DNA of 64,000 nucleotides from Acidimicrobium ferrooxidans. Its GTDB lineage: Bacteria > Actinomycetota > Geothermincolia > Fen-727 > Anoxymicrobiaceae. Location of the stretch: NCBI GenBank assembly GCA_020723485.1, contig DYIU01000001.1, positions 661,380 to 725,379 of the forward strand, in the 5' to 3' direction. Made by a program: the position numbers and the translations under genes. Below the pieces are notes generated by a model. That model saw only the letters and a list, made by a program, of their open reading frames with translations, was not told where the DNA came from and did not search any database. This document shows positions 1 through 64,000 of the stretch, in pieces (position 1 is the stretch's first letter; each line of letters begins with the position of its first letter).

Positions 1-2
1 GC

Positions 3-1853
3 ACCACCGAGCGGGACCACGAGCTCCGCGAAAAGATCTTCGCGCGCAGGGTCGACCTCAAAGCGGAGAACGTCGTCAGCCGGGCCGTGGAGACGGGCCA
101 GCCGGTCATAGTGGAGGATCCCGCCAGCGAGCCGCTGCTCGATAGCAGGTGGACGGAGGAACTGGACCTGCAGTCGCTCATGGTGCTCCCCATAACGATC
201 CGCGACGAGGCCAGGGGAATAATCGCCGTCGAGAGGCGCGGGCGCAACCGTCCCTTCACAGACCGGGAGCTCTTCGTGTGCGGGGCCATTCTCGCCCAGG
301 CGGCCGCCGGTCTCGAGAACGCAATGAGGTACGCCGAGGAGCAGCGGAAGCGGAGCGAGGCGGACACGCTCTACCGGGCCAGCAGGGAGCTCGGTTCGAC
401 CCTCGAGCTCGACGGCGTGCTCGAGAACGCCTGCAGGCTGGCGGCCCGGAACACCGGGGCGTCCGGGTGTGCCGCGTTCCTGCTGGACCAGCAAGGCCGC
501 ACGCTGGTCCCACGCCTGATGATGGGCGGAGGCGCCAGACGCACCACGTTCCCCCCCGGCAGCGGCATAGACGCGGTCGATTTCGAGGAGATGTACAACC
601 TCGCCCAGAGGCCTCCCGCGCTGAGCCTCGACAACCCCGCCGACAATCCCGCCCTGCCGGCCTTCATAAGGTCCGCGCGCACAGCGATGGTCTCGCCGTT
701 CTACATGCACGGGGTCATCGGCGGCCTCCTGTGCGTGACCGATACCGAGCCCCGGGATTTCGACGACACCCAGGTGACAAAGCTCGCCCTGGTCGCCAGC
801 GAGGTCGCGCTCGCGGTGATCAACGCGAGGCTGCACGAGCGCATCAAGACCGACGCCGCTCAGATGGCCAGCCTGGTCCAGCTCACCAATGCCATCGGCT
901 CCACCGACGACCTCTCCACCATTATGAGGCTCGCGCTGGACAGCGTGCGCCACCTGTTCGACTGCTCCTCGGGGCTCATCTACCGCATCGACGAGAAGGA
1001 CGGGACGATGCGCTGCGTCGAGTCCTTCGGTTACGACCGCGAGATACTCGAGCGGATCTCCTCGCCGCCGTACCCCCGCACCGAGGACTGCTGGACCGTA
1101 TCGGAGGGCCGCCTCATCGGGGTGGACGACCTCTCCCGGACCAGGCTCTCGTGCAGGACGCTCGAGAAGATAGGGCAGGGCTCTACCATGTGCGTGACCA
1201 TGCAGGCCGAGGGCAGGCCGCTGGGTGTCCTGCACGTCCGCAGCGAGCGGCCCAACGCCTTCACCGAGGAGGACCAGCAGCTTGCGCTTGCATTCGCGGA
1301 CCAGGTGGGACTCGCGCTCCAGCGCGCGCTGCTCTTTGAAGAGATAAACAGGCTCGCGATAACCGACCCGCTGACCGGCGTCTTCAACGTCCGCAGGCTG
1401 GAGGTAGTGCTCGCGGACGAAGTATCCAGGGCACGGCGGTACAGGCGTCCCATCTCCTTCCTGATGGTCGACCTCGACAACCTCAAGGACTACAACGACA
1501 CCCACGGCCACCAGCAGGGAGACATAGTGCTCTCGCAGGTGGCGTCCATCATCGACTCGAGCACCCGCGACGCGGACAAGGTGTTCAGGTACGGGGGCGA
1601 CGAGTTCTGCGTCATCCTCCCGGAGACCGACTCCGACGAGGCCATGGTCGTCGCGGAGAAGGTCCGCCGCGCGGTGGCTGAGTTCCACTTCGCCGGGGAG
1701 GAGAAGCTGCCCTCGGAGAGCATGACCATAAGCGTCGGCGTCGCGGCCTTCCCCCGTGACTGCGAGGAGGAAGCCACCCTCATCCACAAGGCCGACCTGG
1801 CCCTCTACGCGGCCAAGCAGACCGGCCGCAACTCGGTCTCGTCAGCTTTCTAG
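3..1853 (+). CDS. GAF-domain diguanylate cyclase (GGDEF), 5'-truncated by window edge
   Basis: Frame is open from base 3; repeated GAF-like segments, then GGDEF region 'DPLTGVFNVRRLEVVL...FRYGGDEFCVILPETD'. Confidence 0.9.
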   Translation, partial: TTERDHELREKIFARRVDLKAENVVSRAVETGQPVIVEDPASEPLLDSRWTEELDLQSLMVLPITIRDEARGIIAVERRGRNRPFTDRELFVCGAILAQAAAGLENAMRYAEEQRKRSEADTLYRASRELGSTLELDGVLENACRLAARNTGASGCAAFLLDQQGRTLVPRLMMGGGARRTTFPPGSGIDAVDFEEMYNLAQRPPALSLDNPADNPALPAFIRSARTAMVSPFYMHGVIGGLLCVTDTEPRDFDDTQVTKLALVASEVALAVINARLHERIKTDAAQMASLVQLTNAIGSTDDLSTIMRLALDSVRHLFDCSSGLIYRIDEKDGTMRCVESFGYDREILERISSPPYPRTEDCWTVSEGRLIGVDDLSRTRLSCRTLEKIGQGSTMCVTMQAEGRPLGVLHVRSERPNAFTEEDQQLALAFADQVGLALQRALLFEEINRLAITDPLTGVFNVRRLEVVLADEVSRARRYRRPISFLMVDLDNLKDYNDTHGHQQGDIVLSQVASIIDSSTRDADKVFRYGGDEFCVILPETDSDEAMVVAEKVRRAVAEFHFAGEEKLPSESMTISVGVAAFPRDCEEEATLIHKADLALYAAKQTGRNSVSSAF

Positions 1854-1903
1854 AGCGTTTCCCGGGGCGCTAAAGCCGCGCCTGAACGCGGCCGATAATC
1901 TCC

Positions 1904-1931
1904 TTGCAAATGTTATTCGCCGTGCTATAAT
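1904..1931 (+). promoter_or_regulatory. sigma70-like promoter upstream of greA
   Basis: TTGCAA (1904-1909), 16-bp spacer, TATAAT (1926-1931). Confidence 0.6.
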
Positions 1932-2012
1932 ACTCGCCAATGCCACGGCGATAACAAACGGAAGCTACTGTCTTGAAAGGGCGGTAGCGTCCATTTTTTT
2001 CGGGGTGAATCG

Positions 2013-2510
2013 ATGGAAATGCTGGACCAGGAGATGAAAGGCGAAGTCGTCCTCACCGAGGCAGGACGCAAAAAGCTCGCCGACGAGCTCGCCGAACTCA
2101 AGAGTGTCAAGCGGCGCGAGGTGGCCGAGAGGCTCAAGAACGCCATAACTTACGGCGACCTCACCGAGAACTCGGAATACGACGACGCGAAGAACGAGCA
2201 GGCTCGCGTAGAGCACCGCATCGACCAGATCGAGACCATGCTCTCCAAGGCGAGGGTGATCAACCCGCGCCAGGTCAAGACCAAGGAGGTCGGCATCGGC
2301 TCCCTGGTCGAGATCAAGAAGGTCGGGCACAGCAAGCAGCAGTTCACCTACAGGATAGTGGGGCCCGCCGAAGCGAACCCGGACAACCACATGATCTCCT
2401 ACGAAAGCCCGGTAGGCCGCGCGCTGATGGGCCTCAAGGTCAACGAAATCGCGGTCGTAAAAGCGCCCGCGGGCGAGATCAAGTACCGGATACTCTCCAT
2501 CAAGCGATAG
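2013..2510 (+). CDS. greA: Transcription elongation factor GreA
   Basis: 'LTEAGRKKLADELAELKSVKRREVAERLKNAITYGDLTENSEYDDAKNEQ' is characteristic of GreA. Confidence 0.95.
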   Translation: MEMLDQEMKGEVVLTEAGRKKLADELAELKSVKRREVAERLKNAITYGDLTENSEYDDAKNEQARVEHRIDQIETMLSKARVINPRQVKTKEVGIGSLVEIKKVGHSKQQFTYRIVGPAEANPDNHMISYESPVGRALMGLKVNEIAVVKAPAGEIKYRILSIKR

Positions 2511-2669
2511 CCGGCCAGGCGGCATCCCGCCAGTCCGGACCCCTGAAGGACCTGCGCGCCGTCCCCCGCCGGGCGCGGGACGTCCACGAATGAAATCGCC
2601 TCACACTCCGTATTACCGTGCGATCAGGTCATGGCGCACTGTACTTTTCGACAGGGAGGGTGACGGTCG

Positions 2670-3188
2670 ATGTCGGAATACCAGCCGAAGTCCTATCCGT
2701 GGAGGGCCTGGCGGCGGCTCGCCGCGCTGGCCCGCGGGCGCTCGGTCCCACTGCGGGGCAACAGGCGCGCTCTCAGAAAGCGGGTGCTCGCCCGCTCGCT
2801 GGTGCCCCTCGCCCCGGCGCTCGTCGGACATCCCGCGCAGGCATTCGACCTGGAACCGCGCGTTGTGGCGGACGCCGCATCCGAGATGATAGTCGCCGGG
2901 CCCGCCGAGGCGTTCCTGGCCGTGCTGGGGAGCGTTCACGTCCTGAACTTCCTGTCGGTCATCACGACAGGAAGGCGCCTGCGGTCCCTGGGCGAGCCCG
3001 ACCAGGCGAGGGTCATCTCGCGGGCTTCTACGAGCAGGGTCATGCTCCTCAGGGGCGCCTCGATGCTCGCCGGGCTGCCCCTGAAAGTCGCTTACTACAA
3101 CCACGACGACGTCTGCTGCGGCCTGGGCTTCACACGGTCCGCGCTCCGGGAGGACGCGGGCAGGCACCAGGTGACCCGGGACCGCTGA
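2670..3188 (+). CDS. Hypothetical protein, possible small partner subunit of the downstream GMC oxidoreductase
   Basis: 172-aa ORF directly upstream of and co-oriented with the GMC oxidoreductase; function is inferred from context only. Confidence 0.55.
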   Translation: MSEYQPKSYPWRAWRRLAALARGRSVPLRGNRRALRKRVLARSLVPLAPALVGHPAQAFDLEPRVVADAASEMIVAGPAEAFLAVLGSVHVLNFLSVITTGRRLRSLGEPDQARVISRASTSRVMLLRGASMLAGLPLKVAYYNHDDVCCGLGFTRSALREDAGRHQVTRDR

Positions 3189-3229
3189 GTCCAGCCGGGC
3201 GCGCATACGAACGAGAGGGGTCGAGACAT

Positions 3230-4834
3230 ATGCTCCATACCTGGAAGAGCCTCGGACTCAGGGGGAAGACACGCGCGGTCGAGCTCGAAGCCGACGTCGT
3301 GATAGTGGGCTCCGGTGCCGGGGGCGCCCCGCTCGCGAGCGAGCTGGCCGGCGAAGGTTACTCCGTCGTGGTCCTGGAGGAGGGCGGGTACTTCCCGACA
3401 GAGTCGTTCGGCTTCGACTGCCGGCGCGCCGTCGTGGAGATGTACAGGGACGGCGGGATGACCTTCGCCCTGGGGATGCCGGTGGTGCTCTGTCCGACAG
3501 GCAGGACTATCGGGGGCACCACCACCATCAACCAGGGCACGGCCCTCAGGATGCCCCGGGGGGTCCTGCAGGAATGGAGGACCGGGTATGGGCTCTCGGA
3601 GATCACCTACGAGGAACTGAGCCTCTACTACGGGGCTGTGGAGGAGTTCATATACGTCTCGAAGCCTGACCCCGAGGTCGCGGGCCTCAACGCCGCTAAG
3701 TTCATCGCCGGCGCCAGGGCGATGGGGCTCGAGGCCGAGTACCTGCCGAGGAACGCCAAGGACTGCGAGGGGTACGGCGTGTGTTGCTTCGGCTGTCCCA
3801 CCGGCGCGAAGCAGAGCACGAATATCTCGTACATCCCCGAGGCGCTCAGGAAAGGGGCCGACGTCTACGCCGACTGCCGCGTGGACCGGGTGCTGGTCGA
3901 GGAAGGCAGGGCCGCGGGCGTCACGGGTCGGTTCGTAGAACACGACACGCGCGCGTCCGGGCCCCGGATCACGGTCCACGCCGAGGTCGTCGTCCTGTCC
4001 TGCGGGACAGTCGGGACGCCGCTGGTGCTCAAGCGGAGCGGGATCGCCGATTCGAGCGGCCAGGTCGGACGTAACTTCAGGCTCCACCCGGTCACGCAGG
4101 TGGTGCCGATATTCGACGAGCTGGTGGAACCGCACAGGGGGGTCTCTCAGAGCGCCTGGGTCCACGAGTTCCTTGACCAGGGTATCAGCCTCGAGACCAC
4201 CGTCCTGCCCCCGGACATGCTCACCATGACGGTCCCCCATGCTGCGCGCGAGCACGCCGAGGTCATGTCTCAGTATCCGAACAGCGGGCTGGTGGGAGTG
4301 ATGATAAAGGACTCCACTACCGGCCGGGTCATGCCGAGGCCGGGCGGCGGAGCGTCGCTCTACTACCAGGTCGGCAGGGAAGACCTGCGGCGGATGAAGC
4401 TCGGGAACCTGGTCGCGAGCGAGATATCGTTCGCCGCGGGGGCGAAGCGCGTCATCACGATGATCTCGGGCCACCACGAATTGAGGGGCCCGGGCGACGT
4501 CGCGAGGCTGAGGGCAGCGAAGGTGAAGGCGCGCCAGTACTTCGCGATGAGCGGCTGGCACCCGATGGGCACCTGCAGGATGGGCTCCGACCCCGAGTGG
4601 TCGGTGGTAGGGCACACCCTGGAGACGTGGGACGTGCCGGACCTGTTCATCTCGGACGCGAGCGTCTTCCCGACCGCGCTGGGCGTGAATCCCCAGCTCA
4701 CCATAATGGCGCTGTCCATGCGCTGCGCCGGCTTCATCGACGAGAGGCTGCGTGAGCGCGGCGTCCCGGCCCGGGGCCGCGACGACGAGCTCGAGCGCAT
4801 GCTCTTCGCCGAGCGGGCCGCGTCCTCGCGCTGA
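3230..4834 (+). CDS. GMC-family FAD-dependent oxidoreductase
   Basis: N-terminal 'EADVVIVGSGAGGAPLASELAGEGYSVVVLEEG', C-terminal 'HPMGTCRMG...DASVFPTALGVNPQLTIMAL'; start at ATG 3230 rather than 2618. Confidence 0.9.
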   Translation: MLHTWKSLGLRGKTRAVELEADVVIVGSGAGGAPLASELAGEGYSVVVLEEGGYFPTESFGFDCRRAVVEMYRDGGMTFALGMPVVLCPTGRTIGGTTTINQGTALRMPRGVLQEWRTGYGLSEITYEELSLYYGAVEEFIYVSKPDPEVAGLNAAKFIAGARAMGLEAEYLPRNAKDCEGYGVCCFGCPTGAKQSTNISYIPEALRKGADVYADCRVDRVLVEEGRAAGVTGRFVEHDTRASGPRITVHAEVVVLSCGTVGTPLVLKRSGIADSSGQVGRNFRLHPVTQVVPIFDELVEPHRGVSQSAWVHEFLDQGISLETTVLPPDMLTMTVPHAAREHAEVMSQYPNSGLVGVMIKDSTTGRVMPRPGGGASLYYQVGREDLRRMKLGNLVASEISFAAGAKRVITMISGHHELRGPGDVARLRAAKVKARQYFAMSGWHPMGTCRMGSDPEWSVVGHTLETWDVPDLFISDASVFPTALGVNPQLTIMALSMRCAGFIDERLRERGVPARGRDDELERMLFAERAASSR

Positions 4835-4949
4835 GTCCGCGCCACGGCGCAGCACCGGCCTTTTCTGTGTTATCCTTACTTCTCGCGCGGCGGAGCCGCG
4901 GCTCCGGCCCCGCATCCGACTGTGTCCGCCTCCGGAGGTCCATTCAACC

Positions 4950-6470
4950 ATGAGCGATGACGAGATCCATGACCTGGAGACGCCGGAGAGCGAGCTCGTG
5001 AGGGTTCGCCGGGCCAAGCTCCAGAAGATGAAAGACTCGGGGGCCGAGCCGTACAAGTCGGCCTACGCCAGCCCGGGGGAGATCGCCCTGTCCTCCGACC
5101 TGCGCGAGGAGTACGGCCCGCTCGAGCCCGGGGCCGGCTCGGGCAGGCAGGTCGCCGTGGCAGGACGGCTGATGGGCCGCCGGGAGCACGGCAAGGCCGC
5201 GTTCGCGGACCTGCAGGACTCCTCCGGCAGGATACAGCTCATGCTCCGGCAGGACGTACTGGGACCGGACGCGTTCGGCGACTTCGCCGAGCTCGACATC
5301 GGGGACTGGATAGGGGCCGCGGGCGAGGTCGTCCGCTCCCGCAGGGGAGAGCTGTCCATCGCTGTGGAGTCGTTCGAGCTCCTCTCCAAGTCGTTGCGCC
5401 CCCTGCCGGAGAAATGGCACGGCCTCAAGGACCGCGAGCACCGGTACCGCCAGCGTTACCTCGACCTGCTGATGAACGAGGACGCGAGGAGGGCTCTCGA
5501 GGCCCGTTCCACGATCGTCAAGGAGATAAGGCGCTTCCTCGACGAGCGCGGCTTCCTCGAGGTGGAGACCCCGATGCTGCAGCAGTTGCCCGGCGGCGCG
5601 GTGGCGAAGCCTTTCGTGACCCATCACAACGCCCTCGGGATGGACCTCTACCTGCGCATCGCGCCCGAGCTGTACCTGAAGAGGCTCCTGGTCGGAGGGT
5701 ACGACAAGGTATACGAGCTCAACCGCAACTTCCGCAACGAGGGCATAAGCGCCCGGCACAACCCCGAGTTCACGATGCTGGAGGCGTACGTTGCGTTCGT
5801 CGACTACCGCTACATGATGGAGCTGCTCCAGGAGCTCATAACCGCAGCGATAACGGCCGTCACCGGCAGCACCGAAATCGAGTACGACGGCAACAGCATA
5901 TCTCTGGCGCCGCCCTGGAAAGAGGTGACCATGCTCGGGGCGCTGTCCGAGTACGCGGGCCTCGAGGTTGATCTCTCGATGGACGCGGCCGAACTGGCCG
6001 CGATCGCCTCCGAGAAGGAAGTGGAGGTCCCGGCCGGAGCCGGCCCCGGTTGGATCGTCGCCGAGCTGTACGAGAAGCTGGTCGAGCCCCGCCTGGTCCA
6101 GCCCACGTTCGTGCTGGAGTACCCGGAGGAGATATCCCCGCTCGCACGCAGGAGCCCCGCCTCCCCGGGTTTTACGGAGCGCTTCGAGATACTCATCGCC
6201 GGGCAGGAGATCGCCAACGCCTTCTCGGAGCTCGCCGACCCGCTGGACCAGCGCGAGCGGTTCGAGTCCCAGGCGCGCAAGAGGGCTGCAGGGGACGAGG
6301 AGGCGCACAGGATCGACGAGGACTACCTCACCGCCCTGGAGTACGGCATGCCGCCGGCCGGAGGTCTCGGAGTCGGGATCGACAGGCTGGCCATGCTGGC
6401 GACGGGCAGCCACAATATAAGAGACGTCATCATCTTCCCTCACCTGCGCCCGCCTCAAGGTAGGTCATAA
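4950..6470 (+). CDS. lysS: Lysyl-tRNA synthetase, class II
   Basis: 'FRNEGISARHNPEFTMLEAYVAFVDY' and 'GLGVGIDRLAML' class II motifs; start at ATG 4950. Confidence 0.95.
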   Translation: MSDDEIHDLETPESELVRVRRAKLQKMKDSGAEPYKSAYASPGEIALSSDLREEYGPLEPGAGSGRQVAVAGRLMGRREHGKAAFADLQDSSGRIQLMLRQDVLGPDAFGDFAELDIGDWIGAAGEVVRSRRGELSIAVESFELLSKSLRPLPEKWHGLKDREHRYRQRYLDLLMNEDARRALEARSTIVKEIRRFLDERGFLEVETPMLQQLPGGAVAKPFVTHHNALGMDLYLRIAPELYLKRLLVGGYDKVYELNRNFRNEGISARHNPEFTMLEAYVAFVDYRYMMELLQELITAAITAVTGSTEIEYDGNSISLAPPWKEVTMLGALSEYAGLEVDLSMDAAELAAIASEKEVEVPAGAGPGWIVAELYEKLVEPRLVQPTFVLEYPEEISPLARRSPASPGFTERFEILIAGQEIANAFSELADPLDQRERFESQARKRAAGDEEAHRIDEDYLTALEYGMPPAGGLGVGIDRLAMLATGSHNIRDVIIFPHLRPPQGRS

Positions 6471-6606
6471 TTTTCCAGCGTCGAATAGGTTAACGAGGGT
6501 GTTCCGGACGCGGGAATCCCGATTGACAGATGTCATCATGCGAATCCTTCGGACGTTATAGTATTTAGTAGCCCGGACCCCGCGTGCGTCCGGGCCGGGA
6601 GAGCGA

Positions 6607-7149
6607 ATGAACATCTTCTGTGAAGAGTGCAAGAAGAATATAGCGACCGTGTTCCTCACCAAGATATCGGGCAATGAGGTCTCGAAGGTGCAGCTCTGCG
6701 AGGAGTGCGCGGCCAGGATGGAGGAGACCACCGAGGCGGCCAACCTCCTGGCTTTCCTCCCGCAGATACTCTCGGGGCTGCAGGGGGTGGAGGAGCACCT
6801 GGTGGAGGACGTGCTCTCATGCGAGCTCATATCCTGTGATTCCTGCGGGACGTCGTTCAACGACTTCCAGAAGATGGGGTTCCTCGGGTGCGCCAGGTGT
6901 TACGAGTCGTTCGGCGAGGCGCTGATGAAAGTCATAATCGAGTTCCAGGAGTCCGAGGAGCACTGCGGCAAGATGCCTGGAAAGGTGTCCGAGGGAGCCC
7001 GCCTCCGCAAGAGGCTCGTGGACCTGGAGAGGGACCTCGAGCACCAGATAGCGGAGGAGGAGTACGAGGCCGCCGCCGCGGTCCGCGACCAGATACGCGA
7101 GATCGAGGGCAGGTTGAACGAGGAGGCGTCAGATGGCGGGCAGGAGTAA
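6607..7149 (+). CDS. mcsA: McsA-type zinc-binding protein with UvrB/UvrC motif
   Basis: CxxC pairs ('FCEECKKN', 'LCEECAARM', 'CDSCGTSF', 'CARCYESF'), C-terminal UVR-like helix, adjacent to mcsB-clpC. Confidence 0.9.
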   Translation: MNIFCEECKKNIATVFLTKISGNEVSKVQLCEECAARMEETTEAANLLAFLPQILSGLQGVEEHLVEDVLSCELISCDSCGTSFNDFQKMGFLGCARCYESFGEALMKVIIEFQESEEHCGKMPGKVSEGARLRKRLVDLERDLEHQIAEEEYEAAAAVRDQIREIEGRLNEEASDGGQE

Positions 7150-8185
7150 GAAGCCGCCGGCCGGCGCCTCGTGGCTCAGGACCCAGGGTCCAGGCTATCC
7201 GCTCGTGCTCTCGTGCCGCGCGCGGCTCGCGCGCAACCTTGAGGGCCTGCCGTTCCCGACCTCCGCGAAGGAGGAGGAGACCGAGAGGGCGAGGGGCATG
7301 GTTCTCGAGGCCGTATCCAGGAAGGTGGCCGTCGACCGCGACTGGGACATCAGGTTCGCGGAAGAGCTGTCCCGCGACGAGCTGGCCTCGATGGCCGAGG
7401 AGCACCTCACGAGCCAGTCATTCGCCGACCGCCCCCCCGGACGGGCGGTGGCGCTCTCGTGGAGGGACGGCCGCAGCGTGACGGTCAACGAGGAGGACCA
7501 CGTGAGGGTCCAGGCCGTGATGCCCGGGGCGCAGTTCATGAAAGCGTGGCGCGCGGCCGATAAAATCGATAGCAGCATCGAGAGCGAGGTGCAGTATTCA
7601 TTCGACCAGAAGCTGGGTTACCTGACGACCAGCCCCAGCAACGTGGGGACGGGTTTGAGGGTCTCGGCGATGCTGCACCTGCCTGCGCTCGTTATAACGG
7701 GCGAGATAGCGCGCACCATCTCGGCGCTGGGCCAGGCGGGCGTTTACGTCCGGGGCCTGTACGGCGAGGGCTCCGGGGTGGCCGGCAACCTGTTCCAGGT
7801 ATCGAACAGGCAGACGCTGGGCCGCACGGAGGAATCGATCGTCGGCAACATGGACATGATCGCGCGCCAGGTCTCGGATAACGAGAAGACGGCCAGGAAG
7901 ATGATGCTCAGGGAGTCGCCGCTGGACCTGGCGGACAGGGTATACCGATCGCTCGGCATACTCGAGCGGGCCAGGCGGATGAGCTTCTTCGAAGCCCTGG
8001 AGCTCGTCTCGATGGTGAAGCTGGGGATAGACCTGGAGATCATCCCCCTGGAGGATTTCAACATCCTCGAGGTCGGAGTCGGGGCGGGTCCTTCACACCT
8101 GAAGGCCGTCCTCGGCGGAGAGGCGGAGCCGGAGGACATAGACAGCGAGCGCGCGGTCCACGTGAGGAGGATGCTCGACCTGTAA
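7133..8185 (+). CDS. mcsB: Protein-arginine kinase McsB (ATP:guanido phosphotransferase family)
   Basis: 'VLSCRARLARNLEGLPFP', 'LTTSPSNVGTGLRVSAMLHLPAL', 'LYGEGSGVAGNLFQVSNRQTLG'. Confidence 0.95.
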   Translation: MAGRSKKPPAGASWLRTQGPGYPLVLSCRARLARNLEGLPFPTSAKEEETERARGMVLEAVSRKVAVDRDWDIRFAEELSRDELASMAEEHLTSQSFADRPPGRAVALSWRDGRSVTVNEEDHVRVQAVMPGAQFMKAWRAADKIDSSIESEVQYSFDQKLGYLTTSPSNVGTGLRVSAMLHLPALVITGEIARTISALGQAGVYVRGLYGEGSGVAGNLFQVSNRQTLGRTEESIVGNMDMIARQVSDNEKTARKMMLRESPLDLADRVYRSLGILERARRMSFFEALELVSMVKLGIDLEIIPLEDFNILEVGVGAGPSHLKAVLGGEAEPEDIDSERAVHVRRMLDL

Positions 8186-8252
8186 GGCGTTTTGTGAATT
8201 TGTGGGCGGAGTGCCCTACAATATACATGGATGTACATAGGAGGAATGTAGT

Positions 8253-10724
8253 TTGTTCCAGAGGTTTTCAGACAGCGCGAGACGGGTTGTGGTCCTGGCC
8301 CAGGAAGAGGCCAGGAAGCTCAACCATAACTACATAGGCACAGAGCACCTGCTCCTGGGGCTCATCCAGGAGGGCGAGGGCATCGCCGCGAAGGCCCTCG
8401 AGGCCTTCCAGGTCAACCTGGACGCGGTGCGCAGCCAGGTGGTCGAGGTGATAGGCAGGGGCTCCAGCGCCCCGAGCGGGCACATCCCGTTCACGCCGCG
8501 CGCCAAGAAGGTCCTCGAGCTCTCGCTCCGCGAGGCGCTCCAGCTGGGTCACAACTACATTGGCACCGAGCATATCCTGCTCGGCCTCATCCGCGAGGGT
8601 GAGGGCGTCGCGGCCAAGGTCCTGGTGAAGCTCGGCGTCGACCTCGAGCGACTGCGCAACCAGGTCCTCAAGAACCTCTCCGGCAGCGGCTCCGCGGCCG
8701 GCGAGCTCCCGGGCGGCGAGGGCGGCCAGGGCGCGCTGATGCTCGACCAGTTCGGCCGCAACCTGACAGAGCTGGCTGCCCAGAACAAACTCGACCCGGT
8801 CATCGGGCGCGAGAAAGAGATAGAACGCGTGATGCAGGTGCTCTCCCGGCGCACCAAGAACAACCCCGTGCTTGTGGGCGAGCCCGGCGTGGGCAAGACC
8901 GCCATCGTTGAGGGCCTCGCGCAGGCCATCACCGCCAACGAGGTCCCGGAGATGCTCCGTGGCAAGCACCTCTACACGCTCGACCTCGGGGCGCTGGTGG
9001 CGGGTTCCCGCTACAGGGGCGATTTCGAGGAGAGGCTCAAAAAGGTAATAAAAGAGATACGCGGCCGGGGTGACATCATCCTGTTCATCGACGAGCTGCA
9101 CAACCTTGTGGGCGCCGGCGCCGCGGAGGGCGCCATCGACGCGGCCAGCATCCTCAAGCCCGCGCTGGCGCGCGGCGAGCTCCAGACCATCGGCGCGACC
9201 ACTATGGACGAGTACCGCAAGCACCTCGAGCGTGACGCCGCTCTCGAGCGCAGGTTCCAGCCCATCACCGTCGACGAGCCGACGGTCGAGCACACAATCG
9301 ACATACTGCGCGGCCTGCGCGACCGCTACGAGGCGCATCACAAGGTCCAGATAACCGACGGCGCGATGATCGCCGCCGCCAGGCTCGCTCAGCGCTACAT
9401 ATCCGACCGGTTCCTGCCCGACAAGGCCATCGACCTCATCGACGAGGCGGCAAGCCGGCTCCGCATGCACGCGATGACCGCTCCACCGGACGTCCGCGAG
9501 CAGGAGGAGGCCCTGCAGAAGCTCCGCGGCGAGAAGCAGGCCGCCATCGCAGCGCAGGACTTCGAGAAAGCAGCCGAGATACGCGACCGCGAGCAGGACG
9601 TGATACTCGACATCGCTGAGAGCGAGAAAGACTGGAAGGTCCCACACCAGAGCCACCAGCTCCAGGTGACCGACGAGGACATCACGGACATCCTCTCCTC
9701 CTGGACAGGCATACCGGTCTACCAGCTGACCGAGGCCGAGAGCGAGAAGCTCCTCCGCATGGAGGACGAGCTGCACAAGCGCGTCATCAGCCAGAACGAG
9801 GCCGTCGTGGCCATAGCGCAGGCGCTCAGGCGTACGAGGGCCGGCCTCAAAGACCCGCGCAGGCCGGGGGGCTCGTTCATATTCCTAGGGCCGTCCGGCG
9901 TGGGCAAGACCGAGCTCGCCCGGACGCTGGCCGAGTTCCTGTTCGGCAACGAGGACGCGCTGCTGCAGATAGACATGTCCGAGTACATGGAGAAGCACTC
10001 CGTCTCGAGGCTGGTGGGCTCGCCCCCCGGTTACGTGGGCCACGAGGAGGGCGGCCAGCTCACCGAGGCGGTGCGCCGCAAGCCGTTCTCGGTGGTCCTG
10101 CTGGACGAGATCGAGAAGGCTCACTATGACGTCTTCAACGTCCTGCTCCAGATACTGGAGGACGGCCGGCTGACCGACTCGCAGGGCCACCAGGTTGACT
10201 TCCGCAACACCATAATCATCATGACGTCCAACCTGGGCACGCGCGAGATTCACAACGCGGCGCCCCTCGGATTCCAGGTCGGCAGCGAGACCGGCTCCCT
10301 GGCCTACGACGACATGAAGGAAAAGGTCATGAGCGAGCTCAAGCGGACGTTCCGGCCCGAGCTGCTCAACCGTATCGACGACGTGATAGTCTTCCACGAG
10401 CTCTCCACCGAAGAGGTGAAGGCCATCGCCGACCTCATGCTCGACCGGGTGCGCACCCAGCTCGCGGACCAGGACATAAAGCTCGAGGTCAGCGAAGATG
10501 CCAAGGACGTCCTCGTGAAAGAGGGGTTCGACCCGTCGCTCGGCGCTCGGCCGCTGCGCAGGGCCATAACACGCCTCATAGAGAACCCGGTCTCCGAGGC
10601 CATCCTGAAGGGCCAGTTCACCGGTGGGCACGTGATAGTGGTCGCCGAGAAAGACGGCCGCCTCGAGTTCGACGTCAGGCAGGACACCGAGGTGCCGACT
10701 ACCCCGGTTGGTGCCAACAATTAG
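8253..10724 (+). CDS. clpC: ATP-dependent Clp protease ATP-binding subunit ClpC
   Basis: N-terminal '[37 protein letters not shown]', two AAA+ modules, UVR region; TTG start. Confidence 0.97.
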
Positions 10725-10746
10725 CCCACGGGCGTCAAAGGGCGAA

Positions 10747-10777
10747 ACGGGCCTCCTCCGGGAGGCCCGTCTCATTT
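10747..10777 (+). terminator. Rho-independent terminator after clpC
   Basis: ACGGGCCTCC-tccg-GGAGGCCCGT followed by CTCATTTTT. Confidence 0.8.
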
Positions 10778-10841
10778 TTGGAGGTGGCCGCCGCCGTGAT
10801 ATCATTTAGCCGGTCCGGTAATTCTTATCAATCGAGGTGTC

Positions 10842-11933
10842 ATGCGCGCTGAGACCGAGCGTGAAAAGCAGGCCAAACTCATTGAGGTCCTGGAGCAGGT
10901 CGCGCCGGGCACAGAGCTGCGCGAGGCCATCGACAGGATACTAAACACAGGAACCGGCGCCCTGATAGTCGTGGGCAACCTGGGCGAGCTGAGACCCATC
11001 ATGACCGGCGGTTTCAACATCAACTGCGAGTTCACCGCCCCGAGGCTCTTCGAGCTCGGCAAGATGGACGGCGCTGTGATACTCGGCAGGGACCTCAAGA
11101 CGATTACCTGGGCGAACGTCCACCTCATGCCGGACCCCGCGATTCCGACCCACGAGGCCGGCACCAGGCACCGCACCGCGGAGAGGGTGGCCAAGAGCCA
11201 CAAGAACGCCTTCGTCATCGCCATATCAGAGAAGATGAACACCGTGTCCATATACGTCGACGACGAACACTTCACTCTCGAGAGCATCCCCCTGGTCCTT
11301 GCAAAGGCCGACCAGGCGCTGCAGACGCTCAGCAGGTACCGCGCGAGGCTCGACAAGGAATACGGGCACCTGAACACCCTCGAGATAGAGGACCTGGTCA
11401 CCCTCAACGACGTGGTAAGGGTGATTCAGCGCAACGAAATGGTCGTCCGCATCGCCGACGAGATAAGGTTCCAGGCGAGCGAACTGGGCAAGGACGGCCG
11501 GCTGGTCGGGCTCCAGTTGAACGAGCTGATGGCCGGGGTGGAGAGGCTTGGCAGGCTCCTGGTCAGCGACTACTTCATATCAAGGGACGGCAAGGGGCCC
11601 GACGACGTCATGAGGGACCTCAGCAGGCTCAGCGCCGACGAGCTGATGGAGGAGACCGCGCTCGCCAAGACGCTCGGCTACCGTGGCTCGATCGAGCTCA
11701 TGAACAAGCTCATAAGGCCGCGGGGCTACCGCGTCCTCTCGATGATAACCCCACGCATTCCCGCCAACGTCGTGGACAAGGTCGTCGGCCGCTTCGACAA
11801 CCTCAAGAACATCATGCGCGCGTCCCCGGCGCTGCTCGACGAGGTCGACGGTGTCGGAGAGCGCAGGGCACAGGCCATCAAAGAGGGCCTCGACCGCATC
11901 TCCGAATCCATCATCATGGAGGGCTACCTCTAA
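10842..11933 (+). CDS. disA: DNA integrity scanning diadenylate cyclase DisA (c-di-AMP synthase)
   Basis: 'GTGALIVVGNL', 'FELGKMDGAVILG', 'PTHEAGTRHRTAERVAK', C-terminal HhH 'LLDEVDGVGERRAQAIKEGL'. Confidence 0.95.
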   Translation: MRAETEREKQAKLIEVLEQVAPGTELREAIDRILNTGTGALIVVGNLGELRPIMTGGFNINCEFTAPRLFELGKMDGAVILGRDLKTITWANVHLMPDPAIPTHEAGTRHRTAERVAKSHKNAFVIAISEKMNTVSIYVDDEHFTLESIPLVLAKADQALQTLSRYRARLDKEYGHLNTLEIEDLVTLNDVVRVIQRNEMVVRIADEIRFQASELGKDGRLVGLQLNELMAGVERLGRLLVSDYFISRDGKGPDDVMRDLSRLSADELMEETALAKTLGYRGSIELMNKLIRPRGYRVLSMITPRIPANVVDKVVGRFDNLKNIMRASPALLDEVDGVGERRAQAIKEGLDRISESIIMEGYL

Positions 11934-12927
11934 GGGGGAGGAAGGGCCACAGGGGCAGGTCCTGGTCGACCGAGTTGCCGTACCAAAGAACTTCTATGCC
12001 GTGTTCCCTGCCGAACTCCGTAGCAAGCTCGTAGCAGCGACGGGCAGACTCCAGGTCGGGCGGCTTCGTCCGGATGTGGTCCAGTACGAGAACTGGCATC
12101 GGGTGCCGCTTGAGGACCTCGACGAGGAGCGCAAGCTCCTCTGAGTTCTCCCTGTTCCCGTCCTCGCCGACCTGCATGTGATAACGGTGATAGCAGGGTT
12201 CCCCTTCCACCGTGCCGTACGCGCCGTTCATCTCCTCGAACTTGAACGCGTCTATGTAAGGCGCTATCTCCTCGAGAATGCCGAAGCCGCGGTTCGGTAT
12301 GAGCATGAGGTCGGGATACCTGTCGCGGATTCCCTTGACGAGCTCGATCATCCCCTGTCTCATGCGGTCCCCGTCCGGCCAGGCCTCGTACTCGTCTACC
12401 ACGTCCACGACGTCGAGCATCAAGCCGTCGAACCGACCTTTGCCCAGCCAGAGTATGTAGGGGATTTCCTGGTCCAGGACGATGTCCCTCCAGACCGGGC
12501 TGCCAGCGTCGACGAAGTAGGAATCCTCCCAGCCGGGGTCGGGGCCGATGAGAGCGGGATCTCCCGCGGACAGCACGGTCCTGGGGATCCCCGGATTGTC
12601 CGGAACCCCGTCTCCCGGCTCCCAGTCTTCCCGGTACCGCCTCCCGCTGTCCGCTTCGCCGATGCTCACGTAGGCCAGCACCTGCGTGCCGGCTTCCACG
12701 AGCTCACCCACGAAATCGCGGTCCGGCATCGAGTACGGCTCGATCGCTACCACGTCGAACAGCTTGAGCCTGGCGAGGTCGCTTCTCGTGTAGTCCTGGT
12801 AGGTGTTCGCGTAGCTTCTGGACCCGCCGGGCGCTCGGCCGCATCCGCAGCCAGGCGCCGAGAGCAGCACGGCCACGGCGATGACCGTGGATATCGGGAT
12901 CCAACGGCTGGAACGAGATCTCCGCAT
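11914..12927 (-). CDS. Secreted/lipoprotein GH114-like (endo-alpha-1,4-polygalactosaminidase / TM1410-like) protein
   Basis: Signal peptide with Cys; 'VLAYVSIGEADSGRRYREDW', 'GRFDGLMLDVVDVVDEYE', 'LMLIPNRGFGILEEIAPYIDAFKFEEMN'. Confidence 0.75.
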   Translation of the reverse strand: MRRSRSSRWIPISTVIAVAVLLSAPGCGCGRAPGGSRSYANTYQDYTRSDLARLKLFDVVAIEPYSMPDRDFVGELVEAGTQVLAYVSIGEADSGRRYREDWEPGDGVPDNPGIPRTVLSAGDPALIGPDPGWEDSYFVDAGSPVWRDIVLDQEIPYILWLGKGRFDGLMLDVVDVVDEYEAWPDGDRMRQGMIELVKGIRDRYPDLMLIPNRGFGILEEIAPYIDAFKFEEMNGAYGTVEGEPCYHRYHMQVGEDGNRENSEELALLVEVLKRHPMPVLVLDHIRTKPPDLESARRCYELATEFGREHGIEVLWYGNSVDQDLPLWPFLPLRGSPP

Positions 12928-12962
12928 GCGGCTCCCCGCCTCTCCGCCGCGGGTAGACTGCC

Positions 12963-13403
12963 CTACTTGTCGGTGAGCTTGTACTTTATGGTGCAGTAGC
13001 CGACCGGCTTGCCTTCCTTGTCGGCGCCCAGGAGCGTGGCGTGCTTCCCCAGCACCCTGGAGATCGCAGTGAGGCCCGTCGCGAGGATCGGGCACATCGC
13101 GGGCTCGCCGGCCTTGCGCAGCAGGTCGTTGCCCTGGCAGATCGCGCAGCCGCCGACGTCGATTGTGAGCTCGTCGCCGCTTATCTCAACCTTACTGGTG
13201 TCGGCGAAGCCAAGCTCGTCGGTGAGGAACTCCTCGAACTTCGCCCTGAACTCCTCCGTGTCGGTGACCTTGCCGCCGAGCGAGTCCATCCACTCCTTGA
13301 TCCACTGCGACGCGATCTTCGGCTTCATCTTATCAAGCTGGTCCTTGTTGGCCAGCACGACCGCCTGGTGATACTTCTTGATGAACTGGTCTTCCTTCGC
13401 CAC
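12963..13403 (-). CDS. Conserved hypothetical protein with Cys-rich C-terminal half
   Basis: 146-aa ORF; 'GGCAICQGNDLLRKAGEPAMCPILATGLTAI...GYCTIKYKLTDK'. Confidence 0.6.
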   Translation of the reverse strand: MAKEDQFIKKYHQAVVLANKDQLDKMKPKIASQWIKEWMDSLGGKVTDTEEFRAKFEEFLTDELGFADTSKVEISGDELTIDVGGCAICQGNDLLRKAGEPAMCPILATGLTAISRVLGKHATLLGADKEGKPVGYCTIKYKLTDK

Positions 13404-13594
13404 CTCACACCTCCACGTTTTCCAGTATTCTCCCTGGTTACGAAATCACACACAATGACGCAGAACACCCTCAGGCGGAGGTTCTACGACTGGAGTCTAT
13501 TTCCTATCTGAGGGGCGAGGGGGTCTTTTTCCCGAAGCCTTTGGTACTCCAACCAGCGAGGGAAAAACGGCCCCCGAGCCTACCCCCGAGCCAC

Positions 13595-14029
13595 CTAGGT
13601 CAGGCTGTAGAAACCGAGCGTGGAAATCCGGTCGTTCTCGCGCCTTATGATCTCGTGGAGGTCGAGCCCGGTGAGGGTGCAGATAGCGGCCAGAAAGAAC
13701 ACCGACTTGCCCATTTCCTGCTCGATGATCTCGGCGCAGTTGGGGCACAGGTGGCCTTCCAGGTGTGTCTTGACGTACTCGCTCATCTCGCTGAGCGAGG
13801 TATCGGCCGGGAGGTCCTGCTTCTCGGCCTCGATCCTCAGGCATCCGCAGGTGGTCACCGATTTCGCGAGCGCCCGGTTGACCCGCGAGCAGGCGTCCTG
13901 GTACTTGGTCATGACGTCGAGGATGCTGCGATGCCGGATGAGGTGAAGAGACACCGTCTTCTGGAAATCGTTACAGGTCTGCTCCATCTCTCTTGGCATC
14001 TCAACACCCGCCTCGAAGGCCATTCGCAA
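13595..14029 (-). CDS. Hypothetical protein with CxC and CPNC motifs
   Basis: 144-aa ORF; 'TTCGCLRIEAEKQDLP...HLEGHLCPNCAEIIEQEMGKSVFFLAAICTLTGLDL'. Confidence 0.6.
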   Translation of the reverse strand: MRMAFEAGVEMPREMEQTCNDFQKTVSLHLIRHRSILDVMTKYQDACSRVNRALAKSVTTCGCLRIEAEKQDLPADTSLSEMSEYVKTHLEGHLCPNCAEIIEQEMGKSVFFLAAICTLTGLDLHEIIRRENDRISTLGFYSLT

Positions 14030-14277
14030 GCGTACATAACGGTCGACTCATTATATTGACTCGCGAGAAAGAGTGTCAAGAAATCCTTTAATAATGCGCA
14101 TTCTTGAACCTCGAGGGTCGTTATGGTAACATATCACCGCCTCTTCGTGCCGGGCATTGAAGAGCTCTCATCGAGACTCGTTTGCGCACCTGAAGCCAAA
14201 TACGAAGCTTCCCTCGGGTCTGGGTGCTCGCGCCGAGGCGGGGGCCTGGGGACCCGGCTTTGAGCCCAGAAAGGGAG

Positions 14278-14769
14278 ATGTTGAAATTGTTCAACGTTGG
14301 AGACAAGGTCGTGTATCCGCACCACGGAGCCGGGGTCGTCGAGAGAGTTGAGACCAAGACCATCGAAGGGGAGAAAAAGAAGTACTTTATCCTCAGCCTC
14401 TGCGGGGGAGACCTCAAGATCACCGTTCCCGAGGACAGCACCGAGGAAGTAGGCCTGCGCAGCGTAATCCCCAAGTGCGAAGTGAAGTCCGTCTTCGAGG
14501 TCCTCAACCAGGAGCAGAGCCAGATGCCCACCAACTGGAACCACCGCTACAAGAAGAACCGCGACAAGATAAGGAGCGGGGACGTCTACCAGGTGGCCGA
14601 GGTGGTCCGCAACCTCTCGATACGCGAGCACGAGAAAGGGCTCTCCACGGGCGAAAAGAGGATGCTGAACCAGGCGCGTCAGATTCTCCTGAGTGAGATA
14701 ATCTACGTGCTTAACATAGACAGCGAGAAGGCTACAAGGATGCTGGACGAGGTTTTCTCGCAGAGGTGA
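14278..14769 (+). CDS. carD: CarD-family transcriptional regulator
   Basis: 'FNVGDKVVYPHHGAGVVERVETKTIEGEKKKYFIL...LSTGEKRMLNQARQILLSE'. Confidence 0.93.
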   Translation: MLKLFNVGDKVVYPHHGAGVVERVETKTIEGEKKKYFILSLCGGDLKITVPEDSTEEVGLRSVIPKCEVKSVFEVLNQEQSQMPTNWNHRYKKNRDKIRSGDVYQVAEVVRNLSIREHEKGLSTGEKRMLNQARQILLSEIIYVLNIDSEKATRMLDEVFSQR

Positions 14770-14829
14770 TGGACCTGTCTGCCTCCTTAGCCTTCGTGCG
14801 GCACGGGCAATCAAAAGGAGGTTTATCCA

Positions 14830-15891
14830 GTGGTCGTTATCGTCGTCCGCTTTTTGAGCATGTTCTTATGCGCATTCAGCGGATACAGGATAGCGGTCCT
14901 GCTGAACGAGAACTACATACTGAGGGACCCACAGCAAGCACTTGCAATCATAGTTAGCATCATTCTCGGGCTCCTCATCGGGTATGTTCTCGGCGGTGTG
15001 ATCGGCAGGTATGCCGCTAGCGCGCTGGGAGGCCTGGAGTCAATGGTCTTCAAGGCGTCCGGCGCGGACATCTTCTTCAGTTCCCTGGGGGCGCTGGCGG
15101 GTTTCCTCGTCGCCCTGATGCCGTCGATCGCGCTCTTCCACTTCGGGGAGGCCGGGTACATCGTCTCCCTTATACTGTTCCTGTTCTGCGGTTTCGCGGG
15201 CACGCGGATGGCTTACATCAAGAGGGCGGAACTCGCCAGCATGTTCAAGCTGGGCCCCAGCTTCAGCCAGGAGAGGGGCGGCGCCACCAGCCGGATACTC
15301 GACACCAGCGTGATCATAGACGGCCGGGTCGTCGACATCGCGCGGGCGGGATTCCTCGACGGGACGCTGGTGGTGCCCAGATTCGTGCTCGAAGAACTCC
15401 AGGCCGTGGCTGACTCGGCCGATAACCTCAAACGCAGCAGGGGCCGGCGGGGCCTCGATGTGCTGAACTCCCTCCAGCGGCTCGACAACGTGAGGATCGA
15501 GGTCACCGACCAGGATTTCCCCGAAGTCATGGGGGTGGACGCCAAGCTCGTCGTCTACTCGAAGGTGAGCGGGCTGCCGCTGGTGACAAACGACTTCAAC
15601 CTGAACAAGGTCGCCGAGCTCCAGGGTGTGCAGATACTCAACATCAACGAGCTCGCGAATGCCCTCAAGCCCGTTGTCCTCCCTGGCGAGGAGATGACCA
15701 TCAAGATAATCCGTGAGGGAAAGGAGCCCGACCAGGGGGTCGGCTACCTTGACGACGGGACGATGGTCGTCGTCGAGCGCGGCAAGAGCGAGGTCGGCAA
15801 CGAGGTGACCGTCACGGCCACCAGCGTCCTGCAGACGCCCGCCGGCAAGATGATCTTCACCGAGCTCAGGTCGCCGCACCAGGAGGATTAG
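14830..15891 (+). CDS. Membrane-anchored PIN/TRAM-domain protein (YacL-like)
   Basis: N-terminal TM helices; PIN 'ILDTSVIIDGRVVDIARAGFLDGTLVVPRFVLEELQAVADSAD...GRRGLDVL'; C-terminal TRAM. Confidence 0.92.
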   Translation: MVVIVVRFLSMFLCAFSGYRIAVLLNENYILRDPQQALAIIVSIILGLLIGYVLGGVIGRYAASALGGLESMVFKASGADIFFSSLGALAGFLVALMPSIALFHFGEAGYIVSLILFLFCGFAGTRMAYIKRAELASMFKLGPSFSQERGGATSRILDTSVIIDGRVVDIARAGFLDGTLVVPRFVLEELQAVADSADNLKRSRGRRGLDVLNSLQRLDNVRIEVTDQDFPEVMGVDAKLVVYSKVSGLPLVTNDFNLNKVAELQGVQILNINELANALKPVVLPGEEMTIKIIREGKEPDQGVGYLDDGTMVVVERGKSEVGNEVTVTATSVLQTPAGKMIFTELRSPHQED

Positions 15892-15894
15892 CAG

Positions 15895-16584
15895 GTGGCC
15901 TTCGGCATAATAGCCGCGGGGGGCCGCGGCGCCCGGCTTGGCGCAACAGTGCCGAAGTTCGAACTGGAACTCGAGGGCAGGCCGCTGCTCGCCTACACGC
16001 TGGAGGTATTCCAGGACGCTCCATCGATCGAGTCGGTGGTGCTCGTCGTCCCTCCCGACCGCAAGGAGGCATGGTCCGTTTCCCGGCTGAGGGAGCTCGG
16101 CCTTTCCAAGCCGGCCGTCACTGTGGCCGGTGGGACTACGCGCCGGGGCTCCGTCGGCCTGGGCCTGCTCGCTGTCGAGGGAGAGTCGGGCGTGGCGGTC
16201 GTCCACGACGCGGCCCGTCCCCTGCTCACCGTCGAATTGCTGGAGAGGGCGTGCGATATCCCTGCCGGCGCGGACGGCGTGGTCACGGCGGTGCCGGTCA
16301 CCGACACCGTGAAGGAGGTTGACTCCTCGGTGGTAACCGCTACCCTTGACAGGGAGCGGCTGGTGGCGGTCCAGACGCCGCAGGCGTTCAGGCTGGACGT
16401 TCTCAGGAACGCGCACGCCGCCGCGGAGCGGGACGCCTTCGAGGGGACGGACGACGCTTCCCTGGTGGAAAGGATAGGGGGCCGCATAGTCGTGGTCGAA
16501 GGCAGCCGCGAGAACATCAAGGTGACCTACGGCGAGGACCTTGAGCGGGCCCGCGTCGTGCTGCTCGAAAGGAGCGGGGGTTGA
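15895..16584 (+). CDS. ispD: 2-C-methyl-D-erythritol 4-phosphate cytidylyltransferase
   Basis: 'AAGGRGARLGATVPKFELELEGRPLLAYTLEVF', 'VVHDAARPLLT', adjacent to ispF. Confidence 0.93.
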   Translation: MAFGIIAAGGRGARLGATVPKFELELEGRPLLAYTLEVFQDAPSIESVVLVVPPDRKEAWSVSRLRELGLSKPAVTVAGGTTRRGSVGLGLLAVEGESGVAVVHDAARPLLTVELLERACDIPAGADGVVTAVPVTDTVKEVDSSVVTATLDRERLVAVQTPQAFRLDVLRNAHAAAERDAFEGTDDASLVERIGGRIVVVEGSRENIKVTYGEDLERARVVLLERSGG

Positions 16585-17057
16585 GGACCGGCATCGGCAT
16601 CGACGCGCACAGGTTCGCTGAAGGCCGGAGGCTCGTCCTGGGAGGGGTCGAGTTCGAAGGAGAGCGGGGCCTCGCGGGCCACTCGGACGCGGACGTGCTG
16701 CTCCATGCCATAATGGACGCGCTCCTGGGGGCCTGCGGCGCCGGTGACGTAGGAGAGCTGTTCCCGGACAGCGACCCGACCTTCGAAGGCGTCTCGAGCC
16801 TGGAGCTGCTCGAGCGCGTCGCAGGTGAGGTGAGCTCCAGGGGCTTCCGGGTGGTCAACGTGGACGCGGTCGTCGTCTGCGAAACGCCCAGGATCTCGCC
16901 CTACCGCCGGATGATGACCGACCGGATCTCCGCCGCGCTGGGCCTGGAGCCTCAGGCGGTCTCCGTCAAGGGGACCACGACCGAGGGAATGGGCTTCACC
17001 GGGGCGGGGGAGGGGATCCTGGCTGCCGCTACCACCCTGGTAGAGGCCGTGAAGTAG
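16581..17057 (+). CDS. ispF: 2-C-methyl-D-erythritol 2,4-cyclodiphosphate synthase
   Basis: 'GIGIDAHRFAEGRRLVLGGVEFEGERGLAGHSDADVLLHAIMDALLGACGAGDVGELFPD'. Confidence 0.96.
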   Translation: MRTGIGIDAHRFAEGRRLVLGGVEFEGERGLAGHSDADVLLHAIMDALLGACGAGDVGELFPDSDPTFEGVSSLELLERVAGEVSSRGFRVVNVDAVVVCETPRISPYRRMMTDRISAALGLEPQAVSVKGTTTEGMGFTGAGEGILAAATTLVEAVK

Positions 17058-17105
17058 AGAGGGCCGGGCGCCCCGGCCGACCCAGGACATCCATGGAGAG
17101 AGACA

Positions 17106-18494
17106 TTGGCCAAGAAACAGTTCGTACCTGACCGCGTTCCGGTAAGGAGGCAGGACGCCTCAGAAAGGATCGGGAACTTCGGCGAGGTGGCGCTGGGCTA
17201 CGACGAATCCGAGGCCAGGTCGGAGGCGGCCCGCTGCCTCCAGTGCAAGAAGCCGACCTGCGTAGACGGATGCCCGGTCAACATCGATATCCCCGGGTTC
17301 GTGGGGGAGATCGAGAAGGGCGTCCCCGGTGAAGCGGTCGAGACCATCAAGCGCGAGAACCTCCTGCCCGGCGTCTGCGGCAGGGTCTGCCCGCAGGAGT
17401 CGCAGTGCGAGGAGAAGTGCATCCTGGGCAAGAAAGGCGACCCCCTCGCCATAGGGAAGCTGGAGAGGTTCGCGGCCGACTGGGAGGCTGGGAGCGGGGC
17501 CTCAGGGGTGCCGGCGGCCGCCGGGCCGACCGGCAAGGCCGCGGCGGTGGTCGGCTCTGGGCCCGCCGGGTTGACGGTAGCGGCGGAGCTCGCGAAGAAC
17601 GGCCACCGCGTTACGGTGTTCGAGGCGCTCCACGTCGCCGGGGGGGTGCTCACCTACGGCATCCCGGAGTTCCGCCTGCCGCAGTGGGTCGTCGACCGGG
17701 AGGTCGGCATGCTCGAGAAGCTGGGCGTCGAGATAGTCCTCGACTTCGTGGTAGGGAGGACCGCGACGGTGGGTGATCTCCTGGAGGAGTACCAGGCCCT
17801 GTTCGTGGGCATCGGAGCGGGCCTGCCCAGCTTCATGGGCATCCCGGGGGAGAACCTGAACGGCGTGTATTCCGCGAACGAGTTCCTGACGCGCAGCAAC
17901 CTGATGCTCGCCCGCAGCTTCCCGGAGTACGACACGCCGGTCAAGAGGGGCGGCAGGGTCGTAGTGGTCGGCGGCGGCAACGTGGCCATGGACTCCGCGC
18001 GCACCGCGCTCAGGATGGGCGCCGACGAGGTCCACATCGTGTACCGGAGGTCCCGGGTGGAGATGCCGGCGCGCGTGGAGGAGGTCGACCACGGGGAAGA
18101 AGAAGGCATAGTCTTCCACATGCTCACCAACCCGGTGGAGGTCCTGGGAGAGGACGGTTACATACGGGGGATGGTGTGCCAGCGCATGGAGCTGGGTGAG
18201 CCCGACGAGTCGGGACGCCGGCGCCCGGTGCCGATCGAGGGCGACTACTTCGAGCTGGACTGCAACGTGATGGTAATGGCGATAGGGACGCGGGCGAACC
18301 CGCTTCTCCCCTCGACCACGGAGGGTCTCGAGCTCAACAAGCGGGGATACATCCAGATCGATCCCGAGACGTTCGCCACGAGCCTGCCGGGGGTCTATGC
18401 CGGCGGTGACATAGTCACCGGCTCGGCGACCGTCATCGAGGCGATGGGGGCCGGAAAGATCGCCGCTGCAGCCATGCACGCCCACATGACCTAG
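17106..18494 (+). CDS. NADPH-dependent glutamate synthase small subunit-like (GltD/GltA-type) flavoprotein
   Basis: 'RCLQCKKPTCVDGCPVNIDIPGFV', 'GSGPAGLTVAAELAKNGHRVTVFEA', 'GGGNVAMDSARTALRMGADEVHIVYRRSRVEMPA'. Confidence 0.93.
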   Translation: MAKKQFVPDRVPVRRQDASERIGNFGEVALGYDESEARSEAARCLQCKKPTCVDGCPVNIDIPGFVGEIEKGVPGEAVETIKRENLLPGVCGRVCPQESQCEEKCILGKKGDPLAIGKLERFAADWEAGSGASGVPAAAGPTGKAAAVVGSGPAGLTVAAELAKNGHRVTVFEALHVAGGVLTYGIPEFRLPQWVVDREVGMLEKLGVEIVLDFVVGRTATVGDLLEEYQALFVGIGAGLPSFMGIPGENLNGVYSANEFLTRSNLMLARSFPEYDTPVKRGGRVVVVGGGNVAMDSARTALRMGADEVHIVYRRSRVEMPARVEEVDHGEEEGIVFHMLTNPVEVLGEDGYIRGMVCQRMELGEPDESGRRRPVPIEGDYFELDCNVMVMAIGTRANPLLPSTTEGLELNKRGYIQIDPETFATSLPGVYAGGDIVTGSATVIEAMGAGKIAAAAMHAHMT

Positions 18495-19162
18495 TGCTCG
18501 TGAAGGTGCTCGCCCACTTCCTCGTTGAGCTTGTCCGCTTCCTCGATCGACATCAGCTCAGGGTACGACCTCTCCCCGGAGATCACCTGGTCGACCGTGC
18601 TCAAGAAGTTCTCGTAGATGAGCTTCTGGTCCTCGTCGTCGGTCAGGCTTATCGCCTTGAGCAGGTGGTACCGGGCTTTTTTCGCGTCCTTCTTGAAGAA
18701 GAAGTAGATTGAAGCCAGGTTGTACTGCAGCATCTCGGAGTCGGGATTGTAACGGACCCCCTCCAGCGCGAGGTCGAAACCCTCGTCGACCCTGCCGAGC
18801 CGGGCGAGCGTCCAGCTCGCGTAGTAGTAGGCCATTGCGAAACGCGGGTGGAGCTTGGTTATAAGCCAGTAGTACGGGAAGACCCCTACATCCTTTGAGA
18901 CGCTGCCGCCCATGTACTCGTGGAAGATGTCGTCGGTCTTGCTCCACAGGTTGGTGGCGAGCGACTCACGCACCCCTCCGAGAACGTCGAGCACCGAGCG
19001 GGCTGTATCGAACGGAGTGCTGTCATCCCAGCCTGCGCGCGAACCGCTCGACCCGTCGATCGAGTACTGGAGGGCGATGCCTCCCGCCAGGAGCGCGGCG
19101 ATGACCACGAGCGCCATCCAGGTCGAGACCTGCCTGCCCTTCGAATCGCGGAGCGCCTTCAT
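18491..19162 (-). CDS. TPR-like membrane protein associated with ABC-2 exporter
   Basis: N-terminal TM; 'HPRFAMAYYYASWTLARLGRVDEGFDLALEGVRYNPDSEMLQYNLASIYF'; gene order with the ABC permease. Confidence 0.7.
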   Translation of the reverse strand: MKALRDSKGRQVSTWMALVVIAALLAGGIALQYSIDGSSGSRAGWDDSTPFDTARSVLDVLGGVRESLATNLWSKTDDIFHEYMGGSVSKDVGVFPYYWLITKLHPRFAMAYYYASWTLARLGRVDEGFDLALEGVRYNPDSEMLQYNLASIYFFFKKDAKKARYHLLKAISLTDDEDQKLIYENFLSTVDQVISGERSYPELMSIEEADKLNEEVGEHLHEH

Positions 19163-19929
19163 CAGAGGTCCCTCCGCCTGAAGACCAGGTATCCGATAAT
19201 CAGGAAGATGGCTATGAACATCAGCGCGTATGCGGTAATGCGCAGCATCTGGGTGGCCGGGACCCCCCCGCCGTAGCCGACCTGCAGCGAGACGTTGAAG
19301 TTCTCGAGGTTGGGGATGACGTAGTAGAGGCTCCAGCTGAAGACCCTGACGAAGCCGGTGGCGCCCTCGACCAGCTTCTCGTGCAGGAACCCCGTCTTGA
19401 CGTGGCATACCAGGTAGAAGAGGACGGTGGCGAAAACGTTCACCGGCACGGTTGCGAACGTGGAGAGTGCCAGGCAGAAAGCCGCGATCACCGCGCTCTC
19501 CAGGAACACGGCGAAGACCCCCTGGAACACCACCGGCGTGAAGACGCCGAGCCTGACGTATATGAGGACCAGCACCTCCAGGCCCATGACCGCCAGGATA
19601 CCGGCCAGCGCCGCGATGACCCCCAGGTACTTGCCCGCCATGTACTGCAGCCTGCTGACGGGCTTGGACAGGACGTTATAGATGGTCCGCCTGTCGATCT
19701 CGCCGGGTATCTGGCCTACGGACAGGATTACCGCTAGCACCACCCCGAACAGCGCCGTCAGGCTCAGTGAGACGTCCCTGAGGAACTGCGCCCTCGCGCC
19801 CATCTCGAACGTAGGCAGGAGCGGCGAGAGCGCAACGACGGCGAGGCCGAAGAGGAAGACAACGTAGAAGATCTTCCTCCTCGCCGCGTCCTTCACCACG
19901 TTGATTGCGATGTAGGCGATGTTCCTCAA
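19162..19929 (-). CDS. ABC-2 type transporter permease
   Basis: Multiple TM segments; 'IPGEIDRRTIYNVLSKPVSRLQYMAGKYLG'. Confidence 0.88.
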   Translation of the reverse strand: MRNIAYIAINVVKDAARRKIFYVVFLFGLAVVALSPLLPTFEMGARAQFLRDVSLSLTALFGVVLAVILSVGQIPGEIDRRTIYNVLSKPVSRLQYMAGKYLGVIAALAGILAVMGLEVLVLIYVRLGVFTPVVFQGVFAVFLESAVIAAFCLALSTFATVPVNVFATVLFYLVCHVKTGFLHEKLVEGATGFVRVFSWSLYYVIPNLENFNVSLQVGYGGGVPATQMLRITAYALMFIAIFLIIGYLVFRRRDL

Positions 19930-20855
19930 GCCGATGTCTCCCTGATGGTCTCGAGGAAGAGTTCCTCGAGCGACTGCTGGTAAGGCTTCACGGATACAAG
20001 CTCCATCCCGAGGTCCTTAGCGGCCTCGAGCGCCTGGAAGACCCGTACCCCCTCCACGTCCAGCAGCGTCTCCTCTCCCTGGCGGCTGACCTGCGGGGAG
20101 ACCTGACCGAGGCGTTCCGCGGCATCGGGACCGCCTCCCTTCAGGGTTATCCTGGTGAGCCCCCGGGCGGCGAGGAGGTCGGAGAGATTGCCCTCCTTCA
20201 CCGAGCGGCCGCGGTTGACGATGGTCACGCTGTCGCAGATGTTCTCCACCTCGGAGAGCTGGTGGCTCGAGAGGAAGATGGTCTTTCCGAGCTCCTTGAG
20301 GTGGACGAGGATGTCGCGGACCTCTTTCTGGCCCACCGGGTCCAGCCCGCTCGACGGCTCGTCCATCACCACCAGCTCTGGATCGTTCAGGAGCGCCTGG
20401 GCGATGCCGAACCGCTGGAGCATCCCCTTGGAGTACTTGTCCAGCGTGAGATGGTTTCCGGCGCTCAGCCCGACCAGGTCGAGCAGCTCTCCCGACCGCT
20501 GTCTGAGCGAGGCACGGTCGAGGCCGAAGAACTTACCGTAGAGCTCGAGCCCTTTCTCGGCGGTCAGGAAACCGTAGAAGTAAGGCTGCTCCGGCAGGAA
20601 ACCCAGCCTGTCGTGCGCCGCGCGGCCGCCCAGGGGCTCCCCGAGAAGGGACCCGCTTCCCCCTTCGGGGAACACTATCCCCAGGAGCACCTTGATGGTG
20701 GTGGTCTTTCCGGCGCCGTTCGGGCCCAGCAGCCCGAATATCTCACCGGCGCGCACCTCGAGCGAGAGGTCCTCGACGGCGGTCTTGCGCTTCCTCCTGA
20801 GACCGGTCCGGTAGGACTTGCTGATGTTTCGAAGCGAGATAGCGTTCTCTGTCAA
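19926..20855 (-). CDS. ABC transporter ATP-binding protein
   Basis: Walker A 'LLGPNGAGKTTTIKVL', signature 'DKYSKGMLQRFGIAQALL', Walker B 'LVVMDEPSSGLDPVG'. Confidence 0.95.
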   Translation of the reverse strand: MTENAISLRNISKSYRTGLRRKRKTAVEDLSLEVRAGEIFGLLGPNGAGKTTTIKVLLGIVFPEGGSGSLLGEPLGGRAAHDRLGFLPEQPYFYGFLTAEKGLELYGKFFGLDRASLRQRSGELLDLVGLSAGNHLTLDKYSKGMLQRFGIAQALLNDPELVVMDEPSSGLDPVGQKEVRDILVHLKELGKTIFLSSHQLSEVENICDSVTIVNRGRSVKEGNLSDLLAARGLTRITLKGGGPDAAERLGQVSPQVSRQGEETLLDVEGVRVFQALEAAKDLGMELVSVKPYQQSLEELFLETIRETSA

Positions 20856-20915
20856 ACGAGTCTCCGAAAGGCACGGTGGGTTCCGCCCGTATTATAGCAG
20901 AGCCCCTCACCGCAG

Positions 20916-20950
20916 AACGCAACAGCGGGGTCAGGTCACTTTGTTGCGTT
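20916..20950 (+). repeat. REP-like hairpin copy 1 of the GGGGTCAGGTCA family
   Basis: AACGCAACA (20916-20924) gcggggtcaggtcactt TGTTGCGTT (20942-20950): perfect 9-bp stem with conserved loop. Confidence 0.8.
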
Positions 20951-21077
20951 TTCTGTTCCGCCCACGACGGTTGCCGGCGCGCCGGTCGGCGGTGGGGCAC
21001 ATCGACGCGCGGCGGTGCAAGCGCGGCGGCAAATCCATTACAATTCACTGAGAAGCGCGACATACCGGAGGCGCATG

Positions 21078-21263
21078 ATGTGTGAATCGAACATCTACCT
21101 GAGGGACGACGAGGGAGACCGACTGGTCATGGAGGACGCCGTGATGGTCGAGACCGAGGGCGGCCGCATAAGCGTCACGGATATCCTCGGCGAGAAGAAG
21201 GAGTTCGAGGGCACCCTCGAGGAGATAACCTTCCTGGACCACCGCATCGTCATCCGGGTCTGA
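21078..21263 (+). CDS. CooT-family nickel-binding-like small protein
   Basis: 'MCESNIYLRDDEGDRLVMEDAVMVETEGGRISVTDILGEKKEFEGTLEEITFLDHRIVI' resembles CooT. Confidence 0.75.
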   Translation: MCESNIYLRDDEGDRLVMEDAVMVETEGGRISVTDILGEKKEFEGTLEEITFLDHRIVIRV

Positions 21264-21275
21264 AGAAGGCTCGCG

Positions 21276-22700
21276 GTGGGTTCGGGGTTCCGGTTCTTCA
21301 GGGAAGACCTCTGCGACCGCTGCGGCGTTTGCTTCGAGCGCTGCCCGGTGCTCGAGCTTCCCCCCGAGGAAGCGAAGCGGCAGATCGAGATACTCATCAG
21401 CGGCGATGCGGGCGCCTCCTTGGTGCTCCGGCGCTGCGTAACCTGCAACATCTGCGAGTTCGCCTGCCCGCAGCGCGCGAACCCTTACGGCCTCATCCTC
21501 GAACGCCACAATGAAGCCCTCGAGGACCGCGGCCTGCCCTACATAGCCAGGTTCATCTTCCCGAACGAGCGCGAGAACATGTGGACCTCCACCCGGGTGC
21601 TGATGGACGATGAAGAACTCGCGCTCCTTCGTTCCTGGGAGGACAACCTCAACAACCCGAGGAAGGAAGTCCTGCTCACCGGCTTCTACAACAACCTGGT
21701 GCCGTTCATCGCCGGGGCATCGCTCCTCGAGGAGCTCAAGCCGGCAATCGTCGGCAGCGACATGATGTTCGGGATGGGCGAGGACGCCTACAGGATCGGT
21801 TTCTTCGAGGAGGCTGAAAGGCTGGGCCGGCTCGCCGGTCGCAGATTCTCGGAGATGGGCGTGGAGAAGATGTACTGCTTCATGGTCGTGGAGGCCTCCA
21901 TGTTCACCGACGTGCTGCCGAGGAAGTTCGGCGTCGACTTCGACTTCGAGGTCGAACTGCTGGACAGCTGGATACTCGACCGGCTGAAGAGCGGGAAGAT
22001 CGAGGTCAGGGAGCAGCTCGACATGAAGGTCGCCGTCCACGACAACTGCTGCGGCAGGTACATGGACGGGACACTGCCCGGCGCAACCCGCGAGATAGTG
22101 AAGCTTACCGGCTGCGAGGTCGTCGAGATGCGGCACTGCGGCGAGCGCGCTCTCTGCTGCGGTTGGGCCGGGACCGTTCCAACTCTTTTCGGGCCGACAT
22201 CGAGCAACCCCCTGCATACCCTGCTCAACCTGCTGCAGGGCCTGTACCTCAGGCAGCAGGAGGCCGAGGCGACGGGAGCCGACGCCGTGGTCGTACCCTG
22301 TCCCGGCTGCTACGTGTTCCTGTCGATGATAAAGGTCCTGACCGACGGCAGGGTGGACGTGTACCTCCCGATAGAACTGGTGCAGATGGCAGCCGGGGAG
22401 ACTCCAGCGCACAGAAACGAGGAAAGGGCCTGGGACATCCTCGCAGTCACCAGCAACCTCGTTCTCAAGTGGATATTCTCACCAAAGCGGTTCTTCCCAG
22501 GACCTGTTGACATCGACATGCCGCTCCCCGAAGCAAGGGCGGGCGACGCCGCCCGCATAAAGCTGTTCGCCAGGCTGTATCACAGCGCCATTGTGCAGAA
22601 CCGACTTACGAGGACCGCCATCGCCGCGGCCACCAGGGCCATCATAGCGGCCTACCGTGTATACCTCGAAACAGAGAAGCGCAGGCTGCTCCGCACTTGA
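21276..22700 (+). CDS. (Fe-S)-binding, CCG-domain heterodisulfide reductase-like protein
   Basis: 'CDRCGVCFERCPVLE', 'CVTCNICEFACPQR', CCG-like 'HDNCCGRYMDG', 'CGERALCCGWAG', 'CPGCYVF'. Confidence 0.85.
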   Translation: MGSGFRFFREDLCDRCGVCFERCPVLELPPEEAKRQIEILISGDAGASLVLRRCVTCNICEFACPQRANPYGLILERHNEALEDRGLPYIARFIFPNERENMWTSTRVLMDDEELALLRSWEDNLNNPRKEVLLTGFYNNLVPFIAGASLLEELKPAIVGSDMMFGMGEDAYRIGFFEEAERLGRLAGRRFSEMGVEKMYCFMVVEASMFTDVLPRKFGVDFDFEVELLDSWILDRLKSGKIEVREQLDMKVAVHDNCCGRYMDGTLPGATREIVKLTGCEVVEMRHCGERALCCGWAGTVPTLFGPTSSNPLHTLLNLLQGLYLRQQEAEATGADAVVVPCPGCYVFLSMIKVLTDGRVDVYLPIELVQMAAGETPAHRNEERAWDILAVTSNLVLKWIFSPKRFFPGPVDIDMPLPEARAGDAARIKLFARLYHSAIVQNRLTRTAIAAATRAIIAAYRVYLETEKRRLLRT

Positions 22701-22731
22701 TCCAGCCAATCAATTTCCCTGAGACAGCGCG

Positions 22732-23113
22732 CCGGTGGCAGGGTCCCCATCGCTGCAACGCCAACTGATTTCCACAAGAACCCATCCGTTGGTAGGGGTC
22801 CCCATCGCTGAAAGGCCAACTGATTCCCACAATCTTCAATCCGTTGGTAGGGGTCCCTGGCGTCAAACGTGCGTTGAATACCCACCACTCCACGCCGGGG
22901 GTAGCCAAGGATTGGCTGAACGATTCCCATATGCACCCATCCGGTGGTAGGGGTCCCCATCGCTGAACGCATGCAGAGAAAATGTAGTTCGCGATGGGGG
23001 TAGACGAGGGATTGGCCGACTAGTTCCCACAACCGCCCATCCGGTGGTAGGGGTCCCCATCGCTGAGCGCATGCAGAGAAAATGTAGTTCGCGATGGGGG
23101 TAGACGAGGAGCC
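22732..23113. repeat. Array of five related units (two ~54-55 bp, then units of 100 bp) carrying inverted repeats
   Basis: Core CCGGTGGTAGGGGTCCCCATCGCTGA starts at 22732, 22786, 22841, 22941, 23041; last three spaced exactly 100 bp; CCCCATCGC/GCGATGGGG arms in units 4 and 5. Confidence 0.9.
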
Positions 23114-23154
23114 TATGAAACACACGACAAACAACTTCCTCGTCGTTGGGGAGA

Positions 23155-23364
23155 GGACAACCGGGCCTTGGAACCGGGTCCCGCATGATGCGGCGTATCA
23201 GACCTTAATGCGGCAACTCTTGGGGATATTTGGATGGTCCAAATACTTTAACCCTGAGCTGTACCCGGTTGTCCGAACTTGGTACTGGCAACCAATTCTC
23301 CCGGCGACGCCGGGAGTCCCGGCCGCCTGTCGGATGAGAAGCGGTACCTCTGGGTACCATTTTT
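23155..23364 (+). ncRNA. Candidate structured noncoding RNA ending in an intrinsic-terminator-like hairpin
   Basis: 11-bp closing stem GGACAACCGGG (23155-23165)/CCCGGTTGTCC (23264-23274) enclosing CCGCATgATGCGG and TATTTGGA-tgg-TCCAAATA; then TTGGT/ACCAA, CTCCCGGC-gac-GCCGGGAG and GGTACC-tctg-GGTACC-ATTTTT. Confidence 0.5.
23343..23364 (+). terminator. Intrinsic-terminator-like hairpin
   Basis: GGTACC TCTG GGTACC ATTTTT. Confidence 0.55.
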
Positions 23365-23468
23365 ACCGGTGAACGGTCGATTATCAACGTAAATACCCAT
23401 TTGCGGGCAAAAACGGGTGTTAAACAGCATATTCAGTAGGTGAGCGGAAAAAATGAACAATAAGCAGG

Positions 23469-24218
23469 CTACATGTTCAATATCTTCTTGAGTTCCGAGC
23501 TCTGGCGTCGGCTCATCGGTATCTTGCTCTGCCCGGGGTCGTTCATGGTGAGCTCGTACGAGGAGGTGCCTATCCTGGTGATGGCTTTGACCTTCTGCAG
23601 GTTGACGATGTAACCCCGGTGGGCGCGGAAGAACTTGAGCGGGTCGAGCATCCGTTCGAGTTCAGCAAGGGTATGGTTGGTCAGGAACCGGTCGTTATCG
23701 GTATGCAGGTACGTGTACTCGCGCTGGATGTTGATGAAGTTTATGTCGTCCACGTTGACGAGGTAGATCTTGTCGCCCTTCCTCGCCGGTATCTGCGGCC
23801 TCGTGGAGTCGCGATATGTCGTCCTCTCGGAGCGCTTCAACACCGCCTCGACCCGGGCCATCAATTCAAGCGCGCTGAAAGGCTTGGTGACATAGTCGTC
23901 GGCCCCGCCCCGCAGTCCCTGGACCTTGGACTTCTCGTCGGCGAGCGCGGTGAGCATTATTATCGGGAGGTCCCTGCTCTTGGGATCGTCGCGCAGACGG
24001 GTCAGCACCTCCCACCCATCGATCTTGGGCAGGAGCACGTCGAGCAGCACGAGGTCGGGATTGGCCTCCTTGACCTTCTTGAGGCCTTCCTCGCCGGTCG
24101 CCGCCGATTCCACGAGGTAACCCTCGAGCCTCAGGCTCTTCGTTATCATCTCGCTGATGAGAGGCTCGTCCTCTACAACGAGCACCCGCAGCTTCTCCCC
24201 GTTCATTTCACCTTTCAC
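23469..24218 (-). CDS. Response regulator with LytTR DNA-binding domain
   Basis: REC 'RVLVVEDEPLISEMITKSLRLEGY...DLVLLDVLLPKIDGWEVL...ALADEKSKV...DDYVTKPF'; LytTR 'DDINFINIQREYTYLHTDNDRFLTNHTLAELERML...FFRAHRGYIVNLQKVK'. Confidence 0.92.
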   Translation of the reverse strand: MKGEMNGEKLRVLVVEDEPLISEMITKSLRLEGYLVESAATGEEGLKKVKEANPDLVLLDVLLPKIDGWEVLTRLRDDPKSRDLPIIMLTALADEKSKVQGLRGGADDYVTKPFSALELMARVEAVLKRSERTTYRDSTRPQIPARKGDKIYLVNVDDINFINIQREYTYLHTDNDRFLTNHTLAELERMLDPLKFFRAHRGYIVNLQKVKAITRIGTSSYELTMNDPGQSKIPMSRRQSSELKKILNM

Positions 24219-24429
24219 GCCGCCCGGGACTCCGCCGACCGGACAGGGTCATCGATAGAACTTGCTCGCATGAGACGTGGCTTGCCGCTCCCGCTCCGCA
24301 TCATCGGCCTCGTGCCGTTCGCATAGGCCGCTCCGGCACAGCCGATAATGGATTATAACACAGGCCGATAGCTGTCAAAGATGTCGCTCGGCAACCAGGC
24401 CTCGCGGGCGTTCCGGGCGGGCCTCGACG

Positions 24430-24469
24430 GTTAATCGAAAATTAACACGAGAGTAAGGGAACGTTAACG
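24430..24469. promoter_or_regulatory. Dyad motifs in divergent intergenic region
   Basis: GTTAAT-cgaaa-ATTAAC (24430-24446) and CGTTAACG (24462-24469). Confidence 0.4.
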
Positions 24470-24522
24470 CCACGGAGCGATACTCGATCCAGGAGCTCCA
24501 GAGAAACGGTCAAAGGAGTCTG

Positions 24523-25140
24523 ATGGAGATGAGTGAGAAGACAGACCCGGACGTCCGGATTGAGAACGGTGCCACCCGTCCGGAACCGGACGCGGCCCAG
24601 CCCGTGGCGCCGGGCACTGCCGGAAGTAGAGGACAGGGGAGCGGCGGCAAGATGCTTATCGGCCTGGGCATCGCTGTCCTCTCTGTGGTGGTAATCGCCG
24701 CTTCATTCGGCCTGGGCTACGCTATAGGGCACCGGGATGAAGGTGTGCCTCAGCTCGGCCGCGCCCTTAGACAGAACGCGCTGGACGGAATCGCCGGCGG
24801 AGCAGGGAAACAGGGCGCCCAAGATGCGGGTGTGCGCGGACGCCTCCGCCAGATGGTCGCGAGCGGAGAGGCGAGCGTGGTGAGAGGCAGCGTCGCCTCG
24901 GTCGAGGACGGGGCCGTTACGGTCGATACGCCGGATGGTCAGCAGACCGTCAGCCTCACCGACCGGACCAGGTACCTGGTGGCCGGAGGCGGCGCGTCCG
25001 GCGGAGGCCCCGGCGCCATGGAGCCGGGACAGCAGGTCCAGGTGCTTGCGCGCAAGGCGGGTGACGGGAGTCTGAGCGCCGTCGCCGTGCGGATGGGCAC
25101 AGATAGGATGAAGCCGGAAAAGCAGGATAAGGAGCAGTAG
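24523..25140 (+). CDS. Single-pass membrane protein with extracytoplasmic DUF5666-like beta domain
   Basis: TM 'MLIGLGIAVLSVVVIAASFGLGYAIG' then 'VRGSVASVEDGAVTVDTPDGQQTVSLTDRTRYLV'. Confidence 0.65.
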   Translation: MEMSEKTDPDVRIENGATRPEPDAAQPVAPGTAGSRGQGSGGKMLIGLGIAVLSVVVIAASFGLGYAIGHRDEGVPQLGRALRQNALDGIAGGAGKQGAQDAGVRGRLRQMVASGEASVVRGSVASVEDGAVTVDTPDGQQTVSLTDRTRYLVAGGGASGGGPGAMEPGQQVQVLARKAGDGSLSAVAVRMGTDRMKPEKQDKEQ

Positions 25141-25163
25141 AGCCTGAAGGACCTGGAACGGGC

Positions 25164-25640
25164 CTACCCGTTTTCGGGCGCGGCGGACGCTCCCGCCGCT
25201 TCCCGCTTGTCCGCCTCCGAGTACGCCTGCGCCACGAAGTATATGGCGCGGTCGAAGTAGAGGACGACACGGTTGTTGAGCTCGAGCGCCTGGTAGAGCT
25301 CGAGGTTCACGTTGAGGAACCCCTCCTGCATCACGAAAAGCCAGATCTGGCGCTTGAGCAGGAGGAGCGCCATGACGACCTCCTCCACCTCGTAGCCCTG
25401 AGCCCTCCTCGCCTCGCCTATCCTGCGGTAGAAGGACGCGAGCCGCTCCCTCGGCAGCCGCTTTCCCAGGAAGTAGCCGATGCGCTGGCAGATGTTTGCC
25501 GCCCTCTCCGTGAGGTCCTCGCGCGAGACGTTCCAGTAGGAGCGGGTATAAGGGGACGTCGTGACCTCGTCCACCCACTTGTCGGCGATTATGTCCGAGT
25601 TCTTCTCGATGATCTTTATGAGCTTCGTCGCGATTACCAT
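25164..25640 (-). CDS. RsbR N-terminal (RsbRD_N)-like sensory protein
   Basis: 'IIEKNSDIIADKWVDEVTTSPYTRSYWNVSREDLTERAANICQRIGYFLG' all-helical RsbRD_N-like pattern. Confidence 0.55.
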   Translation of the reverse strand: MVIATKLIKIIEKNSDIIADKWVDEVTTSPYTRSYWNVSREDLTERAANICQRIGYFLGKRLPRERLASFYRRIGEARRAQGYEVEEVVMALLLLKRQIWLFVMQEGFLNVNLELYQALELNNRVVLYFDRAIYFVAQAYSEADKREAAGASAAPENG

Positions 25641-25740
25641 GGTGGTCCCTTCGAGAGGACTTGCGGATTCACTCTATTCGAATGCATAGATTTTATTGGA
25701 ATGCTCTGGGCGTGGCAAATCCTCAGCTCGGGTGGTCGTC

Positions 25741-27798
25741 TCACCTGGCGGAGCGAGGCACCACGGCCGGCTCGCGCGCCATCGAGCGGTCCACCTTGTC
25801 CAGGATGGACTCGCCGCTCAGGTTGAATGCCGGGTAGTAAGCGCCTCCCATCGCCTCCGCGAGGCGCCAGGCCGAGCTCGGCTTGCCCGGTATCATCGTG
25901 GTTGGAGCGCTGTCGAGGGTGACGGAGCTGATCCCGCGCTCGCGGATCTCACGCGCTATGTCCAGCGCCTCCGCCATGGGGTCGGTCGACCCCATCGTAA
26001 CGTTGCCGCCGCCGTCGGATATGAGCACCAGGACGGGGAACGGTCGCGGCGTGCGCGAAAGCTCCCGCTCCAGCACCTTGCACCCCAGCGACAGCCCGTG
26101 GGAGAGCGGGGTGGTCCCCCCCGGGGAAAGCTCGGACAGCAGTCTGCTGGCAAGCGCCTTGCTGGAGGTCGGGCTCATCACCAGCTGGGCGGCGTCATCC
26201 TTGAATACGACCAGGCCCACGCGGTCCCGCTTCTGGTAAGCCTCGACAAGCAATGACAGTATGGCCTGCCTGGCGGCCTCCAGTCTCTGCATCGCCCCCA
26301 TCGACGCGCTGGCGTCCACCACAAAGACTATCGAGGCCCCGCACCTGCGCTTCCTCAGCTTCACACGCAGGTCCTCGGGGAGCACGTCCGGCGTGCCGTC
26401 GGGAGCGGCTCCGCCCCTCGCGGCCGTCGCCCTGAGCGTCGCGTCGAGCGCGATGTCCGAGCCAGTGAGCTGCCTCCTGGCGGCACGGGGCGGCGCGCTC
26501 CTGTAGTAGCGGCCCCTGGAGTCGTCGGACTGCTGGTTGCCGCGCTTGCCCGGCATCTTCCCGTTCGCCTCCCTGTCGGGGAGGCTGGTCTCCTCGAACG
26601 CGGTGGGAGAACCGGAAGGCGGCTGCTGGATGCGCACCCTCTTCTCCTTCGAGTCCTCGCCGGCGGTAGTAGCGCGCTGTGACCTGCCCATCGAAGCGAC
26701 CGCGGCAGGGCCCGCCTGTGCCGCCGCCTGGCGCACAAGGGCGCCGGTGTCCAGTTTCTGGCCGTTCCCCGACCTGGCCGGCGACCTTCGCACCCTGTGG
26801 TTGAGCGCGAGTCCCGCGACGCTCTCCAGGTGCTCAACACGCACGGTATCCCGGCCCTCGAGGGCGGCGAGAGCCCTTGCCGCGTGAACCATGGCGATGT
26901 CGGCCCTGTGGCCGTCGGCCCTGGCCGCCTCCACAAGCTTCGCCACCACCTCGAGGATCTCGTCCGGGACCTCCACCTCAGGGTATGCCTGCCTGGCCCC
27001 CACCAGCCTGTTCCGGAGTACCTCCTGGGAACTGTGCCACCTCGACTCGAACTCGACCGGGTTCTTCCTGAACTGGATGTTCCGGCGCAGTATCTCGGCC
27101 CGGTCCTCCGCGCCCACCTCGTCGTCCACCTCCGCGCACAGGCCGAACCGGTCCTCGAGCTGCGGCCTGAGGTCTCCCTCCTCGGGGTTCATGGTCCCGA
27201 CCAGGATAAAGCTGGCGCCGTGCTTGAAGGAGATGCCCTCGCGCTCCACGACGTTGACTCCCATCGCCGCCGAGTCGAGCAGCACGTCCACCAGGTGGTC
27301 CTCGAGCAGGTTGACCTCGTCCACGTACAGTATCGAGCGGTTCGCCTTTGCGAGGATACCGGGCTCGAAGGTCTTCTCCCCGTGGCGCAGCGCCTTCTCG
27401 AAGTCGAGCGTCCCGACCACCATCTCCTCTGTAGCGTTGAGGGGAAGGGTGACCACCTTCATGCGGGTGGTGGCGGATTTGAGCGAGCCTTCCATCGCGA
27501 GGGTCCCGGCGCAGTAGCCGCAGAGCGACTCGAGGTCCGACGGGTCGCAGGAGAACGGGCAGTCGCTCACCACCTCAATCTCCGGGAGGAGGTAGGCCAC
27601 CGCCCTGGCGAGCGTCGACTTGGCGGTGCCGCGGCTCCCCCTGATGAGGACGCCGCCGACCTCGTGGCTGACGGCGTTGAGCAGCAGCGCCTGCTTGACC
27701 TGCTCCTGGCCGACCACCGCCGTGAAAGGGTAAACGATTTCCTGCCTGTGCAATACCTCTCCCCTCGTCCGGGCACCCTGAAACGCTGAAACGCACAT
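25741..27798 (-). CDS. Mg-chelatase-like fusion: BchI-type AAA+ plus C-terminal VWA (BchD-like)
   Basis: '[45 protein letters not shown]', '[22 protein letters not shown]', VWA '[24 protein letters not shown]'. Confidence 0.9.
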
Positions 27799-28011
27799 AT
27801 TGGTGCGATTTCAACGATGAACCTCAATATATAGATTCACCTCCCGGTCGAGGGTGTCCTTTTCAGCGGCTGTCGGGCAGGTCCGGAGCCTGCTGAAGGA
27901 CGGGCTGTCGCGGGGGTCGAAGTTATCTATCGATTGAGGGGTTGCGTTTGAAGACCCGGGCCGGCTGTGTTAAAATTCGCCCTGATTTGCTAATCAGAGC
28001 GAACCAAGAAA

Positions 28012-28041
28012 GTTGAACCGACGACCGCCTCTCTGTATAAT
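28012..28041 (+). promoter_or_regulatory. sigma70-like promoter upstream of NlpC/P60 gene
   Basis: TTGAAC, 17-bp spacer, TATAAT. Confidence 0.65.
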
Positions 28042-28105
28042 ACCCGGGTCCAAGAGCACGGAACCGGTTTGTGCAGAGAGACAGAAGATCAGGGGGTTAG
28101 ATAGC

Positions 28106-29137
28106 ATCTTAACGAAAAGGCCAAGAACGGAGATTCTCCTGGGGGCGGCACTGATCGTTATGCTTGTCCTGACGGCGGTCCCCGGCGCACTGGCCCAGAC
28201 GGCCAACCAGCGCCAGACCGACGCCAAGAAAGAGGTTGAAAGACTCCAGCAGAAGATGGAGGACGCAGTCGAGCGCTACAACTACGCGTGCTCCAAGCTC
28301 GAGAACACCCGTGCGCAGATATCTGAGAACAAAGAGAAGCTCACCGCAGCCGAGCAGGAACTGGCGGCGAACAAGGCCAGGCTCAACAGCCGAGTCCGGG
28401 CCATGTACGTGAACCAGCGCAGCAACTTCGTAGAGGTCGTCGTCAACGCCGGCGACTTCGACTCCTTCCTGGTGGGGCTCGACCTGGTGAAGAGGGTCGG
28501 CCAGAAAGACGCGAACCTGGTGCGCCAGGTGAAAGACGCGAAGGCCAAGCTCGAGCAGGCGCGAGCTTCCCTGCAGGAGCAGAAGGCGGCGCAGGAGGCC
28601 GCTAAGCAGGAGATAGCCTCGGCCAAGTCCAGCGTCGAGGGTGAGCTCGCGAACGCTCAGGGGCAGCTGGCCAACGTCGAGGCCGAGATACGCGCAGCGA
28701 TGTCGCGCCGCGCCTCCGAGTCCAGCTCTTCCAGCAGCTCCACCAGGGCTGCTTACGACCCGACGGCGCGCAGGTCCAGGCCGCCGGGAGCGCCCAACGG
28801 CGGAGTGGTCGGCGTGGCCTACGACCAGCTCGGCAAGCCGTACGTGTGGGGGGCCGCGGGCCCTAACTCGTTCGACTGCTCCGGGCTGACCATGTACTGC
28901 TACAGGGTCGGGGCGGGCATATCCATATCTCACAGCTCCTACGCGCAGGCGTACTGCGGCGTGGCGGTCAGCGTCAGCGAGCTGGCTCCAGGTGACATCC
29001 TCGGGTTCCGGGGCTGGGGCCACGTCGGACTTTATGTCGGCGGCGGCGAGTTCATACACGCGCCCCACTCGGGAGACGTGGTGAGGGTCGCATCGCTGGC
29101 AGCGAGAAGCAACTTCTGCGGGGCCGTAAGGCCTTGA
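28106..29137 (+). CDS. Secreted NlpC/P60 peptidoglycan hydrolase with N-terminal coiled coil (start codon uncertain)
   Basis: Signal peptide 'LLGAALIVMLVLTAVPGALA', coiled coil, C-terminal 'GVAYDQLGKPYVWGAAGPNSFDCSGLTMYCYRVGAGISISHSSYAQ...HVGLYVGGGEFIHAP'. Confidence 0.85.
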   Translation: MLTKRPRTEILLGAALIVMLVLTAVPGALAQTANQRQTDAKKEVERLQQKMEDAVERYNYACSKLENTRAQISENKEKLTAAEQELAANKARLNSRVRAMYVNQRSNFVEVVVNAGDFDSFLVGLDLVKRVGQKDANLVRQVKDAKAKLEQARASLQEQKAAQEAAKQEIASAKSSVEGELANAQGQLANVEAEIRAAMSRRASESSSSSSSTRAAYDPTARRSRPPGAPNGGVVGVAYDQLGKPYVWGAAGPNSFDCSGLTMYCYRVGAGISISHSSYAQAYCGVAVSVSELAPGDILGFRGWGHVGLYVGGGEFIHAPHSGDVVRVASLAARSNFCGAVRP

Positions 29138-29161
29138 GCGCATAGAGATACAGGTTTGTAC

Positions 29162-29186
29162 GAAAGGCCCCGGAAAGGGGCCTTTC
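29162..29186 (+). terminator. Terminator-like hairpin after NlpC/P60 gene
   Basis: GAAAGGCCCC-ggaaa-GGGGCCTTTC; no long T-run. Confidence 0.5.
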
Positions 29187-29214
29187 CCATCTCAAGCGGC
29201 GGAGGGTGGTACCG

Positions 29215-30252
29215 ATGTCGGACGCTGTCATCTTCTACGACCCCATATTCGAGGAGCACAAGACCGGCTACGGCCACCCGGAGACCCCGGAGAGACTGCC
29301 GGTCGCCCTGAAGGCGCTGGAGGAATCGGGGCTCCTCGGGCAGGTCGAGATCAAGGCGCCACGCGACGCCACCGTCGAGGACATAGAGCTCGTCCACACG
29401 AGCGCCTACATAGCGCAGGTCCAGTCGATGGCCGAGAGGGGAGGCGGCCACCTCGACATGGACACCGCGCTCTCGGGGGATACCTATGACGCGGCGCTCA
29501 AGGCTGCGGGCGCGCTGCTGGACAGCGTGGACGGGTGCCTGGACGGGAGCTTCTCCAGGTCGTTCTGCCTGGTCAGGCCCCCGGGGCACCATGCGCTGCC
29601 GATGCGCGGTATGGGTTTCTGCATCTTCAACAACATAGCCATCGCAGCTCGATACGCGATATCCCGGAAGGGGCTCTCCAGGGTGATGATAGTCGACTGG
29701 GACGCCCACCACGGCAACGGTACCCAGGATGTCTTCTACGACGACGCCTCCGTGCTGTATGTCTCACTGCACCAGTATCCCCATTACCCCGGCACGGGCT
29801 GGGTCGACGAGGTCGGCCACAAGGCGGGCAAGGGTTATACCATCAACTTCCCGTTTCCCAACGGGACAGGGGAAGAGCATTACTACGAGGCCTTCGAGCG
29901 CGTGATACTGCCCGCCGGCCGGAAGTTCGATCCCGACTTTGTGATGATCTCAGCGGGGTACGACAGTCACGAGGGCGACCTCCTGTGCTCGATGCGGCTT
30001 AACGACCGCTCGTACAGGAGGATGACCGACTACCTGACCGGTCTGGCCGACGAAACCTGCGATGGTAGACTGCTGGCGACCCTCGAAGGCGGTTACAACC
30101 TCGGTGCTCAGGCGCGTGCGATAGTGCAGACCGTCGCCGGCCTCGCAGGCGTCGACATCCCCGGCAAGGACGAGGGGACCCAGCCTACCGCATACGTGGA
30201 CAGGGCGAACGAGGTGATCCTCGAGGCCGCGCGACTCCAGGGCCTCGATTAG
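29215..30252 (+). CDS. Histone deacetylase family / acetoin utilization AcuC-like protein
   Basis: 'YDPIFEEHKTGYGHPETPERL', 'RPPGHHALPMRGMGFCIFNNIAIAARYA', 'VDWDAHHGNGTQDVFYDDASVLYVSLHQYPHYPGTG'. Confidence 0.93.
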   Translation: MSDAVIFYDPIFEEHKTGYGHPETPERLPVALKALEESGLLGQVEIKAPRDATVEDIELVHTSAYIAQVQSMAERGGGHLDMDTALSGDTYDAALKAAGALLDSVDGCLDGSFSRSFCLVRPPGHHALPMRGMGFCIFNNIAIAARYAISRKGLSRVMIVDWDAHHGNGTQDVFYDDASVLYVSLHQYPHYPGTGWVDEVGHKAGKGYTINFPFPNGTGEEHYYEAFERVILPAGRKFDPDFVMISAGYDSHEGDLLCSMRLNDRSYRRMTDYLTGLADETCDGRLLATLEGGYNLGAQARAIVQTVAGLAGVDIPGKDEGTQPTAYVDRANEVILEAARLQGLD

Positions 30253-30341
30253 GCTCAAGGTGCCGCGCGGTTTAATCCGAATAACTAAACGTCGGAGATA
30301 GGACGCAGCGTCAGCCGAACGTTGATCGAAAGGCGGTCGAG

Positions 30342-31439
30342 TTGGACATAAACGCTCTGCTCGCGACAGCCGTCGAGCAGAAAGCATCGGACATACACAT
30401 CAAGGCGGGCAGCCCGCCGTACCTGAGGGTCGACGGGACACTCTACGAGGCCGACTTCCCCAGGCTCTCGCCCACCGACGTCGTCGAGATAGCGTTCTCT
30501 CTGATGGACGAGAAGCAGGCCCGGGCGTTCCACGACACCAACGAGGCCGACTTCGCCTACAGCGTCGCCGGGCTCGGGCGGTTCAGGGCGAACATCTTCA
30601 AGCAGAGGGGGACCATAGGGATCGCCATCCGGCGGGTGCTCACGAAGAAGATCCCGAGCTTCGAGGAGCTTGGCCTGCCCCCGGTGATGAAGCGGATCGC
30701 TGACGAGGCGCGCGGGCTCGTTCTCATCACGGGGCCGACCGGAAGCGGGAAGACGACCACGCTCGCTTCGGTCGTGGACTGGCTGAACGAGAACCAGCGC
30801 CTGAACATCATCACCATCGAGGACCCAATCGAGATATTGCACATCGACAAGAAGTGCATCGTGCACCAGCGCGAGATCGGCACCGACACCGAGTCGTACA
30901 GGGAGGCGCTCCGCCACGTGACGCGCCAGGACCCGGACGTCATACTCATCGGGGAGATGAGGGACGTTGAGACCGTGACGTCCGCCATGAACATCGCCAT
31001 GACAGGTCACCTGGTCCTCTCGACTTTCCATACCCAGGACACCACCGAGACCGTGAACCGCATGATCGACTTCTTCCCGCCGCAGCAGCAGAAGCAGGTG
31101 CGCATAACGCTCACCAGCACGCTCGGCGGGGTCATCAGCCAGATACTACTTCCGAGGTGCGACACGGCCGGCCGGGTGCCCGCGGTCGAGGTCATGGTCA
31201 TGAACGGCAGGCTGGCGGAGTGCCTGCTGAACGAGGAGCCGACCATGGTGATGCGCGAGATAATCGCCGACGGTGAGTTCTACGGGATGCAGACGTTCAA
31301 CCAGTCGCTGGTCTCGCTCTACGCGGACGGCCTCGTCGACTTCCAGACCGCCCTGAAGGCGTCGAACCAGCCCCACGACTTCATCCTGATGGCAAAGCAG
31401 ATGGGCCTCCCTGTGGAGGAGACCCTGGCCATCCGCTAG
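30342..31439 (+). CDS. pilT: Type IV pilus retraction ATPase PilT
   Basis: 'DIHIKAGSPPYLRVDG', 'LVLITGPTGSGKTTTLASVVDWLNE', 'ALRHVTRQDPDVILIGEMRDVETV'. Confidence 0.93.
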   Translation: MDINALLATAVEQKASDIHIKAGSPPYLRVDGTLYEADFPRLSPTDVVEIAFSLMDEKQARAFHDTNEADFAYSVAGLGRFRANIFKQRGTIGIAIRRVLTKKIPSFEELGLPPVMKRIADEARGLVLITGPTGSGKTTTLASVVDWLNENQRLNIITIEDPIEILHIDKKCIVHQREIGTDTESYREALRHVTRQDPDVILIGEMRDVETVTSAMNIAMTGHLVLSTFHTQDTTETVNRMIDFFPPQQQKQVRITLTSTLGGVISQILLPRCDTAGRVPAVEVMVMNGRLAECLLNEEPTMVMREIIADGEFYGMQTFNQSLVSLYADGLVDFQTALKASNQPHDFILMAKQMGLPVEETLAIR

Positions 31440-32854
31440 GGTTGGGCGACGGCCCTGTTGCGGCCGTTCTCCTTTGCCGAGTAGAGCGCCCTGTCGGCTG
31501 CCGCCACGATGTCCCTCATCTCGAGGTCGTTCCGAGCGAACCATGAGACCCCCGCGCTCAGCGTCACACCGAGGCCGGCAGTCGCACCCGGCGGCACGAT
31601 GTCAAGGCGCTCGACCTCAGCGCGCAGCTTCTCCATGAGCTCGAGGGCGTCCTGCCAGTCGGTCTCCGGCAGCAGTATCGCGAACTCGTCCCCGGCGTAG
31701 CGGTAGACACGGTCCACCTCGCGGCTGCCCTGCTCGAGCAGGCGCGCGACGGCGCGCAGCACCGCGTCCCCCGCCAGGTGGCCGTGGACGTCGTTGACCT
31801 GCTTGAAGCCGTCCACGTCGGCCATTATGAAGGAGAACGAGTGCTCGTACCGCCTCGAGCGGAGTATCTCCCGCTCCATGTCGCGGCAGAGCTGCCGGTA
31901 GTTGAACAGCCCGGTGAGGGGGTCCGTCACCGCGAGCAGGTTCACCTGCTCGAAGAGCGCGGACCTCTGCATGGCGAGCCCGAACTGGTAGGCGATGGCC
32001 TGGGCGAGCTGCAGGTCCTCGTAGGAGAACGAGGCGGGTTCGGCCCTCCGAAGGTGCAGCACCCCCCGCAGGACCTCGCCGTCGGTTATGGGAATGCATA
32101 TGCTCGAGCCCGAGGCCACCCGCGCCAGGTTCTCGCACTTGTTGTCGGTTGAGAGGTCCTCCACGGTCACCGCCTGCATCCTCCGGCAGGCAAGGCAGGA
32201 GGCGACATCGCCGCGGGTCTCCCACTTGCGCTTCATCTTGCCCAGTATCTCCGGGTCGTAACCGAACGAATCGGTGATGGACATGTGACCGGTCGCGTCC
32301 ACGCTGTAGATGAGCCCCGAGTCGGCGCTGAATATCTTTCGGGCCTCATCGAGGCCGATGGTGAATATGTCGTGGAGCCTGTTCTCGGAGCCGATGGCGC
32401 TCATCACCGCGAGGAGCGCGTTGCCGCGCTCGAGCCACCTGCTGAGCTTGGCAGCCGCAGCCTGGCGCTCGGCCGCCAGCCGCTGCATGTCGAGGTAGAT
32501 GCTGTGGGCGAGGTCGGTCAGAAGCGAGGCGAAGAACGTGATGAGCAGCCCGGTCACGGTAAACCTGGCCAGCACCGAGAACATGAAGAGGACGCTTCCC
32601 TCGTCGCGGAGGATGAGTTCGAGCGCCAGGGCGCCGATGACGGCCACCAGCACCGCGAACCGCCAGTAGCTCGTGGTGATGATGGAGACGAACCCCACCA
32701 CGCCGGCCCCCGCGAGGATGACCAGCGCCGTGGCGTTCGATACACCGTATATACATATGAACAGCAGAAACGTCATCGCGGCGAATGCGACCGCCGTCAG
32801 CACGGTGTTCCGCTGCAGCTCGTTCAGGTCTTCGATGCGCGTTCTCAGTCCCAT
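31436..32854 (-). CDS. Membrane GAF-GGDEF diguanylate cyclase
   Basis: TM segments, GAF, 'DPLTGLFNYRQLCRDMEREI...RYAGDEFAILLPETD'. Confidence 0.92.
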   Translation of the reverse strand: MGLRTRIEDLNELQRNTVLTAVAFAAMTFLLFICIYGVSNATALVILAGAGVVGFVSIITTSYWRFAVLVAVIGALALELILRDEGSVLFMFSVLARFTVTGLLITFFASLLTDLAHSIYLDMQRLAAERQAAAAKLSRWLERGNALLAVMSAIGSENRLHDIFTIGLDEARKIFSADSGLIYSVDATGHMSITDSFGYDPEILGKMKRKWETRGDVASCLACRRMQAVTVEDLSTDNKCENLARVASGSSICIPITDGEVLRGVLHLRRAEPASFSYEDLQLAQAIAYQFGLAMQRSALFEQVNLLAVTDPLTGLFNYRQLCRDMEREILRSRRYEHSFSFIMADVDGFKQVNDVHGHLAGDAVLRAVARLLEQGSREVDRVYRYAGDEFAILLPETDWQDALELMEKLRAEVERLDIVPPGATAGLGVTLSAGVSWFARNDLEMRDIVAAADRALYSAKENGRNRAVAQP

Positions 32855-32978
32855 AAACGCCTAATGATGATTCTTGCCGGGGCCGCTGTCAATCTTGGAC
32901 CAGTGCCATGATTATGACTCGAGCCGCGCGAGCAGGAGCGCACCATCGGTTCAGGCTTACCTTCAGACCCGACCCCGA

Positions 32979-33767
32979 TCAGAGCTCCTGGATGAAGTTG
33001 TAGCTGGTCTCGAAGATGTGTTCCTTGTCGAAGTCCAGCGTGCAGACGTGGTATGAGTTATCGAGCCACACCAGCTCTTTGTCCTCGGAAGCGACGTGCT
33101 CGTAGATGTAGGGCGCGTTCTCGGGGGGCACCACGTGGTCCTCCCGCGCGTGGAATATCCTTATGGGGACGGTTATGCGGCCGAGATTGCTGTCGACATA
33201 CTTTATGAGCCTGGTCAGCTCGTGCAGCGCGCTGGTGTTCAACTTGGCGTAGGCCACCTCGGTGACGCTGGGGTCCTTGAGGTCTCCGCCCGGCCCCGGA
33301 AACGTCTTCAGCACGTGCTTGAGCACCGGGACGAGCGGAAGCATCGCGCCCTGGGCACCCTTGACCAGCCAGTGCGCCGGGGCGCTGATGGGCATGATCC
33401 CCGCCAGGGTGTCGGAGTGCTGCTCGCCCATGTAGAGGGTCAGCGTCCCGCCCATTGAGAGGCCCGACACGAAAACCCTGTCGCACATGCCCTGCAGCTC
33501 CGCCAGGGCGGTCTCAGCAGCGGCTATCCAGTCGTTGTATGTGTAGCGTCCCTGGTCCTTTACGTCGGTCCCGTGGCCCGGGAGCCTCGGGCCGAGGACC
33601 GTGAGGCCCCTGCCCGCCAGGTATTCGCCCATCGGCTTCATGCTCGAGCAGGTGCCTGTGAAGCCGTGGATAAGGAGGACGCCGGTCTTGCCCCCTTCGA
33701 AGAAGAAAGGCTTTCCCTCCTCCATGACGTCCAGTCCTGCCGGTATCTCCATGGTCTTGAGAGCCAT
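32979..33767 (-). CDS. Alpha/beta hydrolase (carboxylesterase-like)
   Basis: 'GVLLIHGFTGTCSSMKPMGEYLAGRG', nucleophile elbow 'VSGLSMGGTLTLYMG', 'REDHVVPPENA'. Confidence 0.88.
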   Translation of the reverse strand: MALKTMEIPAGLDVMEEGKPFFFEGGKTGVLLIHGFTGTCSSMKPMGEYLAGRGLTVLGPRLPGHGTDVKDQGRYTYNDWIAAAETALAELQGMCDRVFVSGLSMGGTLTLYMGEQHSDTLAGIMPISAPAHWLVKGAQGAMLPLVPVLKHVLKTFPGPGGDLKDPSVTEVAYAKLNTSALHELTRLIKYVDSNLGRITVPIRIFHAREDHVVPPENAPYIYEHVASEDKELVWLDNSYHVCTLDFDKEHIFETSYNFIQEL

Positions 33768-33830
33768 CTCGACCTCCGTGTCTCGAGCGCCGCGGCGAGG
33801 GCCGTTGCCCCGCCGGCGCCTCAGGGTTCG

Positions 33831-35111
33831 TCAGTTGTTCGGGTTGCCGTGCGTGCCGGAGCTCTCCGAGCCCGACTGCCCCGCCCTCTGCCCGGGAGGC
33901 GGGCCGAACTCGGCCCAGTAGGTGAAGAACGTCTCCAATACTCTGTAGAACCAGCCCGGGCTTGTCATCTGGTACAGGCCGTGGCCTCCCGTCGGGACTA
34001 TGAGGGAGTCGACCATGGGGTTGTCCATCGCCGCGGCGAGCAGGTCGTACGCCTCGTCGACCGGCACCACGCGGTCGTCGATCGCATGGATTATGAGGCA
34101 GGGTACCTCTACCTCGCCAACAGCTTTCACGGCGCTCGCCCTTGCGAAGATGTCCCGCTCGGCCAGCTCGTAGTACTGCGCGGTGACCTCCCGGTTGTAG
34201 GCGCGGAGGTCGGTGAACAACCTCGGCCCCCCCAGGAGCGTCTTCGCGGCGAGAAGGACGCGGAAGAGGAGCCATACCCCCGCCGCGTCCGGCGAGAGTC
34301 CGGGGGTGGAGCAGACGAACTCGAGCTCCCTCTCGGCGTCGGCGTACCCGTTGAGGGCGACTACGCCCCCGGAGAGCGGACGGTCGAGCTTTGACCTTCC
34401 CGCGGCAAGGAGGGCGGAGGCCGCTCCCATGCTCACGCCGCAGACCCCGACCGTGCTCACGTGCGGCATGGACTCGAGGTATTCGGCGGCGGCCGACACG
34501 TCGTCGGACTCGCGGTAACCCCAGCTGGTGGGCGCCTCGGAAAAGCGGCTCGAGTCCCCGAAGTTGCGCAGGTCGAGGGCACAGACGTGGAACCCCCACT
34601 CGTAGTATGCCTTCAAGGCGAGCTGCTGCATCCCGTAGGAGTTCTTGCTGCCGAAGAGGCCGTGGACGACTACCAGGGCCGGGCGCGCGTCGACATGCGG
34701 CTGCATGGCGAGCAGACCGCACACCGGCGTGCCGTCCTGTGATTCCACGACCACCGGCTCGAACACGTCGGGGTACGGGTAGACGAGCCCGGCGGTCGCC
34801 CGCATCGAGTTGAGCGCCGCCGGAACGGCGTCGAGCAGGAGGTACCCCGCGGTGGCGAGCCGGGTCGGCACCCTGGTGCGGAACGGCACCTCCTTGAGGA
34901 GGCCCATGAGCTCTGACATGGTCTTTACGCCCGGCGTCCGCTCAAGGGGCGCAGGCGCCGCTGAGCGCAGCCGCACCCCGCGGTAGCGCGCGCGGATGTA
35001 GAGCACCAACGCGGCGCTTACCGCGAGCGGCAGCGTCGCCGCCAGCAAGAGCGCCGCGAGCACCGTTCTGAGAGCTTCCGGGGTTTTACTCTCCGGCGAG
35101 GTTACTTTCAT
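33831..35111 (-). CDS. Membrane-anchored alpha/beta hydrolase
   Basis: N-terminal TM; 'LVVVHGLFGSKNSYG', 'VGVCGVSMGAASALLAAG', 'CLIIHAIDDRVVPVDEAYDLLAA'. Confidence 0.85.
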   Translation of the reverse strand: MKVTSPESKTPEALRTVLAALLLAATLPLAVSAALVLYIRARYRGVRLRSAAPAPLERTPGVKTMSELMGLLKEVPFRTRVPTRLATAGYLLLDAVPAALNSMRATAGLVYPYPDVFEPVVVESQDGTPVCGLLAMQPHVDARPALVVVHGLFGSKNSYGMQQLALKAYYEWGFHVCALDLRNFGDSSRFSEAPTSWGYRESDDVSAAAEYLESMPHVSTVGVCGVSMGAASALLAAGRSKLDRPLSGGVVALNGYADAERELEFVCSTPGLSPDAAGVWLLFRVLLAAKTLLGGPRLFTDLRAYNREVTAQYYELAERDIFARASAVKAVGEVEVPCLIIHAIDDRVVPVDEAYDLLAAAMDNPMVDSLIVPTGGHGLYQMTSPGWFYRVLETFFTYWAEFGPPPGQRAGQSGSESSGTHGNPNN

Positions 35112-35238
35112 AGCGGGTGTATTCTATCACAGGCCGCGGACCGCCCGGCGCCCGGCACCGGGTGACAAATACCTCTTTATCAGATAAGTTGATACACGTT
35201 GCGTACGAAGGGCCGACAGATGAGAGGAAAGCGATCCA

Positions 35239-36183
35239 GTGAGTGAATCCGGAAAGCGCGTGCTCGTGACGGGAGGGGCGGGTTTCATAGGCTCACACCT
35301 CTGCGACGCGCTCCTCGCGAGGGGCGACGAGGTCATCTGCCTCGACAACCTCTCGACGGGACACCGCGACAACATAGCCGGGGCGCTCGAGTCCGGCGCT
35401 TTCACGTTCGACGAGGGGGACGTCTCCGAACCACTGGATTACAAAGTGGACTGCGTGTTCCACCTGGCGAGCCCGGCGAGCCCCGTCGACTACTACGGCA
35501 TGCAGGTCGAGACGATGCGCGCGAACTCCCTCGGCACGATGAACTGCCTGGAACTGGCGCGGCGCACCGGGTGCAGGATGCTCATGGCATCGACCTCGGA
35601 GGTCTACGGCGACCCCCAGGTCACCCCGCAGCGCGAGGACTACTTCGGCCACGTGAACCCCGTTGGGCCGCGCTCTTGCTACGACGAGGGCAAGAGGTTC
35701 GCCGAGGCCGCGTGCAAGGCCTACGAGCGCGAGCACGACGTCGAGGTCGTCATCGTGAGGATATTCAACACCTACGGCTCCCGGATGAGGAAGAGCGACG
35801 GCAGGGTAATACCCAACTTCGTGTGCCAGGCGCTGGACGGCGAGCCGCTCACCATCTACGGGGACGGAGGGCAGACCCGGAGCTTCTGCCACGTGAGCGA
35901 CATGGTGCGCGGGCTCGCGCAGGCGATGTTCACCGCGGATGCCGCGGGGCAGGTGATCAACATCGGCAACCCGAACGAGATGCGGGTGATAGACCTGGCG
36001 GGACGCATCAGGAAGAAGACGGCCTCTTCCTCGGAGATGGAGTTCAAGCCGCTGCCCGAGGATGACCCGATGCAGAGGAATCCCGACATCTCGAAGGCCA
36101 TGAGCCTTCTCGGCTGGGCGCCGGAGGTCGATCTCGACGCGGGTCTCGACGACGTCATCTCTTGGTTCCGGGAGAACAGGTAG
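35239..36183 (+). CDS. NAD-dependent epimerase/dehydratase (UDP-glucuronate decarboxylase-like)
   Basis: 'VLVTGGAGFIGSHLCDALLARGDEVICLDNLSTG', 'STSEVYGDPQVTPQRE...CYDEGKRFAE', 'GDGGQTRSFCHVSDMV'. Confidence 0.93.
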   Translation: MSESGKRVLVTGGAGFIGSHLCDALLARGDEVICLDNLSTGHRDNIAGALESGAFTFDEGDVSEPLDYKVDCVFHLASPASPVDYYGMQVETMRANSLGTMNCLELARRTGCRMLMASTSEVYGDPQVTPQREDYFGHVNPVGPRSCYDEGKRFAEAACKAYEREHDVEVVIVRIFNTYGSRMRKSDGRVIPNFVCQALDGEPLTIYGDGGQTRSFCHVSDMVRGLAQAMFTADAAGQVINIGNPNEMRVIDLAGRIRKKTASSSEMEFKPLPEDDPMQRNPDISKAMSLLGWAPEVDLDAGLDDVISWFRENR

Positions 36184-36185
36184 CG

Positions 36186-36647
36186 ATGGACCGGGATTCG
36201 ACCGTCTGGGAGGAGGCCACCCCGGAGGAGGACGAGCGCTACCGCGAGATAATCCGGGAGCGCGTCGAGAACTCGCCCTACTACCAGCTGCTCGGTCTCG
36301 AGGTCACCGGGCTGGGCGCCGGCTGGGCGACGTTCCGGATGCCCGTCGACAGCCGCCTCTTCAACGTCGGAGGAATAGTCCACGGGGGAGCCATCACCTC
36401 GATAGCGGACGCCGCTGCCGGCGTGGCGCTCGCCACACTGCTCGAGAAGTTCAAGGAGAGGCCGCTCACCATCGAGCAGAAGGTGAACTTCTGCGCTCCC
36501 GTGGCCGAGGGCGTGCTGGAGGCCCGGGGGCAGGTCGTCCAGAAGGGCGGGAAGATAGCGGTCTGCGACGTCGAGGTCACCGAGGGCGACCGCCTGGTCG
36601 CCAAGGGCCTCTCTACCTACATGATCCTCCGCATCGGCGAGAAATGA
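36186..36647 (+). CDS. PaaI-type hotdog thioesterase
   Basis: 'YYQLLGLEVTGLGAGWATFRMPVDSRLFNVGGIVHGGAITSIADAAAGVAL'. Confidence 0.88.
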   Translation: MDRDSTVWEEATPEEDERYREIIRERVENSPYYQLLGLEVTGLGAGWATFRMPVDSRLFNVGGIVHGGAITSIADAAAGVALATLLEKFKERPLTIEQKVNFCAPVAEGVLEARGQVVQKGGKIAVCDVEVTEGDRLVAKGLSTYMILRIGEK

Positions 36648-36717
36648 AAACGGGCCAGGTCTTATAACTCCCCAGTGATCCATGGGTCTAGGGCTGCCGG
36701 GAGGCAGGTTCTTCCCA

Positions 36718-36804
36718 GGAGGCGGTCCCGGCGGGGCAGAGCGGGTCGACCGCGACACAGCGGCCCCCGTGGGAGGCGTTCCCGGCGGGGCAGAGCAGTC
36801 GACC
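36718..36804. repeat. Pair of imperfect ~33-bp direct repeats
   Basis: GGAGGCGGTCCCGGCGGGGCAGAGCGGGTCGACC (36718-36751) and GGAGGCGTTCCCGGCGGGGCAGAGCAGTCGACC (36772-36804). Confidence 0.8.
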
Positions 36805-36850
36805 TGAATACAGTAATCCCCCATGCCGGGCCCGGGCTTCAGGGAGATGA

Positions 36851-37009
36851 CCGCAGGTTTGAATCTCAAAAGCTAACAGTAATTATCAACTGTTATTCAG
36901 AACAACAGGAGTAACGCCCGTTGCGGCTTTCGTGCCCCGGTTTGGGTGAATTCCGTGGTCAGGGACCACTTCTGTTAACGACTGTTGTCAGTGTGATTCA
37001 AACCTGCGG
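36851..37009 (+). mobile_element. 159-bp MITE-like element, copy A
   Basis: 15-bp perfect TIRs CCGCAGGTTTGAATC...GATTCAAACCTGCGG; gap-free homologous copy in inverted orientation at 58655-58813. Confidence 0.7.
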
Positions 37010-37018
37010 CGCCACACT

Positions 37019-37252
37019 CTATTCGGGCTCGATCTCCCAGAAATCAGATATGGTGAAGTAGGTCAGCCTGTACCGCGCGCCCAGCTCGTCCTCAACAACC
37101 CAGACGTGGCGCGTCATCCCTTCCATACCTTCGGATTCCTCCAGTCGGTTGGCGATGACCTGTGAGACCGCGTGGTGTTCTTCGCCGATGAAGAACTCCA
37201 GCGGGACGTTGGAGTAGCTGCAGCCGCTGTGGGCGATGACGCGGTGTTGCAT
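37019..37252 (-). CDS. Small conserved hypothetical protein
   Basis: 'IAHSGCSYSNVPLEFFIGEEHHAVSQVIANRLEE...HVWVVEDELGARYRLTYFTISDFWEIEPE'. Confidence 0.6.
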   Translation of the reverse strand: MQHRVIAHSGCSYSNVPLEFFIGEEHHAVSQVIANRLEESEGMEGMTRHVWVVEDELGARYRLTYFTISDFWEIEPE

Positions 37253-37333
37253 CTCGACCTTCTTCGTAGCGCCGGCCCCCGGCCCGGCTTTGATATTGAG
37301 CCGGCAGGAGGCCGGTGCTACGATACCGGCGCC

Positions 37334-38479
37334 TCAGTCATTGACCGGGTTCTGCATCTCCTCGAGCTCTTTGCCGTTGCCCATCTCGGCCGTGGTCAGC
37401 AGGCCGTGGTCCTCGCCGCGGATGAACGCCTCCACCATGTCCCGGGCTTCCGTGTCGGCGAACTGCACCGGCGGCGACTTCATGAAGTATGCTGACGGCC
37501 CCATCAACGCTCCGGACATCCCGCGGTCCATCGCGAGCTTGCAGCAGCGGAGCGCGTCGATGACTATCCCGGCGGAGTTGGGGGAGTCCCAGACCTCCAG
37601 CTTGAACTCGAGGTTGAGCGGCACGTCGCCGAACGCCGTACCCTCGCAGCGGATGTAGGCCCACTTGCGGTCGGTGAGCCAGGAGACGTAGTCGGACGGG
37701 CCGATGTGGATGCAGCCGCTCTCTATGTTGTGGTCGAGCTGCGAGACCACCGAATTCGTCTTGGAGATCTTCTTGGACTCGAGCCTCTCGCGCTCGAGCA
37801 TGTTCTTGAAGTCCATGTTGCCGCCGACGTTGAGCTGGCTGGTGCGGTCGAGCGTGACGCCGCGGTCGTTAAAGAGCTTGGCGAGCATGCGGTGCACGAT
37901 GGTGGCGCCCACCTGGCTCTTGATATCGTCCCCCACGATGGGGACGCCGGCTTTGCGGAACTTGCCCTGCCACATCTCCTCGTTCGCGATGAAGACCGGG
38001 ATGCAGTTAACCACCCCGCAGCCCGCTTCGAGCGCCTCGCTCACGTAGAAGCGGGTGGCGTCCTCGCTGCCCACGGGAAGGTAGTTGATGAGCACCTGGG
38101 CGCCGGACTCGATTAGCGCCTCGGACACGTCGACGACCGGGTCGTGGCTCTCGTCGATAGTCTCGCGGTAGTACTTGCCCATGCCGTCGAGTGTGGGCCC
38201 GCGCATCACCTCGACCCCGAGGGGAGGCACCTCGGAGAACTTGAAGGTGTTGTTGGGCTCGGTGAAGATGGCCTCTGACAGGTCCTTTCCGACCTTGTTC
38301 TCGTCCACGTCGAACGCGGCGACGAACCTGATGTCGCTTATGTGGTAGGGTCCGATGTTAACGTGCATCAGCCCGGGGATCTGGTCCCCGTCGCGCGCGT
38401 CACGGTAGTACTCTATCCCCTGGATAAGGGACGACGCGCAGTTACCGGCCCCCACTATCGCTACCTTGACCTCTGCCAT
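37334..38479 (-). CDS. ino1: Inositol-3-phosphate synthase
   Basis: '[25 protein letters not shown]', '[27 protein letters not shown]', '[14 protein letters not shown]'. Confidence 0.95.
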
Positions 38480-38524
38480 CTCTCGCTGCCTCCTATCCGC
38501 CCCCGGCGGGGGCTCGGCCATCCG

Positions 38525-39115
38525 CTATACCGCGGAGACCTGTCCTTCGCTCTTGTCGATGTCGAGCTTGATCTCGGGCGCCTGGTCGCGCTTCTTGATA
38601 GCTTCCCTCTCGTGCGCCATCAGCCTGTCGAGCCACCTGATGTCGCTCTTCACCTGGCTCACCTTGTGCCGCATCAGGCCGGCCCGATACTGGTCCTCGT
38701 CCTTGTTCGTGGAGCGGTAGGCCTTGAACTTCTCCACCTGGTCCTCCAGGAACCTGCGCCGCATCTCGAGCAGCTCGAGCCTGGTCTCCGGCGTCAGGTA
38801 CTGGAAGAACGCCATCCGGACGTCGAACTTCTCGGTATCGGCGAGCGCGCTGTCGCTCACGTTCTCGGTGAGCATCCGCATGAACGCCGCCTCGCCCTTG
38901 GGTGTGATGCGGTAGACGTTGCGATTGCGGGTCTTCTCCTTGACAGAGTACGCGCGCTCGATCGAGCCGGTCTTCTCCAGCCGCTTGATGGCCGGGTACA
39001 GGGAGCCGTAGCTGACCGTCCAGAAGTGGCCCAGCATGTAGGAGAGCCTCTTCTTCAGCTCGTACCCGTGCATCGGCCTCTCTTTCAGGAGGCCGAGTAT
39101 CGCCAGCTCCAGCAC
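38525..39115 (-). CDS. PadR-family transcriptional regulator
   Basis: 'LAILGLLKERPMHGYELKKRLSYMLGHFWTVSYGSLYPAIKRLEKTGSIERAY'. Confidence 0.93.
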   Translation of the reverse strand: MLELAILGLLKERPMHGYELKKRLSYMLGHFWTVSYGSLYPAIKRLEKTGSIERAYSVKEKTRNRNVYRITPKGEAAFMRMLTENVSDSALADTEKFDVRMAFFQYLTPETRLELLEMRRRFLEDQVEKFKAYRSTNKDEDQYRAGLMRHKVSQVKSDIRWLDRLMAHEREAIKKRDQAPEIKLDIDKSEGQVSAV

Positions 39116-39150
39116 TTTCGCAACCTTTCTCGACGCACGGTCGGTAAATG

Positions 39151-39196
39151 TATCAAATCGATATAATCCGCGGCAAGTATATATCGATTCGATATA
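39151..39196. promoter_or_regulatory. Candidate PadR operators upstream of padR-ino1
   Basis: Perfect dyad ATATCGA-T-TCGATAT (39181-39195) plus related TATCAAATCGATATA (39151-39165). Confidence 0.6.
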
Positions 39197-39313
39197 AAGG
39201 TCAATAACCCTTCCAGACTCGAGATGTTGTGTCGCCGCGTCGCCTGGATAACTACATGTTGTGAAAGTGCGGATTCTCGAGTTTTTGTCGCGCGGCCGTC
39301 CCTTTTATGACGT

Positions 39314-40009
39314 CTACCTCTGGAAGTGGTCGAGGTAGCCCTGGATGTAGGAGCGGACGGCGTCGGCGGGGCTGTAGATGCCGAAGTGGCCTTCGCAGAG
39401 GATGTCGGCCTCCAGGGCGAGGACCTTCTGCATCGAGTCGCGCCAGAGGTTGATGTCGGAGCCGAAGTCCGGGTGGAACGGGCCGTGGATGTCCTGCCCG
39501 AAGAGCACCCGCGTCCCGGCGATGTCGACGTACGCGACGATGGAGCCGGGGGTGTGCCCCGGCGCGAGCAGAGTCTTCAGGATCAGGTCGCCGACCACGA
39601 CGTCTTCTTCATCCCCCGAGAGCTTCCGGTCGATTACCATCGGCTCGAACCTCACGTTGTACAGGAACGCCGCGGTCATGAGACGGTCTCCCGCCTCGCA
39701 GGGAGGGCAGTCGAGCTCGTGTTCGACAAGCCGCGCGCCGAATTCGGCCTTGAAGAGGTCCGCCGCGCCGACATGGTCTATGTGGCAGTGCGTGAGGAGA
39801 ACTGTCTCCAGGTTCTCGGGCTCGAACCCGAGCCGGATGATGTTCGCGACCGTGGCCTTGTACCCGGGGCCGCAACCTGCGTCGACGAGCGCCAGCGGCC
39901 CGCCGCCGTCGACAAGGTACACGCAGCAGTCCTGGCCGTGAGTGAGGTCGGGCCCCCCCACGTGGTAGACCCTGTCGCAGACCTTCGCCGGCTGTCTTCC
40001 CGAACGCAC
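39314..40009 (-). CDS. MBL-fold metallo-hydrolase
   Basis: 'LVDAGCGPGYKATVANI', 'VLLTHCHIDHVGAADLFKAEFG', 'LAPGHTPGSIVAYVDIAGTRVLFGQDIHGPFH'. Confidence 0.92.
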   Translation of the reverse strand: MRSGRQPAKVCDRVYHVGGPDLTHGQDCCVYLVDGGGPLALVDAGCGPGYKATVANIIRLGFEPENLETVLLTHCHIDHVGAADLFKAEFGARLVEHELDCPPCEAGDRLMTAAFLYNVRFEPMVIDRKLSGDEEDVVVGDLILKTLLAPGHTPGSIVAYVDIAGTRVLFGQDIHGPFHPDFGSDINLWRDSMQKVLALEADILCEGHFGIYSPADAVRSYIQGYLDHFQR

Positions 40010-40164
40010 AATACCTCCCCGCTCCTGGTGCCGGACATACGAAGTCTACTCCACATCCCTCCGGCCGCGCACATGACCTGGCGCAATGCCGGCAAGCGGA
40101 CCGTTTGCTAATATCGGGGGAGCCCTTTGGCTGCCGTACGTTTTAGTCGATTACTAGGGGTGAC

Positions 40165-41136
40165 ATGGACCTCTTCGAAGCCCAGGACAAGACCCGGACG
40201 CTCCGGGCCAACGTGGAGAAGGTAATAAAGGGCAAGGACCGCACCGTGGACCTCGCCGTCATCGCCCTGGTCTCCGGCGGGCAGCTCCTCATCGAGGACG
40301 TGCCGGGGGTGGGCAAGACTATGCTCGCCCGGTCGCTCGCCCGTTCCATAGACGCCTCGTTCCACCGCATACAGTTCACGCCGGACCTGCTTCCCTCTGA
40401 CATCACCGGCGTCTCGATATACAACCAGAAGACCGCCGAGTTCGAGTTCCAGCCCGGCCCCATCTTCGCGAACGTGGTGCTCATCGATGAGATAAACCGC
40501 ACGACGCCGCGGACGCAGTCGAGCCTGCTCGAGGCGATGGAGGAGCACCAGGTGACCGTCGATGGCCGCACGTACTCGCTCCCGGAGCCGTTCTTCGTCA
40601 TGGCCACGCAGAACCCCATCGAGTTCTACGGGACCTACCCGCTGCCGGAGGGCCAGCGGGACAGGTTCATGGTATCGGTGGGGCTCGGCTACCCGTCGGT
40701 CGAGACGGAAAAGCAGATTGCCTCAGACCAGATGGTGCAGCACCCGATCGAGACGCTCGAGCCGGTGCTCTCGGTGGAGGACGTCCGGCACCTGCAGGCC
40801 GCAGTCAGGCGGGTGCACGTCGACGCTGACCTGCTCGATTACGCGGTCTCCATCGTGCACGCGAGCCGCAACCACCGCGCCCTGCTGCTGGGCTCCAGCC
40901 CCCGAGGCAGCCTCGCGCTGGTGCGCTGCTCGCAGGCCTCGGCCCTCGTCGAGGGGCGGGACTTCGTCACCCCCGACGACGTGAAGAGTATGGCGCGCCA
41001 CGTGCTGCCGCACCGCTTCGTGACGAGGGAGCGCTCCCGGACGACCCCGGGCGACACCGCGGGGATAATCGCGGAGATACTGGAAGAGGTCCCCGTGCCG
41101 GTGAGGGTAGGGGAGCTCCAGGGCGAGGAGAGTTGA
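40165..41136 (+). CDS. MoxR-family AAA+ ATPase
   Basis: 'LLIEDVPGVGKTMLARSLARSIDASFHRIQFTPDLLPSDITG', 'LIDEINRTTPRTQSSLLEAMEEHQVTVDG'. Confidence 0.95.
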   Translation: MDLFEAQDKTRTLRANVEKVIKGKDRTVDLAVIALVSGGQLLIEDVPGVGKTMLARSLARSIDASFHRIQFTPDLLPSDITGVSIYNQKTAEFEFQPGPIFANVVLIDEINRTTPRTQSSLLEAMEEHQVTVDGRTYSLPEPFFVMATQNPIEFYGTYPLPEGQRDRFMVSVGLGYPSVETEKQIASDQMVQHPIETLEPVLSVEDVRHLQAAVRRVHVDADLLDYAVSIVHASRNHRALLLGSSPRGSLALVRCSQASALVEGRDFVTPDDVKSMARHVLPHRFVTRERSRTTPGDTAGIIAEILEEVPVPVRVGELQGEES

Positions 41137-42473
41137 AGCGCAGGGCCCTGGTACTGGTCATGGTCGCGGTCGCCCTCCTGCTCATCGCGGCTACCATAAA
41201 ATCCGGCTGGCTGTACCTGGTCGCGAGCGTCCTCTTCTCCCTTGTGATCCTGAGCGCGCTCTCGGGCCGCCTGGCCAACCGCAGGGTGGAGATAGGGAGG
41301 GAATGCCCGGGCGAGGCGTTCGAGGGCGAGCCGTTCCCGGTCGCCCTCAAGGTGCGTAACAGGGGCAGGCTCACCAGGTACTTTCTCCTCCTCGAGGACA
41401 TGGCGTTCGAGCGCCCGCGCAAGGTGAGTTTCGCGAGGTCCGTGAGGGAGCACCGGGCCGAGATGAGAGTTGCGCGCGAGACCGGCGTCTCCCGCGCGCC
41501 CGAGCCCCGGGATAAGTCGCCCCACTCCGCGACCGCCGCGGTCGAGAGTGTGGCGCCCGGTACCGAGGTCTCGGTCGAGTACGAGCTCAGCGCCCCCCGC
41601 CGCGGGGTCTTCACGCGCGCCGACATCAGGGTGAGCTCGGGCGGTGTCTTCGGGGCCGCAGGCTCCTCGAGGGTGCTGAGTGTCGCGGCCCCGATGGTGG
41701 TCTACCCACGGGTCAGCCCGCTGGTCCATTTCCCGTTCGAGCCGCGCAGCATGGCCGCTCCCCTCGAGTCGTTCGAGTGGTCGCGCAAGGGCATCGGGCA
41801 GGACTACTACGGCGTGCGGGAGTACGTGCACGGCGACTCCCTAAAGCACATACACTGGAGGTCGAGCGCCCGCCAGCGCGAGCTCATTGTGAAGGAGTAC
41901 CAGCAGGAGTACCGGCCGTTCGCGGGGCTGGTGGTGCTGCTGGGGGAGCCCGGTCACAGCGACGGGAACACGAACAGCCTCGAGGACGGGCTGAGGTGCG
42001 CCGCCTCCATCCTCAATTACTACGAGGCTATGGGCAGCAAGCCGCGGCTGGTGGTCCCGGGTGACGGGGGCTTCGAGGTCCTGCGCGAAGCGACGCTCTA
42101 CGGGGGCCTGGCGGCCCTGGCCGCTTACTCGCCTTACCGGTGGCCGTCCGCAGGGACGGGCGGAAACGGGCTGCTCGAGGCTATGTCGCTGGTGCGGGCG
42201 GCCCTGGTGCCCGGCTCGACCGTATCCGTCGTCACAAACGCGCCGGTCGAGCAGGTGGCCTCGGTGGTGGAAGCCGCCCCAGACGTCGAGGGGGCGAGCC
42301 TCGTGGTGGTCCTGGACGGGTCCTACGGGGGAGGGTGGGACACCGGCGATTCACTGCTCGAGGTTGCCAAGCTGGAGGGCGCGGCGTCGCGCCGTCTCAA
42401 CCTGTTCGTCATGACGATGGGGCAGGAGATAGGTGAATGTTTGAGCGAGCCGTTGAGTCTTACCGCGCGATGA
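41133..42473 (+). CDS. DUF58 domain protein
   Basis: 'DYYGVREYVHGDSLKHIHWRSSARQRELIVKEYQ' DUF58 signature; between MoxR and transglutaminase. Confidence 0.92.
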   Translation: MKRRALVLVMVAVALLLIAATIKSGWLYLVASVLFSLVILSALSGRLANRRVEIGRECPGEAFEGEPFPVALKVRNRGRLTRYFLLLEDMAFERPRKVSFARSVREHRAEMRVARETGVSRAPEPRDKSPHSATAAVESVAPGTEVSVEYELSAPRRGVFTRADIRVSSGGVFGAAGSSRVLSVAAPMVVYPRVSPLVHFPFEPRSMAAPLESFEWSRKGIGQDYYGVREYVHGDSLKHIHWRSSARQRELIVKEYQQEYRPFAGLVVLLGEPGHSDGNTNSLEDGLRCAASILNYYEAMGSKPRLVVPGDGGFEVLREATLYGGLAALAAYSPYRWPSAGTGGNGLLEAMSLVRAALVPGSTVSVVTNAPVEQVASVVEAAPDVEGASLVVVLDGSYGGGWDTGDSLLEVAKLEGAASRRLNLFVMTMGQEIGECLSEPLSLTAR

Positions 42474-44620
42474 ACCGGGGCGGCACCCCGGAGGACTCGA
42501 AGAGCTTCCGGGTCGCCGTCGCGGTCACCGTGCTCATAAGCGTCTTCGCCGCCGTGAGGTTCGGCGCGGTCGGCTGGCCCGCCGGCATCGCGGTGATGAC
42601 TGGCGTGGTCGCGGGCTCTTACCTCTCCTACAGGTGGCGGCGGAAGGACAACCTACTGTTGAAGCTCGTGCTGAGCGTGCTCCTGCTGGTGGTGTTCGCG
42701 CTGTTCTGGACGGAACTCGGCGGCTCAATCCACGATCTGCGCTACCCGCTGGTGAGGCTTTTCCTCTGGCTGCAGGTGCTCCACTCCTTTGACCTCCCCA
42801 CCAGGCGCGACCTCGACTTCTCGCTGGTGAGCGCGGCCATTCTCATAGCGTTCGCCGGGTCCCTCAGCACCTCGAGTGACTTCCTTCTCGTGCTGGTCCC
42901 GTTCTTCGGGTCGGGGCTCGTCGCGCTGTACCTCGGCCACCGCTCCGGCCTGAAGGCGGGCGCCGACGTTGTCGCCTCAGGCACGGGGCGTTCTCCAGTC
43001 TGGCGGCTCGTGCTCACCGGGTTCGTGCTTGTCCCGCTCGTGCTGGGGTTCTTCATGGTGCTGCCGCGCCTACCCGGCTTCAACTCTTACTACCTGCCGG
43101 TCTCCGATTCGGATTCGGCGAGGCGGGATTTCACCGCGATCATCCGCAACCCCGGGTACGAGGATTACCCCGACGAGTTCCCGGACAGGCCTCTGCCTTA
43201 CAACCCCAACGCGTACTTCGGGTTCAACAAGTTCATGGACCTGAGGGTAAGGGGCATACCGGCGGATGTCACGGTGATGAAGGTGCGAAGCGACATGCCG
43301 GCCTACTGGAGGTCCACGGCTTTCGACCGGTTCCTCGGCAACGGGTGGGAGAACACGGAGAGCCGCAGGGACATGGAGGAGATATACTCCGATTCGCTGC
43401 CGCTCACCCTTAGCTACCCGGATGAGATAGGCCGCTACCGCACGAGAGAGCTCGTCCAGACTTTCTTCATAGAGGGCGAGCTTCCCAACACCATGTTCGC
43501 GGCTTACATCGCCAGGGACGCGTTCTTCCCGACCAGGGTCCTCAAGACGGACTCCCTCATGACGGTGCTCACGCCGCTCCAGCTTGACCCGGGCCTCATC
43601 TACACGGTGGTGTCGGAGGTGAGCGACGTCGAGCCGGAGGTCCTGAGGGAAGGGCGCGCATGGGGCAGCGTCCCCCCGGAGCTGCTCGCCAGGTACACGC
43701 AACTCCCCGGGATGTCGCCCGCGGTCAAAGACCTGGCCCTGCAGGTGACCGCGGGCCGGACTAGCCAGTACGACCAGGTGGTCGCCATTTCCGACTACCT
43801 CAAGCAGACCTACCCCTACGACCTGGATACGCCGAAGCAGGGCGACGCACAGAACACCGTCGAGTTCTTCCTCTTCGAGGCGAAGAAAGGGTACTGTGAG
43901 CACTTCGCCACGGCGATGGCGGTGATGTGCAGGTCCATCGGGATCCCGGCGAGGGTAGCCGTCGGATTTGACACCGGCGAGTACAACTCGCTGACCGGCT
44001 ACTACGAGGTCAGCGGCAGGGACGCCCACGCGTGGGTCGAGGTCTACTTCCCGGTGTTCGGCTGGATCGAGTTCGACCCGACCCCGGGCTGGTCGGACCC
44101 GTCCGAACTGAAGGAGACGAACAGCACCTGGTCGGGGTTCGCGCTGCTCAGGAACATCGGTAAGGCGATAGCGGACGCGCTACCGGCCGGATGGGCACGG
44201 GCGGCCTGGTCGGGGGTCAAGACCGCCGCGGACGGGGTGGCGGGCTTCGTTACCCGGTTCTGGCCCTGGCTTGTCGGGATCACGCTGGCCGCGGCGGCGC
44301 TTGCGCTGTTGAGGCGCTACAGGCCCCGCCGGGGGAGGGCCCCGGGGCCCGCCGGAGGCGATGGAGGCCCGCGCGAGACCGCCTTCGAGATGTTCGCCAG
44401 GATGGCGGCGGCGCTGGAGCGCAGGGGAGTGGCCAGGCGTCCCGCTCAAACGCCGGTCGAGTACGGTCACGAGGCGGACCGGCGGCTGGGCCTAGCGGGG
44501 ATCGCCGGCATGGCGGCCGCGCTGTTCGATCGGGCGAGGTTCGCGAAAGAACCCACAGCAGAAGACCTGGCCGCCCTCGGCCGGGCCGTCGACGCGGTCA
44601 TAAATGGGGGTCACGTCTGA
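42437..44620 (+). CDS. TgpA-like membrane transglutaminase (DUF3488)
   Basis: Multi-TM N-terminus; 'FFLFEAKKGYCEHFATAMAVMCRSIGIPARVAVGFDTGEY...DAHAWVEVYFPVFGWIEFDPTPG'. Confidence 0.92.
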   Translation: MFERAVESYRAMNRGGTPEDSKSFRVAVAVTVLISVFAAVRFGAVGWPAGIAVMTGVVAGSYLSYRWRRKDNLLLKLVLSVLLLVVFALFWTELGGSIHDLRYPLVRLFLWLQVLHSFDLPTRRDLDFSLVSAAILIAFAGSLSTSSDFLLVLVPFFGSGLVALYLGHRSGLKAGADVVASGTGRSPVWRLVLTGFVLVPLVLGFFMVLPRLPGFNSYYLPVSDSDSARRDFTAIIRNPGYEDYPDEFPDRPLPYNPNAYFGFNKFMDLRVRGIPADVTVMKVRSDMPAYWRSTAFDRFLGNGWENTESRRDMEEIYSDSLPLTLSYPDEIGRYRTRELVQTFFIEGELPNTMFAAYIARDAFFPTRVLKTDSLMTVLTPLQLDPGLIYTVVSEVSDVEPEVLREGRAWGSVPPELLARYTQLPGMSPAVKDLALQVTAGRTSQYDQVVAISDYLKQTYPYDLDTPKQGDAQNTVEFFLFEAKKGYCEHFATAMAVMCRSIGIPARVAVGFDTGEYNSLTGYYEVSGRDAHAWVEVYFPVFGWIEFDPTPGWSDPSELKETNSTWSGFALLRNIGKAIADALPAGWARAAWSGVKTAADGVAGFVTRFWPWLVGITLAAAALALLRRYRPRRGRAPGPAGGDGGPRETAFEMFARMAAALERRGVARRPAQTPVEYGHEADRRLGLAGIAGMAAALFDRARFAKEPTAEDLAALGRAVDAVINGGHV

Positions 44621-44680
44621 TCTTATGACCCTGGATTTTCCACGGCCACCAGCCCCGGTCATAAAATCAGACGTTACCCC
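44596..44680. repeat. REP-like inverted pair, variant family
   Basis: GGGGTCACGTCTGATCTTATGACC (44607-44630) vs GGTCATAAAATCAGACGTTACCCC (44657-44680): 24-bp IR, 2 mismatches; inner hairpin GGTCATAA (44596-44603)/TTATGACC (44623-44630). Confidence 0.8.
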
Positions 44681-44686
44681 AGTCTA

Positions 44687-45862
44687 TTACAGGCGTTCCA
44701 GGATGATGGCGGTGCCCTGGCCGCCGCCGATGCACATGGTGGCGAGCCCGTAGGTCTTGTCCCGGTCGCGGAGCTCGTCGATGAGGCTGTAGGTTATGCG
44801 GTTGCCGGTCGCCCCGACCGGGTGCCCGTAAGCCACCGCGCCGCCCCAGATGTTCACGGTCTCCGGGTCCAGGCCGAGCTCGCGCTCGCAGTACAGGTAC
44901 TGCGCCGAGAAGGCCTCGTTTATCTCCCACAGGTCTATGTCGGAGACCTTCATGCCGGCCCTTTCGAGGGCCTTGCGGGAGGAGGGGACCGGGCCGTATC
45001 CCATGTACTCAGGCGGGCATGCCGCAACCGCGAAATCGACGATTCTTGCGAGAGGCTTTATCCCCTCGGCCTTTGCCCGGGATTCCGACATTATTATGAC
45101 GGCGCTGGCTCCATCGTTTATGCCGGACGCGTTCGCCGCGGTCACGGTGCCGCCCTCCTTGAAAGCAGGCTTGAGAGAAGCGAGCTTCTCGAGCGGGGTG
45201 TCCTTCGGGTGCTCATCCGTGTCAAAGACGCGAACGGACTTGCGCTCTCTGACCTCCACCGGGAGTATCTGCGGCCCGAGCTTGCCGTCCGCTATCGCCT
45301 GGAGCGCCCGGCGGTTGGACTCGAACGCGTGCTTGTCCTGGTCTTCACGGGTGATGCCGTGCTTCTCCACTATGTTCTCGGCGGTCAGGCCCATGATGAG
45401 CTGGGTGTGCGGGTCGATAAGGACCTCCCATAGGCTGTCGATGAACCGGACGTCCTTCATCCGCGCGCCGTAACGCATGTCACGGGAGATGTAAGGGGTG
45501 CTGCTCATCACCTCGACGCCGCCCGCCAGGATGATGCTGTCCTCGCCGAGCATTATCTGCCTGGAGCCGGCGAATATGGACTGCATGCCGGAGCCGCATC
45601 CGCGGATGACCGTGTGGGCCGGAACGGTATTCGGTATCCCGGCCGCCAGCGCGGCTCCCCTGGGGACCAGGTTGTTCTCGTCGGTGCGTGGGATGACCTG
45701 CCCGAATATCACCTCGTCCAGCATGTCACCCGTCAGCCCTGCGCGGTCCAGCACCTCGATTATCATCAGCTTCGCCAGTTCTGTGGGTGTCATGTCCTTG
45801 AGAGAGCCGCCGAACGACCCGAACGCGGTCCTCACACCTGCTACGATTACGACATTCTCCAC
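44687..45862 (-). CDS. Acetyl-CoA acetyltransferase (thiolase)
   Basis: 'NVVIVAGVRTAFGSFGGSLKDMTPTELAKLMI', 'VIRGCGSGMQSIF', 'NIWGGAVAYGHPVGATGNR', 'ATMCIGGGQGTAIILERL'. Confidence 0.95.
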   Translation of the reverse strand: MENVVIVAGVRTAFGSFGGSLKDMTPTELAKLMIIEVLDRAGLTGDMLDEVIFGQVIPRTDENNLVPRGAALAAGIPNTVPAHTVIRGCGSGMQSIFAGSRQIMLGEDSIILAGGVEVMSSTPYISRDMRYGARMKDVRFIDSLWEVLIDPHTQLIMGLTAENIVEKHGITREDQDKHAFESNRRALQAIADGKLGPQILPVEVRERKSVRVFDTDEHPKDTPLEKLASLKPAFKEGGTVTAANASGINDGASAVIIMSESRAKAEGIKPLARIVDFAVAACPPEYMGYGPVPSSRKALERAGMKVSDIDLWEINEAFSAQYLYCERELGLDPETVNIWGGAVAYGHPVGATGNRITYSLIDELRDRDKTYGLATMCIGGGQGTAIILERL

Positions 45863-45981
45863 CGGAGCCTCCTTGTAGCGCTTCCGAAATAAGAAATGAC
45901 CGGGCCGTCATGGCAACAGCCTGTTCGGCCAGTATTCTATATCCAGCCCGGGGGCAGGGCAAACATGGAATCCCATAAAAA

Positions 45982-46007
45982 AACGGCGCCCGTTGAAGGG
46001 CGCCGTT
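45982..46007 (-). terminator. Terminator downstream of veg-like gene
   Basis: ACGGCGCCC-ttcaa-GGGCGCCGT hairpin followed by a T-run on the minus strand. Confidence 0.85.
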
Positions 46008-46023
46008 CCAGCGAATGTCTCGT

Positions 46024-46314
46024 CTAGCTGCTGAGCCAGTCGAAAAGACCCTCGTCCGTCTCCGGGTGCGAGAGCTCGACCGTGCGAGTGATGATGTCGG
46101 CGTAGCTGTAGGAAACCCTCTGGCTGGGCGAGGCCTTGGTCTCGACCCTGACCACGAAAACGTGGGGGTAGGTCTCCTCGAGGACGGCCATGTTCTCGAT
46201 GACGATCTTGCGTCCCTTGTTGGCGCGGACCTTGAGCTTGGTGCCGAGGCATTCGTTGAGGTCGTCGCGGATTCTCTTCATCACGTTCATCTGCAGGGGC
46301 TCGGAGTTTCTCAA
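46024..46314 (-). CDS. Veg-family protein
   Basis: 'IRDDLNECLGTKLKVRANKGRKIVIENMAVLEETYPHVFVVRVE...QRVSYSYADIITRTVELS' matches the Veg pattern. Confidence 0.85.
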   Translation of the reverse strand: MRNSEPLQMNVMKRIRDDLNECLGTKLKVRANKGRKIVIENMAVLEETYPHVFVVRVETKASPSQRVSYSYADIITRTVELSHPETDEGLFDWLSS

Positions 46315-46474
46315 TTTTCACCTTCCAGCTTCGGTTCGGGCAAAAAGTGGCGCGATTATTATATTTGAATTGGCAAAAAATGTCAACATCTGTGGCCGGC
46401 GGGTACTGATCCGTGCCTGGCTGTTCCTTGGGTTGCGGCCCCAGAAGTGGTAGCGACCCGCGTCCCCCGCGTCC

Positions 46475-47395
46475 CTATACTTCAGTCCCGCACTTCGTGC
46501 AGAACTTCCGGCCGGGCTTTACGCGGGCCCCGCACTTGCGGCAGAACTTCTTTGCCTTCGGCGGCTGCTCCGCGGCCGGCGCGGGCTCTGGCGCAGGGGC
46601 GGCAGCGGCCGCCGGACCCGTCGTCTCAGGGGGCGCCTGGACCGCGGCGGATGCAAGAGTGGCCGGGACAGGCTCGGGCGCGGGAGCCGCCACGCCGGCT
46701 GTCGGGGCTTCGGGCTTCCGCCTTATGACGAGCACAAGCCCGGTCCCGAACGCCAGGGTCATGACGGCGAAGACTATTGAGAGCAGGGTCTTGTTCTCGC
46801 TGAAGAACCCCATCTGGGCGGAGGCGGGGGGCATGTCGTAGAGCACTGCCGATTCCTCGGCGTCGTAGCGAGCGTTGGACGCGGAGCCGGGAAGCTCTAT
46901 CACCGTCCTGGTCAGGATCACCTGGTCGGTGAAGAGCGTGAACTCGCTGTTGATGGTGGACTTTTCCTCGAAGGTGAAGACCTTGCCGTCCTCGTCCTTG
47001 GGCTTCTCGGGGAGGCCGTAGACTGCGAACCTGCCCTTCTCGTTGTAGACAAAGCCCGGCTTGTCGTACGTAAGGACCACGGAGCGCTTGGCGTCGTCGA
47101 GGTCCGTCTTGAAGTCGACGAGCTCGCCGGTGTTGTCCACGGTTGTGAACCGCCTGGTCAGGAACCCGCGGTTGTCCTTCTCCACCTTCTTTATCTCCGC
47201 GTAATCGTCCTTCTGGTAGGTGATGGTGTCGACGATATGGCCGTCGCCGACCTCGTTGATTATCACCCTGTATTCCTCGTTGATCGTCGGGGCTTCTTCC
47301 TCCTGGGCCAGGCAGAGCCCGGCTGCGAGGACGACAGCCGTAATGACCAGGGCCGCCGCAATGAATATCCTGAAGGCGTTCTTGCGCTTTACCAT
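46475..47395 (-). CDS. Secreted/membrane protein with C-terminal zinc ribbon
   Basis: Signal peptide, internal TM, Pro/Ala linker, 'KKFCRKCGARVKPGRKFCTKCGTEV'. Confidence 0.75.
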   Translation of the reverse strand: MVKRKNAFRIFIAAALVITAVVLAAGLCLAQEEEAPTINEEYRVIINEVGDGHIVDTITYQKDDYAEIKKVEKDNRGFLTRRFTTVDNTGELVDFKTDLDDAKRSVVLTYDKPGFVYNEKGRFAVYGLPEKPKDEDGKVFTFEEKSTINSEFTLFTDQVILTRTVIELPGSASNARYDAEESAVLYDMPPASAQMGFFSENKTLLSIVFAVMTLAFGTGLVLVIRRKPEAPTAGVAAPAPEPVPATLASAAVQAPPETTGPAAAAAPAPEPAPAAEQPPKAKKFCRKCGARVKPGRKFCTKCGTEV

Positions 47396-48495
47396 GCCGG
47401 CATCACCCCCGCCTGCCACCAGTAGCCAGGGTCGATCATGATTATCTCACCGCTCTCCTGGGCGCCGTTTATCTCTTCGCTGGCGATGTCGATGCACTCG
47501 CTCGAGCTCACTTCGCCTGACACTATGTCGCCGTGCTTTGCGATGGCGTAGTCCTTGTCGATGAACGTGGACTCGATGGCGTAGAGGTCGCCGCTCTCGG
47601 GCAGTTCCACCAGCGGGATGGCGTGCCCGGGGATGAGGGCGACGTACGACTTCACCCCTATGGCCTCCATGAGCGCGCTCATGGCGACGGCGAGGTCGAG
47701 GCACGTGCCCGATTTGCGCTCGATAGTCTCACGCGGGTACTGCACGTACTGGGCGGCAGACCCGGCCCAGAACCCCTCGGGCTCCATGATGTACTCGACA
47801 CCCTCGGCTCGCAGCATGTCGAAGCATCTCTTGAACGCCTCGAGGGCGTCGTCATCGCTTGCGCGGGTCTCGAGGCCGCCCCCGACCGTGTTGGCGAACG
47901 CCTTTGTGCTCTCTTCGTTCGGCGTGATAAATGCCGCAATGAACCTGTAGTTATCGAACTCGTCTGAGAAAGTGACCCTGTCTTCCTCGGGAAGGCTCGT
48001 GAACACGAAGTCGTTCCTGCCCAGCAGGAATATCTTCTGGTAGTCCTTGGCGGGCTTCGCGAGGCCCCGGTAGTCGTACTGCATGACGAGTTCGACTGGG
48101 GTCTTCGTGGTGATGGCCTTCACCTGCTCTTCGTCCAGGGTGGGCCAGCAGTAGTCGCGGATCGTCTGACCGGGGCGGATCTCCGGGTACTCCTCTCCGG
48201 AAGTCCAGTCCGTGAGGTCTCCCACCTTGTAGGAGATCTTGAAGTCGTAGACCGGCATCTTGCCGGTGTTCTTTATGAGTGTCTTCGCCACCCACATGTC
48301 CTGGCTGTCGTCGCCGTAGGTCTTGTAGGCCGCGGTCAGTATCTCCTCGCGTGTGATCAGCTTGACGTCCAGCTTGACCTTGCCGGGGTTGTAACCCGTC
48401 CCCTGCGCACTCACCGCGACCAGGAACAGGATGCCGGACGACGCGGTCATCACCGCCAGGAGGACCACAAGGACGGTCTTCACCTGCTTGCTCAT
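47389..48495 (-). CDS. Secreted transglutaminase-like domain protein
   Basis: Signal peptide; 'ERKSGTCLDLAVAMSALMEAIGVKSYVALIPGHAI' transglutaminase-like Cys/His region. Confidence 0.75.
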   Translation of the reverse strand: MSKQVKTVLVVLLAVMTASSGILFLVAVSAQGTGYNPGKVKLDVKLITREEILTAAYKTYGDDSQDMWVAKTLIKNTGKMPVYDFKISYKVGDLTDWTSGEEYPEIRPGQTIRDYCWPTLDEEQVKAITTKTPVELVMQYDYRGLAKPAKDYQKIFLLGRNDFVFTSLPEEDRVTFSDEFDNYRFIAAFITPNEESTKAFANTVGGGLETRASDDDALEAFKRCFDMLRAEGVEYIMEPEGFWAGSAAQYVQYPRETIERKSGTCLDLAVAMSALMEAIGVKSYVALIPGHAIPLVELPESGDLYAIESTFIDKDYAIAKHGDIVSGEVSSSECIDIASEEINGAQESGEIIMIDPGYWWQAGVMPAW

Positions 48496-48583
48496 TAGCA
48501 GTCCTTTCGTGAAGGCGGTCAGGCTTGGCTAAAAGTATAACGACAAAGTGCCGTTAGAGGGCTCCAACCAAATGTTAACACAC

Positions 48584-48691
48584 GCAACATCGGGGTCAGG
48601 TCATTTTGTTGCATTTCAGTACCGCGGGAGCTCCAGTGCCCTGGCCTCTTCAGGATGGACCTGCAACAAAATGACCTGACCCCGATGTTGC
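48584..48691. repeat. REP-like inverted pair, copy 2
   Basis: GCAACATCGGGGTCAGGTCATTTTGTTGCA (48584-48613) and its exact 30-bp reverse complement (48662-48691). Confidence 0.9.
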
Positions 48692-49651
48692 GAAGCGGCA
48701 GGCCTCCTCGATCGCTGGAGCCAGGGGGCCGGGGGAGTAACCGAGTGACCGCTCGGCCTTCTCCGAGCTGTAGTACAGGGTCATGGAGGACACTCGAGCG
48801 AGCTCGCTCGAAAGACAGGGCCTGCGGCCGGTGAGCTTCCCCTTGAGTGAAGCACGCCTGCCGAGCGACAGCATCTTCTTCGTGTCGGCCTGATACTCCG
48901 GGGCCTGCACCCCGAGGGCCGAGGCGACCTTCCCCATGAGCTCGCGGTACGACATGTCGGCGCCCCCGATGATGTAGCAGCTTCCCACGCTCCCCCTTCC
49001 CAGGGCCGTGAGGGCCGCGCCGGCGACGTCCGCGGCGGAGACGACGTTCACGCCGCCGGGGGGATACGGGCGCCTTCCGGACGAGACGTATTCGACGAGG
49101 GCCGTCACCGGTCCCCGGCCGGTCACGTCGGGACCTATCACAAGGGTAGGATTGATCACCACGCATCGGAGGCGGCCGTCGCTCGAATACCGCACCACCG
49201 ACTCCTGCGCGTTCCTTGCCGCCACGACGCAGGACAGGCCACCCAGTTCCCCGTGAGAGGGGACGTCCTCGGTGCCGGGCTCCTCGAGGGTCCCGGGAGC
49301 GAACGAGAACGCCGAGCCGACGTGGACGAGACCTTCGACGCCGACCCGTGCCATCGCCACGAGGAGGTTTCGAGTCCCCTCGACTGTTAGTGACGGCGCA
49401 GCGGCACTTCGGGGAGACCAGTACGAGTCGTCGGAATCACAGTGGAAGACGGCCTGGACCCCCTGTAGCGAGTCCTGAAGCGACTCCGGGTCGAGCACGG
49501 ACCCGTCGAAGCGCTCGAATTCGAGGCCGTCCAGCAGGACCGCGTCGTCATCCGGGTCGAGGAGTGCGCGTGCGATAAAGCCCTTCTCGACGAGGTGTCT
49601 CAAGAGGTGGCTGCCGGGCGTCCCGGAAGCCCCGGTGACGAGGACCTTCAA
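48650..49651 (-). CDS. NAD(P)-dependent epimerase/dehydratase (3-beta-HSD-like SDR)
   Basis: 'MKVLVTGASGTPGSHLLRHLVEKGFIARALLDPDDD', 'VEGTRNLLVAMARVGVEGLVHVGSAFSF', 'NPTLVIGPDVTG'. Confidence 0.88.
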   Translation of the reverse strand: MKVLVTGASGTPGSHLLRHLVEKGFIARALLDPDDDAVLLDGLEFERFDGSVLDPESLQDSLQGVQAVFHCDSDDSYWSPRSAAAPSLTVEGTRNLLVAMARVGVEGLVHVGSAFSFAPGTLEEPGTEDVPSHGELGGLSCVVAARNAQESVVRYSSDGRLRCVVINPTLVIGPDVTGRGPVTALVEYVSSGRRPYPPGGVNVVSAADVAGAALTALGRGSVGSCYIIGGADMSYRELMGKVASALGVQAPEYQADTKKMLSLGRRASLKGKLTGRRPCLSSELARVSSMTLYYSSEKAERSLGYSPGPLAPAIEEACRFATSGSGHFVAGPS

Positions 49652-49680
49652 GCCGTTCTACCGACCTTCGACTCGAAAAT

Positions 49681-49710
49681 GCAACAAAGTGACCTGACCC
49701 CGGTTTTGCG
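49681..49710 (-). repeat. REP-like copy 3 (single)
   Basis: GCAACAAAGTGACCTGACCCCGGTTTTGCG, minus-strand version of the GGGGTCAGGTCA core. Confidence 0.75.
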
Positions 49711-49712
49711 TT

Positions 49713-50396
49713 TCAGAGCCTGGCGCCGCATTCGCCGCAGAAGGCGGCTCCTTCCTCCTCGGCTGCCGCCCCGCACGACGGACACCTGGCCCCGGCCTCG
49801 CTCTCGCCCGGGTTTTCGGCCCCTGTGGGCGGAGGCGGAGGTGGAGGCGGCGCGGCCTGGACTGACGGCGGAGGGGCTGGAGCGGCCGGCGCCGGGGGCG
49901 GCGCAGGAGGAGCGGCGGGGGCGGTCGGCATCGCGATGGACGTGCCGCACGAGCCGCAGAACCGCGCTCCCGTAGCGACGGGCTTACCGCAGGAGGGACA
50001 GGTGGAGGCAGGCGCGGCCGCCGGTGGAGCCTGCTGGGGAAGCGCGGCCCCGCAGTTGCCGCAAAACCGTACCCCGGGCTCCGCGACGGCTCCGCACGCG
50101 GGGCAGGTCACTCCGGCCGGCCCCGGGACCGGCGGTGGAGGCGCGGCCTTCATCTGCTGGACCTGCGCCTGGAGGGCGGCGATGTTCGCGTTCGCCTCCT
50201 CGACCTGGGCGTCGATCGCCTTTATCCGGCCGCATGCCTCCTCGATAGCGGGGTCGCTCACGTTTCCCGCCAGGTACTCCTGGTAGGCGAGCCTTCCGAG
50301 CTCGGGGAACATCCTGTCCTTGTCCTTCTCGAGCTTCCTTACCTGCACTTTTATCCTGTTGATCTCCTTCTGGGGCTTGAAGCCGGGGTCTGCCAT
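49713..50396 (-). CDS. Coiled-coil protein with three zinc-ribbon modules
   Basis: 'CPACGAVAEPGVRFCGNCGAAL', 'CPSCGKPVATGARFCGSCGTSI', 'CPSCGAAAEEEGAAFCGECGARL'. Confidence 0.85.
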   Translation of the reverse strand: MADPGFKPQKEINRIKVQVRKLEKDKDRMFPELGRLAYQEYLAGNVSDPAIEEACGRIKAIDAQVEEANANIAALQAQVQQMKAAPPPPVPGPAGVTCPACGAVAEPGVRFCGNCGAALPQQAPPAAAPASTCPSCGKPVATGARFCGSCGTSIAMPTAPAAPPAPPPAPAAPAPPPSVQAAPPPPPPPPTGAENPGESEAGARCPSCGAAAEEEGAAFCGECGARL

Positions 50397-50508
50397 CGCA
50401 GTCTCCTTCCCACGGATGAGTCGTCCGACGATGACTAATTCTACCATCTGGGCAGCGGTGTCCCACCCGAAAACACGGCAGCAGTCCCTGTAAAAAACAT
50501 TGTGGGGT

Positions 50509-50613
50509 CAGGCAACTTAATTGCACAATGGGGTCAGGTCGCCCGTTGCGCTTGCGACCCGCTGCCGGGGCTGACCGCTGGAAACGCAACCGGCGACCTG
50601 ACCCCATTGTGCA
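50509..50613. repeat. REP-like inverted pair, copy 4
   Basis: TGCACAATGGGGTCAGGTCGCCCGTTGCG (50522-50550) and near-exact reverse complement (50585-50613, 1 mismatch); extra CATTGTG/CACAATG arm at 50509-50530. Confidence 0.85.
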
Positions 50614-50621
50614 GTGGAGGT

Positions 50622-50984
50622 ATGAGCTTGACGTCCGAGTGGCCCAGCGAGGAGGCAAGGGAACGCTACGTGAGGTTCCTGACGCTGGAGCTCGAGCTGA
50701 TGAGGAACGCTTCCGCCGGGACGGTCGACACCTCGGTGCTCGAGGAGTTCAACTCGCTCCTCGAAGAGCATTTTCCGCGCACAAGGCGTTATATTGAGGG
50801 CAGGCTCTCGAGCGGCGTCCCTGGAGGCCTGACCGACGAGATAAGGGCCGTGGCGTGGGCTGAAGCGAGGGCCCGGCCCGACGAGACCGGCCAGGCGAAG
50901 GTGGAGGGTGCCTGGACCGAGGACGAGATCGCGCGAGACATGAACGAGTGCTTCCGGCTCGCCAGGGAGCGCGCCGGGCTGTAG
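50622..50984 (+). CDS. Hypothetical protein
   Basis: ATG at 50622 preceded by GGAGG; 120-aa charged protein. Confidence 0.55.
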   Translation: MSLTSEWPSEEARERYVRFLTLELELMRNASAGTVDTSVLEEFNSLLEEHFPRTRRYIEGRLSSGVPGGLTDEIRAVAWAEARARPDETGQAKVEGAWTEDEIARDMNECFRLARERAGL

Positions 50985-51037
50985 CGGCTGACGGCACAGG
51001 CCGCGCCGCTGACTGGTATAATATTCGCCGGTAGAAG

Positions 51038-51805
51038 GTGGTGATGGTGGCAGCGGTATCTGACGCTCCTCACATACTCTTGATAGACGACGACCCGGAC
51101 CTGCTGAGCGTGCTCGAGACGGTGCTCACGTTCAGCGGCTTCCGCGTGACGCAGTGCGAAAACGGCGCTGACGGGCTGGAACGGGCCGCGGCGGACAAGC
51201 CCGACCTGGTGGTGCTCGACGTCATGATGCCCGGCAAGAGCGGCATCGAGGTCATGATGGACATCCGCGCCGACGAGGAGCTCAAGGACATACCGATACT
51301 CTTTCTTTCCGCGATCGGGAGTGAAGACGTGGTGGTCCAGGCCCTAAAAGGCGCTGACGACTACGTCGTCAAGCCGTTCAAGAACCTGGAGCTCGAAGCC
51401 CGCATAAGGAACATCCTCGAGCGGACTAAGCCCGCGAGGGCCGAAGCGCTGCGGGGCGAGCGCGCGCCGGAGCGCCTGGCGGTACAGGTGGGGGACGATA
51501 CGTACCTGGTCCCGCTGGACCAGGTCTACTTCATCGAGGCGTCCGGCAAGTACGCGTACGCTCACACGCGCAACAAGAGGTTCCTGACCAGCTTCAGCAT
51601 CGGGGAGCTGGATGACAGGCTCGCGCCCACCGGCAGGTTCCTGCGCGTGCACCGCTCCTACATCATCAACACCGACCGCGTCTTCAAACTGACCCGGGAC
51701 TCTCGCAAGAACCTGGTGATCGTGATGTCTGACGAGAAGAGCTCCGAGGTCCGGGTTAGCGATTCCTACCTGCAGTCCGTCAAGCAGAAGCTCGGGGTAA
51801 AGTAA
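51038..51805 (+). CDS. Response regulator with LytTR DNA-binding domain
   Basis: REC 'ILLIDDDPDLLSVLETVLTFSGF...LVVLDVMMPGKSGIEVM...DDYVVKPF'; LytTR 'VYFIEASGKYAYAHTRNKRFLTSFSIGELDDRLAPTGRFLRVHRSYIINTDRVF'. Confidence 0.92.
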   Translation: MVMVAAVSDAPHILLIDDDPDLLSVLETVLTFSGFRVTQCENGADGLERAAADKPDLVVLDVMMPGKSGIEVMMDIRADEELKDIPILFLSAIGSEDVVVQALKGADDYVVKPFKNLELEARIRNILERTKPARAEALRGERAPERLAVQVGDDTYLVPLDQVYFIEASGKYAYAHTRNKRFLTSFSIGELDDRLAPTGRFLRVHRSYIINTDRVFKLTRDSRKNLVIVMSDEKSSEVRVSDSYLQSVKQKLGVK

Positions 51806-51824
51806 CCGGGCCCTCCGCGCCCCG

Positions 51825-51874
51825 ATTCGTTCCTTTTTTCAAGCATTCCATTCCATGGACGCTCAGTGCGTTCC
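51825..51874. promoter_or_regulatory. Candidate LytTR-type site cluster upstream of first WxL-like gene
   Basis: ATTCGTTCC (51825), TTCCATTCC (51846), GTGCGTTCC (51866): ~20-21 bp spacing; TATAAT at 51922-51927. Confidence 0.4.
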
Positions 51875-51991
51875 CCCGTCGCACAAGGCCTCTACACTTC
51901 CGCCCTCGAAAAGCCGTTGTATATAATTGAAGAGAGCTCCTGGAATCTGTGCAAGTTCCTTTGATCCCTGACGCCGCGTCGAGGTTTCGTA

Positions 51992-52666
51992 ATGCCGCGC
52001 AGTCTCAAGACAGTATTCACCACCTTGACGGTGGCCGTTGCCGCCCTCTGGCTGGTCGTGGCCTTTGGCGCCTTCGCGTGCGCCCAGACGGGGTCGCAGC
52101 CGTCAGCTGACAGCGTGGCGCCGCCGGCGGTTACTGGCGCACCGACAGCCGACAGCTCAGCCCCGGTCGACAGCGCCCCGTCGGCCGACGTGACCAGGGA
52201 GTCGGACAGCCCTTCCGACGCGACCGTGCAGCCGGGGGAGGACTCGGTCACGGAGATGGAGAGGCAGGCCGCGGCGCCCCCAAGTATGCAGCTGGCCATT
52301 TCGTCATCGAGCGTGGATTTCGGGGGCGGTGCGCTCAACCCGCGTGAGACACCGTATACGCAATCACTCACCGCAACCATCAACAGCAACAGGTCTTGGC
52401 GGATACTGGTGACCAAGGACGGCGACCTCCACGGGGCGACTCAGACCATACCGTCCTCCGACTTCACGTTCTCGGCCACGGGCCCGGCTGGAAGGACCAT
52501 ATACCAGGCACCCGCCGGGACCCAGTTCGGCACCGACATCCGGGTGGTCGACGGGACCCGCGGGAGCAACCTGACGACCACCGTCAGCTACAGCCTGAGG
52601 GTCCCCTGGGAGCTCGAGCCCGACAACTATTCGGCCGTCCATACGTACACCGCGCTTCAGATATAG
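51992..52666 (+). CDS. Secreted WxL-like beta-sandwich surface protein
   Basis: Signal peptide; 'SMQLAISSSSVDFGGGALNPRETPYTQSLTATINSNRSWRILVTKDGDL...YSLRVPWELEPDNYSAVHTYTALQI'; paralogous to 52897-53421. Confidence 0.65.
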   Translation: MPRSLKTVFTTLTVAVAALWLVVAFGAFACAQTGSQPSADSVAPPAVTGAPTADSSAPVDSAPSADVTRESDSPSDATVQPGEDSVTEMERQAAAPPSMQLAISSSSVDFGGGALNPRETPYTQSLTATINSNRSWRILVTKDGDLHGATQTIPSSDFTFSATGPAGRTIYQAPAGTQFGTDIRVVDGTRGSNLTTTVSYSLRVPWELEPDNYSAVHTYTALQI

Positions 52667-52704
52667 CGCTTTTCAGCCCGTTTCAGGGGCGCGGGGACCC
52701 CCAG

Positions 52705-52755
52705 ATTCGTTCCGCAATCACCCGTATTCGTTACCTTATCTAACCCATTCGTCGA
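52705..52755. promoter_or_regulatory. Candidate LytTR-type triple direct repeat upstream of second WxL-like gene
   Basis: ATTCGTTCC (52705), ATTCGTTAC (52726), ATTCGTCGA (52747): exact 21-bp period. Confidence 0.5.
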
Positions 52756-52896
52756 TTCCGATGCCGCAAGGACTCAAGCGCCACTTCGGCGAACCCGATA
52801 TAGAGAGCGAATCGGAGCTCAGGCTGGGCACCGGGGATTCATCCACCTTTTCCGTACTCATCTCCTCTGCGTACCCAGCCTACCACCAAGGAGGTT

Positions 52897-53421
52897 TTGT
52901 TGATGGGCAAGAGGACGAAATTGATGGCTCTTCTCGGGGTGGTCCTGGTGGCGGCGTTCATGCTGTTCATGGGGATAGGGTCATTCGCTGCGAACCCCGA
53001 ATCGGTCAGCGTCTCCGCGGCTGTCGCTGCGAGCATGCAGCTGTCGGTCAACACCAACACCGTGGACTGGGGCGGCGGTTCGCTGGCGCCCGGCAGCTCG
53101 TATTCTGATTCGATTACGGCGACCGTCAACAGCAACAAGCCCTGGAGCCTCGCGGTAAGCAAGAACCAGGACCTCACCAACGGCAGCAACTCGATAGCGT
53201 CGACGAACCTCAGGTACACCTCGAGCTCGTCGGACAGCCGGGTTAAGAACCTGGTCGGGACCCCGACAGAGTTCACGACCAGCGACGTCAACGTGTGCTC
53301 CGCCTGCGACCGTGGCGCCAACATGAGCCTGGACGTGAGTTACGGCCTGACGGTCCCGTGGGACGTCGAGGGCGGGCTCACCTACTCGGCGACGCACACG
53401 TACACGGTCACACAGCCTTAG
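52897..53421 (+). CDS. Secreted WxL-like beta-sandwich surface protein
   Basis: Signal peptide; 'SMQLSVNTNTVDWGGGSLAPGSSYSDSITATVNSNKPWSLAVSKNQDL...YGLTVPWDVEGGLTYSATHTYTVTQP'. Confidence 0.68.
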   Translation: MLMGKRTKLMALLGVVLVAAFMLFMGIGSFAANPESVSVSAAVAASMQLSVNTNTVDWGGGSLAPGSSYSDSITATVNSNKPWSLAVSKNQDLTNGSNSIASTNLRYTSSSSDSRVKNLVGTPTEFTTSDVNVCSACDRGANMSLDVSYGLTVPWDVEGGLTYSATHTYTVTQP

Positions 53422-53457
53422 TACTGCCCGGATCCAAGGGAATACCGTGTAAGCAGA

Positions 53458-53490
53458 CGAAGTCAAGGGGTGACGAGCCCCTTGACTTCG
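53458..53490 (+). terminator. 13-bp perfect-stem hairpin between WxL-like and DUF916-like genes
   Basis: CGAAGTCAAGGGG-tgacgag-CCCCTTGACTTCG. Confidence 0.55.
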
Positions 53491-53504
53491 TTATGGAGTT
53501 AGAG

Positions 53505-54704
53505 ATGAAGAGGATCATCGGGCTGCTCTGCATGGTCGCCGCGCTGGTATCCATCACATCCTCGAGGGCCGCGGCCCAGGCGGAGTTCGACATCAAGATA
53601 TACCCCTCGAAGCTGGAGCTCGCCGGCGACCCCGGTTCGGCGCAGGATTTCGTCATCAACGTCGAGAACCAGGGGACCCAGGACCAGTCGCTCCGCGTCT
53701 ACTTCAACGATTACCTGATAAAGCCCAATAACGACTTCGTCTTCAAGGAACCGGGCCACTACTCGTATTCCTGCGCTAAGTGGCTGTCAACGGACTCCCC
53801 ATCGGTGGAATCGCCGGCGGGGACCACGGTGCAGAAGACCTTCCGCCTGGAGGTCCCGGACGGCGCCGAGCCGGGAGGCCACTACGGGGTCATATTCTTC
53901 GAGCAGGTCCCGCCGGGAGACGAGCCGGTCATCGCCCAGGGACGAATCGGAGTGGTGACCCTCGTGACGGTCCCCGGGGAGATAATCCGGAAGGGTACGA
54001 TCGAGTCGGTCTCGGTGAACAGCTCGTGGTTCTGGCCGAGCAAGAAGGTCCTTGCCGGGCCGAAGAGGGTGACGCGAGCGCGGGTCGTCTTCAAGAACGA
54101 GGGAAACGTGCACCTCACGGTAAAGGGCAAGGTCACCTACACCCCGACGTTCGGTTGGGGCACCGGCAGCGTCGACCTCGGCGAGATAACGGTCCTGCCC
54201 AAGACCAAACGCTACATGGACGCGGTTATACTAAACCCGCCGCTATTCGGCTCGTACAAGGTGGCCGCGGAGGTCTCCTACGGCCCCAGCCTGGACGTGT
54301 TCGACACGACGGTCACCAGTGAGGGCACGTTCCACCAGTACCCGTTCTTCTGGCTGGCGATCCTGGTGGCGGTCGTTCTCCTGGTAGTCGGGCTCATAAT
54401 CCTCCTCCGCGTGCTGCGCCGCCGGCGAAAGGGAGTCAGGGAGAAGGAGCCTGATAAGGGTCCGGAGGAAGGCGACGATGAAGCTTCCGCCGAGGAGGAA
54501 GAAGGCGGGAAGGGGTCCGGGGAGGAGGCCGCGGACGAAGAAAGGGTCGAGGAGGAGGAAGAAAGCGCCGATTCTGAAGGTGGCGGCGATCAGGAAGAGC
54601 CCGGCTCCGCTGGTGAAGAACAGGAACAGGCGGAAACGAGCGGACCCGGGAGTGACGATTTCCAACTGAGGAACTCGAGCAAGCTGTTCGATCCGGAGGA
54701 TTGA
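53505..54704 (+). CDS. DUF916-like (WxL-partner-like) membrane-anchored surface protein with acidic cytoplasmic tail
   Basis: Signal peptide; 'FDIKIYPSKLELAGDPGSAQDFVINVENQGTQDQSLRVYFNDYLIKPNNDF'; TM 'FFWLAILVAVVLLVVGLIILL' then RRRRK and E-rich tail. Confidence 0.65.
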   Translation: MKRIIGLLCMVAALVSITSSRAAAQAEFDIKIYPSKLELAGDPGSAQDFVINVENQGTQDQSLRVYFNDYLIKPNNDFVFKEPGHYSYSCAKWLSTDSPSVESPAGTTVQKTFRLEVPDGAEPGGHYGVIFFEQVPPGDEPVIAQGRIGVVTLVTVPGEIIRKGTIESVSVNSSWFWPSKKVLAGPKRVTRARVVFKNEGNVHLTVKGKVTYTPTFGWGTGSVDLGEITVLPKTKRYMDAVILNPPLFGSYKVAAEVSYGPSLDVFDTTVTSEGTFHQYPFFWLAILVAVVLLVVGLIILLRVLRRRRKGVREKEPDKGPEEGDDEASAEEEEGGKGSGEEAADEERVEEEEESADSEGGGDQEEPGSAGEEQEQAETSGPGSDDFQLRNSSKLFDPED

Positions 54705-54705
54705 G

Positions 54706-57700
54706 ATGACCGGGAGCGCCAGGAGAGCGATAACGGGAGTGGCGGTCGTGCTGCTGGCGGTCGGCTTCCTGGCGTTCACGGCACCCGCCTCGAGGGCGAC
54801 CGGCTCGGGCGGCGGGTACACCTGGATACAGCAGGGGCCGGCGCCCGGCGGACACGCCATCACCGGTATGAGCGCGCTCGATGCTTCCAGGGTATGGTCC
54901 GTGGGAAACGCGGGCTCGGTCTTCTTCTGGAACGGGAGCACCCTCACCGAGTCATGGAGCGGGACGGACAACGACCTCTATGACGTCTCCGCGTTGAGCG
55001 AGGGGACAGGCTCCAGGGTGTGGGCCGTCGGAGAAGGAGCGGTCATCCGCTACTACAACGGGACCAGCTGGGTCGGACAGGCCAGTCCCAACCTGGGTTA
55101 CAGCTACGACCTGTGGTCAGTGGCCGCCGTGAGGACCGGTACCAACACCTACCGCGCGTGGGCCGTCGGGGCAACCGACGGCTTCCACAACGCCATAATC
55201 CTCTACTACAACGGGACCTCCTGGGCGCTTGACGAGAACTATGCGACCGGCCAGTTCAACGCAGTCGAGGCCGTCCGCATCGGGACCACGAACTACGTGT
55301 GGGCCGCGGGCAGCGACTACGAGCTGGTGTCCGGGAACCACGGGCGCGTGATGTTCTCCAACGGGACCGGCACCTGGACGTCCAGGAACACCGACTACGC
55401 GCTGATGTCAGTGGACGCGGTGGACCAGAACAACATGTTCGGGGTCGAGTGGGACGGCACCGTCCTGAGCTCCACCGACGGAGGTTTCAACTGGAGCCCG
55501 ATGTTCACCGACTGGTGGCCCGCGAGCGTCAACGCGTCGGCGACCAACAACCTGTGGGTGGTGGGCTGGGAAGGAAACGCGAGGTACTACAACGGGAGCT
55601 GGGGCACGACGACGACCGTGACGGATAAGGACCTTTTCGACGCCTCGGTGCTGGGCGCGGCGAGCGTCTTCGCTGGAGGAGACCAGAGGTTCCTGACCTA
55701 CTCCGGCACGTGGTCCACGGAGGTCGGCGGGTCTACTCAGACCCTGTACGGCATCGATGGTTACAGCGCGAGCAGCGTATGGGTCGGCGGGGACAACGAC
55801 CCAACTTTCGGGAACGTCTCCTACACGACGAACGGCGGGGCGTCATGGGCCTCCCGCCCCACCCCTAACCTCCCCTCAATCAGGGGCGTGTCGGCGATAA
55901 ACGCGAGCAACGTCTGGGTCTGCGGGGTGCGCTACATATACAGGTGGAACGGGAGCTCCTGGGTCCAGCAGCTGAGCGCGAACCTCACCGTGCGTGGGAT
56001 CTCGATGGCTTCGACCACGCGCGGCTGGGCCGTGACCGATAACCAGAGGATCCGCTACTACAACGGCAGCAACTGGAACTCGATGTATAACCCTAACAAC
56101 GACCTATACGCCGTCACGGCGGCTTCCACGACGCGGGTCTGGGCGGTCGGCGCAGGCGGCGGGATATGGCGCACGACCACCGGGGGCACCGCCTTCAGCC
56201 AGCAGTCGAGCCCGACCACGAGCGACCTCTACGGGGTGCATGCCCCCAACACCACGACGGTCTGGGCGGTGGGCGCGGGCGGAACCATCATCTATACGAC
56301 AGACGCGGGTGTGAACTGGGCGAGCCAGGACAGCGGCGTGACTGACAACCTGAGGGGCGTGTACGCGTTCGACGCCAACACCGCCTGGGCGGTGGGCGAC
56401 AACGGGACGATAGTCTACACCTCTGACGCCGGCCAGACATGGACCGAGCAGGAGAACCCCCTGACATACAACCTGAACGCGGTCTGGGTATACGACGCGA
56501 ACAACATCTGGGCGGTGGGCGAGGGCGGGACCATACTGTTCGCCGACCCCCCGTACGTAAAGGACGTGGCGCCGCGCTACGCCGCCCCAGGGGCGACGGT
56601 GGAGGCCGTTGTGTACGGCGGATACACACACTTCGACGAGTTCGCCAGCGTGATCGACATGGGTGAGGGCGTCACCGCAGTTCCCGTGCACAACCTCGAC
56701 AACTCGAACACGTGGCTCGCCGCGCAGGTCACCGTCGACCCGGACGCGGAGCCCGGCCCGAGGGACGTCACCGTGACCACCGGCGACGAGGTGGCGGTTC
56801 CGCTCGAGGGAGGGTTCGTTGTCGGAGACCAGCCGTCCATCGCCGGTGCTTCGCCCGGCGCCGGGGCCAGGGGCCAGACGCTGGACGTCGAGATAACCGG
56901 GAGCGCCTCCGGCTTCAACGAGACCAGCCAGGCGCAACTCGGCATGGGAGTGAGCGTTAACTCGGTGACCTGCACCGCGCCCGACAGGGTCACGGCGAAC
57001 GTGACCATCGACCCGGACGCCTCGGCGGGTGCCCGGGACGTGAACGTCGTCACGGGGACGGAGGTCCCGCTCGCGCTGCCGGGCGGGTTTAACGTGCTCG
57101 AGCCCCCGACCGTAACCGGTCTGTCACCGGGCACGGGGAAGCCGGGCACGATGGTGACCATCGAGGGAAGCGGCTTCGGCGCCGAGCGCTCTTACCTTGG
57201 CGGGCACGCGGTCTCGACCGTCGATTTCAACGGGACCCCGGCGGGTGCCTATACGGAGTGGACGGACACCCGGATAGTCTGTGAGGTCCCGGCGAGTGTC
57301 GAGACCGGGCCGGTGGTCGTGAACACCCCGGGCGGAGCCTCCGACCCCGACAGGGTGTTCACCGCAGCCTCCGGGTCATGGTACCTGGCGGAGGGGACGA
57401 CGGCGTGGGGGTTCGAAACGGAGATAGCGATCGTCAATCCCAACGCCGACGAGGTCGCTGTCAGGGTGACGTACTTCACGCCTGACGGCCCGGTGGGCAG
57501 GCCGGACATCACAATGCCTCCCAACAGCAGGGTCACCATCAACCCCGCGAGCGAGGACAACCTCGCCGCCACCGACTTCTCGACCAGGGTGGAGTGCCTC
57601 GGGGGAGAGGACATCGCGGCCGACAGGACCATGTACTGGCGCGGCGAGGGGGCGGCCGGTTCCGAGGGCCATGCGTCCATCGGCGCGACGGCGCCGTCGA

Positions 57701-58647
57701 CGACCTGGTACCTGGCCGAGGGCTCCTCCGCCTGGGGCTTCGAGACCTGGCTGACTGTCCAGAACCCGGGCGCCGGCGATGCCACGTGCCAGGTGACGTA
57801 TATGACTGAGGGTTGGGGCCAGCAGACCGTGACCAAGACGGTGCCCGCCGGCTCGCGGCGCAGCTTCAACATAGCGGATGACATCGGGGCGAAAGACTCC
57901 TCCATAAGGGTCGTAGCCGACGTGCCGGTGGTCGCGGAGCGCTCCATGTACCGTAACAACCGCCGCGAGGGGCACAACTCCATCGGCGTGAACGAGCTGT
58001 CCAGGAACTACTACCTGGCCGAAGGTACGACGGCGTGGGGCTTCACCACCTACCTCACCCTGCAGAACCCGAACAAGGACGCCGCCCAGGTCACCCTCAC
58101 CTACATGACCCCCGACGGCCAGTCCAAGCAGCCTACGCTCACCGTGCCCGGCAACAGCCGGAGGACCGTCAAGGTGAACGACGCCCTTCCCGGCACGGAC
58201 CTCTCCACCCGCGTAGAGAGCGACCTGCCGTTAGCGGCGGAGCGCGCCATGTACTGGGACCCCGGAACCGGGGAGGCGTGCCACGACTCGGTCGGAGCGA
58301 GCTCCCCGGCCATGCAGTGGTGGCTTCCCGGCGGGCACAGCGGCCACGGCCCCGGGGAGAGGACGTTCGAGACCTGGACCTGCGTGCAGAACCCGAACGA
58401 GGTTCCCGTGCAGGTGCGGGTAACCTACCTGACCCCCGGAGGCACCGGGAACAAGAGCTTCACCGACACGATACCGGCCGGCCGGAGGATGACCTATGAC
58501 ATGGCCAGGCTCATCACGAACGGGAGCGCCGGCATCAAGGTGGAGAGCCTGACGCCGGGCGGCGGGGTCGTGGTCGAGCGTTCGATGTACTGGGACAACC
58601 GCTCGGCGGGCACGGACACCATCGGCGGCCGCTCCCTCTCGTTCTAG
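54706..58647 (+). CDS. 1313-aa secreted surface protein: YCF48/BNR-like repeats, IPT/TIG-like domains, four C-terminal YLAEGTTAWGF modules
   Basis: Repeated 'VWAVGxGG...' blades; 'PSIAGASPGAGARGQTLDVEI', 'PTVTGLSPGTGKPGTMVTIEGSGFG'; modules at about nt 57377, 57701, 58007 and 58315. Confidence 0.85.
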   Translation: MTGSARRAITGVAVVLLAVGFLAFTAPASRATGSGGGYTWIQQGPAPGGHAITGMSALDASRVWSVGNAGSVFFWNGSTLTESWSGTDNDLYDVSALSEGTGSRVWAVGEGAVIRYYNGTSWVGQASPNLGYSYDLWSVAAVRTGTNTYRAWAVGATDGFHNAIILYYNGTSWALDENYATGQFNAVEAVRIGTTNYVWAAGSDYELVSGNHGRVMFSNGTGTWTSRNTDYALMSVDAVDQNNMFGVEWDGTVLSSTDGGFNWSPMFTDWWPASVNASATNNLWVVGWEGNARYYNGSWGTTTTVTDKDLFDASVLGAASVFAGGDQRFLTYSGTWSTEVGGSTQTLYGIDGYSASSVWVGGDNDPTFGNVSYTTNGGASWASRPTPNLPSIRGVSAINASNVWVCGVRYIYRWNGSSWVQQLSANLTVRGISMASTTRGWAVTDNQRIRYYNGSNWNSMYNPNNDLYAVTAASTTRVWAVGAGGGIWRTTTGGTAFSQQSSPTTSDLYGVHAPNTTTVWAVGAGGTIIYTTDAGVNWASQDSGVTDNLRGVYAFDANTAWAVGDNGTIVYTSDAGQTWTEQENPLTYNLNAVWVYDANNIWAVGEGGTILFADPPYVKDVAPRYAAPGATVEAVVYGGYTHFDEFASVIDMGEGVTAVPVHNLDNSNTWLAAQVTVDPDAEPGPRDVTVTTGDEVAVPLEGGFVVGDQPSIAGASPGAGARGQTLDVEITGSASGFNETSQAQLGMGVSVNSVTCTAPDRVTANVTIDPDASAGARDVNVVTGTEVPLALPGGFNVLEPPTVTGLSPGTGKPGTMVTIEGSGFGAERSYLGGHAVSTVDFNGTPAGAYTEWTDTRIVCEVPASVETGPVVVNTPGGASDPDRVFTAASGSWYLAEGTTAWGFETEIAIVNPNADEVAVRVTYFTPDGPVGRPDITMPPNSRVTINPASEDNLAATDFSTRVECLGGEDIAADRTMYWRGEGAAGSEGHASIGATAPSTTWYLAEGSSAWGFETWLTVQNPGAGDATCQVTYMTEGWGQQTVTKTVPAGSRRSFNIADDIGAKDSSIRVVADVPVVAERSMYRNNRREGHNSIGVNELSRNYYLAEGTTAWGFTTYLTLQNPNKDAAQVTLTYMTPDGQSKQPTLTVPGNSRRTVKVNDALPGTDLSTRVESDLPLAAERAMYWDPGTGEACHDSVGASSPAMQWWLPGGHSGHGPGERTFETWTCVQNPNEVPVQVRVTYLTPGGTGNKSFTDTIPAGRRMTYDMARLITNGSAGIKVESLTPGGGVVVERSMYWDNRSAGTDTIGGRSLSF

Positions 58648-58654
58648 AGAGGCG

Positions 58655-58813
58655 CCGCAGGTTTGAATCACACTGACAACAGTCGTTGACAGACGCATTC
58701 AGTGACCACGGAAATCAAAGAGAATCGGGCAAGAAAGCCGCAGCGGGCGTTAATCCTGTTGTCATGAGCGACAGGTGATAAAAACGGTTAACTGTTGAGA
58801 TTCAAACCTGCGG
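58655..58813 (-). mobile_element. 159-bp MITE-like element, copy B (opposite orientation to copy A)
   Basis: Same 15-bp TIRs; aligns gap-free to copy A with ~29 mismatches by hand count. Confidence 0.7.
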
Positions 58814-58862
58814 TACCACCAATGATATCGCGCTCTCTGCCGAGGTGTCAGCCCGTTCTTTC

Positions 58863-60230
58863 TCAGATTTCCTGTTGCTTGCCGCGGGCGAAGTAGTCGC
58901 GCACGCGCTCCTGCTTGCCGTCGAATGGAGCGAGCGAGACGGATGCTATCATCAGGCCCGCGACGAAGAGCGCCACCGAGAACCCGTACACGGTATACGA
59001 GAGCCCGAAGATCTTGACCGTGTGGACCCCAACGATTGCGGCGATGGCGCCGGCCAGCCCCGCCCCCACCACCAGGAATATCCTGGAGACCGCGTGGAAA
59101 GCGGCGAACGCCTTTCCCCTGTCGGCGTCGTCCACCCGCTCCTGCATCATGGTCACGGCGATCACGAACAGTATGCCGAACGCCGCGCCGAAGAACCCGG
59201 CGAGGATGTAGGCCATCACCGCCACGTGAACGAAGCTCATGCCGACCATTATTCCGCCGAGTACGACCAGCGCGACCCGGAGCATCCACGGTTTCTCCTC
59301 GCGGTGCACCAGCAGCTGGAGCGCGACCACTCCGACGATCATCCCGATCCCGAACAGAGCCATCAGCAGGCCGAACGCCGCGTCGCTCCTGGCCCCGAGG
59401 ACCTCTTTCACGTAGCCTATGCCGACCGCGTAGAGGCTGCCGCCGCCGATGCATCCTACCGCGACACCGAGCATCAGCGAACGGGTGAAGGGGTGCCTCC
59501 AGGCGTACGTCAGGGACTCCCAGAACTTCGGCGTGAGCTCCATGTCCATGTGGTCCCTGGGGGAGAGCAGGTGCATGCGGTAGAAGAACGAGGCGGAGAC
59601 AAAGAACGTGAGCGAGTCTATGAAGAAAGCCAGCGCGGTGGGGTGCTCGGCGAAGAAGCCGCCGTCGATGAACAGTCGGGTCAGGGGTGAGGGCACCGTG
59701 ATAAACGAGAAGAGTATCGCCGCCAGCGGTATCACGCCGTACGTCGTGGCCATCGAAAGCGAGTTGGCCATGGTGAGCTGATCTTCCTCGACCAGGTTCG
59801 GTATGCTGGCGTCGCGCGCCGCGAGCCACACGATAGAGATGCCCTCGATGAAGAATATCAGGACGTAGACCGCCCACACCCTGGTCATGAACGGCGCGGC
59901 GAGTATTATCACTCCGCGGGAGATGTCGCAGCCTATCATCAGCTTGCGGCGGTCAACGCGGTCTGTTATGTGGGCTGCGATGGGACCGGAGAAGAGCGCG
60001 GGGACCACCCTGAAAGCGACCATGCCTCCGACGGCGAGCGACGACCCCGTGATGCGCCACACGAGCGACATAAGCGCGAGCGTCGTCAGCCAGTCGCCGG
60101 AGCTCGACACGAGCTGCCCCCAGAAGAGCTTCATGAAGTTGCTGTTGCGGACCAGCCTCCGGAACTGCTGCTTTACGTCTCCGACCTGGCCCATGAGCCC
60201 GGGCGCGCCGTCAGGCATCGCGGGCCTCAT
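58863..60230 (-). CDS. MFS transporter
   Basis: About 12 TM segments; 'LFWGQLVSSSGDWLTTLALMSLVW', 'GPIAAHITDRVDRRKLMIGCDISRG'. Confidence 0.9.
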   Translation of the reverse strand: MRPAMPDGAPGLMGQVGDVKQQFRRLVRNSNFMKLFWGQLVSSSGDWLTTLALMSLVWRITGSSLAVGGMVAFRVVPALFSGPIAAHITDRVDRRKLMIGCDISRGVIILAAPFMTRVWAVYVLIFFIEGISIVWLAARDASIPNLVEEDQLTMANSLSMATTYGVIPLAAILFSFITVPSPLTRLFIDGGFFAEHPTALAFFIDSLTFFVSASFFYRMHLLSPRDHMDMELTPKFWESLTYAWRHPFTRSLMLGVAVGCIGGGSLYAVGIGYVKEVLGARSDAAFGLLMALFGIGMIVGVVALQLLVHREEKPWMLRVALVVLGGIMVGMSFVHVAVMAYILAGFFGAAFGILFVIAVTMMQERVDDADRGKAFAAFHAVSRIFLVVGAGLAGAIAAIVGVHTVKIFGLSYTVYGFSVALFVAGLMIASVSLAPFDGKQERVRDYFARGKQQEI

Positions 60231-60346
60231 GGAATGAAATCCTGAAACACATGCACAATATTGTAGCCCAAGCACCCGGCCATTTCCTTGACGCAGCGCC
60301 GCATGTCCCGCGTGCTCCTGAGGCGGCGCGCCGCCGCCGCGCCCCG

Positions 60347-60435
60347 GCTTGTCGCGCAGGCTTCGGCGCAACAAGGGGTCAGGTCACTTTGTTGCATTTC
60401 ATGATTCGCAGCCAGCTTGTCGCGCAGGCTTCGGC
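60347..60435. repeat. 21-bp perfect direct repeat flanking REP-like copy 5
   Basis: GCTTGTCGCGCAGGCTTCGGC at 60347-60367 and 60415-60435; GCAACAAggggtcaggtcactTTGTTGC at 60368-60395. Confidence 0.85.
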
Positions 60436-60486
60436 CGCTGTATAAAGAAAGAACCGGGGGCACGTCTCATGGGAGGAAGATAAGAA

Positions 60487-63078
60487 ATGGTCGATCCAGA
60501 AAAGCTTACCGTGAAGGCTCAGCAGGCCGTGGGCCAGGCGCAGTCGATGGCCCAGACGCTCCAACACCAGGAGATAGACGTCGAGCACCTCCTGCTCGCC
60601 CTGCTGGGGCAGCGCGAGGGCGTGATACTGCCGCTGCTCCAGAAGCTGGGGGTGAACGTCACCTCCCTCGAGGAGAGGGTCCGCGAGGAGCTCGACTCAA
60701 GGCCGAAAGTCTCGGGGGGAGGGCGGCAGTACGCGTCCCAGAGGCTCGACCGGACGCTCGACGCGGCCTGGGAGCTAGCGCAGGGATTCGGCGACGAGTA
60801 CCTGAGCACCGAGCACATGCTGCTGGCCATCCTCCAGGGCGGGGGCCCGGGCTCGCAGGCACTCAAGGAGTCCGGGGTCACCAGTGAGGACATGCTCCAG
60901 GCGCTCGCGGACATCCGCGGCTCGCAGCGCGTCACCGACCAGAGCCCGGAGGAGAAGTACCAGGCGCTCGATAGGTTCGCCCGCGACCTCACCGCCGAGG
61001 CGCGCAAAGGCAAGCTCGACCCGGTCATCGGCAGGGACGACGAGATACGCAGGGTCATCCAGGTGCTCTCCCGCCGCACCAAGAACAACCCCGTCCTCAT
61101 CGGCGACCCCGGTGTCGGAAAGACCGCCATCGCCGAAGGGCTCGCCCGGCGCATCGTCGACGGCGACGTCCCGGAGGGCCTGAAGGGCAGGCGGCTGCTG
61201 GCGCTGGACGTCGGCTCGCTGGTCGCCGGGGCGAAGTACCGCGGCGAGTTCGAGGACCGGCTGAAGGCGGTCCTGAAGGATATAGACCAGGCGGCGGGCG
61301 AGGTCATCCTCTTCATCGACGAGATGCACACGCTCGTCGGGGCGGGCGCCGCCGAGGGCGCCGTCGACGCCTCGAGCATGCTGAAGCCGGCGCTCGCCAG
61401 GGGCGAGCTGCACGCGATAGGTGCGACGACGCTCGACGAGTACCGCAAGTACGTGGAGAAGGACGCGGCGCTCGAGCGCAGGTTCCAGCCGATAATGATA
61501 TCCGAGCCCTCCGTCGAGGACACCATCTCCATCCTCAGGGGATTGAAGGAGCGCTACGAGGTCCACCACGGGGTCCGCATCCAGGACTCCGCGCTCGTCG
61601 CCGCGGCGGTGCTCTCCGACCGGTACATAACCGACAGGTTCCTCCCCGACAAGGCGATAGACCTCATCGACGAGGCGGCGAGCCGACTCAGGATAGAGAT
61701 AGACAGCATGCCCACGGAAGTGGACGAGGTCGAGCGGCGCATGAAGCAGCTCGAGATAGAGCGCGAGGCGCTCAAGAAAGAGACAGACGAGGCTTCCAGG
61801 GACCGGCTGGGCAAGCTCGAGAAGGAATTGAACGACCTCAAGGAGGACTCGGACGAGCTCGTCGCGCACTGGCAGAACGAGAAAGAGTCAATCACCAGGC
61901 TGCAGGAGCTGGGCGAACGCGTCGAGCAGCTCAAGAACGAAGAGCAGACGGCCGAGCGCGACGGCGACCTCGAGAAAGCGGCGGAGATCAGGTACGGCAC
62001 GCTGGTGGACGCGCAGAAGCAGATAGAGGAGGAGAACGACCGCCTGGCGGAGCTGCAGAAGGACCGCAAGATGCTGAAGGAGGAGGTCGACGAGGAGGAC
62101 GTCGCCGAGGTCGTCGCCAAGTGGACCGGCATCCCTGTCTCGCGCCTGATGGAGGGCGAGGTCCAGAAGCTCGTCACCATGGAGGACAGGCTGCGCCAGA
62201 GGGTGGTGGGCCAGGACGAGGCTATCGAGACTGTCTCGAACGCCATACGACGCGCCCGCGCCGGCCTGCAGGACCCGAACCGACCCATCGGCTCTTTCAT
62301 ATTCCTGGGCCCGACCGGCGTCGGCAAGACGGAGCTCGCCCGCGCCCTCGCCGAGTTCCTGTTCGACGACGAGCGCTCCATGGTGCGCCTGGACATGAGT
62401 GAGTATATGGAGAAGCACACCGTCTCGCGCCTCATCGGGGCGCCGCCCGGCTACGTCGGCTACGAGGAGGGCGGGCAGCTCACCGAGGCCGTGAGGCGCA
62501 GGCCGTACACGGTCGTGCTGCTTGACGAGATAGAGAAGGCGCACGACGATGTCTTCAACATACTGCTCCAGATAATGGACGACGGCCGGCTCACTGACGG
62601 GCACGGCAGGACCGTGGACTTCAAGAACGCCGTCCTCATCATGACCTCCAACCTGGGGAGCCAGTCACTGGAGACCGTCGACACCCGTGAGCGCGAGCAG
62701 GTGGAGGCGAGGGTGATGGAGGCGCTGCGCGCGCGCTTCCGGCCGGAGTTCCTCAACAGGGTTGATGAGATACTGGTCTTCAACTCCCTCACGCGGGAGG
62801 ACATACGCAGGATAGTCGACATCCAGGTGGGCCTGCTCCACCGCCGTCTCGAGGACCGCAAGATAGACCTGGAGCTGGGCGACGACGCCAAGGAGCTCCT
62901 TGCCGAACGGGGCTTCGACCCGGTCTACGGGGCGCGCCCGCTCAAGAGGGTCATCCAGCGCGACGTGCAGGACGCGCTCGCGCTCAAGGTGCTGAACGGT
63001 GAGATAAGGGAAGGAGACCGCGTGGACGTGGCGGTCGAGAATAAAGAGATAACGTTCAGGGTGGCCGAGCGCTCCTAG
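60487..63078 (+). CDS. clpB: ATP-dependent chaperone ClpB
   Basis: Clp-N domain, two AAA+ modules, long middle coiled coil '[37 protein letters not shown]'. Confidence 0.96.
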
Positions 63079-63608
63079 CGGTGCCTGTCGTAGTGGGGCA
63101 ACAGTATGACGAGCCCTATGTAGATGGACAGTATCAGGAGCAACGCGATGTGGATCGGGATTATCCACCGGATCGAGGGGATTATGGCCAGTATCCCCGT
63201 GGCGAGTGTCACCACCAGCAGCATCGCGATTATGCGGCTGCGCCGCGTCTCCATCTCCGCGCGCGCCTTGTTGCTCGGGTAAGGTATGAAGCCTTCATTC
63301 TCGTATTCATTCTGATCCGAGTAGCTGCCGCGACGTACGTACGGCTCGGGCTCGCCGCCGACGCTTGCGTAGTACCGGCCCGCTGAAGGCTTGTAGTTGT
63401 GAGTGCTTATCGCGAGCACCGTCATGCCGCGCTTGAAGTCGGAGATGGTGTCTACAGGTGAATCGAGGGCCCGTTCCTTGAGCAAGTCCGGGAGGAAGAT
63501 CACTCCCGCCCCCACCAGAAGCAGCAGAAGCAGCAAAATCTCCAAAACCGACCCCACAGTGCTTATCTCGAGGTACACAACATATTGATACTGCCGGAAT
63601 CGTAGCAC
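63075..63608 (-). CDS. Small membrane protein, unknown function
   Basis: Three hydrophobic segments ('[20 protein letters not shown]', '[21 protein letters not shown]', '[22 protein letters not shown]'). Confidence 0.6.
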
Positions 63609-64000
63609 ACAAGATAAGCACCGGCAAGAGGGATTTTCTGGATTTCTCCGGCTGAAATCGGTTCGCGAACGGCTCCTGGTGTCGAAAAATGGCTTGTTAA
63701 AAGGATAAATTAGAGTTAGTGATGTTCATTACAGGGCTTAGAATTTTTTAAAGAAACTTCCTTATTCTATAGATAACGCCTGTGGATTTAATCGATTTGT
63801 GGGATTTTCCGCGAAACCCGCCGCCGCCGCTCGCCGTCAGAACCTGTAGCGCCGACCTCCTGTCGCAACGTCACGGGCCGCCGGATGGCAGCGCCGATTT
63901 CCGGTCGGCACTCACGACCAGGCACCTGGTTGCGGAAGGAAGTTGCCGCGCCAGAGCCTAACGATTACCATAAGAGGCGCTTTGAAGCCCCTTTGACCGT

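Follow-up and report, generated by a model that had tools for sequence, protein, structure and literature searches.

A predicted structured small RNA, specific to one uncultured order of Actinomycetota, beside a LytTR response-regulator gene

Several bacterial small RNAs (sRNAs) are encoded beside, or controlled by, response regulators of the LytTR class, among them RNAIII (AgrA), VR-RNA (VirR) and SpoZ (RgaR). The RNA polymerase-binding RNAs of the 6S and Ms1 type are stand-alone, housekeeping-like molecules of about 200 nt that fold into a long rod bearing a central bubble. At the spoZ sRNA promoter of C. difficile, the G residues reported as critical for RgaR lie at -72 and -51 (PMC10602386). 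Listeria LhrC is described, in passages of PMC9217828, PMC6435200 and PMC4132741, as multicopy and under two-component control, and part of a review (PMC12197685) deals with sRNAs carried by phages, whose partners are RNAs or proteins of the host. Here we describe a structured small RNA gene in a window of 64,000 nt (the whole stretch of DNA that was analysed). The gene is order-specific, lies on the minus strand and has been retained in almost all sampled members of an uncultured order of Actinomycetota, a conclusion that is well supported. The family is new to Rfam; its kind, the bacterial structured sRNA, is already known.

Conservation and structure of the RNA

A sequence-only reading of the window had proposed a discrete structured RNA from a series of inverted repeats. 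All of the repeats it named are present at the positions it gave, and most are formed by RNAfold, which folds the plus strand of 23145-23370 to -95.1 kcal/mol (z -2.98, 0 of 200 shuffles as low). Comparison with other genomes bears the proposal out. When the interval 22690-23480 was compared by blastn with 59 relatives, the RNA block at about 23148-23369 was found at 80-96% DNA identity in most genomes of the order, and genomes outside this one order gave no match. A covariance model of the P1 domain (see below) recovered the long form, which we call type A, in 11 of the 13 order genomes, with one marginal match outside the order but within the class. A sequence profile of the core loop, run over 397 genomes of the phylum, matched 12 of the 13 at E 4e-9 or better and gave three marginal matches outside the order. 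Weak matches in G012 and G029 (R1 model) and in G126, G330 and G022 (R2 model) were taken as chance. Genome G012, 86% complete, is the only one in the order with neither the long form nor the short form described below.

Conservation among the relatives begins at about 23148, leaving the adjacent repeat array outside the conserved unit. Past the 3' end of the RNA, at 22715-23113, is a REP-like tandem repeat block with two 100-nt copies that are 90% alike and two or three 55-nt copies. Related copies occur elsewhere in G000, the genome that contains the window, at C11:161827-162018 and C5:41429-41525, and apart from a short similar stretch in G005 the repeats are not conserved alongside the RNA. 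Two contigs (L014, G002:C84; L016, G008:C224) end within the RNA gene, for which strong hairpins or repeated copies are perhaps responsible.

As the sequence-only reading had expected, Rfam 15 has no match in the window; permissive searches of 22690-23480 (E up to 10) returned only noise, and 12 homologous loci yielded nothing but tRNAs. ARAGORN found no tRNA or tmRNA in the window. The RNA is likewise not a tmRNA, RNase P RNA or 6S RNA as Rfam models them: G000 carries its RNase P RNA elsewhere (C11:34399-34766), as it does its tmRNA (C2:241526-241874), and the 6S model RF00013 matched none of the 13 order genomes, in a search that also missed the actinobacterial control and is therefore a weak test. 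No reverse transcriptase of the kind that accompanies a retron msr-msd was seen among the nearest genes scanned (LytTR regulator, CooT, Fe-S/CCG protein, DUF5666, RsbRD_N).

The long form has the following parts, listed from its 5' end.

23148-23351, minus strand: type A (long form) of about 204 nt; supported by a block conserved in 11 genomes, by covariation and by a minus-strand fold z of -3.96
Ends, minus strand: 5' end near 23351; 3' end uncertain, may reach about 23124, most long forms having no U-tract after P1
23336-23351, minus strand: conserved 5' segment AGAGGUACCGCUUCUC, a small hairpin; 97% of alignment cells paired, few informative changes
23287-23327, minus strand: variable-tip hairpin GGCnnCCGG...CCGGUUGCC; 93% of cells paired, missing in G009
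23264-23274, minus strand: P1 5' arm GGACAACCGGG, pairing with 23155-23165; all cells paired, both sides changed in six pairs
23252-23261, minus strand: P3 5' arm CAGCUC-n-GGG, potential partner 23214-23225, part of the invariant loop; confined to the long form
23236-23242, minus strand: P2 5' arm UUGGACC, of a stem common to long and short forms; shuffled-partner test
23209-23230, minus strand: nearly invariant 22-nt loop AAUAUCCCCAAGAGUUGCCGCA, common to types A and B; 20 aligned sequences, including two viral contigs
23198-23204, minus strand: P2 3' arm GGUCUGA; shuffled-partner test
23181-23193, minus strand: P4 hairpin CCGCAUgAUGCGG; three of five pairs changed on both sides
23155-23165, minus strand: P1 3' arm CCCGGUUGUCC; same evidence as the 5' arm

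Covariation supports this structure. In total, 10 of its pairs show changes on both sides; shuffles give 2.2, none of 500 reached the observed count, and the signal is lost when the pairing partners are slid. Its backbone is the long-range closing stem GGACAACCGGG/CCCGGTTGTCC that the sequence-only reading had picked out: P1 comprises 12 pairs, six of them with compensatory changes, and closes a domain that holds P4 and P3 with its apical hairpin. The small stem TTGGT/ACCAA (23279-23295), also named there, is absent from the conserved structure, in which ACCAA sits in an arm of the variable-tip hairpin; the pairs kept in that hairpin differ on one side only (G-C/G-U, A-U/G-U). For P2, pairing with the stem's own 3' arm outperforms pairing with shuffled ones: over 13 sequences 3 of 5000 shuffles did equally well, and over the nine short forms alone 82 of 5000. 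All cells of P3 are paired with almost no variation, many of its pairs being invariant and hence uninformative. The type A core in general hardly varies and so provides no test of its own structure, and since the comparison within the order covers 13 genomes, the support for P2 and P3 comes from a small number of independent changes. Formed together, P2 and P3 would make a pseudoknot; the two stems may coexist or may be alternatives.

Strand, promoter and regulator gene

The RNA is predicted to be transcribed from the minus strand. This is well supported by four lines of evidence, namely fold z-scores, an excess of G-U pairs, the only sigma-70-like site, and the z-scores and -10-like boxes of the short forms. 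Over the identical span 23145-23354 the fold z is -3.96 on the minus strand versus -1.36 on the plus, and the homologues show the same trend, although in G009 the fold beats shuffles on neither strand. Of the non-Watson-Crick cells in the consensus structure for the minus strand, 54 are G-U and 3 A-C, numbers that would swap on the plus strand; this count leans to the minus strand, for which the structure used was predicted, and a plus-strand alignment folded independently also gave A-C cells in P1. RNAalifold gives -47.5 for the minus-strand alignment (A5) versus -33.8 for the plus-strand one (A1). Eight of the nine short forms have the lower z on the minus strand, with means of about -2.0 there versus about -0.4 on the plus.

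The sequence-only reading had instead proposed a plus-strand RNA ending in its own intrinsic terminator. The plus strand of 23145-23370 does fold below shuffles, and a terminator-like match at 23343-23358 is followed by a T-run, but on that strand A-C mismatches take the place of G-U pairs, the matched span folds with the weaker z, and the promoter lies opposite. Nor is the proposed terminator, GGTACC-TCTG-GGTACC-ATTTTT, a conserved element: its palindrome is a local feature of which relatives keep only the left half GCGGTACCTC, and ATTTTT is the reverse complement of the minus-strand -10 box. We regard a plus-strand RNA as very improbable. The original proposal is thus partly supported, correct as to a new structured RNA and incorrect as to its strand and terminator.

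The region upstream of the RNA contains these elements.

23359-23364, minus strand: -10 box AAAAAT; spaced 17 nt from the -35 box; most relatives have an nAnAAT-like box, G007 and G008 GATAAT
23382-23387, minus strand: -35 box TTGATA; the only sigma-70-like site in 22900-23500
23419-23427, minus strand: upstream direct repeat 2 CTGTTTAAC, candidate LytTR operator; position compared with RgaR/spoZ
23439-23447, minus strand: upstream direct repeat 1 CCGCTCACC; its start lies 20 nt from that of repeat 2 in most type A loci, by eye
23469-24218, minus strand: LytTR response-regulator gene, directly upstream and in the same direction; PF00072 4e-30, PF04397 4e-27

Among the type A loci, the ten that include the promoter region all have TTGAnn at about this position, and after it each carries the conserved 5' segment as GAGGUACCGCUUCUC or with slight differences. 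The LytTR gene is the neighbour of the RNA in all type A loci on contigs that extend far enough, except in G008. Where a long-form locus has the gene, about 290-325 nt separate its stop codon from the RNA's far end. Between gene and RNA are a hairpin at the regulator's end and the two direct repeats, whose consensus, read by eye, is CCGCTCAnC and CTnTTCAnC, with a spacing of 20 nt at most loci. If the 5' end is at 23351, the G of repeat 2 falls at -74 and that of a third, poorer motif at -53. We propose that the RNA promoter is probably under the control of the adjacent regulator. Such control would not be obligatory, because the RNA and its promoter are retained in G008, where regulator and repeats are gone from the locus, and because the upstream repeats do not match in G011. 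In G006 (99% complete) the orthologous regulator is followed directly by a convergent cooT; this genome has no long RNA and carries one short form elsewhere. On the minus strand beyond the long form, the loci that were read show no more than the 3' end of a gene that converges on it and encodes an Fe-S protein or CooT. A small gene of the CooT family (PF10133) lies at 21015-21263 in the window and is found near the locus in several relatives.

Short forms and viral copies

The loop AAUAUCCCCAAGAGUUGCCGCA also occurs in short forms, at seven cellular sites in five genomes (two each in G001 and G003, one each in G004, G006 and G011) and on two viral contigs. The usual order is P1, P2, loop, P2, P1 and then CCCCU, and most short forms have a -10-like box just 5' of P1 on the minus strand. 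Variation in the loop is slight: G006 has CAUG for CAAG, the short form of G011 has ACAU for AUAU, and the ends differ a little. One viral contig encodes a terminase small subunit, an HNH endonuclease and a ParB-like protein; the other has genes for an SbcC-like protein and for replication initiation. Searches of phage and plasmid record collections gave no match. That G006 has only a short form suggests that the loop is the working part of the RNA.

Each cellular short form has a different gene context. One of those in G001 (L022) lies near integrases. At L019:4175-4706 a Phd/YefM antitoxin gene follows the short form by about 100 nt, and the next frame looks RelE-like; at L024:3314-3963 the G006 short form lies within a cluster of four tRNA genes; and at L021:5581-6060 a response-regulator receiver gene directly precedes the short form in the same direction, as the LytTR gene does for the long form. 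A motif TATCAGA, considered as shared near the short forms, proved to consist mostly of their -10-like boxes read in reverse complement. An exact 19-mer match in Corynebacterium gottingense (L055) was also set aside, since 264 Gb should contain about two such matches by chance and the flanks showed no structure in common.

Possible function and comparison with known systems

We propose that the locus encodes a stand-alone sRNA that acts in trans. Transcription would start from the sigma-70-type promoter at 23387-23359, with the LytTR regulator as its probable controller; P1 and P2 would hold out the nearly invariant loop, which would bind one conserved partner in the cell. P3 could, in the long form, cover part of the loop, so that its presentation could be switched, and the short forms on phages and mobile DNA, exposing the same loop, would compete for or use the same partner. 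As a whole we give this reading a probability of about 0.5. As to the partner, a long antisense target is unlikely because G000 has no near-complementary site elsewhere: outside the RNA gene it holds no site with up to three mismatches to the 22-nt loop and none with up to two to its 16-nt core. The three-mismatch site in G011 (L045) is what chance would give. The near-constancy of the loop favours a protein or another structured molecule as the partner. It is possible, and we suggest it tentatively, that the loop is the site of an unrecognised order-specific RNA-binding protein or complex, in a private analogue of 6S- or CsrB-type control, and that viruses and mobile elements carry minimal loops to hijack or titrate it.

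The gene might instead encode a C-rich base-pairing sRNA like RsaE/RoxS, masking the Shine-Dalgarno sequences of several mRNAs through short seeds. Unpaired motifs of the UCCC type are indeed present, as AUCCCC in the loop and CUCCCC directly after P1, with UCCCC at both places in both forms, and the adjoining LytTR regulator recalls RNAIII, VR-RNA and SpoZ; near-invariance over 22 nt, however, exceeds what short seeds need, and G000 offers no extended complementary site, which makes this alternative worth keeping in view though rather unlikely. A cis-acting leader, for example a riboswitch of the downstream gene, would suit the few short forms that stand about 40-100 nt before a co-directional gene (the antitoxin of L019, a methyltransferase in L020). 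It is hard to reconcile with a long form set between the regulator's stop codon and the 3' end of a convergent gene, or with short-form neighbours that differ at every locus, and we consider it highly unlikely. A 92-aa open frame does cross the conserved block in G000, and the block could in principle encode a short protein (ATGCGGCAACTC..., MRQLLGIFGWS...). Yet third codon positions are no less invariant than first and second ones. In G010 and G011 the frame is shifted by 1-nt indels, G009 has lost the start codon and G011 has a different one, and the short forms leave the frame, so that coding is the least credible explanation, with next to no probability.

The RNA represents a structured family absent from Rfam, with its own promoter, a covarying scaffold and a loop common to chromosomal and viral copies; since the loop is shared in this way, its partner should be directly fishable. 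In being stand-alone, housekeeping-like and about 200 nt long the RNA resembles the 6S and Ms1 type, whose single rod differs from its branched fold with two hairpins inside P1. Like RNAIII, VR-RNA and SpoZ it is encoded beside or under a LytTR-class response regulator; it differs from them in phylum, sequence and structure, occurs order-wide, adjoins the regulator gene and has upstream repeats 1 and 2 with a period of 20 nt. The upstream G residues at about -74 and -53, compared with -72 and -51 at spoZ (PMC10602386), are a resemblance between candidate repeats and a known operator, not a test of it. With RsaE/RoxS and Listeria LhrC, as portrayed in those passages (PMC9217828, PMC6435200, PMC4132741), the RNA shares unpaired segments of the UCCCC type, and it is set apart by the 22-nt nearly invariant loop, the P1/P2 architecture and the lack of an Rfam match. 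The short forms on two viral contigs, finally, carry the host loop, and in this they are akin to the phage-borne sRNAs treated in that part of the review (PMC12197685).
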